A stretch of 64,000 nt of DNA from Rudaea sp. 3F27F6 (GTDB lineage Bacteria > Pseudomonadota > Gammaproteobacteria > Xanthomonadales > Rhodanobacteraceae), in the NCBI RefSeq assembly GCF_005503555.1, contig NZ_SCNG01000001.1, positions 1-64,000 of the forward strand, in the 5' to 3' direction. The notes below the pieces were generated by a model that worked only from the letters and a program-made list of their open reading frames with translations, had not been told where the DNA came from and searched no databases. This document shows positions 1 through 64,000 of the stretch, one piece after another (the first letter of the stretch is position 1; each line of letters starts with the position of its first letter). Both the position numbers and the translations under genes were made by a program.

Positions 1-395
1 CCACCGCCGTATCCACCACCGCCGCCACCGCCGCCATAGCCGCCGCCCTCGCCGCCGCCTTCACGGCCGCCGAGCATCTGCATTTCGTCGGCGACGATCT
101 TGGTCGAGTAGCGCTTGACGCCGTCCTTTTCGTATTCGTCGGTGCGCAGCTTGCCTTCGACGTAGACCTGACGGCCCTTCTTCAGGTATTCGCCGGCGAT
201 TTCGGCGAGACGGCCGAAAAAGTCGACGCGGTGCCATTCAGTGCGCTCCTGCTGTTCGCCGGTCTGCTTGTCTTTCCACGACTCGCTCGTGGCGATGCGG
301 ATGCTCGTGATGGCCGTGCCCGAGGGCGTGTAGCGCGTCTCCGGATCGGCGCCAAGATTGCCCACCAGGATGACTTTGTTGATACCGCGTGCCAT
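1..395 (-). CDS. ssb: Single-stranded DNA-binding protein, C-terminus cut by window edge
   Basis: SSB binds and protects single-stranded DNA during replication, recombination and repair. The visible part starts [15 protein letters not shown] and contains the whole OB fold, including the conserved [20 protein letters not shown] stretch and the [12 protein letters not shown] strand. After about residue 110 it enters a glycine-rich linker (runs of GGG with Tyr) typical of SSB. The acidic C-terminal tip lies outside the window. The ATG is preceded by GGAG with a run of A between. Recognition is certain; only the end is missing. Confidence 0.96.
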
Positions 396-584
396 GTGTT
401 TTTTTCTCCGATCCGGCGCTATTGCTTGAAACAAATGATACCACGCGCACCCGGCCCCGCCGTGGGAAAGCATGGCCTGCCGCGGTAGGAAAATGCCGCC
501 GGCGTGGGGATTTGCCCGAGGCGACGCAAAGACTTCCAGCCGCATGCGGCTGACTTGGCCCACTCCGGCGCATGGTCGCGCAAA

Positions 585-1214
585 CTATGCGCTCAAGTTC
601 TTCAGGGCGATGCGGCCGAGGAACTGCGCATGGATGAAGCTCACGATGTCGTCGCGGATGCGCCGGCGCTGGCGCGGATGCTCGATGTAGTCGAGCGCGC
701 GGTAGAAGCTGTAGTACGTCGTTGCGCGCGTCGCCTGCAGCAGCGTGTCGCGGTCCATACCTCCGAACAGATTCAATTCGGCGAGCTGGTCGGCGCGGTT
801 CGCGGCGATGTCGTTCATGGCATGCTGCAGGATGCGCCGCATGGCCGAGTCGTGGCTGTGCAGTTCGCGCAGACCGACGACGATGGTTTCCGGATGGTCG
901 CGCACGAAATCGAGAAAATACTCCGTCGTACGGATCGTCGCGTCCACAGGGTCGGCCACCTTACTGCGAATTTTCTTCAGTTCCGTCATAAGCCGCAGTG
1001 CGACGCGCTCCGCGGCGAATCGCCCAAGTTCCTCTATGCTTTCGAAATGCCGGTAGAACGTGTTGTGATTGAGGCCGGCCTCGCGCGCAAGCTCGCGCAG
1101 GCCGAGCGAAGACACCGCTCTGCCGTCGCGCGCAGCGAGGCGCACTGCGGCATCGATCAGACGCGCCTTGCCTTCGGGCAGGGGCTCGGCAATAACCGGC
1201 GGCGATTTTTTCAC
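585..1214 (-). CDS. TetR-family regulator, FabR/DesT-like
   Basis: A 209-residue TetR repressor. The N-terminal helix-turn-helix contains SLGLRELAREAGLNHNTFYR followed by HFESIEELG, closely resembling the DNA-binding domain of FabR/DesT, regulators of unsaturated fatty acid synthesis. The C-terminal ligand domain is all-helical and of normal length. I chose the GTG at 1214 because it is preceded by AAGG at suitable spacing and gives a normal TetR N-terminus (MKKSPPVIAEPLPEGKARL). The frame stays open upstream but that part has no protein-like character. A perfect palindrome at 1260-1275 lies just upstream and may be its operator. The lipid target is inferred from family resemblance and the lipid genes nearby. 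Confidence 0.8.
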   Translation of the reverse strand: MKKSPPVIAEPLPEGKARLIDAAVRLAARDGRAVSSLGLRELAREAGLNHNTFYRHFESIEELGRFAAERVALRLMTELKKIRSKVADPVDATIRTTEYFLDFVRDHPETIVVGLRELHSHDSAMRRILQHAMNDIAANRADQLAELNLFGGMDRDTLLQATRATTYYSFYRALDYIEHPRQRRRIRDDIVSFIHAQFLGRIALKNLSA

Positions 1215-1259
1215 TGCAGTCCGCCTTGACAACGAGCAATCAGAGGCATAGCTTTTTTT

Positions 1260-1275
1260 GTATCCAACTGGATAC
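1260..1275. promoter_or_regulatory. Perfect 7+2+7 palindrome, candidate TetR operator
   Basis: GTATCCAACTGGATAC consists of two perfect 7-base arms around AC. It sits 46 bases upstream of the start of the FabR-like repressor gene, where an autoregulatory operator is expected. The site is seen directly; its binding partner is inferred. Confidence 0.5.
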
Positions 1276-1367
1276 CGAGTTCCATTTGCGAAACGACCGG
1301 CTGACAGGAAACACAGAGCGGCTGCAAAGCCACCGGGGATGGCAGGCCTGCCTGCATCCGCCGCCGC

Positions 1368-1760
1368 TTGGTACGCAACCGCGGTCGCCACTGTGCGAGC
1401 CCGACGCAGGAAGCGCAAGTCCCGTTCGTACCGTTTCCGCAGGGCCATATTCGAACCGCGCCGCTGTACGCCACGGCGGCGAAGCCGGGGACATTCTCCC
1501 CGGCGTCGCCTTCGGCCCAAGCCGTCAATCTCTCGGAATCTCGCATGCCGGATGATCTGAAGAAAGTTGCGCTCTCCGCCACTCTCGCAGCAGAGGTGGA
1601 GTTCCTCACGCGTTCGAGTCGGCCGATATCGATTCGCGCGCGCCCGCAATGGCAGACCGTGGATATGGCGGTCGACGTGGAAATCGACCCGGGCCGCGGC
1701 ATTCTCGATTGGGTCACCGCGCTCGGGCTCGAGCCGGTCCATCTGCAACGGGAAAATTGA
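1368..1760 (+). CDS. Doubtful hypothetical protein or gene remnant
   Basis: I do not recognise this product. The frame has G/C-rich third positions like the real genes around it, and from the ATG at 1545 it reads as a plausible 71-residue globular segment (MPDDLKKVALSATLAAEVEF onward, ending GLEPVHLQREN). It has no good start: the upstream candidates are a TTG at 1368 without a ribosome site and the internal ATG at 1545 with only a weak GGAA. The frame is open back to a TGA at 1302. It could be a small gene beginning at 1545, a 5'-truncated remnant, or chance in G+C-rich DNA. Confidence 0.25.
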   Translation: MVRNRGRHCASPTQEAQVPFVPFPQGHIRTAPLYATAAKPGTFSPASPSAQAVNLSESRMPDDLKKVALSATLAAEVEFLTRSSRPISIRARPQWQTVDMAVDVEIDPGRGILDWVTALGLEPVHLQREN

Positions 1761-1801
1761 AACGGCCGCATGGCCGGCCGCGGCGCCCGATTCCATTGAG
1801 G

Positions 1802-2503
1802 CTACTGCGATGCCTCGCCCCAGCCGAGCGGCCGCGGTGGCGGCGTACGTACGCCTTTGCGCGCACGCATATGCATACCGGCATGCTTGATCCACGCCGA
1901 TAGCTGCGCCGGAATGAACTGCGGGCCCGGCATCAGATGCGCGTGACTGATCAAGCCGTGGAGCAAGGCGGTGAACTGGGTGAACAGGGCCTTGATGTCG
2001 GCATTAGAACCCGGCGCAACCGCGAAGTAGTGGTCGATCGCGACGTCGAACACCTCGGCCTGACGCAGCAGTAGCTTGCGCAGCGCTGCGGCCAGAGCCG
2101 CATCGCGCTGACTCGCCGCAAGCAGTTCGTTGTAGGCACGATACAGCTCGGTCGCGAACAACTGCTGCCAGATCGCCTCGACCAGGGCCTGCAGGCGGTC
2201 GTCTTCCTTGGCGACCGACAACATCAGTTCGCCGAGCGTGCGGTAGATGCGTCGCAGCAGATTCTCGGCCGCGTCGATCATCAGGGCCTGCTTGTTCGGG
2301 TAGTGATGCACCTGGGCGCCGCGCGACACCCCGGCGCGACGCACGATCGAGGACAGGGTCGAGCCCGTGTAGCCGTCCTCGGCAAGACTTTCCAGGGTCG
2401 CCGCGAGCAAGCGCTCGCGCATCGCCGCGCTGCGGTCGGACTGCTTGCGCCGCGGTTTCTTCCTGGCCGGCTTCTTCGCCGCTGTGCTCGTTTTTTTCTT
2501 CAT
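1802..2503 (-). CDS. TetR-family regulator divergent from the beta-oxidation cluster
   Basis: A 233-residue TetR repressor that begins with a strongly basic tail (MKKKTSTAAKKPARKKPRRK) before the helix-turn-helix segment TGSTLSSIVRRAGVSRGAQV and HHYPNKQALM. The C-terminal domain is a typical all-helical ligand/dimer domain. The gene is transcribed away from the acyl-CoA dehydrogenase gene, sharing a 177-base intergenic region that contains a promoter and a short inverted repeat. Control of the downstream lipid operon, probably with an acyl-CoA as inducer, is inferred from this arrangement. An ATG 29 bases further upstream is possible, but the one at 2503 gives the basic tail directly. Confidence 0.8.
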   Translation of the reverse strand: MKKKTSTAAKKPARKKPRRKQSDRSAAMRERLLAATLESLAEDGYTGSTLSSIVRRAGVSRGAQVHHYPNKQALMIDAAENLLRRIYRTLGELMLSVAKEDDRLQALVEAIWQQLFATELYRAYNELLAASQRDAALAAALRKLLLRQAEVFDVAIDHYFAVAPGSNADIKALFTQFTALLHGLISHAHLMPGPQFIPAQLSAWIKHAGMHMRARKGVRTPPPRPLGWGEASQ

Positions 2504-2603
2504 CGATCGCTTTCCCAAAAGCGCTTCGGACATCGGCAGGAGCGCGGCGCTAGTGTGCAGTTTTCCATCTGCATCGGCCAGCCCGCCGCGGACGCGGCGC
2601 GAC

Positions 2604-2632
2604 TTGACTTCGCTTTCCGCCGCGGATATTTT
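2604..2632 (+). promoter_or_regulatory. Sigma-70-type promoter of the beta-oxidation operon
   Basis: TTGACT (2604-2609) and TATTTT (2627-2632) are separated by exactly 17 bases. Transcription would start near 2639, about 40 bases before the GTG of the acyl-CoA dehydrogenase and directly next to the inverted repeat at 2645-2656. Confidence 0.55.
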
Positions 2633-2644
2633 CGCATTTACATA

Positions 2645-2656
2645 CAGTCCAGACTG
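2645..2656. promoter_or_regulatory. Candidate repressor site at the operon start
   Basis: CAGTCCAGACTG has perfect 5-base arms around CA. It lies a few bases downstream of the predicted transcription start, an ideal place for a repressor such as the divergent TetR protein. Its short length makes chance occurrence possible. Confidence 0.4.
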
Positions 2657-2680
2657 CAAAATATTTCGCAGGAACCGTAC

Positions 2681-3820
2681 GTGATCCCGAGAACCCTGTT
2701 CAAGCCCGAGCACGACGAGTTCCGCCGCAACGTGCGGCGCTTTCTCGAAACCGAGTGCACCCCGCACCGCGAGCGATGGGAAGAGCAGCAGCACGTCGAC
2801 CGCGCGATCTGGAACCGCGCCGGCTCGCTCGGCATGTTGTGCATGACCATGCCCGAGGAATACGGTGGCGCCGGCGCGGACCGCGCGTTCAGCGTCGTGC
2901 TCATGGAAGAGCTGATGTACGCCGGCAACAGCAGCATCGGCTTCGTCCTGCACAACGATATCGTCGCCAACTATCTCAATAATTTCGGCAGCGACGCACA
3001 GAAGCGGCTATGGCTGCCGCAGATGGCGAACGGCGAGGTCGTCGGCGCGATCGCGATGACTGAGCCGGGCACCGGTTCCGACCTGCAGGCGGTCAAGACC
3101 AGGGCGATCGTCGACGGCGACGACTACGTGATCAACGGCTCGAAGATCTTCATCACCAACGGCTATCTGTGCGATCTCGTCGTCGTCGTCGCCAAGACCG
3201 GCGACGCCACGGGCGGCGCAGAAAACGTCTCCCTGCTTCTGGTCGAGGCCGATCGCAAGGGCTTCGGCAAGGGCAAGCCGTTGAAGAAGATCGGCATGAA
3301 AGGCCAGGACACTTGCGAGCTGTTCTTCGACGACGTGCGCGTGCCGCGCGCGAACCTGCTCGGCGACGAGGGCACCGGCTTCTTCGCCCTGATGAAGGAG
3401 CTCGCCTGGGAACGCCTAATCATTGCGATCAACGCCATCGCGGCGTGCGAAGCGGCGATCGCCTGGACGCTCGACTACGCGCGCAGCCGCAAGGTATTCG
3501 GCAAACCGGTCGCGAGCTACCAGCATTCGCGCTTCAAACTCGCCGAACTGAAAGCGGAAACCGCGATCGGCCGCGTCTTCGTCGATCGCTGCATCGAACA
3601 GGTACTGGCCGGCGAATTGAGCGTCGAAGCCGCGGCCGCGGCGAAATACTGGACCACCGATCTGCAAGGCAAGGTGATGGACGAATGCCTGCAACTGCAC
3701 GGCGGCTACGGCTACATGCTCGAATACCCGATCGCACGCGCCTGGGCCGACTCGCGCGCGCAGCGCATCTACGGCGGCACGAATGAGATCATGAAAGAGC
3801 TGATTGCCAGGAGTATGTGA
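2681..3820 (+). CDS. Acyl-CoA dehydrogenase, long/branched-chain type
   Basis: A 379-residue FAD enzyme that introduces the first double bond into an acyl-CoA in beta-oxidation. Family signatures are AIAMTEPGTGSDLQAVKT near residue 125 and the C-terminal LHGGYGYMLEYPIARAWADS. At the place where medium-chain enzymes have the catalytic Glu (IYEGT), this protein has Gly365 (IYGGT). A Glu is instead present in the helix G sequence ELAWERLII (Glu244), as in isovaleryl- and long-chain acyl-CoA dehydrogenases, so a long or branched substrate is favoured. Start is GTG at 2681 with AGGAA eight bases upstream. It is the first gene of the operon; 422 bases of repeat-containing spacer separate it from the next. 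Confidence 0.9.
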   Translation: MIPRTLFKPEHDEFRRNVRRFLETECTPHRERWEEQQHVDRAIWNRAGSLGMLCMTMPEEYGGAGADRAFSVVLMEELMYAGNSSIGFVLHNDIVANYLNNFGSDAQKRLWLPQMANGEVVGAIAMTEPGTGSDLQAVKTRAIVDGDDYVINGSKIFITNGYLCDLVVVVAKTGDATGGAENVSLLLVEADRKGFGKGKPLKKIGMKGQDTCELFFDDVRVPRANLLGDEGTGFFALMKELAWERLIIAINAIAACEAAIAWTLDYARSRKVFGKPVASYQHSRFKLAELKAETAIGRVFVDRCIEQVLAGELSVEAAAAAKYWTTDLQGKVMDECLQLHGGYGYMLEYPIARAWADSRAQRIYGGTNEIMKELIARSM

Positions 3821-3825
3821 GGGCC

Positions 3826-3863
3826 GGGATTCGGGATTCGGGATTCGGGATTCGGGATTCGGG
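3826..3863 (+). repeat. Tandem GGGATTC repeat, five copies
   Basis: Five perfect head-to-tail copies of the 7-mer GGGATTC followed by GGG, starting six bases after the acyl-CoA dehydrogenase stop. Related GGGATT units recur at 50757-50851 and, degenerate, at the start of lptE. Confidence 0.9.
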
Positions 3864-4075
3864 AAGAGCTTAAAGTCTTGCGCTTTTGATCTCTGCTCGA
3901 TCTTTTTATTCTTCGGGTCCCCGTCTGCCGCGGCGAGGGCATGACGAAAAGGCCCGCAGGGTCGGCGCGATGGATCGCGCCGATTCCGCTGCCAGTACAG
4001 GGACGTGCAGTCAGCGAACCCGGCATGTCCTCGCGAACCGCCGCAGGCGGCGCGGCATCCGGGCGCATTCTCTTT

Positions 4076-4111
4076 GGTGACTTTCTCTTGTGCGAGCAAG
4101 AGAAAGTCACC
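4076..4111. repeat. Perfect 15-bp inverted repeat with 6-nt loop
   Basis: Arms GGTGACTTTCTCTTG (4076-4090) and its exact complement (4097-4111) flank the loop TGCGAG. There is no T-run, so it is not a standard terminator. The arms resemble those of the palindrome at 16187-16214 (both read GGTnAC then TTTCT), suggesting a dispersed element family. Confidence 0.85.
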
Positions 4112-4242
4112 CGCTCGCGGGATGCGAGCGGAAAAACGAATGGACGCGCCCGCCGATTGGACATACCTGCACACAGAGTCAGATAGAAGAGCCCAAGATA
4201 CCAACCTCGTCGAAACGACGAGCCAGAACCACCGAGGACAAG

Positions 4243-6873
4243 ATGACGCAGCAATTGAGATACGACGGCAAAGTCGCCGTCATCACCGGCGCCGGCAATG
4301 GTCTCGGGCGCGCCTACGCGCTGATGCTCGGCGCGCGTGGTGCCAAGGTCGTGGTCAACGACCTCGGCGGCGGCGCGTTCGGCGACGGGAAATCGTCGAA
4401 CGCCGCGGACACGGTCGTCGATGAGATCAAGGCACTCGGCGGTCAAGCGATCGCGAACTACGACTCCGTAACCGACGGCGACAAAATCGTGAAAACCGCG
4501 CTCGACGCATTCGGCACGGTCGACATCGTCATCAACAACGCCGGCATCCTGCGCGACATCAGCTTCGCTAAGATGAGCGACGATGACTGGAATCGCATCT
4601 ATCAGGTGCACGTCTACGGCGCCTACAAGGTGACGCACGCGGCGTGGCCGGTGCTGCGCGAGAAGAACTATGGGCGCATCATTTTCACCGCGTCGGCTGC
4701 AGGCATCTACGGCAATTTCGGCCAGGCCAACTACAGCATGGCCAAGCTCGGCTTGCACGGTTTCGCCCAGACACTCGCCGAGGAAGGCCGCAGCAAAGGC
4801 ATCCACGTCAACACGATCGCGCCGATCGCCGCCTCGCGCCTGACCGAGACGATTCTGCCCCCCGACGTGCTCGCCAAGCTCAGCCCCGACTACGTCAGCC
4901 CGCTGGTCGGCTGGCTCTGTCACGAGGACTGCGCCGAGACCAAGGGCTTGTTCGAAGTCGGCGCGGGTTTTGTCGGCAAGCTGCGCTGGGAGCGCAGCGA
5001 GGGCCACTTCTTCCATGCCGGGCGCAAGATCGACGTCGAGAACGTCGCCGCCGCCTGGAACGAGATCGGCGACTTCACGCGCAAGAACGAACATCCGGCG
5101 GCGATGGCCGAAGCCTTCGCGCCGCTGCTCGCCCGCGTCGACAAGCCGAGCCTCGGCGGCAACGAATACATCGATCTCGACGAAGCACTTGCGGCCAAGC
5201 TCGAATCGGAATCGAGCTACGACGAACGCGACCTCGCCCTCTACGCGCTCGGCATCGGCGCGGCGCGCGACGCACTCGACGCGAACGAACTGAAGTTCGC
5301 CTACGAACTCGGCGACGGCTTCCAGGCGCTGCCGACCTACGCGGTGATTCCGCCGACCAGCGCGATGCTGGCGATGGTCAAGGAAGGCCGCTCGGTGCCG
5401 GGCATCCGCTTCGGCCTCGAAACCGTTCTGCACGGCGAGCAGTACACTGAAGTGTTCCGCCCGCTGCCGCCGAAGGCGAAGCTGCGTCACGTGTTCAAGG
5501 TCAAGGCCGCCTATGACAAGGCGCCGAATGCGGTCGTCGTGTTCGCGACGGAGACCTTCGACGAGAGCGGCGAACGACTCGCCTACAACGAGATGAGCGC
5601 GTTCGTGCGCGGCGCCGGCGGCTGGGGCGGCGAGCGCGGTCCGGCGGGCGAGATCAATGTGCCGCCGGCGCGCGAAGCGGATGCGACGCTCGAAGAGCGC
5701 GTCGATGCGAACCAGGCGCTGCTGTACCGGTTGTCCGGCGACTGGAATCCGCTGCACGCCGATCCGGCCTTCGCCCAGGCGTTCGGTTTCGAGAAGCCGA
5801 TCCTGCACGGCCTGTGCACCTTCGGCATCGCCGGGCGTCACGTGGTCCGCGCATTCTGTGCGGGCGACGCACGCAAGTTCAAAAGTATAAAAGTGCGCTT
5901 CGCCGAAAGCGTGTATCCAGGGGAGACCCTCGTCACGCGCATGTGGAAGGAGTCGGACACGCGCATCGTCTTCGAAACGCGCGTCAAGGAGCGCGACAAA
6001 GTCGTGCTGCGCAATGCGGCGGTCGAACTGTACCGCGAGATTCCGCAGATTCAGGCCAAGCCGGCCGTCGCCGAAGCCACACCTCGGACCGAAGCGGCGA
6101 CCACTGCGACTGCGCTGTCCGCCGCTGATGTTTTCGCTGCGATCGGCAAACATCTGGCCTTGCACAAGGGCCTTGGCGACCAGATCAAGACCTCGTTCCA
6201 ATTCGACCTGTGCGCGCCCGACTCGACCTGGACGCTCGACCTCAAGTCGGGCGACGGCGCGGTCAGACAAGGGCCGGCCGACAAGCCCGACACCACGCTG
6301 AGCCTGAGCCACGCCGATTTCATCGACATGTCGACCGGCAAGGTCGATCCGAACAAACTCTACTTCGGCGGCAAGCTCAAGATCGCCGGCAACGTGATGG
6401 CCTCGCAGAAGCTCGGCTTTCTGCAGAAGATCGATCCGAAACTGCTGCGGGATATCGTCGCTCAGCGCGGCGAGAACGCAGTGCCTGCCGCAGCCGCCCC
6501 TGCCGCGCATGCGGTGGAATCGGCGCAGGCCGCGGCGCAAGCGAGCGCCGCCGCGCCGCTCTTCGCTGCGCTTGCCGACAAGCTGAAGACGAATCCGAAG
6601 GCCGCCGACGGTCTCGGCGGCCGCGTCGTCGTGTTCAAGCTGCGCGATCCCGATGCTAGCTGGGTGATCGACCTGTCGGGCAAGACACCGAAGGTCGAAC
6701 TAGGCGAGAACGCGCAGGCGACAGCCGTATTCGGTCTGTCCGACGCCGATTTCATCGCCCTCGCCAAAGGCAACGCCGATGCGCGCGACCTGTATCAGCG
6801 CGGCAGCCTGCGCGTCGACGGTGACATGCGCCTCGCGCACGAACTCGATTTCCTCAAAGGAACACACTCATGA
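4243..6873 (+). CDS. MFE-2-type multifunctional enzyme with two SCP2 domains
   Basis: An 876-residue fusion matching the domain order of eukaryotic peroxisomal D-bifunctional protein (HSD17B4). Residues 1-300 are a short-chain dehydrogenase (TGAGNGLG at 15-22; catalytic Tyr164 and Lys168 in YSMAK). A double hot-dog enoyl-CoA hydratase 2 follows, with the signature SGDWNPLH (Asp500, His505) and [10 protein letters not shown]. Two successive sterol-carrier-protein-2 domains end the protein (about 627-740 and 770-876), whereas the animal enzyme has one. Expected reactions are hydration of trans-2-enoyl-CoA to (3R)-hydroxyacyl-CoA and its NAD-dependent oxidation. GAGGA precedes the ATG at 4243. 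The stop overlaps the thiolase start. Confidence 0.93.
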
Positions 6874-8051
6874 AACGCAAAGTCAACGTGATCGGCGTCG
6901 GCATGACCAAGTTTGCCAAGCCCGGCGCGAGTCCCGAGTATTACGAGATGGCGCGCGACGCGGGCCGTATCGCGCTCGAAGACGCCGGCATCGAGTACCG
7001 CGAAATCGCACAGGCTTACGTCGGCTACGTTTATGGCGATTCGACCTGCGGCCAGCGCGCCGTCTACGAACTCGGCCTCACCGGCATCCCGGTCGTCAAC
7101 GTCAACAACAATTGTTCGACCGGATCGACCGCGCTCTACCTCGCCCGCCAGGCGATCGAAGGCGGTCTTGCCGAGTGCGTGCTCGCGCTCGGCTTCGAGC
7201 AGATGGAGAAAGGCGCGCTCAACTCGAAGTTCAACGACCGCGAAACGCCGCTCGGCAAGTTCGCCCAGGTGATGAACGACGTGCAAGGCATGAACGGCGC
7301 GCCAGTGGCAGCGCAGATGTTCGGCGGCGCGGGCCGCGAGTACCGCTGGCGGCACGGCACGAAGAAGGAAACCTTCGGCAAGATTTCGGAGAAGGCGCGC
7401 CGGCATGCGGCGAACAATCCCTACGCGCTGTTCAATCAGCCGCTGACCCTCGACCAGATCATGGCTTCCGACGAAGTGTTCGATCCGCTGACGCGCTTCC
7501 AATGCTGCCCACCGACCTGCGGCGCTGCGGCGGCCGTGCTGTGCTCGGACGAATTCGCGGCCAAGCACAGCATCGCCAAGCCCGTGTACATCGCCGCGCA
7601 GAGCATGACGACGGACTATGCGACTTCGTTCGAGCCGCAGAGCATGATCAAGATGGTCGGCTTCGACATGAGCCGCAGTGCAGCGAAGCAGGTCTACGAC
7701 CAAGCCGGCCTCGGCCCCGAAGACGTCGACGTGGTCGAACTGCACGACTGCTTCACCGCCAACGAATTGCTGACCTACGAAGCGCTCGGCCTGTGCAAGG
7801 ACGGCGAAGCGGAAAAATTCATCTGGGACGGCGACAACACCTACGGCGGCCGCTACGTGACCAACCCTTCGGGCGGCCTGCTCTCCAAAGGCCACCCGCT
7901 CGGCGCGACCGGGCTGGCGCAGTGCACCGAGCTTGTCTGGCAATTGCGCGGCACGGCCGACAAGCGCCAGGTCGCAGGCGCGCGCGTCGCCCTGCAGCAC
8001 AATCTCGGCCTCGGTGGCGCGTGCGTCGTCACTATGTATCGCAACGATTGA
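6870..8051 (+). CDS. SCPx-type lipid-transfer thiolase
   Basis: A 393-residue thiolase of the SCP-x/lipid-transfer group, expected to cleave 3-oxoacyl-CoA (including 2-methyl-branched forms) with CoA. The nucleophilic Cys82 sits in [11 protein letters not shown]. His residues are in HDCFTANEL and in the C-terminal [10 protein letters not shown] (His342), and the oxyanion segment is [10 protein letters not shown]. Unlike animal SCPx it carries no SCP2 domain; that domain is encoded by the next gene. The ATG lies inside the preceding stop codon (ATGA) with AAGGAA upstream, so translation is coupled to the MFE-2 gene. Confidence 0.93.
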
Positions 8052-8106
8052 TTTGTTTGTTCCCGCGCCGCTGCGCCGGCGCTCATTGCAACCTTGAGGA
8101 AACCCG

Positions 8107-8427
8107 ATGGACGCCAATACCCTCGTGCAGCAACTCCCGAAAGCCTTCCGCCCGGCCGAAGCGGCCGGCAAGTCGCACACGATCCAGCTCAACATTTCGC
8201 AGCCGGCCTATGCGGTCATCGAGAACGGGGCATGCTCGATCCATTCCGGCACGGCGCCGAAGAGCGATCTGACCTTGACCGTGTCGGACGAAAATTTCGT
8301 CGAGCTGATGCAGGGCCGGCTCAACGGCGTCGCCGCATTCATGAGCGGCAAGCTCAAGGCGTCGGGTGACCTGATGCTCGCGCAGCGGCTGTCGAAGATT
8401 TTCGACGCGAGCGCGCTGCAAGGCTGA
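8107..8427 (+). CDS. Stand-alone SCP2 sterol-carrier domain protein
   Basis: A 106-residue protein consisting of a single SCP2 fold: an N-terminal helix, then strands (HTIQLNISQPAYAVIENG) and the typical SDLTLTVSDENFVELMQGRL, ending with KASGDLMLAQRLSKIF. SCP2 domains bind fatty acyl-CoA or sterols in a hydrophobic tunnel and present them to enzymes. A good TTGAGGAAA ribosome site precedes the ATG. This is the third SCP2 module in three consecutive genes; supply of substrate to the neighbouring enzymes is inferred. Confidence 0.9.
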   Translation: MDANTLVQQLPKAFRPAEAAGKSHTIQLNISQPAYAVIENGACSIHSGTAPKSDLTLTVSDENFVELMQGRLNGVAAFMSGKLKASGDLMLAQRLSKIFDASALQG

Positions 8428-8431
8428 TCGC

Positions 8432-9577
8432 ATGAGTCCGCTCGCCGGCGTGCGCGTGCTCGATCTGACCCGGCTGCTGCCGGGTCCGTTCTGCACGCTG
8501 TATCTGGCGCAGCTCGGCGCGGACGTGATCAAGATTGAAGATCCCGACGGCGGCGACTACGCACGCCTCATGTCGCCGGAACTGTTTGCGCTGATCAATC
8601 GCGGCAAGGCTTCGGTCACGCTCGATCTGCGCAAACAGACGGATGCGGAAACCTTCCGCCGCCTCGCAATCGATGCCGATGTCGTCATCGAATCGTTCCG
8701 CCCCGGCGTGATGGACAAATCGGGCTGCGGCTATGCGGCGCTCAAGGCGATCAATCCGCGCCTCGTCTATGCCGCACTGACCGGCTACGGCCAGACCGGG
8801 CCGTATCGCGACCGCGCCGGCCACGATATGAATTTCCGCGGCTATGCCGGCGAACTGGAGCAGACCGGCGCCGGCGGCGGCGCGCCCGCATCGGGCAACT
8901 TCCAGACCGCCGATCTTGCCGGCGGCGCGCTCACCTGCGCGGTCGGCATTCTCGCCGCATTGCTCAAGGCGCGCGAAACCGGCGAGGGTTCGTTCGTCGA
9001 CGTCGGCATGCTCGACGGCACGCTAGCCCTGCAGGTGGTCGCATTGTCGACCTTGCGCATGCTCGGCCACGGCCTGCCGCGCGGCGCCGACGCCTTGTCC
9101 GGCGCCATGGCGAATTATCGGGTCTATGCCTGCGCGGATGGTCGCCATCTCGCCGTCGCGCCGCTCGAGTACAAATTCTTCGTGCGCCTCTGCCGTCTCG
9201 CCGGCCGGCAGGATTTGCTGGAACTGGCGCTCTCGCCCGACGAATCCGGGCAGCCTTTGCACGACGCCCTGTCCGTACTGTTCGCCGGCAAGCCGCGCGA
9301 CGAATGGGAACGCCTGCTCGCCGGCGAAGACACTTGCGTCAGCGCAATACTGAGTCTCGAAGAAGCGCTCGCCAACGAACACGTGCAGGCGCGCGGCATG
9401 ATCGCCGATGACGCCGGCAAGCCGGCGTTTCGCCTGCCGATCCATTTCGACCGGCCGCTGCCGGAAGTCGGCGCCGCACCGGAACTCGGCGCCGACAACG
9501 CGCGCATTCTCGGCGCCGTGGTCATGGCCACCAAGGTCGACGAGGAAACCGAAATGCGCAGCGGAGCCGAGACATGA
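8432..9577 (+). CDS. Alpha-methylacyl-CoA racemase-like CaiB/BaiF family protein
   Basis: A 381-residue family III CoA-transferase-fold protein. The N-terminus (LAGVRVLDLTRLLPGPFCT) is typical of the family. The three residues needed for 1,1-proton transfer in alpha-methylacyl-CoA racemase are present: His131 in AGHDMN, Asp161 in TADLAGG and Glu246 in APLEYKFF. Their spacing equals that of His126, Asp156 and Glu241 in the mycobacterial racemase, as I recall it. The enzyme would convert (2R)- to (2S)-methylacyl-CoA so that branched chains can enter beta-oxidation. The gene starts four bases after the SCP2 stop and overlaps the next gene by four. A CoA-transferase role cannot be excluded. Confidence 0.85.
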   Translation: MSPLAGVRVLDLTRLLPGPFCTLYLAQLGADVIKIEDPDGGDYARLMSPELFALINRGKASVTLDLRKQTDAETFRRLAIDADVVIESFRPGVMDKSGCGYAALKAINPRLVYAALTGYGQTGPYRDRAGHDMNFRGYAGELEQTGAGGGAPASGNFQTADLAGGALTCAVGILAALLKARETGEGSFVDVGMLDGTLALQVVALSTLRMLGHGLPRGADALSGAMANYRVYACADGRHLAVAPLEYKFFVRLCRLAGRQDLLELALSPDESGQPLHDALSVLFAGKPRDEWERLLAGEDTCVSAILSLEEALANEHVQARGMIADDAGKPAFRLPIHFDRPLPEVGAAPELGADNARILGAVVMATKVDEETEMRSGAET

Positions 9578-10353
9578 ACCTGCACGGCGTGGCCGCAGTC
9601 GTCACGGGCGGCGCGTCGGGCCTCGGCGAGGCGGCCGCACGCGCGCTTGCGAGCGAAGGCGCGAAAGTCGCGATCTTCGACTTCAATGCCGAGCGCGGCG
9701 ACGCGGTCGCACGCGATATCGGCGGCGTGTACTGCAAGGTCGATGTGACCTCGGACGCCGAAGTCGATGCGGCATTCACGCATGCGCGTACGATCCACGG
9801 ACAGGAACGCGTGCTGATCCATTGTGCGGGCACGGGATTCAACGGGCGCACCGCGTCGCGGTCGAAGTCGAGCGGTGAAATCCGTCATTTCCCACTCGAA
9901 CATTTCGAAGCGCTGATCAGGATCAATCTCGTCGGTACGTTCCGCTGCATCGCCAAGTCGGCGGCCGGCATGCTCGCGCTCGACCCGCTCGAAGGCGGCG
10001 AACGCGGCGCGATCGTCGGCACCGCCTCGGTCGCGGCCGAAGACGGACAGATCGGCCAAGCCGCCTACTCGGCCTCGAAGGCCGGCGTTGTCGGCATGAC
10101 TCTGCCAATCGCGCGCGACCTGATGGACGAAGGCATCCGCGTCAACACGATCATGCCGGGCACGTTCGACACGCCGCTGCTGCATCTGCTGCCGCCCGAG
10201 GTACAGGCTGGGCTCGACGCCGCGGTGCCGTTTCCGAAGCGCGCCGGCCGCCCCGACGAATTCGCCTCGCTCGCGTTGGAGATGTGCCGCAACAGTTATT
10301 TCAACGGCGCGGTCGTCCGCCTCGACGGCGCGATCCGCATGCCACCGCGGTGA
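9574..10353 (+). CDS. 3-hydroxyacyl-CoA dehydrogenase type 2 (HSD10-like SDR)
   Basis: A 259-residue short-chain dehydrogenase closely resembling HSD17B10/HSD10: nucleotide site TGGASGLGEAAARAL, the segment GTASVAAEDGQIGQAAYSAS with catalytic Tyr and Lys, then KAGVVGMTLPIARDL, and the C-terminal NGAVVRLDGAIRM. HSD10 oxidises L-3-hydroxyacyl-CoAs, 2-methyl-3-hydroxybutyryl-CoA and hydroxysteroids. With an R-specific dehydrogenase already present in the MFE-2, this gives the cluster an enzyme of a second specificity. The ATG overlaps the racemase stop by four bases. Confidence 0.88.
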   Translation: MNLHGVAAVVTGGASGLGEAAARALASEGAKVAIFDFNAERGDAVARDIGGVYCKVDVTSDAEVDAAFTHARTIHGQERVLIHCAGTGFNGRTASRSKSSGEIRHFPLEHFEALIRINLVGTFRCIAKSAAGMLALDPLEGGERGAIVGTASVAAEDGQIGQAAYSASKAGVVGMTLPIARDLMDEGIRVNTIMPGTFDTPLLHLLPPEVQAGLDAAVPFPKRAGRPDEFASLALEMCRNSYFNGAVVRLDGAIRMPPR

Positions 10354-10393
10354 TTTAGATACTTGGGAAAACCGATCCGGACGAGGCATCACG

Positions 10394-12064
10394 ATGAGCA
10401 TCGCGCCAGGCATCTTCGATTACGTGCACCTGCTTCTGCAGCGCGGCCGCGACATACCGGAGCGGCCGTGGCTGTATCAACCCATCGATGGCACGGAACG
10501 CGTCTACACGTGGGGCGAATGCGCATCCCAGGTGCAGCGCATGGCCAGCGCGCTGCGCGCTCGCGGCTGGCCGCCCGGCAGCCGCATCGCAATTTCCGGG
10601 CGCAATACGGCGCATTGGTTTCTCGCCGACCTCGCCATCACCATGGCCGGCTACGTCAGCGTCGGCCTTTATCCGAAACAAAGCGCAAAGGTCACGAAGT
10701 ATATTTTTGAGCATGCCGAAGTGCGCGCGGTCTTCGTCGGTCCGGCGCTCGACGTCGACGAGCTGATCACCGCGGTACCTGCGGGCATTCCGCGCTGGTC
10801 GCTGCCCTACCCCGGCGTGCCGCAGCTCGACGACGGCTGGGACGCGATGCTCGAAGGCCACACGCCCTACACCGACTATCGCCTGCCGCCGCCGGAGCAG
10901 ATGGTGATGCTCGTCTACACCTCGGGCACGAGCGGTTTTCCAAAGGCGGTGATGCTCAGCGCGGGCAATGTACAGTTCACCGCCCAGCGTCTGCTCCAAC
11001 ACATCCTGATCCCGCACGGTTTCATGCAGCCCGGAGGCAGCGACCGCCTGCTGTCGTATATGCCGCTTGCGCACTTCTTCGAGCGGCTCGTCGGCGAAGG
11101 CGCTTCGCTGATCACCGGCGCGCAGGTGCACTTCCTCGAAAACCTCGAGGTGTTCGCCGCCACGCTCGCGCGCGTGGCGCCGTCGATGTTCTGCGGCGTG
11201 CCGCTGGTCTACAGCCGCATTCAATCCGGCGTGCTGAAAAAGATGCCGCACCTCGACACGCTGGTGCGCGTTCCTGTGGTCAACCGCATCGTCCGGCGTT
11301 CGCTGCGCAAGGCGATCGGTCTGCAGAATGCGAAATTCATTCTGTCCGGCTCCGCGCCGATCGCTTCGTCCCTGGTCGAATGGTACGAGCGGCTCGGCAT
11401 CCGCGTGCTCAACGGCTGCGCGCCGACCGAAGCGTTCGCTTACATCGCCTGCAATCTCAACTGGGCCAACCGCATCGGCTCGACCGGCAAGGTGCTGCCC
11501 GACGCCGAGGTGAAGCTCGGCGAGGACGGCGAAATCCTCGTGCGCCATCCGGGTGTCATGCTCGGCTATCTCAAGGACGAGGAAGCCACGCGCAACGCGT
11601 TCACCGAAGACGGTTTTCTGCGCACCGGCGACAAGGGCCGCTTCGACGAGGACGGCTATCTGCACGTGATCGGCCGCACCAAGGAAATTTTCAAGACGAT
11701 GAAAGGCAAATACGTCGCGCCGGCACCGATCGAAGAAGCAGCGCGCACGCCCGACGTCGAAACCTGCTGCCTCGTCGGCCCCGGCGTGCCGCAGCCGATC
11801 CTGCTCGTATCGCTCGCGCCGGACGCGCTGAAGAAACCGCGCGACGCGATACAGCGCGATCTCGCTTCGGCGATGGAACGCGCAAACGCGTCGCTCGACT
11901 CGAACGAGCAGATCGGCAAGATCGTCATCGTCGCGCAACCGTGGACGATCGACAGTGGCTTGCTTACACCGACAATGAAAATCAAGCGCGAGCCGATCCA
12001 GCAGCACTATGCCGAGCTGATCGCGCGCGAGTCGGCCAATCGCAAGGCCATCGTATGGGAATGA
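10394..12064 (+). CDS. AMP-forming long-chain acyl-CoA ligase
   Basis: A 556-residue ANL-superfamily ligase that activates a free acid to its CoA thioester using ATP. Visible motifs are the phosphate-binding loop VYTSGTSGFPKAVML, the adenine/acyl segment NGCAPTEAFAY (replacing the common YGMTE form), the core FLRTGDKGRFDEDGYLHVIG with GRTKEIFKTMKGKYV, and the catalytic lysine region LTPTMKIKR near the C-terminus. Family resemblance is to FadD15-type long-chain ligases. It starts 40 bases after the dehydrogenase and overlaps the following hydrolase by 10 bases. It would supply the CoA esters used by the rest of the operon. Confidence 0.9.
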   Translation: MSIAPGIFDYVHLLLQRGRDIPERPWLYQPIDGTERVYTWGECASQVQRMASALRARGWPPGSRIAISGRNTAHWFLADLAITMAGYVSVGLYPKQSAKVTKYIFEHAEVRAVFVGPALDVDELITAVPAGIPRWSLPYPGVPQLDDGWDAMLEGHTPYTDYRLPPPEQMVMLVYTSGTSGFPKAVMLSAGNVQFTAQRLLQHILIPHGFMQPGGSDRLLSYMPLAHFFERLVGEGASLITGAQVHFLENLEVFAATLARVAPSMFCGVPLVYSRIQSGVLKKMPHLDTLVRVPVVNRIVRRSLRKAIGLQNAKFILSGSAPIASSLVEWYERLGIRVLNGCAPTEAFAYIACNLNWANRIGSTGKVLPDAEVKLGEDGEILVRHPGVMLGYLKDEEATRNAFTEDGFLRTGDKGRFDEDGYLHVIGRTKEIFKTMKGKYVAPAPIEEAARTPDVETCCLVGPGVPQPILLVSLAPDALKKPRDAIQRDLASAMERANASLDSNEQIGKIVIVAQPWTIDSGLLTPTMKIKREPIQQHYAELIARESANRKAIVWE

Positions 12065-13047
12065 ATTCCTCGGCGCCGGAGTCGTCGGCGAACGCCGCGG
12101 CCGTCGCGCACGTCCCGACTCACCCGGCGCTGCGTGGCGGCGAACCGGTCGAGCTGATCGCCGCCGACGGCGTGCGCCTGCGCGGCGAGCTGCTTATGCC
12201 GCGCGAGCCGCCGCGCGTCGCGATCGTGCTGTCGCACGCGATGATGGCGAATCGCCGCTCGCTCGACCGCCCCGAAGGCAAAGGCCTGCTCAGCGCGCTG
12301 TGCCGAGCCGGCGCCGCCGTGCTCTGGATGGATCTGCGCGGCCACGGCCAGAGCGATCTCGCCAACAGCAAGGGCGCGAACTGGACTTACGACGATCACG
12401 TTGCCGACGCGGGCCTAATGGCTGCCGAACTCGCGCGCCGATTTCCGGACGCGGAGCGCGTCGCCGTCGGCCATAGCCTGTTCGGTCACGCGGCGCTCGC
12501 GCACCAGATCAGAGTGACGGAAGGCGCGATCGCCCGCGGTGTCGCCTTCGACCGCTTCGTCCTGCTCGGCGTCAACGTATGGACACCGGCACTGGAACCG
12601 AATCGTGCGCGCTGGTGGGCGAAACGGGCCGTTGTGGCCGTGCTGCTCGGTCTGACGCGCCTGTACGGCCGCTTCCCGGCACGCCGTCTGCGTATAGGCT
12701 CGGACGACGAAGCGCTGGGCTTCGTGCAGCAAATGCACGAATGGACGCGAAGCTACTGGAGCGACCGTGCCGGGCATTCCTTCCGCACCTCGATGCGCCT
12801 GGTCAAAGTGCCCATGCTCAGCATCGCCGGCGCGAACGACCGACTACTCTCGGTGCCGCAATGCCAGCAGAATTTCGTCGCCCAGCTCGGCGGCAAGGTG
12901 GAGCACCGCGTCGTCGGCCGTGCGACCGGCTATGCCTGCGATCCGGGCCACATGGATCTCGTGCTCGATGCACGTATGGAAAAGCTCTGGGACGAGGTCG
13001 CGCAGTTCGCCGTCGCGGGCGGCCGAACGGATGCCGCCAGCCAATAA
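12055..13047 (+). CDS. Alpha/beta hydrolase
   Basis: A 330-residue alpha/beta-hydrolase. The nucleophile elbow is AVGHSLFGHAAL (Ser in GHSLFG). The acid is probably Asp in GANDRLL and the base His in DPGHMDLVLD. It lacks a signal peptide. Its start overlaps the ligase by 10 bases, so it is co-translated with the lipid operon and likely hydrolyses an ester, lactone or acyl-CoA intermediate. The exact substrate cannot be read from the sequence. The ATG at 12055 has AAGG upstream; the ATG at 12061 is an alternative. Confidence 0.85.
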   Translation: MGMNSSAPESSANAAAVAHVPTHPALRGGEPVELIAADGVRLRGELLMPREPPRVAIVLSHAMMANRRSLDRPEGKGLLSALCRAGAAVLWMDLRGHGQSDLANSKGANWTYDDHVADAGLMAAELARRFPDAERVAVGHSLFGHAALAHQIRVTEGAIARGVAFDRFVLLGVNVWTPALEPNRARWWAKRAVVAVLLGLTRLYGRFPARRLRIGSDDEALGFVQQMHEWTRSYWSDRAGHSFRTSMRLVKVPMLSIAGANDRLLSVPQCQQNFVAQLGGKVEHRVVGRATGYACDPGHMDLVLDARMEKLWDEVAQFAVAGGRTDAASQ

Positions 13048-13076
13048 AAAAGCCACCGCGGCGGGTGGCTTTTTTA
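13046..13076. terminator. Bidirectional intrinsic terminator
   Basis: A stem AGCCACC / GGTGGCT (13051-13070) is flanked by A5-6 on the left and T6 on the right, so it ends both the plus-strand lipid operon and the minus-strand tRNA-Pro transcript. Confidence 0.85.
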
Positions 13077-13083
13077 GCAAATC

Positions 13084-13160
<77 letters not shown>

Positions 13161-13268
13161 ACTTGGGTGGTCCGCTGCCTTGACGGGATTGCGCGGTGAA
13201 CGCGCTGCGGCAGCGAGCCGCGCATGATAATGGTCGATCGCCTCGCGCGCAACCTCTGCGCGAAGAAT

Positions 13269-13910
13269 TCACTCGGCGGGGACAACCGTGATCTTCACGC
13301 GCATGCGGTCACCCGGATCGAACGGCAGGCGCGCCATGTAGATTTCGCCCTTGTAGCGATACTCGACGTCGTAGCCGATGATGCGGCGTTCCGGCTGTGC
13401 GTGTGGGCGGATCGTGCGTACGTCACGACAGTCGCGCAGCGACGCGGCGACGGCATCGCGCTCGGCGTCGGCTTGCTGCTGCATCTGGTTGTTCGTCGCC
13501 TGGTCCTGCGCGGCGGCGATGCGATTGCCGGCGACGCCGCCGGCGACCGCGCCGACTGCCGTCGCGGCCTTGTTGCCGTCGCCGTGACCGAAAGCATGAC
13601 CGATGACGCCGCCGATCAGCGCGCCGATCACCGTGCCGGTCGCGCGGTTGTCGGCCTGTTCGTTGTTGCCGTTGGCCGGCGGAGGCGGCGGTGACTCGTC
13701 ATTGCAATTGGCCAGCGCCGCACGGTTCTGCTCCGCCTCGACGGCGGGATCGGGCGCGGGCTCGTAAACGGCATCGACCCGCAGCACGTCGGCCCAACCA
13801 TAACGGGTCGACTCCGCAGCGATCGGCTGCGGGTGCGCGGCGGTGTGGTCCTGCGCGTGGCAGAGTTCCACAAGCAGCATGCTCGCAATGAGAATGCCGG
13901 GTAGCTTCAT
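13269..13910 (-). CDS. Exported glycine-zipper protein
   Basis: A 213-residue protein with an N-terminal signal peptide (MKLPGILIASMLLVELCHAQ), a Pro-rich linker, then a glycine-zipper hairpin (TGTVIGALIGGVIGHAFG and AATAVGAVAGGVAGNRIA) like those of the 17-kDa surface antigen/SlyB group. The C-terminal third is a beta-rich domain ending FDPGDRMRVKITVVPAE. An outer-membrane-associated stress or permeability role is common in the family but not shown here. I chose the ATG at 13910, which gives a compact signal peptide; an upstream ATG at 13934 is possible. Confidence 0.75.
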   Translation of the reverse strand: MKLPGILIASMLLVELCHAQDHTAAHPQPIAAESTRYGWADVLRVDAVYEPAPDPAVEAEQNRAALANCNDESPPPPPANGNNEQADNRATGTVIGALIGGVIGHAFGHGDGNKAATAVGAVAGGVAGNRIAAAQDQATNNQMQQQADAERDAVAASLRDCRDVRTIRPHAQPERRIIGYDVEYRYKGEIYMARLPFDPGDRMRVKITVVPAE

Positions 13911-14152
13911 TTTGTTCACGGCTCCAAACGACATGTTTCGACGATCGCGCTGGCGATGGCGAACTCATAAAACGTGTCCGCATCGCGGCATCGGTTCCCC
14001 CCGATCGTCGCGCGCGCCACGTTGAACTGGCCGGCATTACAGCATGGGCAGGCTGAATGCGGACTAAGGAAAACCTGAAGAAATCCGCAGCGAAACCGCG
14101 TCACACCAAGGGTTTAGCGCAACTTTGGAAGCTGAACGCAAAGCCGTTGCGC

Positions 14153-14164
14153 TACAATTCAATT
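14153..14164 (+). promoter_or_regulatory. -10 box six bases before the cysS ATG
   Basis: TACAAT (14153-14158) is followed by six bases and then the ATG at 14165, so the transcript would begin at or next to the start codon. No Shine-Dalgarno sequence is present. I find no good -35 box, so confidence is limited. Confidence 0.45.
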
Positions 14165-15586
14165 ATGAAACTACGACTGCACAATTCCCTGACGCGCCGC
14201 GTCGAAGAGTTCGTTCCGCTCGACCCGAAGCGCGTCACCATGTATCTGTGCGGCCCGACCGTCTACAACTACGTGCACATCGGCAACGCGCGCGGACCGG
14301 TGGTATTCGGCCTGCTCGTGCGCCTGCTGCGGCGCATCTACGGCGCGCAGCATGTGGTTTTCGCGCGCAACATCACCGACGTCGACGACAAGATCAACAA
14401 CGCCGCGGCCGAAGCCGGCGTACCGATCGGCACGATCACTACGCGCTTCGCCGATGCCTATGCACAGGACATGGCCAAGCTCGGCGTCGACGCGCCGGAC
14501 ATCACGCCCTACGCGACGGCGCATATCGGCGAAATCATCGCGATGTGCGAACGTCTGATCGCCGGCGGCCATGCGTACGCGGCCGAAGGCCATGTGTTGT
14601 TCGACGTCGCCTCGTTCCCTGCTTACGGTGCACTCTCAGGCCGCTCGACCGACGAAATGATTGCCGGCGCGCGTGTCGAGATCGCGCCGTACAAGAAGAA
14701 TCCGGCCGACTTCGTGCTGTGGAAACCGTCGACATCCGACCTGCCCGGCTGGGACAGCCCCTGGGGCCGCGGCCGCCCGGGCTGGCATATCGAATGCTCG
14801 GCGATGAGCGAGGCGCATCTCGGCGAAACGATCGACATCCACGCCGGCGGCAACGACCTGCTCTTTCCGCATCACGAGAACGAAGTCGCGCAGTCGACCT
14901 GCGCGCACGGCGGCAAGGTGTTCGCGCGCTACTGGCTGCACAACGGCATGCTTGCGATCGAAGGCAAGAAGATGTCGAAATCGCTCGGCAATACCTTGGT
15001 GCTGCACGACCTGCTCGAACAGCATCCGCCGGAACTGCTGCGCTACATGCTGATGAAGGCGCATTACACCCAGCCGCTGGACTGGTCCGCCGCGTCACTG
15101 GAGCAGGCGCGGCGCACGCTCGACGGTTTGTATACGACGCTGCGCGATCTCGCCGTCGTGCCTTCAACGACGTCGACCGACTTGCCGGAAGAATTCCTCG
15201 GCGCGCTCGCCGACGATCTCAACACACCCGAAGCGCTGGCCGTGCTATCGCGCCTTGCCGACGCGGCGCGCCGTGCTGGCGATGCGCAGGCGCAACTCGA
15301 AGCGAAGTCTGCACTGCTCAGTGCCGGCGCGTTCCTCGGTCTGCTGCAGATCGATGCGGAAGCATGGTTCCAGGGCTCGACCGCAGACTCCGCGCTCGAC
15401 GAGGCCGAAGTGCAGCAACTCGTCGACGCACGCCAGGCGGCAAAGAAGGCAAAGAACTTCGCCGAAGCCGATCGCCTGCGCGCCCGGCTGCTCGAACTCG
15501 GCATCGTCGTCGAAGACACGCCGCAGGGTCCGCGTTGGAAACGCGTTGCTCCGCCCAAAGATTCGGGTACCGAGGAACCTCGATGA
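14165..15586 (+). CDS. cysS: Cysteinyl-tRNA synthetase
   Basis: A 473-residue class I synthetase that charges tRNA-Cys. It shows the HIGH-like motif HIGNARG after [10 protein letters not shown], the zinc-site region with GWHIECSAM and [10 protein letters not shown], and the KMSKS loop ([12 protein letters not shown]). Length is normal. The start has no ribosome-binding site; the -10-like TACAAT directly upstream suggests a leaderless message. The stop overlaps the start of sufE. Confidence 0.97.
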
Positions 15587-16041
15587 CCATGCAGCCTGAC
15601 CTTTCCGCTACCGGCCAGTTGGGCGAAGCGACCGCGCAAGCCGCGCAGAACGCGATCGCCGAGGAATTCGCCTTCTTCGGCGACTGGACCGAACGCTACC
15701 AGTACCTGATCGACCTCGGCCGCAAGCTGCCGCCGTTTCCGGAGGCGTTGAAGACCGAGGAGCACAAAGTGCAGGGCTGCCAGTCGCAAGTCTGGCTCGT
15801 GGCGAGCGGCGACGCGCAAAGGCTGGATTTCCAGGCGATCAGCGACTCGGCGATCGTCTCCGGCCTGATCGCCCTGCTCCTACGCGTCTACTCGGGCCGT
15901 TCGGCCCAGGAAGTGCTCGATACCGAGCCGCGCTATGTCGAAGCGATCGGTCTGGCCAAGCATCTTTCGCCGACACGCAGCAACGGCCTCGCCGCGATGC
16001 TGCAGACGATCAAGGCCCACGCGCGCGCCGCGCTCGGCTGA
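15583..16041 (+). CDS. sufE: SufE-family sulfur acceptor
   Basis: A 152-residue SufE protein, which accepts persulfide sulfur from a cysteine desulfurase for Fe-S cluster assembly. The acceptor Cys is in [14 protein letters not shown], and the C-terminal [16 protein letters not shown] is typical. GAGGAA precedes the ATG, which overlaps the cysS stop (ATGA), so the two are translationally coupled. No suf operon genes are adjacent. Confidence 0.9.
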
Positions 16042-16186
16042 TCTCCCTACTGAAGTTCGCCGCGCAATCGGCTGATCCGCCAGCATCCTGACGCCCGGCG
16101 CTCGACGCATCGGGCGAATTCGGCATTTGCTTATTGCTGCGCGGCGCCTTTTCTTTCCCTCTCCAGTAGTGTTAACTCGATCACTG

Positions 16187-16214
16187 GTTACGTTTCTTTA
16201 CAAAGAAACGTAAC
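16187..16214. repeat. 13-bp perfect inverted repeat upstream of the S53 peptidase
   Basis: Arm GTTACGTTTCTTT (16187-16199), loop AC, and the exact complementary arm (16202-16214). There is no T-run beyond it. It may be an operator or structured leader for the peptidase, or a member of the same dispersed family as 4076-4111. The rest of 16042-16329 shows no gene. Confidence 0.7.
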
Positions 16215-16329
16215 GCTGTCGGGGTGCTTCAGTGTTTTCGGGGTTTGTGGTTCCAGTGCGGTCATGGCACGCGGCTCGGGAGGCTGCATGCCGAAACCTA
16301 CTCGTCACCAACTTTACGGAGAAACCTAC

Positions 16330-18060
16330 GTGAGCATCGAAAGGATTGCAAAGTCGCCCACGCGCAACGGTCTGGCCGTCGCGCTCTCCCTGGCTATCGC
16401 CGCGATCGGCACGGCTTCGGCCGCTTCCGGCCCGCGCACTGTCCAGGCACCGTCATCGTGGGCCGCGACAGCGACGCGCGCCTTCGACGTCGGCAATGCG
16501 GCGATCGACGGTTTTGCCCAGGACACTCATCCCGTCTCGATCGTAGTTACGCTGAAGCTGCGCAATGAAGCGCTGATGGACAGCTACATTGCCGAACAGC
16601 ATCGACCCGGCAGTCCGGCCTATCATCAATGGCTGAACAGCGCCGAGGCGACCGAGTATTTTTCGCCGACCCAGGATGAAGCTCAGGCCGTCGCGGACTA
16701 CCTGACCGCACAGGGATTCGAGCACGTCGAAATCGCACCCAACCGCCTGCTCGTCTCGGCCAACGGCGACATCGGTAGCGCGCGTCATGCGTTCAACACC
16801 GAATTCGTCCGCGTCTCGCGCGGCGGCGAGGAAGGTATCGCCAATATCGGCGGCGCGCAGGTTCCGGCGGCGATCGCCGACCAGGTACAAGCCGTGCTCG
16901 GCCTGCAGACCGTCGAGAAAATGCAGGTCTATTCGCACGCGGAGCCGGCTTTCGTCAGCGCGGCGCGCGTGCCTGCGCAAGGCGTCGGCAGCAACGGCTA
17001 TCCCTACTATCTGCCGCACGATTTCCAGATCGTCTACCACGCCGGCACCACGTCGAACGGCCGCCAGACGAACGTCGCCATCGTCGGCTGGGGCAGCATG
17101 ACCTCGTCGGTCGCCGATCTCGCCCACTACGAGTCCGACTACGGTATCAGCGCAGTGCCGACCTCGGTCGTCACCGTCGGCGGATCGAGCACGGACAATT
17201 CCGGTGAAGGCGAATGGGCGCTCGACGCCGAAGCCATCGTCGGCATTTCCGCCGGAGTGAAGTCGCTGACCTTCTACGCCGCGCACGACGCGTACAACAG
17301 CACTCTCGCCACCACGCTCAACCGCGTCGTCACCGACAACACAGCCAAGGTGGTCAACATGTCGTGGGGCGGCGGCGAAAGCGCGGCTTCGTTCGCCGAT
17401 TCGATCTTCAAGACCGGCGTGACCCAGGGCCAGACGTTCTCTGCGGCCTCGGGCGACCACGGCTCGTACAACTGCGGCAGCCTCGGCAACAACGGCACCT
17501 ACGGGACGCAGCGCTGCGTATCCGACCCAGCCAATTCGCCGTACGTGATCGCGGTCGGCGGCACGACCCTGACCACCGACGCGAACTCCAACTACGTCAG
17601 CGAAACCACCTGGCCGTACAGCGGCGGTGGGGTCAGCAAGTACGAGGCGAAACCGTCGTGGCAGAGCGCGCTGTCGGGCTCGTATCGCCAGGTGCCCGAT
17701 GTGGCCTTCGACGCCGACTGGACCAAGTCGGGCATCGCCTACTACGTGAACGGCTCGCAAGGCGCCGGTTACTACGTCAACGGCGGCACCAGCCTCGCTT
17801 CGCCGCTGTTCGTCGGCGCGTGGGCGCGGCTCGAATCGGCGAACAACAACACCATCGGTTTCGCGCCGAAGGCCTTGTACGCCTATTCCTCGACCTTCCC
17901 GTTCCACGACATCACCACGGGCAAGAACGGCCCGAGCGCGACGTATTACTCGGCCAAAGTCGGTTACGACAATACGACCGGCTGGGGCAGCTTCGACATC
18001 CAGGCTGCGGCGACCTTCATCAGTAGCACGCCCGGCTTCATCACGAAGTCGAATCAGTAA
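16330..18060 (+). CDS. Secreted S53 (sedolisin/pseudomonapepsin-like) serine-carboxyl peptidase
   Basis: A 576-residue preproenzyme. It has a signal peptide to about residue 31 (ending AAIGTASA), an activation prodomain to about residue 210, then the catalytic domain. The Glu-Asp-Ser machinery is visible: Glu295 and Asp299 in GEWALDAEA, Ser488 in GGTSLASP, and oxyanion Asp376 in SGDHGS. The C-terminal GYDNTTGWGS is part of the calcium site. Such enzymes are secreted acid-active endopeptidases, here probably for extracellular nutrition. The GTG at 16330 has GGAGA at ideal spacing; an ATG at 16288 preceded by GGGAGG is an alternative. A perfect palindrome lies upstream. Confidence 0.92.
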   Translation: MSIERIAKSPTRNGLAVALSLAIAAIGTASAASGPRTVQAPSSWAATATRAFDVGNAAIDGFAQDTHPVSIVVTLKLRNEALMDSYIAEQHRPGSPAYHQWLNSAEATEYFSPTQDEAQAVADYLTAQGFEHVEIAPNRLLVSANGDIGSARHAFNTEFVRVSRGGEEGIANIGGAQVPAAIADQVQAVLGLQTVEKMQVYSHAEPAFVSAARVPAQGVGSNGYPYYLPHDFQIVYHAGTTSNGRQTNVAIVGWGSMTSSVADLAHYESDYGISAVPTSVVTVGGSSTDNSGEGEWALDAEAIVGISAGVKSLTFYAAHDAYNSTLATTLNRVVTDNTAKVVNMSWGGGESAASFADSIFKTGVTQGQTFSAASGDHGSYNCGSLGNNGTYGTQRCVSDPANSPYVIAVGGTTLTTDANSNYVSETTWPYSGGGVSKYEAKPSWQSALSGSYRQVPDVAFDADWTKSGIAYYVNGSQGAGYYVNGGTSLASPLFVGAWARLESANNNTIGFAPKALYAYSSTFPFHDITTGKNGPSATYYSAKVGYDNTTGWGSFDIQAAATFISSTPGFITKSNQ

Positions 18061-18083
18061 TTCTGCGAAGCGTTGGGAATACG

Positions 18084-18113
18084 ACAGGTCCGCCGCAAGG
18101 CGGGCCTGTTGTT
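18084..18113. terminator. Stem-loop between convergent genes
   Basis: ACAGGtCCGCC and GGCGGgCCTGT pair around GCAA (18084-18109), followed by TGTT. It probably ends the peptidase transcript and possibly the convergent membrane-protein gene. Confidence 0.6.
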
Positions 18114-18677
18114 CTAGCGCAGACGCGCAAACAGCAGGGCGATATAGGCGATCATCATGATCGGCATCGCCACTACCAATAGCTTGTGACACGGCTCGCG
18201 CGACGTGACGAGACCGGTCGCGGCAACGAGCGCAAAGCACAGGTGGAACAGCAGGTTCATGCCCTCGCCTGCGAGGCTCCCCAAGGCGAATTCCTTGAGA
18301 AAGCTCACCACAATCAAGGCCACGAGCAGGCCGTAGAAAATGCGCCGATGGCCGTAATAGTGCGCGCGCAGATCGACCGTCTTCTCGCCGAAGAAATCGG
18401 GCAGCACCAGGGCGGCAAGCATGTAAAGCACGACAGTCTGCAGCAGCACGACCGCGAACATCGGGAACATCCAGTTCGAGATCGCGCGCATACCGAACAT
18501 CGACCACCAGCTCTGCACGTCGACCATGAGCAGAAAGCCGACGAGCACGAAACTGGGCCAATACGGCACGACCAGCGCGCGCGCAAGCACGACGCCGCGC
18601 ACGCCTTTGAGGGTCTGCGTGATGGCAAGACCCAGGATGATCGACAGCAGAACCGAGAGATAGCTGAATGCGTCCAT
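18114..18677 (-). CDS. Hypothetical inner-membrane protein
   Basis: 187 residues with about five or six hydrophobic segments (YLSVLLSIILGLAITQTL, WPSFVLVGFLLMV, a Trp-rich turn, FPMFAVVLLQTVVLYMLAAL, IFYGLLVALIVVSFL, LVVAMPIMMIAYIALLF). There are no catalytic or transport motifs I recognise. It begins MDAFSYLSVLLSIILGL. It stands alone between the peptidase and dksA. Function unknown. Confidence 0.7.
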   Translation of the reverse strand: MDAFSYLSVLLSIILGLAITQTLKGVRGVVLARALVVPYWPSFVLVGFLLMVDVQSWWSMFGMRAISNWMFPMFAVVLLQTVVLYMLAALVLPDFFGEKTVDLRAHYYGHRRIFYGLLVALIVVSFLKEFALGSLAGEGMNLLFHLCFALVAATGLVTSREPCHKLLVVAMPIMMIAYIALLFARLR

Positions 18678-18729
18678 CGCCTACGCCATCCCCCGTCGGG
18701 ACGAATTTCTCTCGCGACGAATCGTCGGT

Positions 18730-19572
18730 TTAGTCGCCCATCTGCTTCTGGCGATGCTCCCAACGCTCCTGCGCGTCGAGCGACAAGGTCGCGATCGGAC
18801 GCGCTTCGAGGCGTTCGATGCCGATTTCCTCGTCGGTTTCTTCGCAGTAGCCGTAGCGGCCTTCTTCAATGCGCTTGAGCGCCTTGTCGATTTTGCCGAT
18901 CAGCTTGCGATAGCGATCGCGCGTGCGCAGTTCGAGCGAATTCTCGGTCTCGCGCGTGGCGCGCTCGGCCTCGTCGCCGACGTCACGCACTTCGTCGCGC
19001 AGGTTGTCGATCGTCTGCTTCGATTCTTCGACGAGATCTTCGCGCCACTTCTGCAGCTTCGCGCGGAAATAGGCGAGCTGCTGCGGACCCATGTACTCGT
19101 CTTTCGCAGACGGGCGATAGTTGGGCGGAAGGTCGATGTTGACCGTGTTCGGTAGCGCGTAACGTCCATCTTCGCGCGTTACGGTCTCGGGTTGGGTTGC
19201 TGGTACTGCGGACATTTTGCCTTTGGGTGACGCTGCTTGTTTCGGGGGCGCAGGCTTTTTCGCGGCCGGTTTTGGCGCCGGCTGAGCCGGACGCGAGGGC
19301 GTTGCGGAGATTTTCTTCGGTGCAGGTTTCTTCGCTGCGACAAGTTTCTTCAGCGGGCGTTGCGGTTTGACGACAGCTTTGGCTTTGGCGGGAGGAGCCT
19401 TCTTCTTCGCCGCGACTGCTTTCTTCGGCACGGGCTTCTTCGGTTTCGCCTTCACCGCTTTCTTCGCCGGCACCGCCGCTTTCTTTGGCGTAGGTTTTTT
19501 CGACGAGCCAGCCTTGGGCGTTCCTGCCTTTTTCTTGGCCGGGACTGCGGATTTTCGCTTCGATGTCGCCAT
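18730..19572 (-). CDS. dksA: DksA with long Lys/Ala/Pro tail and no zinc finger
   Basis: A 280-residue DksA, the RNA-polymerase secondary-channel factor acting with ppGpp. The DksA core starts near residue 150 (SAKDEYMGPQQLAYFRAKL); coiled-coil tip residues are Asp200 and Glu203. The four zinc-ligand positions read Cys243, Thr246, Ser264, Ala267 (YGYCEET and ATLSLDAQ), so no Cys4 zinc site can form, as in zinc-independent DksA variants. Residues 1-120 are a Lys/Ala/Pro-rich histone-H1-like tail, far longer than the few dozen residues preceding the core in E. coli. The ATG at 19572 has GAAGGA close upstream. A start at Met120 would give a normal-sized DksA, but the tail is in frame and clean. 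Confidence 0.93.
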   Translation of the reverse strand: MATSKRKSAVPAKKKAGTPKAGSSKKPTPKKAAVPAKKAVKAKPKKPVPKKAVAAKKKAPPAKAKAVVKPQRPLKKLVAAKKPAPKKISATPSRPAQPAPKPAAKKPAPPKQAASPKGKMSAVPATQPETVTREDGRYALPNTVNIDLPPNYRPSAKDEYMGPQQLAYFRAKLQKWREDLVEESKQTIDNLRDEVRDVGDEAERATRETENSLELRTRDRYRKLIGKIDKALKRIEEGRYGYCEETDEEIGIERLEARPIATLSLDAQERWEHRQKQMGD

Positions 19573-19689
19573 AATCCTTCACCATTGTCGCTTGGCGGTC
19601 GCGTTTTATAGCCCAATCGCCCCCTCCCGGCAACCATTGCCTGTGCTGCGCCTGCCGCAAGACCGGCCGGCGACGCTTCCGGAACCCCG

Positions 19690-19959
19690 ATGACCCGCCT
19701 CCTGCTTGCCCTGATCGCCCTCTACCAGCGCCTGCTGAGCCCCCTGCTCGGCTCGCGCTGCCGTTTCCATCCGAACTGTTCGGAATATGCGCGAATCTCG
19801 GTCGCGCGCTTCGGCCCGGCGCGCGGCGGCATACTGGCGATCTGGCGCCTGCTGCGCTGCCAGCCGTTCAGCGAAGGCGGTATCGACGAAGTGCCGTTGA
19901 CGTTTACACTGCGCAGACCGCCCGTGCGGCCGGGCGATGGAGAACGGGAAGAACCATGA
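19690..19959 (+). CDS. yidD: YidD membrane protein insertion factor
   Basis: 89 residues matching Yid[21 protein letters not shown] then [15 protein letters not shown], with an amphipathic N-terminal helix. YidD assists YidC-dependent insertion of inner-membrane proteins. Elsewhere it usually sits in the rpmH-rnpA-yidC locus; here it instead leads a four-gene unit with a dihydroorotase, its stop overlapping the next start (ATGA). Confidence 0.9.
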
Positions 19960-21290
19960 GCGATGTCCTTATCGTCAACGCCGATATCGTCAATGACGGC
20001 CGGCGATTTGCCGGCGACGTGCGCGTGCGCAACGGTCGTATCGAAACTGTCGGCGCACAACTCGCCGCGCAACCGGGCGAACGCGTATTCGACGCGCGCG
20101 GCCGCCTGCTGCTGCCTGGCATGATCGACGACCAAGTGCACTTCCGCGAGCCGGGGCTCGAACACAAGGGCGACTTCTTCACCGAATCGCGCGCGGCCGT
20201 CGCCGGCGGCGTCACTAGTTTCATGGAGATGCCGAACTCGAAGCCGACCACGACCAATCGTGCCGCGCTCGAAGACAAATACGCACGCGCTGCGCAGAAA
20301 TCGCTCGCCAACCATGCGTTCTACCTCGGCGCGACCAACGACAATCTCGAAGACATCCAGCGCCTCGATCCGCGCGCCGCATGCGGCATCAAGATTTTCA
20401 TGGGCGCTTCGACCGGCAACATGCTGGTCGACAACCCCGCGACCCTCGACGCCATCTTCCGCGACGCGCCGACCCTGATCGCGACGCATTGCGAAGACAC
20501 GCCGATGATCGACGCCAACCTCGCCGCGGCGCGCGCGAAGTACGGCGATGCGATCCCGGTCGAGCAACATCCGTTCATCCGTTCGCGCGAAGCCTGCATC
20601 AAATCGACGCGTCTGGCGATGGAGCTCGCGCGCCGCCACAACTCGCGCCTGCACGTCCTGCACGTGACCACCGCCGAAGAGCTGGAATTGTTCGCACCGG
20701 GCCCCGCCGACGGCAAGCGCATCACCGCCGAGACCTGCGTGCATTTCCTCCAATTCAGCAGCGACGACTATCCGGTCAAGGGCAACCTGATCAAGTGCAA
20801 TCCGGCGGTCAAACTGCCGTCCGACCGCGCCGCGATCATCAAGGCGATCAACGACGGCCGCATCGACATCCTCGCCACCGACCACGCGCCGCATACCTGG
20901 GAAGAGAAGCAGCAGAGCTACGAGAAGGCGCCTTCGGGCCTGCCGCTCGTGCAGTCGGTGCTGCAGTGCGCGCTCGAACGCTGGTTCGACGGTCAACTGC
21001 CGCTCGAACTGATCGTCGAAAAGACCGCCCACGCGCCCGCGCGGCTGTACAACGTGCACGAGCGCGGCTATATCCGCGAAGGCTATTGGGCCGACCTCGT
21101 GCTGATCGACGCGAACCTGCCGCATACGGTGACGCGTGCGGAAACCCTGTCCAAGTGCGGCTGGTCGCCGTTCGAGGGCACGACGTTCCGCTCCACCATC
21201 GCCGCGACCTGGGTCAACGGCCATCTCGCCTGGCACGACGGCAAGCTCGACGATTCGCGCCTCGGCCGGCGCCTGGATTTCGACCGATGA
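19956..21290 (+). CDS. pyrC: Dihydroorotase, class I-like
   Basis: A 444-residue amidohydrolase of the dihydroorotase class. Expected reaction: ring closure of carbamoyl-aspartate to dihydroorotate. Visible features are [20 protein letters not shown], the carboxylated lysine in [14 protein letters not shown], metal His residues in TLIATHCED and RLHVLHVTT, and the catalytic Asp in ILATDHAPH. The first His of the usual HxH pair is Gln (DDQVHFR). The same variant is common in a subgroup annotated as dihydroorotases, so I do not treat the gene as broken, but activity is less certain. It overlaps yidD and the M23 gene by four bases each. Confidence 0.82.
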
Positions 21291-22114
21291 AGCGGGCCCT
21301 TCTGGCTCTCGGCCTCGCCGCCGTGCTGCCCGCCCATGCCTCCGACCGCGATTTGCAGTTGCCGGAACATTTGCAGCAGGGCCAACTCGTCACCGGCCAC
21401 GCGCCGAAGGGCGCGAAGATCGAGTTCGAGGGCCGCCGCCTGCTCGTCGGCGAAGACGGCGTCTTCGTTTTCGGTCTCGGCCGCGACGCGCCTGCCGCGG
21501 CCAAGCTACATGTGCGCTACTCGAACGGCAAGGCGCAGGACATCGCGCTCGACATCGCCAAGCGCGAATACGACATCGAGCGCGTCAACGGCCTGCCCCA
21601 GCATACGGTCACGCCGAATCCCGAGCTTGCCAAGCGCATCCAGCACGAGCGCGAGCGCGTCGCCGAGACGCGCCACCGCAACGATCCGCGTGAAGACTTC
21701 GAGGCCGGCTTCATCGATCCGGTCGAGAACGCCCGCATTAGCGGCCTGTGGGGGCGCCAGCGCATCGACAACGGCAAGCCGATGACGCCACATTTCGGTC
21801 TCGATTTCGCCGTGCCGACCGGAACACCGATCCGCGCGACCGCGCCGGGCGTCGTCTCGCTCGCCGAAATGGGCATGGTCCTCAACGGCGGCATCGTCGT
21901 GCTCGATCACGGCCACGGCGTCAGCACAACGACGATTCACATGAGCCAGATCGACGTGAAGCCCGGCCAGAAAGTGAAGCAGGGCGACGTCGTCGGCCTC
22001 GCCGGCGCGACGGGGCGCGCGACCGGTCCGCACGTGCACTGGGCGGCGAACTGGTTCGACGTGCCGATCGATCCCGCCCTGCTGCCGAAGGCGCCCGAAC
22101 CCGACAAGCAATGA
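21287..22114 (+). CDS. Exported M23 (LytM-type) metallopeptidase
   Basis: A 275-residue periplasmic peptidase expected to cut peptidoglycan cross-links. It has a signal peptide of about 18 residues ([18 protein letters not shown]), a beta-rich N-terminal domain, a charged linker, and a C-terminal LytM domain with zinc ligands HFGLDFA (HxxxD) and HVHWAANW (HxH), plus IHMSQIDVKPGQKVKQGDVV. All four zinc/catalytic positions are intact, so it is probably active. Its start overlaps the dihydroorotase stop and its stop overlaps the acetyltransferase start. Confidence 0.88.
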   Translation: MKRALLALGLAAVLPAHASDRDLQLPEHLQQGQLVTGHAPKGAKIEFEGRRLLVGEDGVFVFGLGRDAPAAAKLHVRYSNGKAQDIALDIAKREYDIERVNGLPQHTVTPNPELAKRIQHERERVAETRHRNDPREDFEAGFIDPVENARISGLWGRQRIDNGKPMTPHFGLDFAVPTGTPIRATAPGVVSLAEMGMVLNGGIVVLDHGHGVSTTTIHMSQIDVKPGQKVKQGDVVGLAGATGRATGPHVHWAANWFDVPIDPALLPKAPEPDKQ

Positions 22115-22599
22115 GCCTGGAAATTCGCGAAATCGGCGCCGACGAATTCGATCTCGTCTGGCCGATCTTCCACGCCGTCGTCGCCGCGGGCGACACCTAC
22201 AGTTATGCACCCGATATCAGCCTGGACGAAGCGCGCGCCATGTGGACGAGCGCGCCGACGCGCTGCTTCGCCGCACTGATCGACGGCGCAGCGGCCGGCT
22301 GCTACATGCTCAGGCCGAACCAGCCCGGCCTCGGCAGTCATGTCGCCAACGCCGGCTACATGGTCGCGCCGCACGCGCGCGGCCAGGGCCTCGCCGGCAA
22401 GCTCTGCGAACACTCGATGGCCGCCGCGCGCGCCGCCGGTTTTCTCGCCATGCAATTCAACTGCGTCGTCAGCACGAATGAAGTCGCGGTGAAACTATGG
22501 CGCAAGCACGGCTTCGCGATCGTCGGCACCGTGCCACGGGCGTTCCGCCACGCGACGCGCGGCCTCGTCGACATCCATGTGATGCACCGCTTCCTCTAG
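22111..22599 (+). CDS. GNAT-family N-acetyltransferase
   Basis: 162 residues with the GNAT fold: the acetyl-CoA loop is in MVAPHARGQGLAGKLCEHSM (RGQGLAG), followed by the strand FLAMQFNCVVSTNEVAVKLW and RKHGFAIVGTVPRAF. The substrate cannot be predicted. It is the last gene of the yidD-pyrC-M23-GNAT unit, joined by an ATGA overlap. Its stop overlaps that of the convergent TetR gene. Confidence 0.85.
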   Translation: MSLEIREIGADEFDLVWPIFHAVVAAGDTYSYAPDISLDEARAMWTSAPTRCFAALIDGAAAGCYMLRPNQPGLGSHVANAGYMVAPHARGQGLAGKLCEHSMAAARAAGFLAMQFNCVVSTNEVAVKLWRKHGFAIVGTVPRAFRHATRGLVDIHVMHRFL

Positions 22600-23228
22600 C
22601 CGCCGCGCGGCCTTGACCGGCTGCGCAAATACGCGCTGACGAGTTTGCCGAGTTCCGCCTTCAGCGCGGGTGAACCGAGTTCGCCGCGCCGCGCGGCAGC
22701 ATGCACGACGCCTTCGACCGCAGCGGAAAGGACGCGCGCCGCGAGCTCGCCGCCGGCGCGCCTACCCGAACCCGCGGCGACGATGGTCTGATAGCGCTGC
22801 AGATATTCGATCTCGAACGCATCCTGACTCGACCGCGGCGTGAGCGGCACCTCGTCGAGCAGGACGTGGTGCAGCGCCTGATTGACCGAATGCGCGGCGA
22901 CGACGCCGTCGATCAGGCGCGCGACTCGTCGTTCCAACGTCAGCCCTTCGTCGTCCCCGCCGGACACTGATAGCGCCGCGAGTACGGCGTCGAGATGGCG
23001 GCGCCGGATCGCTTCGGCGAGCGCGAGCTTGTTCGGGAAATACTGATAAAGCGAACCGACGCTGACGCCGGCGACCGCGGCGACCTCGTTGGTCGTGAAC
23101 CCCGCCCAGCCGCGGCGCGCCAGAATGCGAGCCGCGGCTTCGACGATCGCATCCACCGTCGCGCGCGATCTCTGCTGCTGCGGCGCTTTGCGCATGCTTC
23201 GGCGCTGCGCGCGAATGCGAGTAGCCAT
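22596..23228 (-). CDS. TetR-family regulator of the adjacent oxidoreductase
   Basis: A 210-residue TetR repressor with a basic start (MATRIRAQRRSMRKAPQQQR) and helix-turn-helix FTTNEVAAVAGVSVGSLYQY FPNKLAL. GAGG precedes the ATG at 23228. It diverges from the MDR oxidoreductase across 84 bases that contain an A/T-rich inverted repeat, a standard local-repressor arrangement. The inducer is unknown. Confidence 0.82.
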   Translation of the reverse strand: MATRIRAQRRSMRKAPQQQRSRATVDAIVEAAARILARRGWAGFTTNEVAAVAGVSVGSLYQYFPNKLALAEAIRRRHLDAVLAALSVSGGDDEGLTLERRVARLIDGVVAAHSVNQALHHVLLDEVPLTPRSSQDAFEIEYLQRYQTIVAAGSGRRAGGELAARVLSAAVEGVVHAAARRGELGSPALKAELGKLVSAYLRSRSRPRGG

Positions 23229-23245
23229 GTTCGGACCTCGGCCGG

Positions 23246-23271
23246 AAAATACGAATATACGCTCGCATTTT
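23246..23271. promoter_or_regulatory. Imperfect inverted repeat in a divergent TetR promoter
   Basis: AAAATACG (23246-23253) and CGCATTTT (23264-23271) match at 7 of 8 positions around a 10-base centre. It lies between the TetR gene and the oxidoreductase, so it is a candidate operator for that repressor. Confidence 0.4.
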
Positions 23272-23312
23272 ATCGAGAGCACAACGGCGGGCAATTTCAG
23301 CGAAGGAAGACC

Positions 23313-24347
23313 ATGACCGTACAACCGCGAAAATCCCGCCAAGTCCACCTTGCCAGGCATCCGCGCGGCACGCCGCAGGCGCAGGATTTCAGCATTGTCG
23401 AAGCGACCTTACCGCCGGCCGCACCGAACGAAGCGCTCGTGCGCAACCGCTGGTTCCGCATCTCCCCGTCCGTGCGTCTGATGGCGAGCGCCGATGCGCA
23501 ACACATCAAGGGCATCCCGTTTCCTCCACTGATGCCCGGCGACACCCTCGCCGATGCGGCCGTCGGCGAGGTGATCGAAGCGCCGGCAGACGGCAGCCTG
23601 CGCCGCGGCGATCTCGTTCTCCACCGCTACGGCTGGCGCGACTATGCGCTGGTTCCGGCGGATTCGTACCTGCGCCTCGACGACACGCCTCTCGATCCGG
23701 CCGCCTGGCTCGGCCACGGCTGGACTGCCTATGCCGCGCTGACTCGCGGCCTGCAGATACATGCCGGCGACACGGTCCTGGTCACCAGCGGCGCCGGCGC
23801 GATCGGTTCGATGGCCGGCCAGATCGCGCGCCGGCTCGGTGCCGGCCGCGTGATCGGCAGCACAGGCTCGCACGACAAAGCGGCCTGGATGCAGGCCGAA
23901 CTCGGCTACGATGCCGTGTTGATCCGCGGCTCGACGCCGATCGCCGAGCAACTCGCGGCCGCGGCACCGGACGGCATCGACGTCTGCGTCGACATGGTCG
24001 GCGGCGAGCAATTGCAAGCCGCCGTCGCGGCCGCGCGCGAAGGCGCACGCTTCGTCCTGCTCGGCGCTTTGACCGCCGAACTGGCCGCCGAGCGCGCGAC
24101 GATGATCGCGCCGGTCGAACTCGACTCGTTCCGCCTCATCGTCAAAGGCGTCAGCTTGCGCGGTTACAGCGCCGACAGCGATCCCGGCGCGTTTGCGGAA
24201 TGGCTGCAACGTCTTACGGAGTGGTCGCGCGACGGCGGCATGGTTCTGCCGCGCTCGACCTTCGTCGGCCTCGACAGCGCGCCGCAGGCTTTGCACGAGG
24301 CTTGCGCGGGGCGACTCAAGGGTGTGGTCCTCGTTGAATTGCCTTGA
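23313..24347 (+). CDS. MDR-family NADP-dependent oxidoreductase (CurA/LTB4DH-like)
   Basis: A 344-residue medium-chain reductase without zinc ligands, resembling leukotriene-B4 dehydrogenase, curcumin reductase and related 2-alkenal reductases. The cofactor-binding segment is TVLVTSGAGAIGSMAGQIA followed by RRLGAGRVIGSTGSHDKAAW. GWTAYAALTRGLQIHAGDTV and VDMVGGEQLQAAVAAAREG are typical. GGAAGA precedes the ATG. It probably reduces activated double bonds of unsaturated carbonyls and is controlled by the divergent TetR protein (inference). Confidence 0.85.
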   Translation: MTVQPRKSRQVHLARHPRGTPQAQDFSIVEATLPPAAPNEALVRNRWFRISPSVRLMASADAQHIKGIPFPPLMPGDTLADAAVGEVIEAPADGSLRRGDLVLHRYGWRDYALVPADSYLRLDDTPLDPAAWLGHGWTAYAALTRGLQIHAGDTVLVTSGAGAIGSMAGQIARRLGAGRVIGSTGSHDKAAWMQAELGYDAVLIRGSTPIAEQLAAAAPDGIDVCVDMVGGEQLQAAVAAAREGARFVLLGALTAELAAERATMIAPVELDSFRLIVKGVSLRGYSADSDPGAFAEWLQRLTEWSRDGGMVLPRSTFVGLDSAPQALHEACAGRLKGVVLVELP

Positions 24348-24436
24348 TGTGCACGGGCGCGGAACGGCGCCCGCTTATCCAGCTCTGCCGGCTTCGTCCT
24401 TCGCCCTGCCGCACGCGGCGACAGAAAGCTTCGGGA

Positions 24437-24465
24437 TTTACGAAGGAATGATCGCCGTCTAGGCT
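24437..24465 (+). promoter_or_regulatory. Candidate leaderless promoter of the MarR gene
   Basis: TTTACG (24437-24442) and TAGGCT (24460-24465) are 17 bases apart, and exactly six bases separate the -10 box from the ATG at 24472. Matches to consensus are moderate. Confidence 0.4.
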
Positions 24466-24471
24466 AGCCGC

Positions 24472-24909
24472 ATGAACGAAGACGAGTTCGCGCGGACGTT
24501 CGAAGACCTGTTTCGTGCAACCTACGCGCACGCCGTGCGGCGCATCCGCGACAAACGCGAGCGGCCTTCGGCGGAAACCGCGGCGCTGCTGAATCATCTG
24601 GCCCTGTCCGGCCCGCTGAGCTTGTCCGAAATGGGCCGGCATTTCGGCCGTGCCGAATCGACGCTCTCGGAAATGATCGATCATCTCGAAGCCAAGGGTT
24701 GGCTCGAACGCGACCGCGATCCCGCCGATCGGCGTCGTGTCTTGATCTGGCTCAGCGCCGATGGGCAAGCCGCGCTTGCCGAATCCACGCGCGTGCTCGA
24801 TCAGGCATCCCTCGCCCAAGCGGCGGCACGGCTGGCGCAGCCGGAGCGCGCCGATTTGCTGCGCCTTTTCACCGCGTTCGTCCGCCATCTGAAGGAGCCC
24901 GTCCCATGA
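24472..24909 (+). CDS. MarR-family transcriptional regulator
   Basis: 145 residues with the winged helix of MarR: LSLSEMGRHFGRAESTLSEM as recognition helix and GWLERDRDPADRRRVLIWLS as the wing with its conserved D-x-R-D-x-R-R pattern. The stop overlaps the start of the zinc-ribbon gene by four bases (ATGA), so the two form a small operon. Targets unknown. Confidence 0.88.
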   Translation: MNEDEFARTFEDLFRATYAHAVRRIRDKRERPSAETAALLNHLALSGPLSLSEMGRHFGRAESTLSEMIDHLEAKGWLERDRDPADRRRVLIWLSADGQAALAESTRVLDQASLAQAAARLAQPERADLLRLFTAFVRHLKEPVP

Positions 24910-25139
24910 AACACCCCTGCGAAAGTTGCGGCATGCCGATCGACAACGGCACTTACTGCCAATACTGCGTCGACGAAACCGGCAAACTGCAGGACTTCGC
25001 CGTGCGCTTCGAGCGCATGGTGCAATGGCAGGAACGCCGCGGCAGTCCGCGCGCCCAGGCGGAGCGCGAAACCATCGAGTACATGGCGAAAATGCCGGCG
25101 TGGAAGGACAACCCGGACCTTCTCGCCCGGCTCGGATAA
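24906..25139 (+). CDS. Small putative zinc-ribbon protein
   Basis: A 77-residue protein opening with two cysteine pairs, CESCGMPI and YCQYC, followed by DETGKLQDFAVRFERMVQW. This fits the family of short putative zinc-ribbon proteins with a helical C-terminal half. Its role is unknown. Coupling to the MarR gene suggests a shared small-molecule or metal signal, but that is inference. Confidence 0.8.
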   Translation: MKHPCESCGMPIDNGTYCQYCVDETGKLQDFAVRFERMVQWQERRGSPRAQAERETIEYMAKMPAWKDNPDLLARLG

Positions 25140-25161
25140 GAGCTTGTCAGTCAATAAAAAA

Positions 25162-25268
25162 CGTTCGTGCTGAGCGTAGCGAAGCTTGGCTTCGCGAAGT
25201 CGAAACGCCGGGAATTCCACGCGTGGCACTTCGACTTCGCGCCTTTGGCGCTACGCTCAGTGCGAACG
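25162..25268. repeat. REP-like inverted-repeat element
   Basis: The ends CGTTCGTGCTGAGCGTAGCG (25162-25181) and 25249-25268 are complementary at 18 of 20 positions. Inside are further complementary blocks with GCGAAG and TTCGACTTCGCG. It sits between convergent genes at 25139 and 25306, the usual place of REP/BIME elements. No terminator T-run is present. Confidence 0.8.
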
Positions 25269-25305
25269 GGTGTTATTCAAATAAAAAATTTCTCGACCGC
25301 GCCGG

Positions 25306-26145
25306 TCAGTTTCCGTTTGCGAGCCGGCGCGCTTCGCGCCACGACCACCACAGCGCTTTCCAGCGCGCCGCGCCGGGCTGCGCCAAGAGCGCGCGCAGCG
25401 GCTCGGCGGAACGCTGCGCCGTTTGCATCAAGGCAAGATCGAGCCGGCCGCGAACACGGCGCGCGAGCGGCGCGAGCGGCGAATCGCCGAGCGCCGCCGC
25501 CGTGGCACCGGCGAGCCGGCCAAGCAGATCGCGCAGCAAGTCATCCCGCTTCGCACCCGGTTCGCTCAAGGCACTGCGCGTCGATTGGTGCCGCGCGAGA
25601 ACATCGAGCGGCACCGGCAACCGTTCGCCCGCATCGGGCAGATGGCGCAGTGCCTGCAGCAGATGCGAGATCGTCCAGAGCCGCGCCGCCGCAGGCGCCT
25701 GCGCGGCGGAAGCGTTGAACAGTGCTGCCTCGACGCGTGCGACCGGCAGGTACAGCGGCGCATAGCCGGCGAGCAGCGCTTCGAGATTCGATGCGGCGCC
25801 GACCTGCATCATCGCCAGCGCGCCGTCGACCACGCTTTCCCAGGCTGCTGCATCGATCGTCGCGGCCGCGGGATCGGAGAACAGCACCGCGCTGACCGGA
25901 TGGCGCGGCCGGCCCGACGCCGCAGCAAGCAGCTCCTGTCGCCACCACTGGATTTTCACTTCGGCGATATGCGCCTCGCGCAGGCCGAACGCGGCCTGTT
26001 CGAGTTCGTGGATCAGGCAGCCGAACGCCGACGCGCGCAGGCGTGCCTGAGGAGCGAGAAACAATGCGACGGTGGCCTGCTCGGGATTCGCCGCCAGCCA
26101 TTTTTCCTCGAAGCTGGCGAACGCGCTGGCTTCCTGATCCGACAT
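25306..26145 (-). CDS. Squalene/phytoene-synthase-like protein, probably non-catalytic
   Basis: 279 residues with the all-helical squalene/phytoene synthase fold: FLAPQARLRASAFGCLIHEL at the first helix pair and IAEVKIQWWRQELLA after it. The Asp-rich motifs needed for prenyl diphosphate binding are absent (HELEQ stands where DDxxD is expected), as in the NDUFAF6-type members that act in respiratory complex assembly. It lies six bases from gph on the same strand. A non-enzymatic or assembly role is inferred. Confidence 0.72.
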   Translation of the reverse strand: MSDQEASAFASFEEKWLAANPEQATVALFLAPQARLRASAFGCLIHELEQAAFGLREAHIAEVKIQWWRQELLAAASGRPRHPVSAVLFSDPAAATIDAAAWESVVDGALAMMQVGAASNLEALLAGYAPLYLPVARVEAALFNASAAQAPAAARLWTISHLLQALRHLPDAGERLPVPLDVLARHQSTRSALSEPGAKRDDLLRDLLGRLAGATAAALGDSPLAPLARRVRGRLDLALMQTAQRSAEPLRALLAQPGAARWKALWWSWREARRLANGN

Positions 26146-26151
26146 CGGCGG

Positions 26152-26811
26152 TCAGTCGAATCCGAGTGCCGGCAGCAGATCGTGCGGCTTGGCGATGACG
26201 ATGTCGGCACCCCACGCGTGCGGATCTTCGCCGTCGAGGTAACCCCAGGCCGCCGCGACTGTGCGCATGCCGGCCGCGCGGCCCGCCTCGATGTCGCGCG
26301 CATCGTCGCCGACGTAGACGCTGCGCGCCGCATCGACACCGGCCAGTTGCGCGGCATGCAGCAGCGGCGCCGGATCGGGCTTGCGCACCGGCAGCGTATC
26401 GCCGCCAACCAAGGCCGCACTGCGCTTGTCGAGGCCGAGTTCGGCGACGACGGCGCGGGCGAGATATTCGGGCTTGTTCGTCACGATGCCCCAGGGCAGC
26501 GCGCTGGCCTCGAAACGCGCGAGCACGCCGTCGATGCCGTCGAAGGTACGTGTGTATGCGGCGATCTGCTCGGCATAGAGATCGAGATAGCGCGGCATCA
26601 GGCTTTCGAGGCGCGCTTCGTCGACGCCCGGAAATCCCGCGCGCAGCATCGCGCGGCCGCCCTTGGACACGACCGCGCCGACCTGATCGAGCGCGATCGC
26701 CGGCTCGCCGAGTTCGGCGCGCAGCCGGCGCATGGCGTCGACCAGGTCGGGCGCCGAATCGATCAGGGTGCCGTCCAAGTCGAAAAACACCGCCTGTATT
26801 TTTGCACTCAT
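26152..26811 (-). CDS. gph: Phosphoglycolate phosphatase (HAD family)
   Basis: A 219-residue HAD hydrolase with all four motifs: AVFFDLDGTLIDSAPD (nucleophile Asp), GIVTNKPEY, the lysine in PVRKPDPAPL, and VYVGDDARDIEAGRAAGM. This is the Gph pattern, removing 2-phosphoglycolate formed during DNA repair. In this genome neighbourhood it follows ubiG. A terminator separates them, so gph probably has its own promoter or depends on read-through. Confidence 0.85.
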   Translation of the reverse strand: MSAKIQAVFFDLDGTLIDSAPDLVDAMRRLRAELGEPAIALDQVGAVVSKGGRAMLRAGFPGVDEARLESLMPRYLDLYAEQIAAYTRTFDGIDGVLARFEASALPWGIVTNKPEYLARAVVAELGLDKRSAALVGGDTLPVRKPDPAPLLHAAQLAGVDAARSVYVGDDARDIEAGRAAGMRTVAAAWGYLDGEDPHAWGADIVIAKPHDLLPALGFD

Positions 26812-26823
26812 TGCAGATCACCA

Positions 26824-26851
26824 AAATAAAAAAGCGGCCGTCTTTGGCCGC
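26824..26851 (-). terminator. Intrinsic terminator after ubiG
   Basis: On the minus strand GCGGCC AAAGAC GGCCGC is followed directly by TTTTTTATTT. It lies 22 bases beyond the ubiG stop. Confidence 0.85.
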
Positions 26852-26872
26852 ACTGTTCAATAAAAGCCGCCG

Positions 26873-27592
26873 TCATATCGGCTTCGCGGCGCAGGCCAGA
26901 TAATTTATCTGCGTGTTCTTCACGATCCACGCGCGTCGCGACAACGGGTTGTAGGCCAGGCCGCTCAAGTCTTCGAGCACGAGGCCGGCGTCGCGCAGCG
27001 CCGCCGCCATTTCGGCCGGACGGATAAATTGCACGTAGTGATGGGTGCCGCGCGGCAGCAGGTTCAGCGCGTACTCGGCGCCGACGATCGCCGCGCCGAA
27101 CGCGAGCGGCGTGCGGTTGAGCGTGGACAAAAACAGCCGGCCGCCCGGTTTCAGCAGGGCCGCGCAGGCCGCGATCACGCTGCCCGGATCGGGCACGTGT
27201 TCGAGCATTTCCATGCAGGTGACGACGTCGAACTCGCCCGGCGACGCCTGCGCCAGAGCCTCGACGCTGACCTCGCGATAATCGACCTGCAGATTCGATT
27301 CGTGCAGATGCAGCCGCGCCACGTCGAGCACGCGCGGGGCGAGATCGATGCCGACGACCTGTGCGCCGGACGCGGCCAGCGCCTCGCTCAGAATGCCGCC
27401 GCCGCAGCCGACGTCGAGGGCGCGCGCGCCCTTGAGCGCCGCGCGTTCGGCGACATAGTTGAGCCTTACCGGATTGAGGTCGTGCAGCGGGCGCGATTCG
27501 CCTTCGGGGTCCCACCAGCCTGCGGCGAGCTTGTCGAACTTGCCGGTCTCGGCGCGGTTTACGTTCAAATCGTCGGTCTGGGTCGAATTCAT
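26873..27592 (-). CDS. ubiG: Ubiquinone biosynthesis O-methyltransferase
   Basis: A 239-residue SAM-dependent methyltransferase performing both O-methylations of ubiquinone synthesis. The opening MNSTQTDDLNVNRAETGKFD leads to KLAAGWWDPEGESRPLHDLN, characteristic of UbiG. The SAM motif is ALDVGCGGGILSEALA and motif II contains DVVTCMEMLEHVPDPGSVI. The ATG at 27592 gives the standard N-terminus. Upstream on the same strand are a YCII protein and an MTA/SAH deaminase, suggesting a short operon ended by the terminator at 26824-26851. Confidence 0.95.
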   Translation of the reverse strand: MNSTQTDDLNVNRAETGKFDKLAAGWWDPEGESRPLHDLNPVRLNYVAERAALKGARALDVGCGGGILSEALAASGAQVVGIDLAPRVLDVARLHLHESNLQVDYREVSVEALAQASPGEFDVVTCMEMLEHVPDPGSVIAACAALLKPGGRLFLSTLNRTPLAFGAAIVGAEYALNLLPRGTHHYVQFIRPAEMAAALRDAGLVLEDLSGLAYNPLSRRAWIVKNTQINYLACAAKPI

Positions 27593-27614
27593 GGTCTGCC
27601 TGCTCCGCGTCCGC

Positions 27615-27869
27615 TTAGCGCGTGAGCCATTCGCGCACGCTGATTTCCCAGCCGCCGCTCGTATGTGCCGGGTCGCGCTGCGCGATGGCGAGCGCCTCGG
27701 CCATGTCTGGCGCACGCAGAAGATAGGCGCCGCCGCTCTTGTCGCCGAACGGACCGGACATTTCGTTGCGGTTCTGCACGCGCAATTCTTCGAGAAACTG
27801 TTGATGTTGCGGCACCACCGCCGGATCGAATCCGGCGCGACGCGTCAGGAGTACCAGATAGCGATTCAT
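27615..27869 (-). CDS. YCII-related small protein
   Basis: 84 residues of the YCII/ferredoxin-like fold (MNRYLVLLTRRAGFD at the first strand, conserved GPF in NEMSGPFGDKSGGAYLLRAP, then DPAHTSGGWEISVREW). Members are small dimeric proteins of uncertain enzymatic role. It lies between the deaminase and ubiG with 3- and 22-base gaps, so it is co-transcribed. Confidence 0.8.
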   Translation of the reverse strand: MNRYLVLLTRRAGFDPAVVPQHQQFLEELRVQNRNEMSGPFGDKSGGAYLLRAPDMAEALAIAQRDPAHTSGGWEISVREWLTR

Positions 27870-27872
27870 GGC

Positions 27873-29192
27873 TTACTGCGCGAAGGCGATGCGCTCGTGC
27901 CACTCGCGCGCCTTGCCGCGCAGCGCGTCGAGGTCGATGCCGACGAGCTGACGATCGTCGAGCTTGCGCTGGCCAGCGATCCACACGTCGCTGACCTGAT
28001 GCCGCCCGGTCGCGTACACGAGCTGCGAGGCGACGTGATAGATCGGCTGCGTTTCGATCGCATCGAGGCGCACGGCGACGAGGTCGGCCTGCTTGCCGGC
28101 CACGATCGAGCCGATGCGGTCCGCTAAACCGACCGCGCGCGCGCCGTTGAGCGTCGCTGCCTGCAAAGCGAATGCCGCATCGAACGCGCTCGCGTCGTTG
28201 GCCACGGCTTTCGCCAGCATCGCCGCGGTACGCGTTTCGCCGAACATGTCGATGTCGTTGTTGCTTGCCGCGCCGTCGGTGCCGATCGCCAGATTGACGC
28301 CGGCGCGGCGCAGTTTTTCCGCCGGGCAGAAGCCGCTCGCGAGCTTGAGATTCGATTCGGGACAGTGTACGACCGACGCGCCGGCCTCGGCCATCAGCGC
28401 GATCTCGCTGTCGATCAACTGGGTCATGTGGATCGCGATCAGATGATCGTTGACCAGGCCGAGCGCCTGCATGCGCGCGATCGGGCGCATGCCGTGGTCG
28501 CGCTTGCCGTCCTCGACTTCCTGCGCGGTCTCGTGCAGATGCAGATGCACGGGCAGATCGAGCTGGTCGGACATCAGGCGGATGCGCTCGAATGCTTCGT
28601 TCGACACCGTATACGGCGCATGCGGCGCCAGGGTCGTGGTCACGAGTACCTCGTCGCGCAGCGCGTCATGCACGGCGAGATTCTTGTCGAAATACTCGTC
28701 GCGGCTCTTCGCCCACGCGGTCGGAAACTCGATGAACGGCAATCCGATCACCGCACGGAAGCCGTGCTTGATATAGGTTGCCGCCTGCGCGTCGGGGAAC
28801 AGATAGTTCTCGTTGCAGCAGGTGGTGCCGCCGCGCAGCATTTCGGCGATCGCCAGCTCGATGCCGTCGCGCACGAACTCGGGGCCCATCACGCGCCCTT
28901 CGGCAGGCCAGATGTGCTCGTTGAGCCAGGTCATCAGCGGCAGGTCGTCGGCGAGGCCGCGCATCAGCACCATCGGGTTGTGCGTGTGCGTATTGACCAG
29001 ACCGGGAATCAGCGCGTGCGTGGACAAATCGACGCGCCGCGCATTCGGGTACTTCTCGCGCGCGGATTCGATCGGCAGCACGTCGGCGATCGTGTCGCCG
29101 GCCACGACGACGGTGTGGTGGTCGAGCACGATGCCGTGCGGTTCGACGGGGATGACCCAGCGGGCTTCGAGTAATTGGTCGACGGGCTTCAT
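27873..29192 (-). CDS. 5'-methylthioadenosine/S-adenosylhomocysteine deaminase-like amidohydrolase
   Basis: About 439 residues of the TRZ/ATZ group. The metal site is IPGLVNTHTHNPMVLMRGLA, further His are in LHLHETAQEV and HLIAIHMTQL, and the catalytic Asp is in LAIGTDGAASNNDIDM. It probably deaminates SAH or MTA, which makes sense next to ubiG, a SAM-using methyltransferase that releases SAH. The start is uncertain: ATG at 29192 gives MKPVDQLLEARWVIPVEPHG, typical for the family; a GTG at 29216 would add eight residues. Neither has a strong ribosome site. Confidence 0.85.
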   Translation of the reverse strand: MKPVDQLLEARWVIPVEPHGIVLDHHTVVVAGDTIADVLPIESAREKYPNARRVDLSTHALIPGLVNTHTHNPMVLMRGLADDLPLMTWLNEHIWPAEGRVMGPEFVRDGIELAIAEMLRGGTTCCNENYLFPDAQAATYIKHGFRAVIGLPFIEFPTAWAKSRDEYFDKNLAVHDALRDEVLVTTTLAPHAPYTVSNEAFERIRLMSDQLDLPVHLHLHETAQEVEDGKRDHGMRPIARMQALGLVNDHLIAIHMTQLIDSEIALMAEAGASVVHCPESNLKLASGFCPAEKLRRAGVNLAIGTDGAASNNDIDMFGETRTAAMLAKAVANDASAFDAAFALQAATLNGARAVGLADRIGSIVAGKQADLVAVRLDAIETQPIYHVASQLVYATGRHQVSDVWIAGQRKLDDRQLVGIDLDALRGKAREWHERIAFAQ

Positions 29193-29279
29193 CGTATTCG
29201 TAGGGGCGATATTCACCGCGCCCGGTTCTTCATTGCCGCAGAAAAAACGGGGCGCGACCGATCGCGCCCCGCATCAGCA

Positions 29280-29849
29280 TCAGCTCTTGACGCGACCGAC
29301 GTATTCGCCCGTGCGCGTATCCACGCGGATCACTTCGCCGTTCGGCACGAACAGCGGCACGCGCACGGTCGCACCGGTTTCGAGCTTGGCCGGCTTGCCG
29401 CCGGAGCCTGCGGTGTCGCCCTTCACGCCCGGATCGGTTTCCGTGATCGTCAGCTCGACGAAGTTCGGCGGCGACACGATCAGCGGCGCGCCGTTCCACA
29501 GCGTCACGACGCAGACCTCGTTGCCCTTGAGCCACTTCTCCGCATCGGCCATCGCGGCCTTGTCGGCGGCAATCTGCTCGTGCGTTTCCGGGTGCATGAA
29601 GTGCCAGAACTCGCCGTCGCTGTAGAGGTATTCCATGTCGGTGTCGACGACGTCGGCCGGCTCGACCGAGTCGGTCGACTTCATCGTCATTTCGACGACG
29701 CGGCCGGTCTTCAGGTTGCGGTATTTCACGCGGGTGAAGGCCTGGCCCTTGCCCGGCTTGATGTACTCGGTATCGACGATCGTGCACGGATAGCCGTCCA
29801 CGATGATCTTCATGCCGTTCTTGACGTCGTTCATGCCATAGCTGGCCAT
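29280..29849 (-). CDS. efp: Elongation factor P
   Basis: A 189-residue EF-P, which relieves ribosome stalling at polyproline. The modifiable lysine is in [18 protein letters not shown]. The remainder matches EF-P domains II and III, ending [16 protein letters not shown] in character. GAGGA precedes the ATG. The divergent neighbour epmB encodes the lysine aminomutase that makes the beta-lysine placed on this residue, so the pair is functionally linked. Confidence 0.97.
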
Positions 29850-29897
29850 AGGTCTGTCCTCAAATTGCGCAATCGTCCTTGCTTGCGCAGATCAAAA

Positions 29898-29952
29898 GCG
29901 GCCGTCCGTAGCCGCATTTTTCGATATCAAAGAAAGCCGCGGGTTGCGCGGC
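29898..29952. repeat. Two stem-loops between divergent efp and epmB
   Basis: Stem GCGGC/GCCGC (29898-29915) is followed by ATTTTT on the plus strand and flanked by AAAA, so it looks like a small terminator in either direction. A second perfect stem GCCGCG/CGCGGC lies at 29936-29952. Neither follows a gene end, because both neighbours are transcribed away. They may be parts of promoters or leaders. Confidence 0.5.
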
Positions 29953-29993
29953 TTGGTAGAATTCGGGGTTGGATCGAAGAATCGAAGACGCCA

Positions 29994-31016
29994 ATGATAA
30001 CCGGGAACGCCACCGCCGCGCACATGGGACAGGAGCCGGGAACCGCCGACTGGCGCCGGCTCTGGCGCGACGCGGTCACCGATCCGCGCGAACTGCTCGC
30101 CCTGCTCGGCCTGGAACACCTGGCCGACGACGTGCTCCCGCGCCTCGACACGGGCTTCGCCCTGCGCGTGCCGCGCGGTTTCGTCGCGCGCATGCGCCAC
30201 GGCGACGCGCGCGATCCGCTGCTGCTGCAGGTGCTGCCGCAGGCCGCCGAACTCGATGCTGTACCGGGCTTCGGCCTCGACGCGGTCGGCGACATGAACG
30301 CGCGCGCGGCCCTGGGCGTACTGCACAAATACCAGGGGCGCGCCCTGCTGATCGCCACCGGTTCCTGCGCGGTGAACTGCCGCTACTGTTTCCGCCGTCA
30401 CTTTCCGTACGCGGAGCAGACCGCCGCGGCGAATCGCTGGCACGAGGCGATCGCGCATCTGCGCGCCGACACGTCGATCGACGAGGTGATTTTGTCGGGC
30501 GGCGATCCGCTCTCGCTGTCGACGGCCAAGCTCGCCGAGCTGAGCGACGCGCTCGCCCCGCTCGCGCACCTGCGCCGCCTGCGCATCCACACGCGCCTGC
30601 CGGTCGTGCTGCCCGAACGCGTGGACCGCGAATTCACCGCATGGCTGAAACAACTGCCGTGGCCGGTGGCGATCGTTCTGCACGCCAATCACGCCAACGA
30701 GCTCGATGCGAACGCGGCTACGGCCTGCGCGCGCCTGCGCGAGACCGGCGCCCAACTGCTCAATCAGAGCGTGCTGCTGCGCGGAATCAACGACGACGCC
30801 GATACTCTTGCCGAGCTGTCGTCGCGCCTGTTCGATTGCGGCGTGCTGCCCTATTACCTGCACCAGCTCGACCGCGTCGCCGGCGCGGCCCACTTTGCCG
30901 TCGGCGACGACGAGGCGCGCGCGCTCGTCAATGCCCTGCGCGAACGGCTGGCCGGCTATCTCGTGCCGCGGCTGGTGCGCGAGATCGCCGGCGAAGCCCA
31001 TAAAACGCCGCTGTGA
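29994..31016 (+). CDS. epmB: EF-P (R)-beta-lysine aminomutase, radical SAM
   Basis: A 340-residue KamA/EpmB radical SAM enzyme converting (S)-alpha-lysine to (R)-beta-lysine for EF-P modification. The cluster motif is CAVNCRYCFRRHFPY (CxxxCxxC); PLP-binding and substrate regions are in VILSGGDPLSLSTAKLAEL, RIHTRLPVVLPERV and QSVLLRGINDDADTLAELS. It is shorter than clostridial lysine 2,3-aminomutase, as EpmB is. It lies head-to-head with efp. A -10-like TAGAAT is at 29957-29962. EpmA (the ligase) is not in the window. Confidence 0.93.
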   Translation: MITGNATAAHMGQEPGTADWRRLWRDAVTDPRELLALLGLEHLADDVLPRLDTGFALRVPRGFVARMRHGDARDPLLLQVLPQAAELDAVPGFGLDAVGDMNARAALGVLHKYQGRALLIATGSCAVNCRYCFRRHFPYAEQTAAANRWHEAIAHLRADTSIDEVILSGGDPLSLSTAKLAELSDALAPLAHLRRLRIHTRLPVVLPERVDREFTAWLKQLPWPVAIVLHANHANELDANAATACARLRETGAQLLNQSVLLRGINDDADTLAELSSRLFDCGVLPYYLHQLDRVAGAAHFAVGDDEARALVNALRERLAGYLVPRLVREIAGEAHKTPL

Positions 31017-31118
31017 CCCGGAACCGGCCGCCGCGCGCCGGGCGGGCTCTGGCGCGGACAGGGCGAATCGAGTAAAACGCGAGCTCTGCCGCATCGCGTA
31101 CGCGAGTCTCGACGACCC

Positions 31119-33179
31119 ATGAGCAAACCCACGGACGTGATCAAACTCCTGCTGGTCGAGGACTCGGTCGAAGACGCCGAGCGCCTGACCAGCATCCTGC
31201 GCAACGCCGGCATCGCCGTGCGCGCCACCCAGGCGCGCAACGCCGACGAACTCGAGGCGCAACTGCAGGCGCAGGCGCCGGACCTGATCCTTTCCGGCTC
31301 CGCACTCCAACTCGACGAAGTCGCGCAGGCGGCCAACCGCGGCGGCAAGGACATCGGCGTCGTCGCCATCCTGCACGATCTCTCCGGTGAGGCGGTCACC
31401 GAAGTGTTCCGCCGCGGCGTCACCTCGGTGGCGACGCGCAAGCATGCCGATCTGCTCGTCGGCGTGATCCAGCGCGAGTTCGCCAGCCTGCATCTGCGCC
31501 GCAGCGCACGCCGGCTCGAAGCCAGCCTGGCCGAGTCCGAGCGCCGCTGTGATTCGCTGCTCGAATCTGCGCGCGATCCGATCGCCTACGTCCACGAGGG
31601 CGCGCACGTGCGCGCCAACCACGCCTGGCTCGAAGCGTTCGGCTATGCCGATTTCGAGGAGCTGCAGGGCGTGTCGATCCTCGACCTGATCGCGCCCGAG
31701 GCGACCGGCGAATTCAAAACCCTGCTCAAGGATCTGTCGCGCGGCGAGAAGCCGCCCGCAAGCCTGCCGATCAAGGTGCGCCGCGGCGACGGCTCGGTGT
31801 TCGACACGGTGATGGAGTTCGCCCCCGCCAGCGTCGCCGGCGAACCGTGCCAGCAGATCGTGCTGCGCCAGCCGCTCGCCAATCCCGAGCTGGCGCGGCA
31901 GATCGACACTCTGCGCACCAAAGACCTCATCACCGACCTGTACAACCGCCCGCACGGCCTCGCCGAACTCGACCGCGTAGTCGCCGCCGCCGCCGCCGGT
32001 GCGCCGAACCAAGTGCTGATGCTGCTCGAAGGCGACAACTTCCGCGAGCATCTCGACGCGATCGGCCTCGGCAATACCGACCTGCTGCTCGGCGACATGG
32101 CCAACCTGCTGCGCCGCACGCTCGAATCGACCGAGCACGTCGCCTTCCGCTTCGGCGACCATACCTTCGGCGTGCTGACCACGGCGCTGCCGCTCGATGC
32201 GGCGACCGAACTCGCGCAGCGGCTGTGCAGCGTGTTCTCCGAGCACGACTTCGACATCGGCAAGCAGAGCGTCAGCCTGTACGTCAGCATCTCCGGCGTA
32301 CTGATCGGCGAGAAGAACGCCAATGCCCAGGCGGTGCTGAGCCAGGCCGCAATGGGCCTGCGCGAACTGCAGCAGCGCGGCGGCAACCAGGCCTCGATCT
32401 ACGATCCCGGCGTGCGCGACGCAGCCCTGCTCGCCGAGATGCAACAACTGCGCGAACGTCTGGTCGAAGCGACCAAGCACAACCGCTTCGCGCTCTACAG
32501 CCAGCCGATCATCAATCTGCACGGCGTCGAAGGCGAGTTCTACGAAATCCTCGCGCGCCTCGTCGACGACAAGGGCGAAGTGATGCCGAGCGCGTTCTTC
32601 CCGATCGCCGAGGAAGCCGGGCTGATGCCCGCGATCGACCGCATCGTCATCGCCAACGCCATCGCCACGCTCGGCGAGCGCGAAAAAGCCGGCCGCCAGA
32701 CCATCTTCTTCCTCAAGCTCACCGCGCCGTCGATCGCCGACGAAACCCTGCTGCCATGGATCGCGCAGCAGCTCAAAGCCGCACGCGTGCGCGGCGACGC
32801 GCTCGTTTTCGAGATGCCCGAGAGCAAGGTCGTCACCCAGCTCAAGGCCGCGCGCACCTTCGTCAACGGCCTGCGCCAGATGCACTGCGCCTTCGCCCTC
32901 GAGCAGTTCGGCGCCGGGGTCAATTCGTTCCAGTTGCTCAAGCACATCGACGCGAGCTATTTGAAGATCGACCGGCTCTACATGCAGAACCTGCCGAAGG
33001 ACAAGGAGCACCAGGACTTCGTCCGCCAGTTCTGCCACCAAGCGCACCAGGCCGGCAAGATCGTGATCGCCGAGCACGTCGAGGATGCGGCCAGCATGTC
33101 GATCCTGTTCACCTGCGGCGTGAACTTCGTCCAGGGCAACTATCTCAACGAACCGGAAAAGATACTGAGCGCGGCGTAG
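31119..33179 (+). CDS. fimX: FimX-like degenerate GGDEF-EAL c-di-GMP effector
   Basis: 686 residues in the order REC-PAS-GGDEF-EAL, as in FimX, which controls type IV pilus assembly and twitching. All catalytic sites are degraded. The REC phospho-acceptor position in DLILSGSALQ is Ser. The GGDEF motif reads GDHTF (346-350). The EAL motif reads EIL (476-478, in FYEILARLVDD), keeping the following Arg and the SQPI and VNSFQLLKHI segments used for c-di-GMP binding. It should therefore bind but neither make nor break c-di-GMP. It follows epmB by about 100 bases. Partners PilZ/PilB are outside the window. Confidence 0.88.
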   Translation: MSKPTDVIKLLLVEDSVEDAERLTSILRNAGIAVRATQARNADELEAQLQAQAPDLILSGSALQLDEVAQAANRGGKDIGVVAILHDLSGEAVTEVFRRGVTSVATRKHADLLVGVIQREFASLHLRRSARRLEASLAESERRCDSLLESARDPIAYVHEGAHVRANHAWLEAFGYADFEELQGVSILDLIAPEATGEFKTLLKDLSRGEKPPASLPIKVRRGDGSVFDTVMEFAPASVAGEPCQQIVLRQPLANPELARQIDTLRTKDLITDLYNRPHGLAELDRVVAAAAAGAPNQVLMLLEGDNFREHLDAIGLGNTDLLLGDMANLLRRTLESTEHVAFRFGDHTFGVLTTALPLDAATELAQRLCSVFSEHDFDIGKQSVSLYVSISGVLIGEKNANAQAVLSQAAMGLRELQQRGGNQASIYDPGVRDAALLAEMQQLRERLVEATKHNRFALYSQPIINLHGVEGEFYEILARLVDDKGEVMPSAFFPIAEEAGLMPAIDRIVIANAIATLGEREKAGRQTIFFLKLTAPSIADETLLPWIAQQLKAARVRGDALVFEMPESKVVTQLKAARTFVNGLRQMHCAFALEQFGAGVNSFQLLKHIDASYLKIDRLYMQNLPKDKEHQDFVRQFCHQAHQAGKIVIAEHVEDAASMSILFTCGVNFVQGNYLNEPEKILSAA

Positions 33180-33261
33180 CGGCGATCGGCCAAGCGTCTG
33201 CGCGCACGTGGCGCGAAGCGCCGTCGCGATTTTGCCCACGCTTTGGCAGACGCGACTCAGC

Positions 33262-33288
33262 TTGCGCTGTACAAGCATGGCTTAGAAT
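33262..33288 (+). promoter_or_regulatory. Candidate leaderless promoter of the FUSC gene
   Basis: TTGCGC (33262-33267) and TAGAAT (33283-33288) are 15 bases apart. Six bases separate the -10 box from the ATG at 33295, and no Shine-Dalgarno sequence is present. Confidence 0.45.
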
Positions 33289-33294
33289 CGGGCC

Positions 33295-35376
33295 ATGTTC
33301 CGCTCCCTGATCGAACTGAAGCCGCGCGACGTTCCGCTGAGCGTCGCCTTGCGCAATACCCTGGGACTCGCGGTTCCGCTCGGTATCGGCATCGCCACCG
33401 ACCACGTCGGTATCGGCCTCGGCATCGCCTCGGGCGCGCTCAACACGATGTTCCTCGACCAGCCCGGTCCGTACCGGCTGCGCATGCAGCGCATGCTGCT
33501 CGGCGCGCTCGGCGCGGGCGTCTCCGCCTTTGCCGGCAGCTTGCTCGGTGCGCATGCAATCCTGATGGCGCTCGCCGCGCTGATCTGCGGCGTGACCGGC
33601 GGCATGCTCGTCGCGCTCGGGCCGAACGCGGGACGCGCCGGCCTGACCTGCGTGATCCTGCTGCTCGTCATGGGCGCCGACCCGCAGGGCTTCCGCGGCG
33701 CGGCCAGCGCGGGGCTGCTGATCTTCGCCGGCGGCCTGATCGAAATGCTGCTCGCGCTCGCGGCGTGGCCGCTGCAGCGCTACCGGCCGGAACGCTCTGC
33801 GCTCGCACGCGTCTGCCGCGAACTCGCCGCGATCACCCACCGGCCGATTTCGCCGAACCGCCTCGAACGCCCGCCGCCGGTGACCCAGGGCCTGCTCGAC
33901 GTCGAGCAACTGCTCAACGGCACGCATCGCGCGCGCGGCGCCGAGATGGAGCGCTTCCGCGTGCTCGCGCGCATCGTCGAACGCGTGCGCCTCGAACTGC
34001 TCGCGCTCGGCGATATCGTCAATACTCTGCCCGATGGCGAAGCGCGGCACACCTTGCTGCGCCTGCGCGAATACGCATCGCGCACGCTCGACGGCATTGG
34101 CGAAGCGCTCGAACACGGCACGACCGCCGAAGCGACCAGCGGCGCGGTGGAAGGCTTCGACGCGGCGCTCACCTCGCTTGAAGAATTGAGCCGCGCCGAG
34201 GATCCGCCGCAAATCGCCGTCGCCTTCGCGCGCGCGCAGGCGCTCGGCGGACAATTGCGCGCGGCCATTCGCAATGCCGGATTCGCCGGCTCGCGCGGCG
34301 AACTCGAAGCGGAAGAAAAGGAAGCGCGCCTGCCGGCGGCATTGCGCCCGATGAGTCCGCTCGCCACGTTGCGCGCGAATCTGCACCTGCAATCCGTCGC
34401 GTTCCGCCATGCGCTGCGCCTCGGCGTCTGCGTCTGCATCGCGGTGATCGCCGAGCGCGCGTTCGGCTACCCACACGGTTTCTGGGTACCGATGACCACG
34501 GCGATCGTACTCAAGCCGGACTTCGCCGGCACTTTCAGCTTCGGCCTGCTGCGTGTGATCGGCACCCTCGCCGGCCTTGTCCTGACTACGGCCCTGCTGC
34601 ACTACGCACTCGGCAATGTCTGGGCCCAGCTCGCCCTGCTCGCCGTGCTGAGCGTCGGCTTCCGCATGCTGACGACGATGAACTACGGCCTTGGCGTGAT
34701 GATGCTGACCGGACTGATCGTCATCCTGCTCGCCTTCTACGGCATCGCCCCGGGCGACACCATGCTCGTGCGTGCGATCGCGACGACGATCGGCTGCAGT
34801 TTCGCCCTGACCGCCTATGCGCTGTGGCCGACCTGGGAGCAACTGCGGCCGTCGCTGGCGACGATGATCGAATCCTACCGGGTATATTTCTCCACATTGT
34901 TCGACGGCGGCATCGACCTGCGCCGCGACGCGCGCACCGCTTCGCGCAGCGCGCGCACGAATGCACAGGCATCGCTCGACCGCCTGCGCGGCGAGCCAAA
35001 GCGCGACGAAACACTGATCGCCCTGGCCGAAAGCGTCTTCGCCAACGCCAACCGTTTCGTGCGTGCGAGCATGGCGCTCGAAGCCGTGCTGCAGGACAGC
35101 CGCGAACGGCCGGCGCAGGACGAAGTGCTCGCTTTCGCCAAGCGCGTCGACGCCGCACTCGGCGAAATCGCCGACGGCCTGCGCTACGGCCGCGTGGCCC
35201 AGGTCGAAGGTCTGCGCCAGTGCGAGCGCGCTCTGGCGAAGACGCTCGCGGCTGAGACCCAAGGCGAAGCGCACGTCGTCGCCATCGCGATCGCCGATGC
35301 CTGCGACCGCGTCACCGACTCCATCAACACGCTGGCTCACCTGCTCGACGGCGAGCCCAGCGGTGCTGCGGTTTGA
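33295..35376 (+). CDS. FUSC-family (YccS/aromatic acid exporter-like) membrane protein
   Basis: 693 residues with two similar membrane blocks: an N-terminal set of hydrophobic helices (from LRNTLGLAVPLGIGIATD to AGGLIEMLLALAAW), a long soluble helical region (about 170-370), a second set (FRHALRLGVCVCIAVIAERA, GFWVPMTTAIVLKPDFAGT, LLRVIGTLAGLVLTTALLHY and following), and a helical cytosolic tail. VPMTTAIVLKPDFAGTF is the FUSC signature. Members are thought to export aromatic acids or act in envelope stress. The gene stands alone. Confidence 0.88.
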   Translation: MFRSLIELKPRDVPLSVALRNTLGLAVPLGIGIATDHVGIGLGIASGALNTMFLDQPGPYRLRMQRMLLGALGAGVSAFAGSLLGAHAILMALAALICGVTGGMLVALGPNAGRAGLTCVILLLVMGADPQGFRGAASAGLLIFAGGLIEMLLALAAWPLQRYRPERSALARVCRELAAITHRPISPNRLERPPPVTQGLLDVEQLLNGTHRARGAEMERFRVLARIVERVRLELLALGDIVNTLPDGEARHTLLRLREYASRTLDGIGEALEHGTTAEATSGAVEGFDAALTSLEELSRAEDPPQIAVAFARAQALGGQLRAAIRNAGFAGSRGELEAEEKEARLPAALRPMSPLATLRANLHLQSVAFRHALRLGVCVCIAVIAERAFGYPHGFWVPMTTAIVLKPDFAGTFSFGLLRVIGTLAGLVLTTALLHYALGNVWAQLALLAVLSVGFRMLTTMNYGLGVMMLTGLIVILLAFYGIAPGDTMLVRAIATTIGCSFALTAYALWPTWEQLRPSLATMIESYRVYFSTLFDGGIDLRRDARTASRSARTNAQASLDRLRGEPKRDETLIALAESVFANANRFVRASMALEAVLQDSRERPAQDEVLAFAKRVDAALGEIADGLRYGRVAQVEGLRQCERALAKTLAAETQGEAHVVAIAIADACDRVTDSINTLAHLLDGEPSGAAV

Positions 35377-35530
35377 ATTTCCCGCGCCGACGCGCACGAG
35401 GAAATCCCGGGAAGTGCCTCGACACGTTCGCCCGACTGCGCAAAACATGAACTACTTCACGCGGATGCCCGCGTCGCCGAACTCGGCTAGACTGCGCCGC
35501 TGACCGCGACTTCGGCCTGCACTACGCGCT

Positions 35531-36076
35531 ATGAAACCGTCCACGAGAATCCGGCTCGCCTGCCTGCTGATCGCCTTGCCGGTCTATGCCGCCGCGCAGC
35601 CCGGAAAAAACACCGAACCGGGCACGCACTATTCGCTTTACCAGGGCGCGGTGAAGTTTTCCGCGCCGTCGAACTGGCCGGCGATCATGCAGAAGACCGA
35701 GGGCACGCCGCAGTTCGTCGCCTTCCAGGTCAGGGACCCTGCCGATCAGGGCAGCGGCGAAGCAAGCCAGGTTTCGGTCGAAGCCAAGGTGCTCAACGAC
35801 GCATCGACGTTCCCGGCGCTCGTCAACGCGGGCAGCGACAAGGCCAAGCAGATGCCCGGCTACGAGGCGCGCAGCGGCGACGGCGCTAACGTGCTGCACT
35901 ACCTCGCGCTCAACGGCAAACAACGCTACGAGTATCGCGAGACCTGGTATCTCGACTCGAAAATCCTGATCCACGTGCGCTGCGCGCGCCCGCTGCTCGC
36001 CGCGACGACCGCCGAGTGGACCGCGGCCTACGATGCCGGCTGCGCGCAGGTGACGCGCACGGCCAAGCCGCACTGA
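35531..36076 (+). CDS. Hypothetical exported protein
   Basis: 181 residues with a clear signal peptide (IRLACLLIALPVYAAAQ). The mature part is soluble and beta-rich (YQGAVKFSAPSNWPAIMQ, RYEYRETWYLDSKILIHVRC). Two Cys near the C-terminus (VRCARP and DAGCAQ) could form a disulfide. No recognised motif; it may bind a ligand in the periplasm. It stands alone between the FUSC gene and the convergent HAD gene. Confidence 0.75.
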   Translation: MKPSTRIRLACLLIALPVYAAAQPGKNTEPGTHYSLYQGAVKFSAPSNWPAIMQKTEGTPQFVAFQVRDPADQGSGEASQVSVEAKVLNDASTFPALVNAGSDKAKQMPGYEARSGDGANVLHYLALNGKQRYEYRETWYLDSKILIHVRCARPLLAATTAEWTAAYDAGCAQVTRTAKPH

Positions 36077-36118
36077 GCGGCGGCGTCCGGGTTTAGTACC
36101 GCCCGCCGCGGAAAACGC

Positions 36119-36769
36119 TCAGCCCAGCACGCCAAGCGCGGCAAGCTCGCTACGCAGCGCGGACGGGTCGCGAAAATGGATCGCATGCAGGCCCGCATGG
36201 CGTGCGCCTTCGACGTTCACCGCGCTGTCGTCGATAAATACCGCGCGCGCCGGCTCGACGCGATAGCGTTGCGCAAGCAGATCGTAGATCGCTCGGTCCG
36301 GCTTGATCAGCTTCTCTTCGCCCGACACGAGGATGCCCTCGAACCACTGCAGGAACGGAAAGCGCTGCCGCCCAATCGGAAACGTCTCCGCCGACCAGTT
36401 GGTCAATGCCAGCAGCCGCACGGGCCTAGAGCGCAGTTCGTCGAGCAGGGCGACCGAGCCTTCGATGGCATCGCCGAGGGTTTCTTCCCAACGGTCCCGG
36501 TAAGCGCGGATATGCTGCGCGTGCTGCGGATGCCGGGCCTCGGCCTCGGCGACGGCTTCGTGCCAGGTGCGGCCCGCGTCCTGGCGCAGATTCCATTCCG
36601 AATTGCACACGTTGGCGAGAAACCATTCCATGGTCTCGACGTCGTCGCCGAAGATCTTGCGGTAGAGGTGGCGCGGGTTCCAGTCGATCAGGACGCCGCC
36701 GAGGTCGAAAACGACCGTATCGATTTGCGCGGCGTGCCTGCCGCCGTCTTGCTGGTCAATCATCGTCAT
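36119..36769 (-). CDS. HAD-superfamily hydrolase (YihX-like)
   Basis: About 216 residues with HAD motifs TVVFDLGGVLIDWNPRHLY (nucleophile Asp), LLALTNWSAETF, the lysine in GEEKLIKPDRAIYDLL, and VFIDDSAVNVEGARHAGL. The DLGGVL start and Trp-Asn-Pro match the YihX/alpha-D-glucose-1-phosphatase-like branch. The start overlaps the folP end by 14 bases (ATG 36769; ATG 36763 also possible), so it is translated with folP. Confidence 0.82.
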   Translation of the reverse strand: MTMIDQQDGGRHAAQIDTVVFDLGGVLIDWNPRHLYRKIFGDDVETMEWFLANVCNSEWNLRQDAGRTWHEAVAEAEARHPQHAQHIRAYRDRWEETLGDAIEGSVALLDELRSRPVRLLALTNWSAETFPIGRQRFPFLQWFEGILVSGEEKLIKPDRAIYDLLAQRYRVEPARAVFIDDSAVNVEGARHAGLHAIHFRDPSALRSELAALGVLG

Positions 36770-37658
36770 CGAATCTTTGTGAACCGAGCGGCTTGGAGGC
36801 TTTCCTCGCCGGAGCGGCACCGCTTGCCACGCCCTGCCATACGGCCAGGGCATCGCGCGTCGCCGCCACGTCGTGCACACGCACGATCACCGCGCCTTTC
36901 TGCACCGCGATCAACGCAGCCGCGGCGGAACCCGCGGCGCGGTGTTCAACATCGCGGCCGGTCAGCGCGCCGATCATCGACTTGCGCGAAAGCCCGGCGA
37001 GCAGCGGCACGCCAAGCGTGGCGAGCTGATCGAGGCTGCGCAACAAGGCGAGATTGTGTTCGAGAGTCTTGCCGAAGCCGAAACCGGGATCGACGAGGAT
37101 GCGTTTTTTCTCGATGCCCGACAGTTCGCAGGCGAAGATGCGGTCGGCGAGAAAGCGCTTCACTTCACCGACGACGTCGTCGTAATGCGGCGCCTCCTGC
37201 ATCGTGCGCGGCTCGCCCTGCATGTGCATCAGGCAGACCGGCACCTTGAGTTCGGCAGCCGCGTCGAGCGCGCCGTCGCGGCGCAGCGCATAAACATCGT
37301 TGATCAGGCCCGCGCCGGCGGCGACCGCGGCGCGCATCACTTCGGGCTTGCTCGTGTCGATCGCGATCGGCACCTGCACCTGTTTCGCCAACGCCTCGAT
37401 CACGGGAACCACGCGCGCGATCTCGTCGGCCGCGGAAACTTCCGATGCGCCGGGCCGCGTCGATTCGCCGCCGACGTCGAGCAGGTCGGCGCCTTTCTCG
37501 ACCAGCGTCAGAGCGTACGCGACTGCCTGCTGCGGATCGAGAAATCGGCCGCCGTCGGAAAACGAATCGGCGGTGACGTTGACGATGCCGGCGATGCGCG
37601 GGCGGTCGAGCGCCAGCGGTCGGCCGGCGCAGTCGAGCGTGGGAGTCAGGTCGAACAT
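36756..37658 (-). CDS. folP: Dihydropteroate synthase
   Basis: A 300-residue TIM-barrel enzyme joining p-aminobenzoate to the pterin diphosphate in folate synthesis; target of sulfonamides. Signatures: IAGIVNVTADSFSDGGRFLD (a VNVTADSFSDGG variant of NVTPDSFSDGG), ADLLDVGGESTRPGASEV, and LVDPGFGFGKTLEHNLALL. A C-terminal extension of about 20 residues is unusual and overlaps the HAD start. I chose ATG 37658. It lies just after ftsH, separated by a terminator. No glmM follows; the HAD gene takes that place. Confidence 0.94.
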   Translation of the reverse strand: MFDLTPTLDCAGRPLALDRPRIAGIVNVTADSFSDGGRFLDPQQAVAYALTLVEKGADLLDVGGESTRPGASEVSAADEIARVVPVIEALAKQVQVPIAIDTSKPEVMRAAVAAGAGLINDVYALRRDGALDAAAELKVPVCLMHMQGEPRTMQEAPHYDDVVGEVKRFLADRIFACELSGIEKKRILVDPGFGFGKTLEHNLALLRSLDQLATLGVPLLAGLSRKSMIGALTGRDVEHRAAGSAAAALIAVQKGAVIVRVHDVAATRDALAVWQGVASGAAPARKASKPLGSQRFDDDD

Positions 37659-37710
37659 CTGCGGAGAATTTGCGCCATGGGCGGCGATGCGTCGCGCCCT
37701 GCCGTATGCC

Positions 37711-37740
37711 GAAAAGAAAAGGCCGCGACGAATCGCGGCC
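37711..37740 (-). terminator. Intrinsic terminator after ftsH
   Basis: On the minus strand GGCCGCGA TTCG TCGCGGCC is followed by TTTTCTTTTC. It lies six bases beyond the ftsH stop, so folP likely has its own promoter in the 53 bases before 37658 or is reached by read-through. Confidence 0.9.
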
Positions 37741-37746
37741 CGTGTT

Positions 37747-39666
<1,920 letters not shown>

Positions 39667-39741
39667 CGCTTTCACTCAATCAGGCGGCCGATTGCCGCTT
39701 GGGTAACGCATCGAATCCATTGCATCACCCGGTGATGATGC

Positions 39742-40365
39742 TCAACCGCGCTTGCCGGTCGCTAGCGCGTAAACCTCGGGACTGCGCGCGCGGGAAGCCT
39801 TCGGTTTTCGAATGCTGACGCGCTCATAGCCCTGACGCAAGTTTTTCAGGTAGCCATCGTAATCGCGTCCCTGGAAAAGTTTTATCAAAAACGCGCCTCC
39901 GCGCTTGAGATGGACAGCAGCAAAATCCGCAGCCAATTCAGCCAGATACATCGCGCGCGCCTGATCGGCCACGGTTACCCCGCTGATATTGGGCGCCATA
40001 TCGCTCAAGACAAGGTCCACGGTCGCGCCATCGAGCAGGGCTTCGAGTTGCTTGAGCACCGCCTCGTCGCGGAAATCGCCCTCGATGAAGTCCACGCCGG
40101 CGATGCCCTGCATCGGCAGGATGTCCAGGGCGACGACGCGGCCTTTGTCGCCGAGCTTCTCGCGCACCATCTGCGACCAGCCGCCCGGCGCGGCGCCGAG
40201 GTCGACCACGGTCATGCCGGGTTTGAGGATCGCGTCGCGCTGCAGCAGCTCCTCCAGCTTGAACACGGCACGCGAGCGCCAGCCTTCGGCTTGCGCACGT
40301 TTGACGTAGGGATCGCTGAAGTGCTCCTTCAACCAGCGTGCGCTGGATTTGCTGCGGGAGGCCAT
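39742..40365 (-). CDS. rlmE: 23S rRNA (U2552) 2'-O-methyltransferase
   Basis: A 207-residue RlmE/FtsJ enzyme acting in late 50S assembly. It shows ARWLKEHFSDPYVKRAQAEG, the SAM loop VVDLGAAPGGWSQMV, catalytic Asp in LVLSDMAPNISGV, Lys in FLIKLFQGRDYDGYL and the C-terminal Glu in RARSPEVYALATG, giving the K-D-K-E tetrad. An ATG at 40380 would add five residues. It diverges from yhbY, a common arrangement in gammaproteobacteria. Confidence 0.95.
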   Translation of the reverse strand: MASRSKSSARWLKEHFSDPYVKRAQAEGWRSRAVFKLEELLQRDAILKPGMTVVDLGAAPGGWSQMVREKLGDKGRVVALDILPMQGIAGVDFIEGDFRDEAVLKQLEALLDGATVDLVLSDMAPNISGVTVADQARAMYLAELAADFAAVHLKRGGAFLIKLFQGRDYDGYLKNLRQGYERVSIRKPKASRARSPEVYALATGKRG

Positions 40366-40425
40366 AGATTCGGTGCGCATGATACCCTGTATGACCTAGC
40401 TATGCTCCAAATTGCCCGTCTTTCC

Positions 40426-40722
40426 ATGTCTTTAACCAACAGTCAGATTCGTTACCTGCGCGGTTTGGCGCACGGCCTCAACCCGATCATCCTGGTCGGC
40501 AACAAGGGTGTCACGCCCGCGCTGATCAAGGAATTCGGCGCCGCGCTCGACCAGCACGAGCTGGTCAAGGTCAAGCTCGCCGGCGACGACCGCGAGGCGC
40601 GCAAAGAGCAGATCGACGCGCTCGCCGAAGCCGCGGGCGCCGAGGTCGTGCAACGCATCGGCCACGTCGCCAGCTATTTCCGCCGCAACGCCGAGGCGCC
40701 GAAGATCGCGCTGCCGCGGTAG
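40426..40722 (+). CDS. yhbY: YhbY CRM-domain RNA-binding protein
   Basis: 98 residues of the CRS1/YhbY fold: LTNSQIRYLRGLAHGLNPII, LVGNKGVTPALIKEFGAALD (with the GNKG loop), HELVKVKLAG and RIGHVASYFRRN. YhbY associates with pre-50S particles, fitting the divergent rlmE neighbour. ATG 40426 gives the family N-terminus; ATG 40402 would add eight residues. No ribosome site is seen before either. Confidence 0.92.
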   Translation: MSLTNSQIRYLRGLAHGLNPIILVGNKGVTPALIKEFGAALDQHELVKVKLAGDDREARKEQIDALAEAAGAEVVQRIGHVASYFRRNAEAPKIALPR

Positions 40723-40785
40723 TCGAAGCCTGCGGCCGATGCGGCCGTTTTCGATCTCCGCCCGGGCGAGCGCCGAGAAATTCCC

Positions 40786-41160
40786 ATGCAATTGACCGAA
40801 CAACGCATCGAACAACAACTGTTCGTACGCAAGGCCGACGCGACCAGCGTCGTTGTGGTCGATCGCGCGTTCGCGACGAGCCTGTTGCTGAGCGCGACCG
40901 AAGCGGTCACGGAGTTTGCCCCGCGCACGGTCGATCAACTCGACGAGGCGGCGATCGAGAAAATTCTCGCGCTGAAACCCGAAGTCGTCCTGCTCGGTAC
41001 CGGCGCGCGCGCCGTGTTTCCGTCCCAGGCCGTGCTCGGCGCCTTCCTCAAGCGCGGCATCGGCCTCGAGACCATGGACAACGCCGCCGTCGCGCGCACC
41101 TTCAACGTGCTCATCGGCGAGGGGCGCAAAGCCGTCGCGGTCTTTCTTCTGCCCGGCTGA
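40786..41160 (+). CDS. Mth938-like (NDUFAF3-type) domain protein
   Basis: 124 residues of the Mth938/NDUFAF3 fold: an N-terminal beta strand set, then VVLLGTGARAVFPSQAVLGA and KRGIGLETMDNAAVARTFNV followed by LIGEGRKAVAVFLL. The human relative assists respiratory complex I assembly; bacterial members have no settled role. It follows yhbY on the same strand by 63 bases. Confidence 0.85.
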   Translation: MQLTEQRIEQQLFVRKADATSVVVVDRAFATSLLLSATEAVTEFAPRTVDQLDEAAIEKILALKPEVVLLGTGARAVFPSQAVLGAFLKRGIGLETMDNAAVARTFNVLIGEGRKAVAVFLLPG

Positions 41161-41173
41161 GCCGCGGCGCGAC

Positions 41174-41821
41174 TCAGGGTTCGATCAGGCCGTTGCGCAC
41201 CGCGATCAGGGTCAGCTCGGCCTGATTGCCGGCGCCGAGCTTTTGCTTGATGTTGTACAGATGCGTGCCGACCGTGTTCGGCGACAGCGACAGGGTCTGC
41301 GCGATCGCCTGCACCGACTCGCCGCGCGCGAGCTTGAGAAACACCGCGAACTCGCGCTCCGACAGCGACTCGAGCGCGTTGCCCGGCGCGCCGGGCTGCT
41401 GTGGCGCGAGCTTGCGCGCGATCTCGGCCTCGATATAGACGCGCCCTGCGGCAACCGCGCGCACCGCGTCGATCAGTTCCTCGGGCGCGCTGCGCTTGGA
41501 CAGATAACCGAGCGCGCCGGCCTTGAGCACGCGTTGCGGATGCGTCGCGTCCTCGTGCGCCGACAACACCAGAATGCGCACTCCCTTGTCTTTCGCGACC
41601 AGTCGCCGCACCGCTTCGATGCCGCCGATCCCCGGCATCGACAAATCCATGATCGCGACATCGGGCTGGATGCGCGCGAATTCGCGGTAGGCGACCTCGC
41701 CGCTCTCGGCCTCGCCGACGACTTCGATCTCGCCGCTCGTTTCGAGCAGCATGCGGAAGCCGACGCGCACGACCGCATGGTCGTCGACGAGCATCACGCG
41801 GATTTTCGGCTTAGCGTTCAT
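41174..41821 (-). CDS. NarL/LuxR-type response regulator
   Basis: 215 residues: receiver domain (IRVMLVDDHAVVRVGFRMLL, phospho-acceptor Asp59 in AIMDLSMPG, Lys in LGYLSKRSAPEEL) and C-terminal LuxR helix-turn-helix (ESLSEREFAVFLKLARGES, LSLSPNTVGTHLYNIKQKL). Its start overlaps the stop of the kinase gene by four bases, so kinase and regulator are made together. Targets are not visible; signal unknown. Confidence 0.93.
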   Translation of the reverse strand: MNAKPKIRVMLVDDHAVVRVGFRMLLETSGEIEVVGEAESGEVAYREFARIQPDVAIMDLSMPGIGGIEAVRRLVAKDKGVRILVLSAHEDATHPQRVLKAGALGYLSKRSAPEELIDAVRAVAAGRVYIEAEIARKLAPQQPGAPGNALESLSEREFAVFLKLARGESVQAIAQTLSLSPNTVGTHLYNIKQKLGAGNQAELTLIAVRNGLIEP

Positions 41822-43152
41822 CGGTGCAAGGGAATGTTCACGTCGATCGAGGTCCCGCGCGGCTCGCGTCGCTCGATCCGCGCCGCGCCGCCGAGCACCT
41901 GGGCCCGCTCGACGATGCCGCGCAGGCCATAGTGACCGGCCTGCTGCCAGTCGGGCGGCAGGCCGATGCCGTCGTCGGCGACACTCACGTGCAGCGCATC
42001 GTCACGCGCGGTCAGAACAATATCGATGCGTTTCGCGCCGGCATGGCGCAGCGCATTGGTGACGGCTTCCTGGACGATGCGGTAAACCGCCACCGTCGCC
42101 GTATCGCCGACCTCGGGCAATTCACCGACGTCGAGCGCGATCTCGATCGCCGCATGTTGCCGGCGCCATTCGCCGACCGCTTCGCGCAGCGCGTCGGCGA
42201 GGCCGAGCGAATCGAGCGTCAGCGGCCGCAGACGCGGAATCATCTCGTGCATCGCCGCGTAGAGCTTGCCCGACGTGTCGGCGATCAGCTGCGCGGTATC
42301 GCGCGTGGTCGCGTCGCTCTCGGCGCGGCGCACGAGGGCGAGCGCAAGCGACTTGATCGCGGTGACGCTCTGGCCGGTCTCGTCGTGCAGTTCGCGCGCG
42401 ATCGCGCGGCGCTCGTCCTCGATGCGCGCGCGCACGGTGTCGGCGAGTTCGCGGTTGCGCTCGAGCCGCAGCTTGGCTTCGATCGCCTCCTGGCGCGCAT
42501 TGAGATTGTCCTCGATCGTCTTGGTCATGCGGTTGAACGCACGCGCGATCGTGCCCGCCTCCGCGCGCCAGTATCCCGGCAGGCGCGTGCGCCAGGCGCC
42601 TTGCTGCACCTCGTCGAGGCCGCGCGCGATGCGCGCGAACGGCTGCGTCGCGCGGCGCACGAGCCAGAACACGAGCACGTTGCCGAGCACGAAGATCACC
42701 GCGCCGAACTGGAACATGTGCACGGCGTCGTCCCAGCCGTCGCGGATCGCGCTGGCCGGATCGGAGTCGATTTCGAGAATGCCCTCCGGCGTCTGGAAAC
42801 TACGGTGCATCGCCTCGGGCGCGACCAGGACCGCGTACCAGCGCGGCGGTTCGGCACCGGGCTTGCGCTGGTCCGGCGGCGACACGTAGACCGTCGCGCC
42901 GCTGCGGTCGTGCAGGCGGATCGTCGTCGCGCGCACGTGGCCCAGGCGCGAAAGGAACTGGAGGAAGCCGCTGCCGTTGACGCCGTCGTCGGGAACGAGA
43001 TTGGCGAACAACTGTGTGGCGACGCGGTTGCCGGCCACCACCTCGACGCGCACGCTGTTGCGCGTGGCCTCGATGTGCATCGCGAGCAGGGCGACGAGAA
43101 AGATCGCGGTCATCGCCGCGACGAGCAGGTTGATCTGGCTGCGTAGGCTCAT
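41818..43152 (-). CDS. NarX-type sensor histidine kinase
   Basis: A 444-residue membrane kinase: first helix NLLVAAMTAIFLVALLAM, a periplasmic sensor of about 120 residues, second helix FGAVIFVLGNVLVFWLV, a HAMP region (ATQPFARIARGLDEVQQG), a HisKA_3 dimerisation domain with phospho-acceptor His256 in RAIARELHDETGQSVTAIKS, and an ATPase domain (VQEAVTNALRHAGAKRI, SVADDGIGLPPDWQ). The final GTSIDVNIPL closes the catalytic domain. It phosphorylates the overlapping NarL-type regulator. The sensor is soluble with no recognised ligand motif. Confidence 0.92.
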   Translation of the reverse strand: MSLRSQINLLVAAMTAIFLVALLAMHIEATRNSVRVEVVAGNRVATQLFANLVPDDGVNGSGFLQFLSRLGHVRATTIRLHDRSGATVYVSPPDQRKPGAEPPRWYAVLVAPEAMHRSFQTPEGILEIDSDPASAIRDGWDDAVHMFQFGAVIFVLGNVLVFWLVRRATQPFARIARGLDEVQQGAWRTRLPGYWRAEAGTIARAFNRMTKTIEDNLNARQEAIEAKLRLERNRELADTVRARIEDERRAIARELHDETGQSVTAIKSLALALVRRAESDATTRDTAQLIADTSGKLYAAMHEMIPRLRPLTLDSLGLADALREAVGEWRRQHAAIEIALDVGELPEVGDTATVAVYRIVQEAVTNALRHAGAKRIDIVLTARDDALHVSVADDGIGLPPDWQQAGHYGLRGIVERAQVLGGAARIERREPRGTSIDVNIPLHR

Positions 43153-43287
43153 CGCGCCAGTGCCGCCGATTCGAGAGGGGCTGCGTGCAGCGGCGGCGAG
43201 GCGTTGAGTGGATCGAACATGCGCACGATGCTAGCCGAAATGGCGCCGGCATGGCGCAAGCCGCGGCGTCACGGCAGAATGCCGTCT

Positions 43288-44586
43288 ATGCCCTCGCCCG
43301 CCTTGTTCGATCGCCTCCTCGCACTGAGCCGATTCGACGGCGATTCGCGCACCGCGCTGACCGCCCTGCATGCGCACTTCAGCGCCGACTTCCCCGACTG
43401 CTCGCTCGCCCTGCTGCTCGTGCGCGGCCAGGATGCGGGCCGCTGCGGCCTCGCCGGACTGATCGGACCGGACGGCACCGAGCACGTGCCGAACATCGAT
43501 CCGAACGGACACCGCAGCCAGTTGCCGCCGTTCGACGACGCTCTCGCCGCGCGCCTGATCGCCGCGCCGCTCGCGCACGTCGCCGCCGTCGCGCCGGTCG
43601 AGCGCGGCCTGCCGCTCGCGCAGGCGCTGTTCGCGCCTGCCGCGGTGCTCGCCGTGCCGCTCGCCAACGCGGGCGAGCTGTCGCACTGGCTCGTGTTCGG
43701 CTCCACCCTCGCACATCGTTTCGACCGCTTCGACGCCGAGCGCATCCTGCTTCACGTCAATCTCGCGACGAGCCTGATCGTGCGTCCGATCGTGCTGCGT
43801 GAGCTGACTCAGGAAACCGAGCGCCAGCGTCACGAGATCGAAAGCCTCGCCGACATCCAGAAGCTGCTGCTGCCCGACAACCCGCGCATCCGCGGGCTCG
43901 ACTACGCCGTGCATTGGCAGCCAGCGGCGACGGCTGCGGGCGACTACTACGAAATGAGCAATCTTTCCGATTCGGTTCCCGAGCTCATCGCGGCCGACGA
44001 GGCCGATGCCTGGGGCGTGATCGTCGGCGACGTCTCCGGCCACGGCGCCGCCGCGGCGGCCGAGGCGATGCAGTTCGATGCGATCCTGCGCACCTTCGAG
44101 GGCGACGACAAGGAACCGCCGGCGAGCGCGATCAGCTACGCCAACCGCTACTTTTTCTCGCGCCGCAGCCGCGGCCATTTCATGACTGTGTTTGCTCTGC
44201 TCTATCGACCCGCCGAGCGCCGGCTCGCCTATCTCTCCGCCGGCCATCCGCCGCTGCTGCACCGGCGCGGTGCAGATGTTGCCATGCTCGGTGAGGCCGA
44301 TCAGATTCCGCTCGGCGTGCTGCGCGATTTCGAGTACGCCAACCGCGCGCACGATGCGCAGAACGGCGACGTTTTCGTCCTCTACACCGACGGCATCGTC
44401 GAGGCGCGCGACGCGCGCGGGCGCGAATTCGGCATAGAACGCCTGCGCGATCTCGTCGCCGAAACTGCCGTCGACGTTTCGGTGCAGGCATTGCGCGACC
44501 GTCTCGTCGCCGCGGTGCACGCCCATCAGGGCGGCGCGATCGGCAACGACGATCAAACCCTGCTCGTGCTGCGCATCGCGCACTGA
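43288..44586 (+). CDS. PP2C/SpoIIE-family serine phosphatase with GAF-like sensor
   Basis: About 432 residues. The N-terminal part is a GAF-like region without membrane segments, followed by a helical linker (ELTQETERQRHEIESLADIQ) and a SpoIIE phosphatase domain with metal-site motifs QPAATAAGDYYEM, IVGDVSGHGAAAAAEAM, YLSAGHPPLLHR and VLYTDGIVEARDARG. Such RsbU-like proteins dephosphorylate anti-sigma antagonists. No partner kinase or antagonist is adjacent. It diverges from the two-component pair. A CAGAAT box seven bases before the ATG at 43288 suggests that start; ATG 43279 is possible. Confidence 0.88.
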   Translation: MPSPALFDRLLALSRFDGDSRTALTALHAHFSADFPDCSLALLLVRGQDAGRCGLAGLIGPDGTEHVPNIDPNGHRSQLPPFDDALAARLIAAPLAHVAAVAPVERGLPLAQALFAPAAVLAVPLANAGELSHWLVFGSTLAHRFDRFDAERILLHVNLATSLIVRPIVLRELTQETERQRHEIESLADIQKLLLPDNPRIRGLDYAVHWQPAATAAGDYYEMSNLSDSVPELIAADEADAWGVIVGDVSGHGAAAAAEAMQFDAILRTFEGDDKEPPASAISYANRYFFSRRSRGHFMTVFALLYRPAERRLAYLSAGHPPLLHRRGADVAMLGEADQIPLGVLRDFEYANRAHDAQNGDVFVLYTDGIVEARDARGREFGIERLRDLVAETAVDVSVQALRDRLVAAVHAHQGGAIGNDDQTLLVLRIAH

Positions 44587-44626
44587 AGACGCCGCAACGC
44601 CGCAGTGCACGGCGATCGCATAGCAC

Positions 44627-44651
44627 GCTGCCGCCGAGAACCGGCGGCAGC
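44627..44651. terminator. Strong stem-loop between convergent genes
   Basis: A perfect 10-base stem GCTGCCGCCG / CGGCGGCAGC around AGAAC lies between the PP2C gene and the convergent haem-protein gene. There is no T-run, so it may act as a transcript-end stabiliser rather than a classical terminator. Confidence 0.5.
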
Positions 44652-44707
44652 GCAAACACGACACAACTCAGCGCATCGAAGCGCTTGGCGGTTGCCGCGA
44701 ACGCTTT

Positions 44708-46441
44708 CTACGGCAACGGCTTCAGCGCCGAATAGACGTGGCTGACCACGACCTTGTTGGTGCCGTGGCAGGAGAAGCAATTCGAGCCCGCGTCCGATGT
44801 CGTCTGTCCCTGCATGAACGTCTCGATGGTCGCGTTCGCCAGATGATTCGTGCCGACCTGATTCGACGGGTTCGGCGCTGCGCCGCCGATCGTCCAGGTG
44901 GTGCCGAGTTGGAAGTACTTGGCGCGCACGTCGGCAGGATCCAGTTGCGACAACACGCTGGCATTCGCGCTGATCACCTGGGTGTTGAGCGCGGCCGCAT
45001 TCGCCGGATTGCCGCCGTCGTTCGAGCCCCAGGGTTTCGCGCGGATGACCGCGGTCGCACCGATCGGGCTGCCGGCGATCGTGTTACCGCTGGCGCTGGC
45101 ATTCATCAGGTTGAACGGCCCCGACGAACCGCTCGGCGTGAACAGCCACGAGCCTGTGGTGTTGCGCGCGACGGTCTTCTGCCCGCTCGTCGAGTTGTAG
45201 GCATAGGTTTCGTCCGGCGCGTTGCCGAGATGCTCGAACGAACCCCAGACCATCTCGCCGTGGCCGTTGGTCGAACCGACGACGTGCAGGCCGACCATGA
45301 CCAGCTTCACCGTCTTCTGGCCGTTCGGCACCCAACTGTTCGGGTTGGACTTGTTGTACGTCGGAATGGTCGCGTCGACCGTGATGTAGTCGTTGGCGTT
45401 CGCCACTGCGCTCGCCTCGACCCAGCTCGACTTGCTCTCGATCGCGAGCGCCTGCGGATCGGTGATCGTATGCCCTTTGCCCGCAGCGAAGGTCTTGACC
45501 GTGTTCGCGTCCGCCATCGTCATCGGAAAGGTAAGATTGGTCGAGGATGGAATGACCGCCGGCCCCTGCATCGTCCGGTGGTATGCGTACAGATCGTTGA
45601 CCAGGGTGATGTAGTAGATCAGCGAGCCGTTCTGCGAAATCAGCACGCCGCCGTCGGCCTGGCCTGGTTCCACGTCGATGACGTTGCCGGCGAGGTCGAA
45701 GAAGATCGGGATGTGATCGATGGTCAGCTTGCGCGCGCGGATCGCCTGCTGGAATTCCTTGGCCTCGACGACCGGCGCAGGATGATCCGGCGTCAGCATG
45801 ACGATGGGCCGTTCGATCTTCGGCAGAAGCAGCTTGGCCGGCTCGAGCACCTTGCCTTTGGCGTCGAGAAAGCGCAGTTCGCCGCCGGGCGCGCGCTCGA
45901 CCTTCGCCAACGGCACCGTGGTTCCGTTCTGCAGGCGGATCACCGGTCGCGGCGCGGGCTGGCGCTCGACTTCAATGACGTGCCCCGAGCGCGACAGCAG
46001 CGCCGGCAGGCCATGCGGACCAAGCTCGGTGGCGCGCAGGTTCATGATGAGCGGACGACCGGGCGTGTTGGCCACGAACGTGCGCCGCGGTGGGGTGCTG
46101 CTGTCCTCCGGACTGACGGTGTAGAAACTCGGCGAGAACATGATCCGGCTTCCGCCGCCGTAGCGCGACGGCGCCGGCGAGGTCAGCCAGAGGAACATCT
46201 GCTCGGTCCACTGGAAAAACCCGCAGTTCGGCAGGAGCACCTGGGTGCTGTCGGCCGGTTTGACCACGCCGTTGAGCGAGGGATGGCCGCTCTCGAAGAA
46301 CGCCGCCACCGTCGCCGCCGGAATCGGGCAGCCTCCGGCCGCATCGGTCGGCACCGTCTGCGCCACGGCCGGCGCGGCGGCGCCGAGCAGCAGCGTTGCA
46401 ATACAAAACACGATCTGGGTCTTGAGTCCGGACAAGTTCAT
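44708..46441 (-). CDS. Exported protein with C-terminal haem-c (CxxCH) motif
   Basis: 577 residues. GAGGAG precedes the ATG at 46441. A Sec signal (IVFCIATLLLGAAAPAVAQ) is followed by a long beta-rich soluble region with no family I recognise. A single haem-attachment motif CFSCH (Cys555, Cys558, His559) lies 19 residues from the C-terminus, with His568 nearby as a possible axial ligand. Phrases such as NGHGEMVWGSFEHLGNAPDE recur in uncharacterised proteobacterial proteins, as far as I recall. A periplasmic oxidoreductase or electron-accepting role is inferred from the haem only. Confidence 0.75.
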   Translation of the reverse strand: MNLSGLKTQIVFCIATLLLGAAAPAVAQTVPTDAAGGCPIPAATVAAFFESGHPSLNGVVKPADSTQVLLPNCGFFQWTEQMFLWLTSPAPSRYGGGSRIMFSPSFYTVSPEDSSTPPRRTFVANTPGRPLIMNLRATELGPHGLPALLSRSGHVIEVERQPAPRPVIRLQNGTTVPLAKVERAPGGELRFLDAKGKVLEPAKLLLPKIERPIVMLTPDHPAPVVEAKEFQQAIRARKLTIDHIPIFFDLAGNVIDVEPGQADGGVLISQNGSLIYYITLVNDLYAYHRTMQGPAVIPSSTNLTFPMTMADANTVKTFAAGKGHTITDPQALAIESKSSWVEASAVANANDYITVDATIPTYNKSNPNSWVPNGQKTVKLVMVGLHVVGSTNGHGEMVWGSFEHLGNAPDETYAYNSTSGQKTVARNTTGSWLFTPSGSSGPFNLMNASASGNTIAGSPIGATAVIRAKPWGSNDGGNPANAAALNTQVISANASVLSQLDPADVRAKYFQLGTTWTIGGAAPNPSNQVGTNHLANATIETFMQGQTTSDAGSNCFSCHGTNKVVVSHVYSALKPLP

Positions 46442-46792
46442 TTGGAGACTCCTCTGCGAATGGTGAGTCCGCCCTCTCCGACAGGCGCCCGACGGCGCAC
46501 GCGCGCCGACCGAGGACGCATCCCGGAGCGGGATGTGGCGGCGATGCAAAAAGGAGGGCGCGGCGATGCGCGCCGATTCCGGTCGCCACCGACGGATACG
46601 CCCAAACGCAGGTTTCTCTGACACGCCTGCCTTGCGCAGACGCGAATTCGCGCAGACGGTCACGCTATTCGCAGATCGAACTGATCGGAGAGATTCGTCT
46701 TTGCCGTCGAGGTCGGAGCGATGGATAGCGGCTTCGCTGCCGAGTCGGCAATGCGATGCGCAGTGATCGCAGCCGGTCCGGGAAGACCGGCG
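46442..46792. other. Spacer upstream of the haem protein gene
   Basis: 351 bases without a supported gene. The first part is the leader of the minus-strand haem-protein gene. At the far end a stem CCGGTC/GACCGG (46773-46790) lies directly after the yhdP stop and may be its transcript end. No repeats or RNA gene were seen. Confidence 0.5.
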
Positions 46793-49700
46793 TCAGTTCT
46801 TCTTCGGCGCTTCGTCCGCCGCTTTCGCCGGCGCGACGCGACGGCTGCCGATCTTGACGATATCGGGCTTGTCCCAGGTGCCGGACACTTTGTATTCGGA
46901 CTGCGTGGCCCAGTTGATCGGCTTGCCGAGCACGCCGCCGATCACCGCGCCCGCGGCGGCGCCGACCGGACCGCCGATCAACGCGCCCGCGCCGGCGAAG
47001 ACGGTCGCGCCGATATGCGGCGTCACCTCAACGCGCAGGTTCCACTCGCTCGTGCGCAGGCCGATCGCGCCCTTGATCAGCAGGTCGGCGGTCGGGCTCT
47101 TCACGCTGAAGCCGTCGCTGTACGCATAGCCGTCGGTCATCGTGAAGCTGCCGCCGGCCGAGTCGAAGCTGAAGCCCTTGTTGAACAGGTCGCCGAAGTC
47201 GAAGGCAAGCCGGCGCGGCAGCGCGGCGAGATTGAGCAGACCGGCGAGGCGGCCCGCGCCGGGTTCGAGATTCGGAATGCGTCCGTCGGCGATTTTCATG
47301 TGCAGCGCACCGCCGTTGATGCGGTTGAGCGCGAACGCCGACGGCGTGCCGGCCCAGCTCGCGTCGATCGATGCGCTGATCTCGCCGCCGGCGAGTTTGC
47401 CGCCGTAGCCGAGCGCGTCGAGCATCGCGCCGAAATCCTTCGCCTTGAGTTCGATGCCGAAGGTCGAACGATGGTAGCCGTTCTTGCGCATCCATACTCC
47501 ATGCGCCTTCATGTCGATGTCTTTCGAGTGCGAATTGACCTTCTCGAGATTCATGCCGTCGGCGATCGGCGCCGTCACCACTTCGGCCGTGCCATAGTTG
47601 GCCTTGCCGAGACGGAAATCGCCGATATCGATGCGCAGCGGCGGAATCGCGGCCGGATCGATCGAATCGTCGCGCACCTCGCCGATCGGCGCTGCGCCCG
47701 GCGGCGCCTCCGGCGATTCGGGCCAGTACAGGCGCTTGAATTCCGCGCGGATCGTACTCGTGCGCAGATTCTTGCGCGGCACGGTGAGGCTGCCTTCGAG
47801 GTTCGCGCCGTCGAAATCGACGCGCATCGCGTCCGCGGCGAAGTCGAGGCGTACCTTGGCCTCGCCGAAATCGCGCTCCCAGGCGAGCAGCGAGCGCGTG
47901 CGGATATCGACGCCCTGCAAGAAGTCGCCACCCGCCCCGCCGCCGCTGCTGCTGTCGGCGGCGAAGCTCATCCAGCCGGACAGATCGACTTCGCGCGTCG
48001 CCCCGCCGATCGCGATACCGGATTTCGGCAGCACGCCGGTCGCTTCACCGCCGAAGATCGCGTTCGCCGCGAACGGCGCGGTCGGCGTCGGCAGCCGGCC
48101 GCGCAGATTGAGCACGTCGCCGAGGCTCAGGTCGAGATTCGCGCCGACGAACGGCAGGCCGAGCGTAAGCTTCAGCGGCAACGCGCTATCGGCGGATTTT
48201 TTCAGCGGCACGGGCAGATCAATGGCGACGCCGCGCAGGTCGGAAAGCAGGCTCAGGCGCTGGCCGCCGTCGACAGCCTTGGCCTTGTCCGGTCCGTCGC
48301 GGTCGACGCTGAACTGCGCACTCCAGTTCGCTTCGCCCGACAGATATTTCCAATAGTCCTTGAGCGCCGGCGCGTAGGCGAGCACCTCGCGCACCGGCAG
48401 GCGCGTGTCGACCTTGCCTTCGACCGCATGGCGGCCTTCGCCGACGTAGCCGCCGACCGCGAGCGAGAATTTTGCCGGCTTGCCCTTGAAGGTGGTCGCG
48501 AGCTGATCGCCGAAGAAGCCGCTGCGATTGAAGCGCAGCAGGCCGGTGGCCTTGTCGAACTTCAGATCGTACTTGGCATCGGCGAGATCGGCGTCGCTCA
48601 GTTGCACCTTGCCGTCGATCTGGAAATTCTCGATCGGCTTCATCGGTGCGCGCAGGGCGAAATCGACCTTGCCCTGGCCGCCGACATCGACGCCCTGCAG
48701 CGGTGTCGCGAACTCGGTGCCGAGCGGCGAGGCTTTGACGAAGCCGAGCAGGTCCTTGCCCGCGCCCTGCGCATTCGCGGCGACGTCGAGCGTGCCTTCG
48801 CCGTAGTCACTGATGTCGACGCTGGCCTTGTTGATTTTCGCCCCCTGCACGCTGCCGCCATCGACTTCGGCGTGCAGGCCGGTGTTGAGAAAATCGACGA
48901 GAGCATGGCCATGCTCGACCGCTGGCCAGTCGCCGAGATACTTGAAGCGCAGATCGGCAATCTCGGCCGTCGCCTGGAAACGTCCGGCGTTGTTGCGGAA
49001 CGGCCAGTCGGCGAGGTTGCCGCGAAACACCGCGCGTCCGCCGACGATGCTACCGCTTTCGAGCGCGCGGTCGAGCCATTCGATCGCATGCGGCGACATA
49101 TTGCCGATCGGCCAGAAGCGATGCGAGGCCGGCACGTCGCCATGAGTAACGACGGCGGCGAGATCGAGCAGCGGCTTGCCGCCCTTGTCGTAGATTTCGG
49201 CCGCGCCGCGCGCTTCGCCGCCGTAGCTCTTGCCGTGCGTCGCGTTCTCGAAGCTCAGCGAATCGGTTTCGATGCGCCAGGCGTCGTCGGTGCGATACGC
49301 CGCGACGCTACCGTAGAACTCGGAAAAGCTCAGCGGCTCGCGGAACACCTTCGGCAAGAGGACGGAGAACTCGTTGTGCTGCGGCAGATCGAAGGTGATC
49401 GCATCGCGGTCGGCGAAGAGCAGACCCGACAAGCCGATCGCACCGGGAATCTTGCCGGACGCATGCGCGGCGACACCGTCGATCTGCGCGGCGGCATCGA
49501 AATCCTGCGGGTCGACGAAACGCACGGTGGCGCGCGTCAATACGCCGGACGGATTGCCCGCATACAGCCAGCGGCGCAGGTCGGCCGGCAAGGTGTCGAC
49601 GAGCATCGTCGCGCTCGCCACGGTGCCGATGTCGAGTGCGCCGACACTGATCGTATGCTCCGGCTTCGCGTAATAGTCAGCGTTCGGATAACGGCGCAGC

Positions 49701-50743
49701 AGATGCAGCTCCGATTTCGGCAGCGGCTCGCTCTGGCGGACGATCTGCAGGTCGACGAGATCGGCGCTCAAGCCGTCCTTCTCGCGCCGCCAGCGTGCGC
49801 CGAAGGCGAGCCGGTCGATGCCGACGTGCGGCAGAAAATCGTGCTTGTCGTCGAACGCAATCGAAGTGCGCGTGGTCAGCACCAGATTGGCGAGATCGAC
49901 CTCGGCGCGAACTTCGCTGACCTCGCCGTCCTTGAGCCACGCCCAGACCTGCAGCTTGCCGCCGCCGTGATCGACGATAAGGCCGTTGAGCGGATAGTTG
50001 CGCAGCACCGCGGCGAGATCGACCTCGGCGCCGCCGAGATAGGCACGGCCGCTGCGCGTGCCGCGGTCGTATTCGAGCACGGCGTTGACCGGCGCGGAAT
50101 CGTTTTCGAGATTGCGCACGCGGCCGAGTACACGCAGGAAATCGCCGTGGACGATCAAGCGCAGTTCCTGCGCGCCGAGCTTGAAATGCGTGTCGTTCGG
50201 CAGGTCGTCGATATTCAGTCGCGCATCGCGCACGACCACGGTGCCGAGACTGAACAAGGCGTTGTCGTCGAGGCTCTGCTGCTGGTCGTCGGTATTATTG
50301 CCGCCGGTATCGAGACCGCGGATCTGCCACTGTCCCTGCGCGTCGCGCACGAGGTCGAGTTCGATGCCGGCAAGGCGGATTTCAGTCCAGCTCGAATTGG
50401 GCCGCGCCCAGGCGAAGAAATTGATCTTCAGGCCCGCGCTCGCCAGGCTCAACGTCTGGCTTTTCTGTGCCTGTCCCACGGTGGCCGGCGCGCCGAGATG
50501 CACGCCGGTGAGATTGAGCAAGGGCCCGGTGCGTTCCCAGCGTGCGTCGAGCTTGTCGATCGTGACCGGCCGGTGCAGCACTTGCGCGAGCTTGGCGCTG
50601 ACCGCCTCGGGGTGATTCGTTATCCACGGCAGCACGACCAGTTGGGTCAAACTGCTGATGATCGCCATCAGGATCGCGAACGCCGCCAACAGCCGGAACA
50701 GCCACCATTGCGCGCGGTGCAGGTGGCGGTGCAGCGGATTCAC
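46793..50743 (-). CDS. yhdP: YhdP-type AsmA-like envelope protein
   Basis: About 1316 residues. One N-terminal membrane helix (FRLLAAFAILMAIISSLTQL) is followed by a giant periplasmic beta-rich body with the DUF3971/AsmA-like repeats, ending in the conserved LRVEVTPHIGATVFAGAGAL and IGGPVGAAAGAVIGGVLGKP. YhdP is proposed to move phospholipids between inner and outer membranes. I chose the GTG at 50743 because the frame further upstream only translates the GGGATT repeat. It is the last gene of the leuS-to-yhdP run, after rng. Confidence 0.9.
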   Translation of the reverse strand: MNPLHRHLHRAQWWLFRLLAAFAILMAIISSLTQLVVLPWITNHPEAVSAKLAQVLHRPVTIDKLDARWERTGPLLNLTGVHLGAPATVGQAQKSQTLSLASAGLKINFFAWARPNSSWTEIRLAGIELDLVRDAQGQWQIRGLDTGGNNTDDQQQSLDDNALFSLGTVVVRDARLNIDDLPNDTHFKLGAQELRLIVHGDFLRVLGRVRNLENDSAPVNAVLEYDRGTRSGRAYLGGAEVDLAAVLRNYPLNGLIVDHGGGKLQVWAWLKDGEVSEVRAEVDLANLVLTTRTSIAFDDKHDFLPHVGIDRLAFGARWRREKDGLSADLVDLQIVRQSEPLPKSELHLLRRYPNADYYAKPEHTISVGALDIGTVASATMLVDTLPADLRRWLYAGNPSGVLTRATVRFVDPQDFDAAAQIDGVAAHASGKIPGAIGLSGLLFADRDAITFDLPQHNEFSVLLPKVFREPLSFSEFYGSVAAYRTDDAWRIETDSLSFENATHGKSYGGEARGAAEIYDKGGKPLLDLAAVVTHGDVPASHRFWPIGNMSPHAIEWLDRALESGSIVGGRAVFRGNLADWPFRNNAGRFQATAEIADLRFKYLGDWPAVEHGHALVDFLNTGLHAEVDGGSVQGAKINKASVDISDYGEGTLDVAANAQGAGKDLLGFVKASPLGTEFATPLQGVDVGGQGKVDFALRAPMKPIENFQIDGKVQLSDADLADAKYDLKFDKATGLLRFNRSGFFGDQLATTFKGKPAKFSLAVGGYVGEGRHAVEGKVDTRLPVREVLAYAPALKDYWKYLSGEANWSAQFSVDRDGPDKAKAVDGGQRLSLLSDLRGVAIDLPVPLKKSADSALPLKLTLGLPFVGANLDLSLGDVLNLRGRLPTPTAPFAANAIFGGEATGVLPKSGIAIGGATREVDLSGWMSFAADSSSGGGAGGDFLQGVDIRTRSLLAWERDFGEAKVRLDFAADAMRVDFDGANLEGSLTVPRKNLRTSTIRAEFKRLYWPESPEAPPGAAPIGEVRDDSIDPAAIPPLRIDIGDFRLGKANYGTAEVVTAPIADGMNLEKVNSHSKDIDMKAHGVWMRKNGYHRSTFGIELKAKDFGAMLDALGYGGKLAGGEISASIDASWAGTPSAFALNRINGGALHMKIADGRIPNLEPGAGRLAGLLNLAALPRRLAFDFGDLFNKGFSFDSAGGSFTMTDGYAYSDGFSVKSPTADLLIKGAIGLRTSEWNLRVEVTPHIGATVFAGAGALIGGPVGAAAGAVIGGVLGKPINWATQSEYKVSGTWDKPDIVKIGSRRVAPAKAADEAPKKN

Positions 50744-50756
50744 GGGGTGAACCGCC

Positions 50757-50851
50757 GGGATTGGGGATTGCGGATTCGGGATTCGACAAAAGCGGGAGCA
50801 ACGGAGGGTTTTGATTTTTCCGAATCCCCAATCCCAAATCCCCAATCCCCG
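50757..50851. repeat. Large inverted repeat of GGGATT units between rng and yhdP
   Basis: A 29-base arm of GGGATT-type units (50757-50785) and its complement (50821-50849) match at 26 positions around a 35-base centre, giving a long hairpin. The units are like those of the tandem array at 3826-3863. It starts 13 bases before yhdP and ends next to the rng stop, so it could uncouple the two genes. Confidence 0.85.
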
Positions 50852-50854
50852 CTT

Positions 50855-52339
50855 TTACAAGAGCACAACATCGTATTGCTCCTGCGCGTAATGCTCCTCG
50901 GCCTGAAAACGGATGGTCTTGCCGGTGAACTCTTCGAGCTCGGCGACCGAGGCGGATTCCTCGTCGAGGATGCGTGAAACAACTCTCTGCGCGGCGAGCA
51001 CGAGCAGGCTCGACGCCTCGAACTGGCGCACGGCGCGGGTGATCTCGCGGAAGATTTCGTACGTCACCGTCTCGGCGGTCTTCACGCTGCCGCGGCCGTC
51101 GCAGGCCGGGCACGGTTCGCAGAGCTGGCGTTCGAGACTTTCGGTGGTGCGCTTGCGCGTCATCTCGACGAGGCCGAGGTTCGACATCTCGTACACGGTG
51201 GTCTTCGCATGATCGTGCGCGAGCGATTTTTCCAGCATGCGCAGCACCTGGCGCTTGTGCTCGGCATCGGTCATGTCGATGAAGTCGATGATGATGATGC
51301 CGCCGAGGTTGCGCAGGCGCAGCTGGCGCGCGGCCGCCTGCGCCGCTTCGAGGTTGGTCTTGTACACCGTCTCCTCGAGATTGCGGTGGCCGAGAAACGC
51401 ACCGGTATTGACGTCGATCGTGGTCATCGCCTCCGTCTGGTCGACTATCAGATAACCGCCCGACTTCAATGGCACTTCTTTCTTGAGCGCACGCTGAATT
51501 TCGTCCTCGACGCCATACAAATCGAAGATCGGCCGCTCGCCCGAATACAATTCGATACGTTCGGCCAATTCCGGCATGAACTTGTGAGTGAATGTCAGGG
51601 TTTTGTCGTAGGTCTCGCGCGAATCGACGCGCACCTTCTCGACGTCCCCGCGCATCAGGTCGCGCAGCGCGCGCAGCGGCAGCGCCAGCTCCTCGTAGAT
51701 GCGCGTGCGCGGCTCGACCCGGCGCATGTTCTCCTGCACCACGCGCCAGACGCGGCCGAGATAGGCGACGTCGTCGGCGAGCGCCTCGCGCGAGGCGCCC
51801 TCCGCGTTCGTGCGCACGATGTAGCCGAGCGGCTCGGGGCCGGCCAACTCGGTGACCAATTCCTTGAGCCGCGCGCGTTCGCCTTCGTCCTCGATGCGCA
51901 CCGACACGCCGATCATTTTCGCGTACGGCAGCAGCACGAGGCAGCGCGACGGAATTGACAGGTGCGTGCTCAGGCGCGCGCCTTTGCTGCCGATCGGGTC
52001 CTTGACCACCTGGACGACGATGTCCTGGCCCTCGTGCACGAGTTCGACGATCGGCGGGGTCGGTGTCGGCATCGCCGCCGCCTCGCCGTTCTCGCCCTCG
52101 ATCGGCTGCGTCGCGCGCACGATGTCGTTCGCGTGCAGGAACGCGGCGCGCTCCAGACCGATTTCGACGAAGGCCGCCTGCATCCCCGGCATCACCCGGC
52201 TCACGCGTCCGCGATAAATATTGCCCACATAACCGCGCTTGAGCGCGCGTTCGACATGCACTTCCTGCAGCACGCCGTTTTCCACCACCCCGACGCGGGT
52301 CTCGCGCGGGGTGACGTTGATCAGGATTTCCTCAGACAC
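50855..52339 (-). CDS. rng: Ribonuclease G
   Basis: A 494-residue RNase E/G-family endonuclease for 5' maturation of 16S rRNA and mRNA decay. It has an S1 domain near the N-terminus (RGYVGNIYRGRVSRVMPGMQ) with a Pro/Thr-rich insertion (about residues 75-90), metal-binding Asp residues in TTIDVNTGAFLG and IIIIDFIDM, and the zinc-link CEPCPACDG. It has the short length of RNase G, without an RNase E tail. Start is GTG at 52339 (MSEEILINVTPRETRVGVV). It follows maf in the usual order. Confidence 0.94.
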   Translation of the reverse strand: MSEEILINVTPRETRVGVVENGVLQEVHVERALKRGYVGNIYRGRVSRVMPGMQAAFVEIGLERAAFLHANDIVRATQPIEGENGEAAAMPTPTPPIVELVHEGQDIVVQVVKDPIGSKGARLSTHLSIPSRCLVLLPYAKMIGVSVRIEDEGERARLKELVTELAGPEPLGYIVRTNAEGASREALADDVAYLGRVWRVVQENMRRVEPRTRIYEELALPLRALRDLMRGDVEKVRVDSRETYDKTLTFTHKFMPELAERIELYSGERPIFDLYGVEDEIQRALKKEVPLKSGGYLIVDQTEAMTTIDVNTGAFLGHRNLEETVYKTNLEAAQAAARQLRLRNLGGIIIIDFIDMTDAEHKRQVLRMLEKSLAHDHAKTTVYEMSNLGLVEMTRKRTTESLERQLCEPCPACDGRGSVKTAETVTYEIFREITRAVRQFEASSLLVLAAQRVVSRILDEESASVAELEEFTGKTIRFQAEEHYAQEQYDVVLL

Positions 52340-52424
52340 GGCCTGGGTTTCCGCAAATCTTCTAAGCGCGTTTATAGCTTGGCCGGGCGGGGCTTGTCGA
52401 TCTTGCGTTAAATCGCGATTAGGG

Positions 52425-52997
52425 TCAGGCAAGCGGGATGCCGAAGCGGCGCAGCAATGCGCTCGTCTCGAACAACGGCAGGCCCATGACACCGGAATAG
52501 CTGCCGGCAAGATGGCTGACGAACGCGCCGGCGCGACCCTGGATCGCATAGGCCCCGGCCCGCCCCATGGGCTCGCCGCTGGCGACGTAGGCGGCAATCG
52601 TGGTTTCGTCGAGCGCAGCGAAGGTCACCTCGGTGCGCGAGATCGCGTGCTCCTCGCGCCCAGCGCTGACCAGCCAGACCGCGGAAATCACCTGGTGTGC
52701 GCGCCCCGAGAGCTTGCGCAGCATCGCGGCCGCGTGCTCGCCGTCGGCCGGCTTGCCGAATACTTCGTCGTCGAGCACGACTTCCGTGTCCCCGCCAAGC
52801 ACAACGGCGCCCTGCACGCCGGACAATTTCAATAGGCCCGCGCCGGCTTTTTCGCGGGCGACGCGGCTGACGTAGTCCTCGGGCGGCTCGTCCGGCGCGC
52901 GCACCTCGGGCAGATCGAGTTGCACGGTGCCGAAGCGCACGCCGATCTGTTCGAGCAGTTCGCGGCGGCGCGGGGATTGCGAAGCGAGATAGAGCAT
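52425..52997 (-). CDS. maf: Maf/YhdE nucleotide pyrophosphatase
   Basis: 190 residues of the Maf family, which hydrolyses dTTP/UTP or modified nucleotides. It opens [20 protein letters not shown] and contains [20 protein letters not shown] and the C-terminal [18 protein letters not shown]. The pattern matches the YhdE (dTTP/UTP) branch. It is four bases downstream of the hydrolase gene and is followed by rng. Confidence 0.93.
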
Positions 52998-53000
52998 AGG

Positions 53001-53942
53001 TCAAGTCGATATGGCGCGATCGAGCCACGCAAGCACGTCGGCGGTGGCCTCGTCGCGGCAGGTGTCGTTCAACAGTTCGTGACGCGCGTCGGGGTAGATT
53101 TTAACCTCGATCCGCGTCGCGCCCACGTAGCGATATTCTTCGGCCAGCCGCTGCGTGCCGCGGCCCTCGCCCGAAACCGGATCGGCAGCGCCCGCGATGA
53201 GAAGGATAGGCAGGGATTTCGGAATCCGTGCGAGCCGCCGGGCATCGGTCAAATTCGCGCCGGCGCCGAGCAGATCCGCCCACAGCCGTGCCGAGCAGCG
53301 GAAACCGCACAACGGATCGGCGATGTACTTGTCGACCTCGCTCGCATCGCGCGAGAGCCAGTCGAACGCCGTGCGCGCGGGCGCGTCCGGACGGTCGAAA
53401 GCCTTATTGAACGCCCTGAAAGTCAGGATATCGGCGAGAGCACTTGGATGATGCGCGCCGAACAGGGCCGCCTCGGCACGCATCAAGGCGTGGCCGACGG
53501 GCCGCAACGGCCCCATGCTCGCGCTCGTCGCCGACAGGATCGCCGCGGCCAGCCCCTCGCCGTGTTCGACCAGATAGTGCTGGCTCAGGAACGAACCCAT
53601 GCTGTGGCCGAACAGGCACAGCGGCAGGTCCGCATGGCGCTCGGCGGCCCATATGCACACGGCATCCAGCGCAGCGAGCGCGCGTGCCCAGCCGTCGCGC
53701 TCGGCAAAGAACCCGCGTGCGTCGGCATTCGCCGCAGTGAGGCCGTGACCGAGATGGTCGAGCGCATACACCATCCAACCGCGTTCATTGAGCGCCGCGG
53801 CGAAGCGGGCATAACGCGCGCCATGCTCGGCCATGCCGTGCGCCACCAGCAGCACGGCGCGCGGCGGCACGCGCGGCGACCAGCGGTGCACGGCGATGCG
53901 TGCTCCGTCCGCCGCCACCCACTCCACATTCTCGACGCTCAT
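53001..53942 (-). CDS. Monoacylglycerol-lipase-like alpha/beta hydrolase
   Basis: 313 residues of the serine aminopeptidase S33/monoglyceride lipase group. HGMAEHGARYARFA and GHGLTAANADARGFFAERDG are typical; the nucleophile is in LCLFGHSMGSFLSQHYL, the acid in GAADPVSGEG and the base His in PDARHELLND. No signal peptide. The frame continues far upstream but only from the ATG at 53942 is it protein-like. A TATGAT box sits six bases before that ATG. It is an insertion between rlmH and maf. Confidence 0.87.
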   Translation of the reverse strand: MSVENVEWVAADGARIAVHRWSPRVPPRAVLLVAHGMAEHGARYARFAAALNERGWMVYALDHLGHGLTAANADARGFFAERDGWARALAALDAVCIWAAERHADLPLCLFGHSMGSFLSQHYLVEHGEGLAAAILSATSASMGPLRPVGHALMRAEAALFGAHHPSALADILTFRAFNKAFDRPDAPARTAFDWLSRDASEVDKYIADPLCGFRCSARLWADLLGAGANLTDARRLARIPKSLPILLIAGAADPVSGEGRGTQRLAEEYRYVGATRIEVKIYPDARHELLNDTCRDEATADVLAWLDRAIST

Positions 53943-53954
53943 GCGCCGATCATA
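53943..53954 (-). promoter_or_regulatory. -10 box six bases before the hydrolase start
   Basis: On the minus strand TATGAT (53954-53949), five of six matches to consensus, is followed by CGGCGC and the ATG. There is no Shine-Dalgarno sequence and no clear -35 box. Confidence 0.45.
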
Positions 53955-53994
53955 CACGGCGCCCGCTGTTCGATCGGCGCACGGCCGAGCGCTT

Positions 53995-54465
53995 TCAGCC
54001 GCGGTGATAGGGATGGTTGCCGAGCAGACTCGCCGCGCGATAGAGCTGCTCGGCGACGACGATGCGCACGAGCGGATGCGGCAGAGTCGCGGGACCGAGC
54101 GACCAGCGCTGGTTCGCGCGGTCCAACGCGGCGGGCGCAAGACCCTCCGGGCCGCCGACGAGAAAGGCGAGGTCGCGGCCATCCATGCGCCAGCGCGAGA
54201 GCTGCTCGCCGAGCTGCTCACTGCTGTAGAGCTTGCCGCGGCCGTCGAGCGCGACGGCCTGCGCGCCTTTCGGAATCGCCGCGATCATCAACGCGCCCTC
54301 GTCGGCGATCACGCGCGCGAGATCGTTCGTGCGCCCGCGCAGCTTGCTCGTGATCTCGACGAGTTGCAGCGGCAGCTCGTGCGAAAGGCGTTTGGCGTAT
54401 TCGTTGTAGCCTTCGCTGACCCACGAGGGCATTTTTTCGCCGACGGCGATCAGGGTCGCGCGCAT
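53995..54465 (-). CDS. rlmH: 23S rRNA (pseudouridine1915-N3) methyltransferase
   Basis: A 156-residue SPOUT methyltransferase modifying helix 69 of 23S rRNA. It begins MRATLIAVGEKMPSWVSEGY, has the trefoil-knot segments FLVGGPEGLAPAALD and LSLGPATLPHPLVRIVVAEQ in character, and ends YRAASLLGNHPYHRG with the conserved HPYHR. Length equals E. coli RlmH. It is separated from its usual partner rsfS by the PhyH gene. Confidence 0.96.
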   Translation of the reverse strand: MRATLIAVGEKMPSWVSEGYNEYAKRLSHELPLQLVEITSKLRGRTNDLARVIADEGALMIAAIPKGAQAVALDGRGKLYSSEQLGEQLSRWRMDGRDLAFLVGGPEGLAPAALDRANQRWSLGPATLPHPLVRIVVAEQLYRAASLLGNHPYHRG

Positions 54466-54492
54466 TTCATCCGCCCGCCTTTCTACGAAACG

Positions 54493-55176
54493 TCACGCAG
54501 CGTACTTCCATTGCAATCCGTGAGTCAGCGATCTGGGGCCATACACAAAATGCAGGACGCGGCGGCGGCCGGTGCCGTTCGCTTTGGACGAGGCATGCAG
54601 CAGCAAAGGACTCATGAGCCATATCGTTCCTTCATTCGCCAAGCATTCCCTCTGCTCGCCTGCGTTTCTGAGTTCAGCGATCACGGAAGGCATCACTCGG
54701 CCGTAACGATGAGAGCCGGGAATCACCCTCAACGGACCGTCCTCGCGGCCGCACGGGTCCAGGTGCAGCCGAACGGCAATCATCTGCTGAAGAATGTCGA
54801 TCGGCGCTTGCACGAAGAGCGTTCCGTCTTTTTCGGACCAACCGCCGAGGCTTGCGTCGTCCACTCGCCGCAGCACGGGAATGCTCAAATCCTGGTGAAA
54901 CGCCACGAGCCAATTCTGCGCGGGCGATTTCTCGAAATAAGTACACTGCACGGCGACGTAATCGGCCGGAATAAGCCGCGCAAGCGCAGGATGTCGTTGC
55001 AGTTCTTGCGCGAGCCCGGCGCACCAGGACGTCCCCAGCAAGCGGCGATTGCCCACCGACTCCGTCTGCTCGATTTGTGACGACAGGGATCGGCAGTCCG
55101 CGACAGTCAATACGTCCCGAAGGACGATCAATCCGTCCTTGGCAAACGCATCGAGCGCCGTTTCGCTCGGGATCAA
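54493..55176 (-). CDS. PhyH-family Fe(II)/2-oxoglutarate dioxygenase
   Basis: 227 residues of the phytanoyl-CoA dioxygenase family. It has the N-terminal pattern AFAKDGLIVLRDVLTVADC, metal ligands in FHQDLS (HxD) and the distal His in LLLHASSKANGTGRRRVLHF, with the Arg that would bind 2-oxoglutarate. The start appears to be TTG at 55176, whose last bases form the rsfS stop (TTGA); no Met occurs nearby. The substrate is unknown, since the family hydroxylates many small molecules. It is an insertion between rsfS and rlmH. Confidence 0.78.
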   Translation of the reverse strand: MIPSETALDAFAKDGLIVLRDVLTVADCRSLSSQIEQTESVGNRRLLGTSWCAGLAQELQRHPALARLIPADYVAVQCTYFEKSPAQNWLVAFHQDLSIPVLRRVDDASLGGWSEKDGTLFVQAPIDILQQMIAVRLHLDPCGREDGPLRVIPGSHRYGRVMPSVIAELRNAGEQRECLANEGTIWLMSPLLLHASSKANGTGRRRVLHFVYGPRSLTHGLQWKYAA

Positions 55177-55742
55177 CCTGCGATTGCTGTCATTTGCGGC
55201 ACGGCGTCACCGACGGTCCACAACCGCTCCAGTCCATAGAACTCGCGCACGCGCGGCAGCATGACATGGACGACGATGTCGCCGAGGTCGACGAGTACCC
55301 ATTCGGCCTCGCGCTGGCCTTCGACGCCGAGCGGCGGCATGCCGTCCTGCTTGGCGAACCTGACCACTTCGTCGGCCAGCGACTTGACGTGACGCGTCGA
55401 CGTCCCGCTTGCGACGATCAGCAGGTCGGCGATCGAGGTCTTGCCGCGCACGTCGATCTCCTGCACGTTCTGTGCTTTGAGATCATCGAGCGCAGTCAGC
55501 ACGCGCAAACGCAGGCGCTCGACCGGATCGTTGGGAATCTGAGGTTTTTTCGGCTTGGCCGCAGCGGCTTTTTTCAGCGCAGTCTTGGCCACCGGCTTCT
55601 TGGCGACGGCTTTCTTCGCCGGCTTGCTCGATGCCTTGGTGGCGGTCTTGGCTTTGGTCTTGGCGGCCGGCTTTGCGGCAGTCTTGCTGGCTGCGGGCTT
55701 GCGCGTGCGCGCAGCGGCTTTGGTTTTGGTCGTAGTAGGCAA
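55173..55742 (-). CDS. rsfS: Ribosome silencing factor RsfS with basic tail
   Basis: 189 residues. Residues 75-185 are RsfS, which blocks 50S-30S joining in starvation by binding uL14: QNVQEIDVRGKTSIADLLIV, ASGTSTRHVKSLADEV, AEWVLVDLGDIVVHVMLP and REFYGLERLW. Residues 1-70 are an Ala/Lys/Thr-rich low-complexity tail like that of DksA in this window, absent in most RsfS proteins. The start is a TTG at 55742 preceded by AAGGTGA at good spacing. It lies between nitronate monooxygenase and PhyH genes rather than directly between nadD and rlmH. Confidence 0.92.
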   Translation of the reverse strand: MPTTTKTKAAARTRKPAASKTAAKPAAKTKAKTATKASSKPAKKAVAKKPVAKTALKKAAAAKPKKPQIPNDPVERLRLRVLTALDDLKAQNVQEIDVRGKTSIADLLIVASGTSTRHVKSLADEVVRFAKQDGMPPLGVEGQREAEWVLVDLGDIVVHVMLPRVREFYGLERLWTVGDAVPQMTAIAG

Positions 55743-55841
55743 AAACGTATCACCTTGGGAAGAGGCACAGTCGGAGGGTCGGCTCCGCGCGGCCAGAATA
55801 TACGCCGATTTGACGACGAAGGAAGTGCCGAAACTGACCGT

Positions 55842-56918
55842 TCAGCCGAGCAGCGCCGCGCCCGCGCGAAGGACTGCCGCGGTTTCCCGCCCGAGCACGC
55901 CGACAAGTTCGGCGGCCGGCAAAGCCCGTGCCAGCGGCGCGTTCTGGCCAGCGAACAAGGCGAGCAGATCGGCTCGTTCGGCTTTCGCCGCGGCCCGGCG
56001 CAGCGGCGAGGTCAGGGCGTTTTGCACCGGATAAGGCGGCAGCTCGGCCTCATGCGCCTGCATCGCCTGCATAAACGGATTGACGATGCCGCGCGCGGGG
56101 CGCCCGGAATACGCACGCGTCAGCCGCGTGCTGTCGGCGCTCGCATGCATCACTGCGTGTTTCCAGGCCGGCGGCGCGCTCGATTCCGGGCAAGCAATGA
56201 ACGCGGTGCCGAGCTGCGCCGCCTGCGCGCCGAGCGTCAGCGCCGCGGCGATGCCCTGCCCGTCCATGATGCCGCCCGCGGCGATCACCGGCACGGCGAG
56301 CGCGGCGGCCATCTGCCGGTACAGCGCGAAGCCGCCGATCAGCGCGTCGTCGAACGGTACGAGAAAGGTGCCGCGATGCCCACCGGCTTCTGTCGCCTGC
56401 GCGCAGACCGCATCGGCACCGACTTCCACCCAGGCGCGGCCTTCAGCGAGCGTCGTCGCGGTGCCGATCACGAAGGTGCCGCGCGCATGCAGGCGCTCGA
56501 TCTGCTCGGCGGAAAGTATGCCGAAGGTGAAGCTCGCGACCGGCGGCGCGGCTTCGACGAGCACCTCGAATTGCGCGGGGAAATCCTGCCCCCACTGGCT
56601 CGGCAGCTCTTCGGCCACGCCAAGCTCGCGCCAGAACGGTGCCAGCCATTCGCGCGCACGAAGCACCTGAGCCTCGTCGACCTGCGGTGCGCCGAGCACG
56701 AACAGATTCACCGCGAACGGCCGTGTCGTACGCGAGCGCAGTTGCGCGATCTGCTCGCGCATCGCCGCGGGCGACAGAATCGCCGCGGCGAGACTGCCGA
56801 GCCCCTCGGCCTCGCAGACGGCAACGGCGAGATCGATCGTGCTGACGCCGTTCATCGGCCCTTGGATCAAAGGCAGGTCGATACCGAGGCGTTGGGTCAA
56901 TGACGTCTTGATGCTCAT
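55842..56918 (-). CDS. Nitronate monooxygenase-like FMN protein
   Basis: A 358-residue TIM barrel of the nitronate monooxygenase/2-nitropropane dioxygenase family. It has LGIDLPLIQGPMNGVSTIDL, FAVNLFVLG, VCAQATEAGGHRGTFLVPF with the catalytic His, VPVIAAGGIMDGQGIAAALT and LGAQAAQLGTAFIACPES for FMN phosphate. Likely oxidises propionate-3-nitronate or acts as an enone reductase. ATG 56918 gives MSIKTSLTQRLGIDLP. It is flanked by a repeat-rich spacer and by rsfS, as an insertion in the nadD-rsfS junction. Confidence 0.88.
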   Translation of the reverse strand: MSIKTSLTQRLGIDLPLIQGPMNGVSTIDLAVAVCEAEGLGSLAAAILSPAAMREQIAQLRSRTTRPFAVNLFVLGAPQVDEAQVLRAREWLAPFWRELGVAEELPSQWGQDFPAQFEVLVEAAPPVASFTFGILSAEQIERLHARGTFVIGTATTLAEGRAWVEVGADAVCAQATEAGGHRGTFLVPFDDALIGGFALYRQMAAALAVPVIAAGGIMDGQGIAAALTLGAQAAQLGTAFIACPESSAPPAWKHAVMHASADSTRLTRAYSGRPARGIVNPFMQAMQAHEAELPPYPVQNALTSPLRRAAAKAERADLLALFAGQNAPLARALPAAELVGVLGRETAAVLRAGAALLG

Positions 56919-57224
56919 TTCAAATCGATTGCGTTCGCTAACGAGAGAAGACATTCCATCGCGAAAGACGCGGAGAAACGCTGCAGAACATGATACTTCC
57001 TATCGTGCTTATCTCTTCGGCTATTGAACTGAGACGAACGAAAGATTGGACCGCAGAGAACGTACAGAACATGGAGACAGAAAACGATTGATGCCGAAGT
57101 TTTTCTCGGCGTTCTCCGTGATTGAAGCTCTTCTCTAGATTCAACTCAATCGATCGAACTCGCACGCGTTCGACAAACTCCTCACCGCATCGACATCACA
57201 TGATCTTGGCCGATGCAGCGGCTT
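56919..57224. other. A/T-richer repeat-bearing spacer
   Basis: No gene. The stretch is visibly less G+C-rich than its surroundings and carries repeated words such as CGCAGAGAACG (57052-57062) and the inverted form CGTTCTCCGTG (57110-57120), plus a related GACGCGGAGAAACG near 56969. This looks like a decayed dispersed repeat inserted between nadD and the nitronate monooxygenase gene. Confidence 0.55.
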
Positions 57225-57866
57225 CTATCGCTGCTGTCGATACGGCGCGAGGATGGCCGGATCGGCGAGCAGCGGTTCGGGCACGAGCCAGCGCGGCTCG
57301 CGGCCCGTGGCGAGCAGCGCGCGCACCTGGCTTGCGGAAATGTCGAGCGGAGTCACCGGAATACTGAGCACCTTGCCGGCCGGCGTATCTTGCAGCTCGC
57401 GCGGCGAACGCGCGCGACGCGGCACCGCCTCACCGACGAGTTCGCCCGACCACGGCTCCGTACGGCCCGGCCGCGTCAACATGACGATATGGGCGAGGCG
57501 GAATAACTGCCGCCATTCACGCCAAGTCGGCAGCGAACCGAACGCGTCGGCACCGACGAGCAGGATCAACGGCTGTGCTTCGCCGAATTCGGCGCGCAGG
57601 CCGCGCAGGGTATCGACCGTATAGGACGCGCCTTCGCGTCGCAGTTCGCGCGTATCGACGACGAGGCGCGATTGGCCGGCGAGCGAGCGTTCGAGCATAT
57701 CGACGCGTTGCGCCGCGCTCGCCAATGGCGCGGGCTTGTGCGGCGGCACGTGCGCGGGCATCAGCCTCACTTGCGCATCGAGCGCCTCTGCCGCCTCCCA
57801 GGCGACGCGCAGATGACCATTATGGACCGGATCGAAAGTGCCGCCGAGGATGGCTATTGGGAGCAT
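57225..57866 (-). CDS. nadD: Nicotinate-nucleotide adenylyltransferase
   Basis: A 213-residue enzyme making deamido-NAD from nicotinate mononucleotide and ATP. The nucleotidyltransferase motif is LPIAILGGTFDPVHNGHLRV, with VRLMPAHVPPHKP, LVGADAFGSLPTWREWRQLF and the C-terminal ISASQVRALLATGRE (SxTxxR variant). ATG 57866 gives the standard start. It follows holA but with a 136-base repeat-containing gap. Confidence 0.96.
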   Translation of the reverse strand: MLPIAILGGTFDPVHNGHLRVAWEAAEALDAQVRLMPAHVPPHKPAPLASAAQRVDMLERSLAGQSRLVVDTRELRREGASYTVDTLRGLRAEFGEAQPLILLVGADAFGSLPTWREWRQLFRLAHIVMLTRPGRTEPWSGELVGEAVPRRARSPRELQDTPAGKVLSIPVTPLDISASQVRALLATGREPRWLVPEPLLADPAILAPYRQQR

Positions 57867-57884
57867 GAGATCAGTAGCTTTTTT

Positions 57885-57984
57885 CCACGGATTACACGGA
57901 CGAACACGGATAGAGCGGAACAGATAGAACAAATGATCGGCTTCTATATTCCGCTTTATCCGTGTGCATCCGCGTAATCCGTGG
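57885..57984. repeat. 36-bp imperfect inverted repeat (CCACGGATTACACGGA type)
   Basis: The arms 57885-57920 and 57949-57984 are complementary at 32 of 36 positions around a 28-base centre. The arm begins CCACGGATTACACGGACGAA. It lies between holA and nadD. Words of this kind are dispersed intergenic repeats in several bacterial genomes, as far as I recall. Confidence 0.85.
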
Positions 57985-58002
57985 CCAAATCTTCTCTGAA
58001 AC

Positions 58003-59037
58003 CTAGCCGGCACGAACCAAACCCGCGCGCGGCTGCGCGATCGCGACGAGCAGGCGCTCGAATTCGACCCAGGCATCGCCGATGCCGCGGCCCTTGCCGA
58101 TGCGGTCGACGCGGCCGGCCTGGATCAGGCATGCGTCCCAATGCCCGCGGTCGGCGCGCGACAGCGCCTTCTTGTAGATCGCCTCGCGCGCGGGCCAGAT
58201 GCGTTCGGCCTTGAACGCGGCCGCGGGGTTGCCGCGCGCATTCGCCAGACGCGCGAGCAATTGCAATTGGTTGAGCATCCAGCCGAGCATCGCGACGACT
58301 TGTTCGCCTTCCGCGCGCAGTCCGGCGAGGATGCGCAGCGCGCGCGCGGAATCGCCGGCGAGCGCCGCATCGGCGAGCTTGAACACGTCATAGCGCGCGC
58401 TGTCGGCGACGAGATCTTCGAGCGTGGCCGCGTCGAGCGGCTTGATCTGATCGGGACCGCTGCCCTGCAATAGCGCGAGTTTGTCGATCTCCTGCGCCGC
58501 GGCAAGCAGATTGCCTTCGATGCGTTCGGCGAGCGCGTCGATCGCATCGCGCGTCGGCTTAAGGCCGCGCGTAGCCATGCGTTGCGCGATCCAGTCGGGT
58601 AGTTCGTTCGGTTTGAGCGGCCACATCGACACGAAGATGCCGGCTTTCTCGACCGCAGCGACCCAGCTCGTCTCGTGCGCCTTCGACCATTGTGTCGCGG
58701 TGATCAGCAGCACTGTGTCGGGCGGCGGGTTCGCGCAGTAGTCGATGATCGTCTGCGCGCCTTCCTTGCCGGGTTTGCCGGTCGGCACGCGCAGGTCGAT
58801 CAGCTTGCGCGTCGCGAACAGGCTCATCGCGCTTGCGCTCTGAGCCAGCGCGTTCCAGTCGAAGCCGGAGTCGGCGTCGAGCACTTCTCGCTCGCTGTAG
58901 CCGAGTTCGCGCGCACGTGCGCGCAACGCATCCGCGGCTTCGAGCAGGAGCAGGTGCTCCTCGCCCGCGAGCAGATAGACGGGCTTGAGCTCGCCCGTCG
59001 CGAGTTGCTTGCGCAGCGCCGGTAACGGTGTCGGCAT
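58003..59037 (-). CDS. holA: DNA polymerase III delta subunit
   Basis: A 344-residue clamp-loader subunit that opens the beta clamp. The N-terminal ATPase-like domain has LKPVYLLAGEEHLLLLEAAD and the degenerate sensor segments; the C-terminal collar domain has LAALLQ-type helices ending GDAWVEFERLLVAIAQ. The normal order lptE-holA-nadD is kept. The lptE stop lies 13 bases upstream of its ATG. Confidence 0.94.
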   Translation of the reverse strand: MPTPLPALRKQLATGELKPVYLLAGEEHLLLLEAADALRARARELGYSEREVLDADSGFDWNALAQSASAMSLFATRKLIDLRVPTGKPGKEGAQTIIDYCANPPPDTVLLITATQWSKAHETSWVAAVEKAGIFVSMWPLKPNELPDWIAQRMATRGLKPTRDAIDALAERIEGNLLAAAQEIDKLALLQGSGPDQIKPLDAATLEDLVADSARYDVFKLADAALAGDSARALRILAGLRAEGEQVVAMLGWMLNQLQLLARLANARGNPAAAFKAERIWPAREAIYKKALSRADRGHWDACLIQAGRVDRIGKGRGIGDAWVEFERLLVAIAQPRAGLVRAG

Positions 59038-59050
59038 TTTGTACGGGGAT

Positions 59051-59575
59051 TTACTGCGACAGGCGCCGTTCGACCGAATCGATCTTGCGCATCACGGCCT
59101 GGGCCATGTCGCGTTCCATTTCGCGGCGGATCACGTCCTGCTGAGCGCCCGTGCCGGCGGCCTGGGTCTGGTCGAAGGTGAAGCTGCGCGTTTGTTCGAT
59201 CGGCTGCTTTTCGAGCACGGTCTTGCCGGCCGAATCGACGATCTCGAGATCGACGTGGTAGATCATGTTGAACTCGTTCACGCGCGCATTGCCGCCGACC
59301 GAGCCGACCAGCGTCTGCACGCCGACGGCGGTCATGCGAATCTCGCCGACACCTTCGCCGGGCGCCGCGATCGTGGCGCCGGCGCGCTTCATCGCGTCTT
59401 CGACGCTGCGCCGGAGCTGCCCCGCCGGTTCGGAGCTGACCACCGCGACGCGCTGCATGCTCGGCGCGAGCTTGACCTCGCCGCGCAGATGGAAACCGCA
59501 GGCGGAAAGCAATGCGGCGGCGCAAAGCGGCAGCACCGCCTTGCCGAATCCCCAATTCCGAATTCCGAATCTCAT
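59051..59575 (-). CDS. lptE: LPS-assembly lipoprotein LptE
   Basis: A 174-residue outer-membrane lipoprotein that plugs the LptD barrel for LPS export. Lipobox LLSAC places the acylated Cys at residue 26, followed by GFHLRGEVKLAPSMQRVAVV, typical of LptE. The first 12 residues (MRFGIRNWGFGK) are encoded by degenerate GGGATTC-type repeat units, giving an unusual n-region with Trp and Phe. AGGA seven bases before the ATG is formed by the end of leuS. The leuS-lptE-holA order is conserved. Confidence 0.92.
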   Translation of the reverse strand: MRFGIRNWGFGKAVLPLCAAALLSACGFHLRGEVKLAPSMQRVAVVSSEPAGQLRRSVEDAMKRAGATIAAPGEGVGEIRMTAVGVQTLVGSVGGNARVNEFNMIYHVDLEIVDSAGKTVLEKQPIEQTRSFTFDQTQAAGTGAQQDVIRREMERDMAQAVMRKIDSVERRLSQ

Positions 59576-59579
59576 GGTT

Positions 59580-62297
59580 TCATCCTACGACAATATTCAC
59601 GATCTTGCCCGGCACGACGATGACCTTCTTCACCGTCTGCTCAGCGATGAACTTGATCACGCCGGCATCTGCCAGGGCGATTTTTTCGATTTCCTCGCGC
59701 GAGGCGCCGACCGCGGCCTCGATCTGTCCGCGCAGCTTGCCGTTGACCTGCACCGCGAGAGTCACCGCGTCCTTGGTCAGCGCCGACTCATCGATTGCAG
59801 GCCAGGCCACATCGATGATCGCCTGCTGCTGCCCGAGCGCAAGCCACAGCGCGTGCGAGATATGCGGCGTGATCGGATTGAGCAGCAGCACGATTGTCTC
59901 GAACGCCTCGTGGCGCACGGCGCGGCCCTGGTCCGACATATCGTCGAACTTGCCGAGCGCGTTGAGCAGCTCCATCAGTGCCGCAATCGCAGTGTTGAAC
60001 GACAGGCGGCGGCCGTAGTCGTCACCGACTTTGGCGATGGTTTCGTGGGTCTGCCGGCGCAGCGCCTTCTGCGCAGCGTTCAGCGCGCCCGCATCGACCA
60101 CGGGATGATCCGGCTGGGCGACGTGCGCATGCAGGTCGCGCCACAGGCGGCGCAGGAAGCGCGCCATGCCTTCGACGCCCGCCTCGTTCCACACCATCGA
60201 CTGCTCGGGCGGCGCGGCAAACATCGAGAACAGGCGCACCGTGTCGGCGCCGTACTTCGCCACCATGATCTGCGGATCGACGCCGTTGTTCTTCGACTTC
60301 GACATCTTCTCGATGCCGCCGATCGACACCGGCTTGCCGTCGCTCTTGAGTACCGCGCCGACGATGCGCGCTTTGTCGTCGCGCTGAATCTCGACGTCGG
60401 CCGGATTGATCCAGGTCTTCAAGCCGTCGGTCTCTTCGCGATAGAACGTCTCGGCGATGACCATGCCCTGACTGAGCTGATGCACGACCGGCTCATCGCT
60501 CGTGAGCATGCCCTCGTCGCGCATCAGCCGATGGTAGAAACGGAAATACAGCAAGTGCAGGATCGCGTGCTCGATGCCGCCGATATACATGTCGATCGGC
60601 AGCCAGTAGTTCGCGCGCTCGTCGACCTGCGTCGCCGCGCCGGGCGAGGTGTAGCGCGCGTAGTACCAGCTCGACTCCATGAAGGTGTCGAAGGTATCCG
60701 TCTCGCGCTCGGCCGGGCCGCCGCACTGCGGGCAGGTGGTCTTGCGCCAGCTCGGGTCGGCCTTGATCGGCGATTGCACGCCCATGAACTGCACGTCTTC
60801 GGGCAGCACGACCGGCAGTTGGTCTTCCGGCACCGGCACCGCGTCGCACTTGGGGCAATAGATGATCGGGATCGGGCAGCCCCAATAGCGCTGGCGCGAA
60901 ACGCCCCAGTCGCGCAGGCGGTAGTTGATGCGCCGCGTGCCCTTGCCTTCACGCTGCAACTTATCGGCGAGATAGTCGAAGGCTTCGCGGTAGTTCTTGC
61001 CGTCGAGTTCGCCCGAATTCACCACGGTGCCGTACTCAGTGTAGGCGCCCTCGGTGATGATGCGGTTTTCGAACTCTTCGACGATGCTCAGCGCGCTCGG
61101 CGCCTCGACCACATCGATCGCACGGCTCTGGCCGAGCGCGGCGGACATCGGATCCTGGTTGCCTTCGGCCTCGCGGCCGAGTTCGGTGATCGCGTCGCGC
61201 ACGGCGTCGCTGACGATCACCATCTTGATCAGCAAATCGTACTTGGTGGCGAATTCCCAATCGCGCTCGTCGTGCCCCGGCACGGCCATGACCGCACCGG
61301 TGCCGTAGCCCATGAGGACGAAATTCGCCGCCCAGATCGGCAGCTTCTCGCCGCTGATCGGATGGATCGCGTGCAAGCCCGTGTCGACGCCCTTCTTCTC
61401 CGCCGTCTCAACGACAGCCTCGGACGCGGCAACGTGGCGGCATTCCTCGATGAACGCGGCCAGTTCGGGATTGTGCTGCGCGGCCTTCAGCGCGAGCGGA
61501 TGCTCGGGCGCGATCGAAACGAAGCTGACACCCATCAGCGTGTCCGGCCGCGTGGTGAACACAGTCAGCGGCTCGCTCTCGCCGTCCACGCCGAACTGGA
61601 TTTCCAGACCTTCCGAGCGCCCGATCCAGTTGCGCTGCATCGTCTTGACCGCGTCGGGCCAGCCGGGCAGTTTGTCGAGGCCGTCGAGCAATTGGTCGGC
61701 GTAGTCGGTGATCTTGAGGAACCACTGCGGAATCTCGCGTCGCTCGACGAGCGCGCCCGTGCGCCAGCCGCGGCCGTCGATCACCTGCTCGTTGGCGAGC
61801 ACCGTCTGGTCGATCGGGTCCCAGTTCACCACCGAATTCTTGCGGTAGGCCAGTCCCTTCTTGAACAGACGCACGAACATGCGCTGCTCGTGCACGTAGT
61901 AATCCGGGCGGCAGGTGGCGAATTCGCGCGACCAGTCGATCGCATAGCCCATCGTCTGCAGCTGCGCGCGCATGTGGTCGATGTTGGCGTAGGTCCACTT
62001 CGCCGGCGCCGTCTTGTTCTTGATCGCCGCGTTCTCCGCGGGCAGGCCGAACGCGTCCCACCCCATCGGCTGCAGCACGTTCTTGCCGAGCATGCGCTGG
62101 TAGCGGCTGATCACATCGCCGATCGTGTAGTTGCGCACGTGGCCCATATGCAGCGCACCCGACGGGTACGGCAGCATCGACAGGCAGAAATACTTCTGCT
62201 TGTTCGGGTCTTCCTTAACTTCGAAAGCCTTGGTGTCGTTCCAGAATTTTTGCGCCGCGGCTTCGACGGCGGCGGGATCGTAGTGTTGTTCTTGCAT
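59580..62297 (-). CDS. leuS: Leucyl-tRNA synthetase
   Basis: A 905-residue class Ia synthetase. Motifs: [14 protein letters not shown] (HIGH), an editing domain with [20 protein letters not shown] and the [18 protein letters not shown] segment, a zinc-ribbon region (CPKCD, CPQCGG), and [16 protein letters not shown] (KMSKS). ATG 62297 gives [19 protein letters not shown], the family start. It is the first gene of the minus-strand run and has no obvious ribosome site. A perfect palindrome lies 64 bases upstream. Confidence 0.98.
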
Positions 62298-62360
62298 GAT
62301 CGATCGGAAATGGCGCATCCGCGCGCCGTAGGCAGGTCGCGCAGGGTACCTTACGGGGGC

Positions 62361-62374
62361 GATTGGCGCCAATC
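62361..62374. promoter_or_regulatory. Perfect 14-bp palindrome upstream of leuS
   Basis: GATTGGCGCCAATC is self-complementary. On the minus strand its TTGGCG could serve as a -35 box with TACCCT 18 bases further, so it may overlap the leuS promoter. It lies in the 246-base divergent region between leuS and the amidohydrolase, which otherwise shows nothing. Confidence 0.35.
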
Positions 62375-62543
62375 CGCGGCGTCGGCGCAAGGCGAATCCG
62401 CTGCCCGCGCGAGCGGCGATACACGGGCGATTCCGCTACTGCGCCGAGCCACCGACGAGTGGCCGCAACCGTTTATGCGGCAGTGCGCATGGCTTCCCTC
62501 CTGGCCAATCGCTAGCATGCGGGTCCCTTAGCCGGAGATCGCC

Positions 62544-63848
62544 ATGCGTCTTAGTCTTGCCGTCGCCCTCGCCCTCGCCTTGACCCTCACCACCTCCGTG
62601 CACGCCGACGACAAGGCAGCGGCGACCGGACTGACGGCCATCCGCTGCGGGCACCTGCTCGACACCGACGCCGGCAAGCTGCTCGGCGCGACGACGATCG
62701 TCGTCGAGGGCACGCGGATCAAGGAGGTCAAGGCCGGCAGCGTCGACATTGCCGGTGCGGCCAAGGTCATCGACCTGCCGACCAGCACTTGCCTACCCGG
62801 CCTGATCGACAGCCATACCCACCTGACCTTCGAGACCAGCCCGACCGGCTACACCGACCAGTTCCGCTGGAACGTCGCCGACTACGCGATCCGCTCGACC
62901 GTCTACGCCAAGCGCACGCTTGAAGCGGGCTTCACCACTGTGCGCAACCTCGGCGACGGCAACGGCGAATCCGTCGCCCTGCGCAACGCGATCAACGCCG
63001 GCATCATCCCGGGTCCGCGCATCTTCACCGCGGCGCAGGCGATCGGCTCGACCGGCGGCCATGCCGACGGCACCGACGGCTACCGCAAAGACCTCGCCGG
63101 CGATCCCGGACCGAAAGTCGGCATCATCAACGGCACCGACGATGCGTGGAAAGCCGTGCGCCAGCACTACAAAGACGGCGCCGACGTAATCAAGATCATG
63201 CCGTCCGGCGGCGTGCTCGACGAGAGCAGCAGCGTCGACAACGCGCAGATGACGATCGAAGAGATCAAGGCCGTAGTCGCCGCGGCGCGCGACTACGGCT
63301 TCGTCGTCGGCGCGCATGCGCACGGCGCCGAGGCGATCCGGCGCGCGGTGCTCGGCGGCGTCGATTCGATCGAACACGGCACCTTCATGAACGACGAAGA
63401 CATGAAATTGATGAAGGAACACGGCACTTGGTACGTGCCGACGATCATCGCCGGCAAATACGTCGAGGAAAAAGCCGGCGTGCCGGGCTACTACCCGCCG
63501 CAAGTCGCCGCGAAGGCCAAACAGGTCGGCCCGATCATCCAGGCCACCGCGGGCAAGGCCTACAAGGCCGGCGTCAAGATCGCCTTCGGCACCGACGCCG
63601 CAGTGTATCCGCATGGTCAGAACGCAAAAGAGTTCAAATACATGGTCGACGCCGGCATGCCGCCGCTGTTCGTCATCCAGGCCGCGACCACCCATGCGGC
63701 GCAACTGCTGCGGCGCGAGAAGGACCTCGGCAGCATCGCCCCGGGCAAATTCGCCGACGTAATCGCAGTCGACGGCAACCCGCTCGACGACGTCACCGTG
63801 CTGCAGAAGGTCGGCTTCGTTATGAAGGCGGGGGAGCGCTACAAATAG
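62544..63848 (+). CDS. Exported amidohydrolase (Xaa-Pro dipeptidase/imidazolonepropionase-like)
   Basis: 434 residues with a signal peptide (LSLAVALALALTLTTSVHA). The amidohydrolase metal site is CLPGLIDSHTHLTFE, a probable carboxylated Lys is in ADVIKIMPSGGVLDE, His residues are in FVVGAHAHGAEAI and DSIEHGTFM, and the catalytic Asp is in VKIAFGTDAAVYPHG. Relatives of this type hydrolyse N-acyl or Xaa-Pro dipeptides outside the cytoplasm. GGAG precedes the ATG. It diverges from leuS and appears monocistronic. Confidence 0.87.
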   Translation: MRLSLAVALALALTLTTSVHADDKAAATGLTAIRCGHLLDTDAGKLLGATTIVVEGTRIKEVKAGSVDIAGAAKVIDLPTSTCLPGLIDSHTHLTFETSPTGYTDQFRWNVADYAIRSTVYAKRTLEAGFTTVRNLGDGNGESVALRNAINAGIIPGPRIFTAAQAIGSTGGHADGTDGYRKDLAGDPGPKVGIINGTDDAWKAVRQHYKDGADVIKIMPSGGVLDESSSVDNAQMTIEEIKAVVAAARDYGFVVGAHAHGAEAIRRAVLGGVDSIEHGTFMNDEDMKLMKEHGTWYVPTIIAGKYVEEKAGVPGYYPPQVAAKAKQVGPIIQATAGKAYKAGVKIAFGTDAAVYPHGQNAKEFKYMVDAGMPPLFVIQAATTHAAQLLRREKDLGSIAPGKFADVIAVDGNPLDDVTVLQKVGFVMKAGERYK

Positions 63849-63869
63849 CAGGCACTAGATCCACGCACT

Positions 63870-64000
63870 CTAGCTCTGCAGAACCCAGCGCACATAGACC
63901 GTGCCTTCGCTGCTGGGCGCGCCGAGCTGGCCGTACTACGAGTATGTGCGCTCCACCGACAGGCCCGGCACGCTGCTAGTCGGCAGTTGCGGATAGGTCT
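63870..64000 (-). pseudogene. C-terminal part of a gene with in-frame amber codon, cut by window edge
   Basis: On the minus strand the frame entering at the window edge reads TYPQLPTSSVPGLSVERTYS, then TAG (63936-63938), then YGQLGAPSSEGTVYVRWVLQ and a final stop at 63870-63872. Both sides of the TAG are protein-like and in the same frame, which suggests a nonsense mutation, a sequencing error or a true early stop followed by chance. I do not recognise the protein; the sequence suits an exported beta-rich C-terminus. Confidence 0.4.

Follow-up and report, generated by a model that had tools for sequence, protein, structure and literature searches.

An operon of Rudaea sp. 3F27F6 encoding animal peroxisome-like enzymes, with a probable role in β-oxidation of methyl-branched acyl-CoAs

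In animals, peroxisomal branched-chain β-oxidation involves AMACR, ACOX2/3, MFE-2/HSD17B4 and SCPx, and its first step is catalysed by an oxidase. A row of eight genes in Rudaea sp. 3F27F6 encodes several enzymes of these types side by side, which raises the question of what substrate they serve and how they are related to the peroxisomal enzymes. The locus lies within the window, a stretch of 64 000 nt.

Layout of the locus

The eight genes are all open frames on the plus strand, without internal stops, and occupy positions 2681–13047. The features of the region are as follows.

1802..2500, minus strand: divergently oriented, BetI-like regulator of the TetR family whose start is uncertain; a longer frame, 1802–2953, matches Pfam TetR_N and TetR_C_6
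2604..2665, plus strand: two weak promoter-like matches 5' of ACAD and a 12 bp palindrome at 2645–2656
2681–3820, plus strand: ACAD, LCAD-type acyl-CoA dehydrogenase, GTG start (Pfam, structure matches, alignment)
3825..4111, plus strand: intergenic repeats, CGGGATT repeated 5.7 times and an inverted repeat of 15 nt without mismatches (4076–4090/4097–4111)
4243–6873, plus strand: MFE-2 (D-bifunctional protein), (3R)-hydroxyacyl-CoA dehydrogenase, hydratase 2 and two SCP2 domains (Pfam, structure matches)
6870–8051, plus strand: SCPx-type thiolase, SCP2-thiolase type 1 (PRK08256, structure matches)
8107–8427, plus strand: free SCP2 lipid carrier (Pfam), 55 bp 3' of the thiolase gene
8432–9577, plus strand: α-methylacyl-CoA racemase, AMACR/MCR type, H131/D161/E246 (alignment, triad check)
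9574–10353, plus strand: HSD10-type SDR, short-chain 3-hydroxyacyl-CoA dehydrogenase (Pfam, structure matches)
10394–12064, plus strand: acyl-CoA ligase, AMP-binding with AMP-binding_C_3 (Pfam)
12061–13047, plus strand: α/β hydrolase, S33-like (Pfam Hydrolase_4 on the frame holding the hydrolase)

An earlier note on this DNA had described these eight genes as lying in one orientation with overlaps. The gene set and its orientation are borne out, the families being recognized by Pfam and structure matches. The overlaps hold for three junctions (MFE-2/SCPx, racemase/HSD10 and ligase/hydrolase, each a 4 nt ATGA overlap), and the remaining gaps within 4243–13047 are 55, 4 and 40 nt; however, a repeat-bearing gap of 422 bp sets ACAD apart from MFE-2. 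Approximately 136 kb of other loci of the same genome, any overlaps between them included, contained no copy of the intergenic repeat.

The genes are presumably transcribed as one unit. The TetR-family protein, for which every NCBIfam match fell under its cut-off, is probably the regulator of the operon, judging from its position. Promoter-like sites in 1700–14100 number three, compared with a shuffle mean of 1.7 (SD 1.4). The palindrome at 2645 was not found in the examined stretches upstream of ACAD or MFE-2 genes of relatives; a single exact copy occurs at 9285 in the myxobacterial locus L024.

In the 5.7 Mb genome, SCPx is single-copy at E≤1e-100 and the full MFE-2 at E≤1e-150. MFE-2, SCPx and the racemase gene lie within 5.3 kb; chance clustering was rejected on a crude figure of 3.5e-6 for three sole copies so close.

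Identity of the encoded enzymes

By Pfam, a single chain carries an SDR dehydrogenase followed by hydratase 2 and then SCP2, which identifies the protein as an MFE-2. The earlier note had given the same order; its single SCP2 domain is corrected here to two SCP2 stretches. The closest solved structures are the fly, Candida, human and rat MFE-2/D-bifunctional enzymes, with the fly enzyme aligning over residues 4–597.

The thiolase matches PRK08256 with 698 bits (cut-off 436), and its best structure match is SCP2-thiolase type 1 (534 bits, compared with 224 for the next family), to which it can be assigned. It is 61 % identical to its closest solved structure, zebrafish SCP2-thiolase type 1. The motifs NNNCSTG, HDCF and GHPLGATG are kept, and these catalytic motifs are identical in the alignment with SCP2-thiolase type 1. 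In animal SCPx the thiolase is fused to a C-terminal SCP2 domain; the fusion is absent here, SCP2 being encoded by the separate downstream gene. The steroid side-chain enzymes Shy/Sal of proteobacteria and ChsH1-ChsH2/Ltp2 of actinobacteria share a thiolase fold and a MaoC-type hydratase with the proteins of this operon. Unlike the window's thiolase, Sal/Ltp2-type enzymes are described in PMC12329534 as retro-aldolases that have DUF35 partners and carry a YDCY or YDHF motif. A steroid-aldolase identity was rejected because the motif is HDCF; no DUF35 domain was present in the operon proteins scanned.

The closest solved structure to the racemase is Mycobacterium tuberculosis Far/MCR. Residues H131, D161 and E246 align with the catalytic residues H126, D156 and E241 of MCR, so that the AMACR/MCR triad recognized in the earlier note is confirmed. 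The genome encodes four family-III CoA-transferase homologues, and only the operon's copy carries the triad; the other three have Y/D/N, Y/D/T and F/D (third place not covered) at these places. Identity as a CoA-transferase was rejected on this contrast. The racemase is predicted to act on 2-methylacyl-CoA. Arenskotter 2008, as quoted in PMC8538451, reported that racemase mutants fail on polyisoprene and on isoprenoids with methyl branches.

The best structure matches of ACAD are LCAD (409 bits) and the bacterial ACAD 2pg0 (391), followed by the next at 246 and IVD 1ivh at 225. The catalytic Glu is kept at the LCAD Glu291 position, as expected of an LCAD-type enzyme. Among matches of the SDR at E≤1e-35, 13 of the 16 bear the name 3-hydroxyacyl-CoA dehydrogenase or HADH2 (237 bits for the best; 1u7t 220), and the closest solved structure is 3-hydroxyacyl-CoA dehydrogenase type 2, indicating an HSD10-type enzyme. 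Solved relatives of the acyl-CoA ligase are distant (best 95 bits), and the α/β hydrolase is possibly an esterase or lipase.

Occurrence in other bacteria

SCP2-bearing MFE-2 is rare. Nine comparison stretches of 3.8–23 kb were available, two of which end inside MFE-2; SCPx directly follows MFE-2 in all seven other loci with a continuing contig, while the racemase gene lies beside MFE-2 in none of the nine. The MFE-2–SCPx pair is found in Alcanivoracaceae, Moraxellaceae and other gammaproteobacterial and myxobacterial MAGs (L021–L026) and in G399 (L134). As in the window, an MFE-2 in which SCP2 matches two or three times is followed by an SCPx (76–81 % identical to the window's), but racemase, HSD10 and free SCP2 genes were not found in the stretches examined. 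The complete enzyme set in one operon is present only in this window among the stretches compared.

All nine other genomes with an SCP2-bearing MFE-2 encode a triad racemase, including two (1.9 and 2.3 Mb) with one racemase match each at E≤1e-15. Within the Gammaproteobacteria alone, a racemase accompanies MFE-2 in 6/6 genomes, compared with any match at E≤1e-40 in 54/272 (Fisher P=8e-5). Genomes without this MFE-2 also hold racemases (triad in 28/28 class loci checked), and a lipid-degrading lifestyle in general may underlie the co-occurrence. In the Nevskia MAG G710, an ACAD gene (70 %) is directly upstream of a racemase gene (66 %).

Of 16 stretches surrounding other SCPx genes, four (Variovorax L008, the Rhodococcus plasmid locus L011, L136 and L137) repeat the set as clusters of unfused enzymes, whereas the other 12 contain no whole triad racemase. 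Within 19–25 kb, these four encode SCPx, an SDR, an LCAD-type ACAD (53–55 %), a triad racemase and a protein matching the ligase family; L011 also has annotated MaoC hydratases. They differ from the window in that the dehydrogenase is separate from the hydratase, in an SCPx that is 63–67 % identical, in gene order and, in L137, also in racemase strand. A published bacterial MFE-2/SCPx/AMACR operon was not found in the search listings and abstract openings of open-licence PMC papers, which is no proof of absence.

Predicted pathway and alternative substrates

On sequence grounds, the locus is probably an auxiliary D-3-hydroxy β-oxidation operon for 2-methyl-branched acyl-CoAs that uses an animal-peroxisome-like (3R)-hydroxy route. 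The substrates would most likely be long-chain or isoprenoid methyl-branched acids, with isoprenoid acids a possible case. The hydrolase may release an acid from an ester, which the ligase would convert to its CoA ester. Inversion of (2R)-2-methylacyl-CoA by the racemase would give the (2S) form, from which the LCAD-type dehydrogenase would generate 2-enoyl-CoA, and MFE-2 is predicted to hydrate this and then oxidize the (3R)-hydroxyacyl-CoA to 3-ketoacyl-CoA. Cleavage of 3-keto-2-methylacyl-CoA by the SCPx thiolase could yield propionyl-CoA and a shortened acyl-CoA. The SCP2 domains may serve as lipid carriers, and HSD10 could act on (3S)-hydroxy or short 2-methyl-3-hydroxyacyl-CoAs.

The methyl-branched reading in the earlier note gains support from the triad racemase in all nine other genomes with this MFE-2 and from the four unfused clusters; LCAD is also reported to accept branched substrates (PMC11153573). 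The operon is probably additional, since FadB-sized 3HCDH_N frames exist elsewhere in the genome. A point against the proposal is that methylmalonyl-mutase-family matches fall in one IcmF frame only, so that a route for the disposal of propionyl-CoA would be hypothetical. Alcanivorax borkumensis is reported to raise FadAB on pristane (PMC6850023), so branched acids need not take this route. A search of the genome for AtuA gave no match, and its control matched nowhere. Five PhyH matches occur in the genome, with no link to the operon.

It is conceivable, though rather unlikely, that the operon oxidizes common straight-chain acyl-CoAs, long or very long, via the D-3-hydroxy route, with the racemase a minor helper. 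SCPx also acts on straight chains. The three myxobacterial pairs L022, L024 and L026 have no detected ACAD or racemase neighbour (L026 covers only 1.4 kb upstream), and LCAD takes straight chains as well as branched substrates according to PMC11153573. Against this stand the racemase in 9/9 other genomes with this MFE-2 and the FadB-sized frames that the genome already has. Removal of a sterol or bile-acid side chain, also suggested in the earlier note, is improbable. In its favour, animals use these enzymes on the side chains of bile acids. PMC11153573 reports that the LCAD structure accommodates THC-CoA; it also places LCAD Pro132 close to where helix E begins and links it to a bulky/sterol substrate class. 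In the window ACAD this position is Ile, and proline is found there in 0/14 aligned bacterial ACADs, window included, which, with the HDCF motif and the lack of DUF35, argues against a sterol substrate. KshA_C, from the sole ring-degradation gene sought, had no match in the genome (its control matched in one genome, below cut-off). Least probable is chain shortening for biosynthesis of a signal or membrane lipid, as in nematode ascaroside peroxisomal β-oxidation, in which DAF-22 is an SCPx. Such enzymes shape ascaroside side chains (PMC5986272), but the ligase, hydrolase and TetR regulator fit catabolism, and Pfam detects no glycosyltransferase or exporter among the eight proteins.

Relationship to the peroxisomal enzymes

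The operon resembles the animal peroxisomal pathway in MFE-2 domain order, SCPx-type thiolase, racemase triad and SCP2. Its departures from that pathway are an LCAD-type dehydrogenase instead of the oxidase, a thiolase gene that neighbours the SCP2 gene without being fused to it, a second SCP2 domain in MFE-2, the additional HSD10, ligase and hydrolase genes, and the lack of an organelle. In trees, the MFE-2 dehydrogenase domain and the thiolase each cluster with their peroxisomal counterparts from eukaryotes; the hydratase-2 tree did not confirm this grouping. The bacterial MFE-2–SCPx pair might be the closest living kin of its eukaryotic counterparts, the two enzymes having been acquired jointly by eukaryotes as one linked bacterial module, with a gammaproteobacterial or myxobacterial donor in place of the mitochondrial ancestor, a scenario that we regard as doubtful. 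An earlier study favoured an α-proteobacterial origin of FOX2 and left SCP2 undetermined (PMC1472686); the groupings of two of the three domains point away from that origin. The operon may bear on the source of animal peroxisomal MFE-2 and SCPx, and makes the question of origin testable.

If the proposed role is correct, the locus would offer a candidate route by which bacteria degrade methyl-branched acids. Deficiencies of AMACR, D-bifunctional protein and SCPx are known in humans, and the operon would then provide a tractable bacterial system for this disease pathway.

Gene cluster and enzyme identities

The gene cluster at 2681–13047 of the window (G+C 65%) is real, and comprises eight plus-strand frames without internal stops. 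The window covers the initial 64 kb of contig C8 in a 5.70-Mb, probably gammaproteobacterial genome.

Features of the cluster (gene order, Pfam content) and other sites
+ strand, ACAD: acyl-CoA dehydrogenase domain
+ strand, MFE-2 (D-bifunctional protein): SDR, MFE-2 hydratase, MaoC and two SCP2 stretches
+ strand, SCPx (SCP2-thiolase type 1): thiolase
+ strand, free SCP2: SCP2
+ strand, racemase: CoA-transferase family III
+ strand, HSD10-type gene: SDR
+ strand, ligase: AMP-binding ligase
+ strand, hydrolase: alpha/beta hydrolase
2645–2656: palindrome CAGTCCAGACTG, between a divergent TetR gene and ACAD
3825–4111, in the ACAD–MFE-2 gap: heptamer repeat CGGGATT and an exact 15-nt inverted repeat
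54559–55146, - strand: PhyH-family (phytanoyl-CoA dioxygenase-like) match, far from the operon
Contig C13 of the same genome (L238, 1602–5456): IcmF (fused isobutyryl-CoA mutase), the sole methylmalonyl-mutase family frame found

Beyond the divergent TetR gene lies a second one, and a tRNA-Pro gene follows the operon on the opposite strand. The earlier note described one orientation with overlaps; this holds for the strand and for three junctions with a 4-nt ATGA overlap, but not between ACAD and MFE-2, which are 422 bp apart. Given this gap with its repeats, co-transcription of ACAD with MFE-2 is putative. The repeats were searched for in some 136 kb from other loci of the genome and did not occur there. 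The palindrome CAGTCCAGACTG, a possible operator, occurs once in the window and is absent from the compared relatives' upstream stretches, with one copy in L024 (at 9285).

The MFE-2, SCPx-like and HSD10-like assignments made earlier are backed by Pfam, structure matches and PRK08256. Fly, Candida, human and rat relatives are the top solved-structure matches of the MFE-2. Among solved structures the thiolase scores 534 bits with SCP2-thiolase type 1 (next family, 224), and its match to the NCBIfam model PRK08256 (lipid-transfer protein) lies above the cut-off; the SDR is of the HSD10 type, 13 of its 16 matches carrying such names. The ACAD retains the catalytic Glu and scores 409 bits with LCAD, 391 with 2pg0, a bacterial ACAD whose role is not stated, 246 with the next structure and 225 with isovaleryl-CoA dehydrogenase. 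The solved relatives of the ligase are all distant. The best solved matches of the racemase are Mycobacterium tuberculosis Far and MCR, and its H131, D161 and E246 align with the catalytic MCR residues H126, D156 and E241. The proposed AMACR triad is thus present, and is lacking in the other three family III members of the genome (Y/D/N, Y/D/T and F/D/not covered).

Distribution and linkage

Counting this genome, SCPx was found at E<=1e-100 in 3/60 relatives and at E<=1e-120 in 20/398 genomes of the phylum, and full MFE-2 at E<=1e-150 in 2/274 class genomes; SCPx at E<=1e-100 is missing from all 15 remaining genomes of the genus. Linkage was sampled from the matches listed in one named scan plus genome G399, using search patterns from two sequences, and the sample is therefore biased. 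Within it, SCPx directly follows SCP2-bearing MFE-2 in all seven loci whose contig continues: L021 (Alcanivoracaceae MAG), L022 (Polyangia), L023 (Moraxellaceae), L024 (Myxococcales), L025 (Gammaproteobacteria), L026 (Kofleriaceae) and L134 (G399). L019 and L020, where the contig stops inside MFE-2, were left out of this count; both, like L021, have an ACAD upstream. The matches listed also include dehydrogenase–hydratase fusions without detected SCP2 or SCPx neighbour (L027, L028, L036, L038, L041, L044 and L054).

In G034, of the same family, locus L013 (4492–10339) has an SCPx 76% identical to that of the window. Its surroundings include an SDR, a Phenol_MetA_deg protein and a saccharopine-dehydrogenase-like DUF5938 protein, and no match to other operon proteins at E<=1e-8, so the thiolase by itself is non-diagnostic. 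This context suggests a different role for SCPx there.

Relationship to eukaryotic enzymes

Zebrafish SCPx is 59–63% identical to eight MFE-2-linked thiolases (window included) and 50–60% to the other 36 sampled, two of which touch the former range (L006, 59.7%; L101, 59.1%). In a tree without two long branches, zebrafish, the eight and L006 form a ten-row group (96/94), the nine-row group excluding L006 reaching only 78/43; when both branches are kept, zebrafish has L082, one of the two, as its partner. The human MFE-2 dehydrogenase is 58–66% identical to ten bacterial domains and 58% to that of fly. In a quick tree with long fungal and fly branches, all four eukaryotic and the ten bacterial rows fall inside a 26-row group (SH-aLRT 98), 59 other rows standing apart; the group also holds three sphingomonad rows, and one Candida domain groups with Pseudomonas rows (96). 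The hydratase domain gave no confirmation of this grouping: the ten bacterial rows and L208 form one group (100/98) adjoined by Arabidopsis (81/86), a weak group in another part of the tree contains human and fly (44/86), and the human domain is nearest by identity to actinobacterial L027 (49%). The eukaryotic sample is very small, and the groupings carry no direction of transfer. FOX2 has been called alpha-proteobacterial and the SCP2 origin left undetermined (PMC1472686).

Substrate of the pathway

If the MFE-2–SCPx pair serves branched chains, a racemase is expected in the same genomes. The triad is present in the best family match of 8/8 searched genomes with SCP2-bearing MFE-2 and of a ninth, G096; G399 (2.3 Mb) and G713 (1.9 Mb) have one family match each at E<=1e-15. 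None of the nine comparison stretches around SCP2-bearing MFE-2 contains a racemase. The background is 56/274 class genomes at E<=1e-40, and in the window's class plus named Gammaproteobacteria, if the two are taken as one class, such a match occurs in 6/6 genomes with SCP2-bearing MFE-2 vs 54/272 others (Fisher p 8e-5). All 29 inspected class loci (L171–L199, that of G096 included) carry the triad, so such racemases also occur without SCP2-bearing MFE-2. Lifestyle is a possible confounder, and completeness is stated for two of the nine genomes. Independent support for a branched substrate comes from SCPx-centred clusters: in 4/16 stretches (19–25 kb) around other SCPx genes, a racemase with the triad occurs together with an SDR and an LCAD-type ACAD (L008, Variovorax; L011, Rhodococcus; L136; L137). 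The family members in L009 and L010 lack the triad, the one in L139 is truncated where the stretch stops, and the other nine stretches have none.

Two further loci may be recorded. On a Roseibium plasmid (L010, 5608–13185), the vicinity of SCPx includes biotin-carboxylase genes and an acyclic-terpene gene of the AtuA family. In L236 (7090–15584; G463 contig 43), two ACADs, a dehydrogenase, hydratase 2, a 46% thiolase, a ligase and SCPx are consecutive, with no racemase detected.

The earlier note had proposed a methyl-branched or sterol/isoprenoid side-chain acid. Its branched part gains from the racemase co-occurrence and the 4/16 SCPx stretches, whereas a sterol substrate is disfavoured because the thiolase has HDCF where the Sal/Ltp2 steroid enzymes have their own motifs (PMC12329534), the LCAD Pro132 position is Ile, and KshA_C, the sole ring-degradation gene searched, has no match in the genome, in a search whose control was weak. 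Pro132 is linked to bulky substrates in PMC11153573; Pro occupies the position in 0/14 aligned bacterial ACADs (window included). AtuA has no match in the genome, and its control matched nowhere either. PhyH-family matches in the genome number five, and IcmF scored 1642 bits against a cut-off of 1500.

In favour of a branched substrate, racemase mutants were reported to lose the ability to grow on polyisoprene and on methyl-branched isoprenoids (Arenskotter 2008, cited by PMC8538451). Counting against this reading, FadAB was raised on pristane in A. borkumensis (PMC6850023), and none of six terms for the operon's enzymes occurs in a Dietzia pristane paper (PMC12472514).

On balance the cluster probably serves methyl-branched acyl-CoAs. 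Outside the operon, the genome has 3HCDH_N matches in two frames as long as FadB-type enzymes (691 and 801 aa), so the operon probably supplements normal beta-oxidation. Among the loci examined, only the window has the full enzyme set in one place. The chemistry is already known; what is new is the gene assembly, together with its eukaryote-like enzymes.
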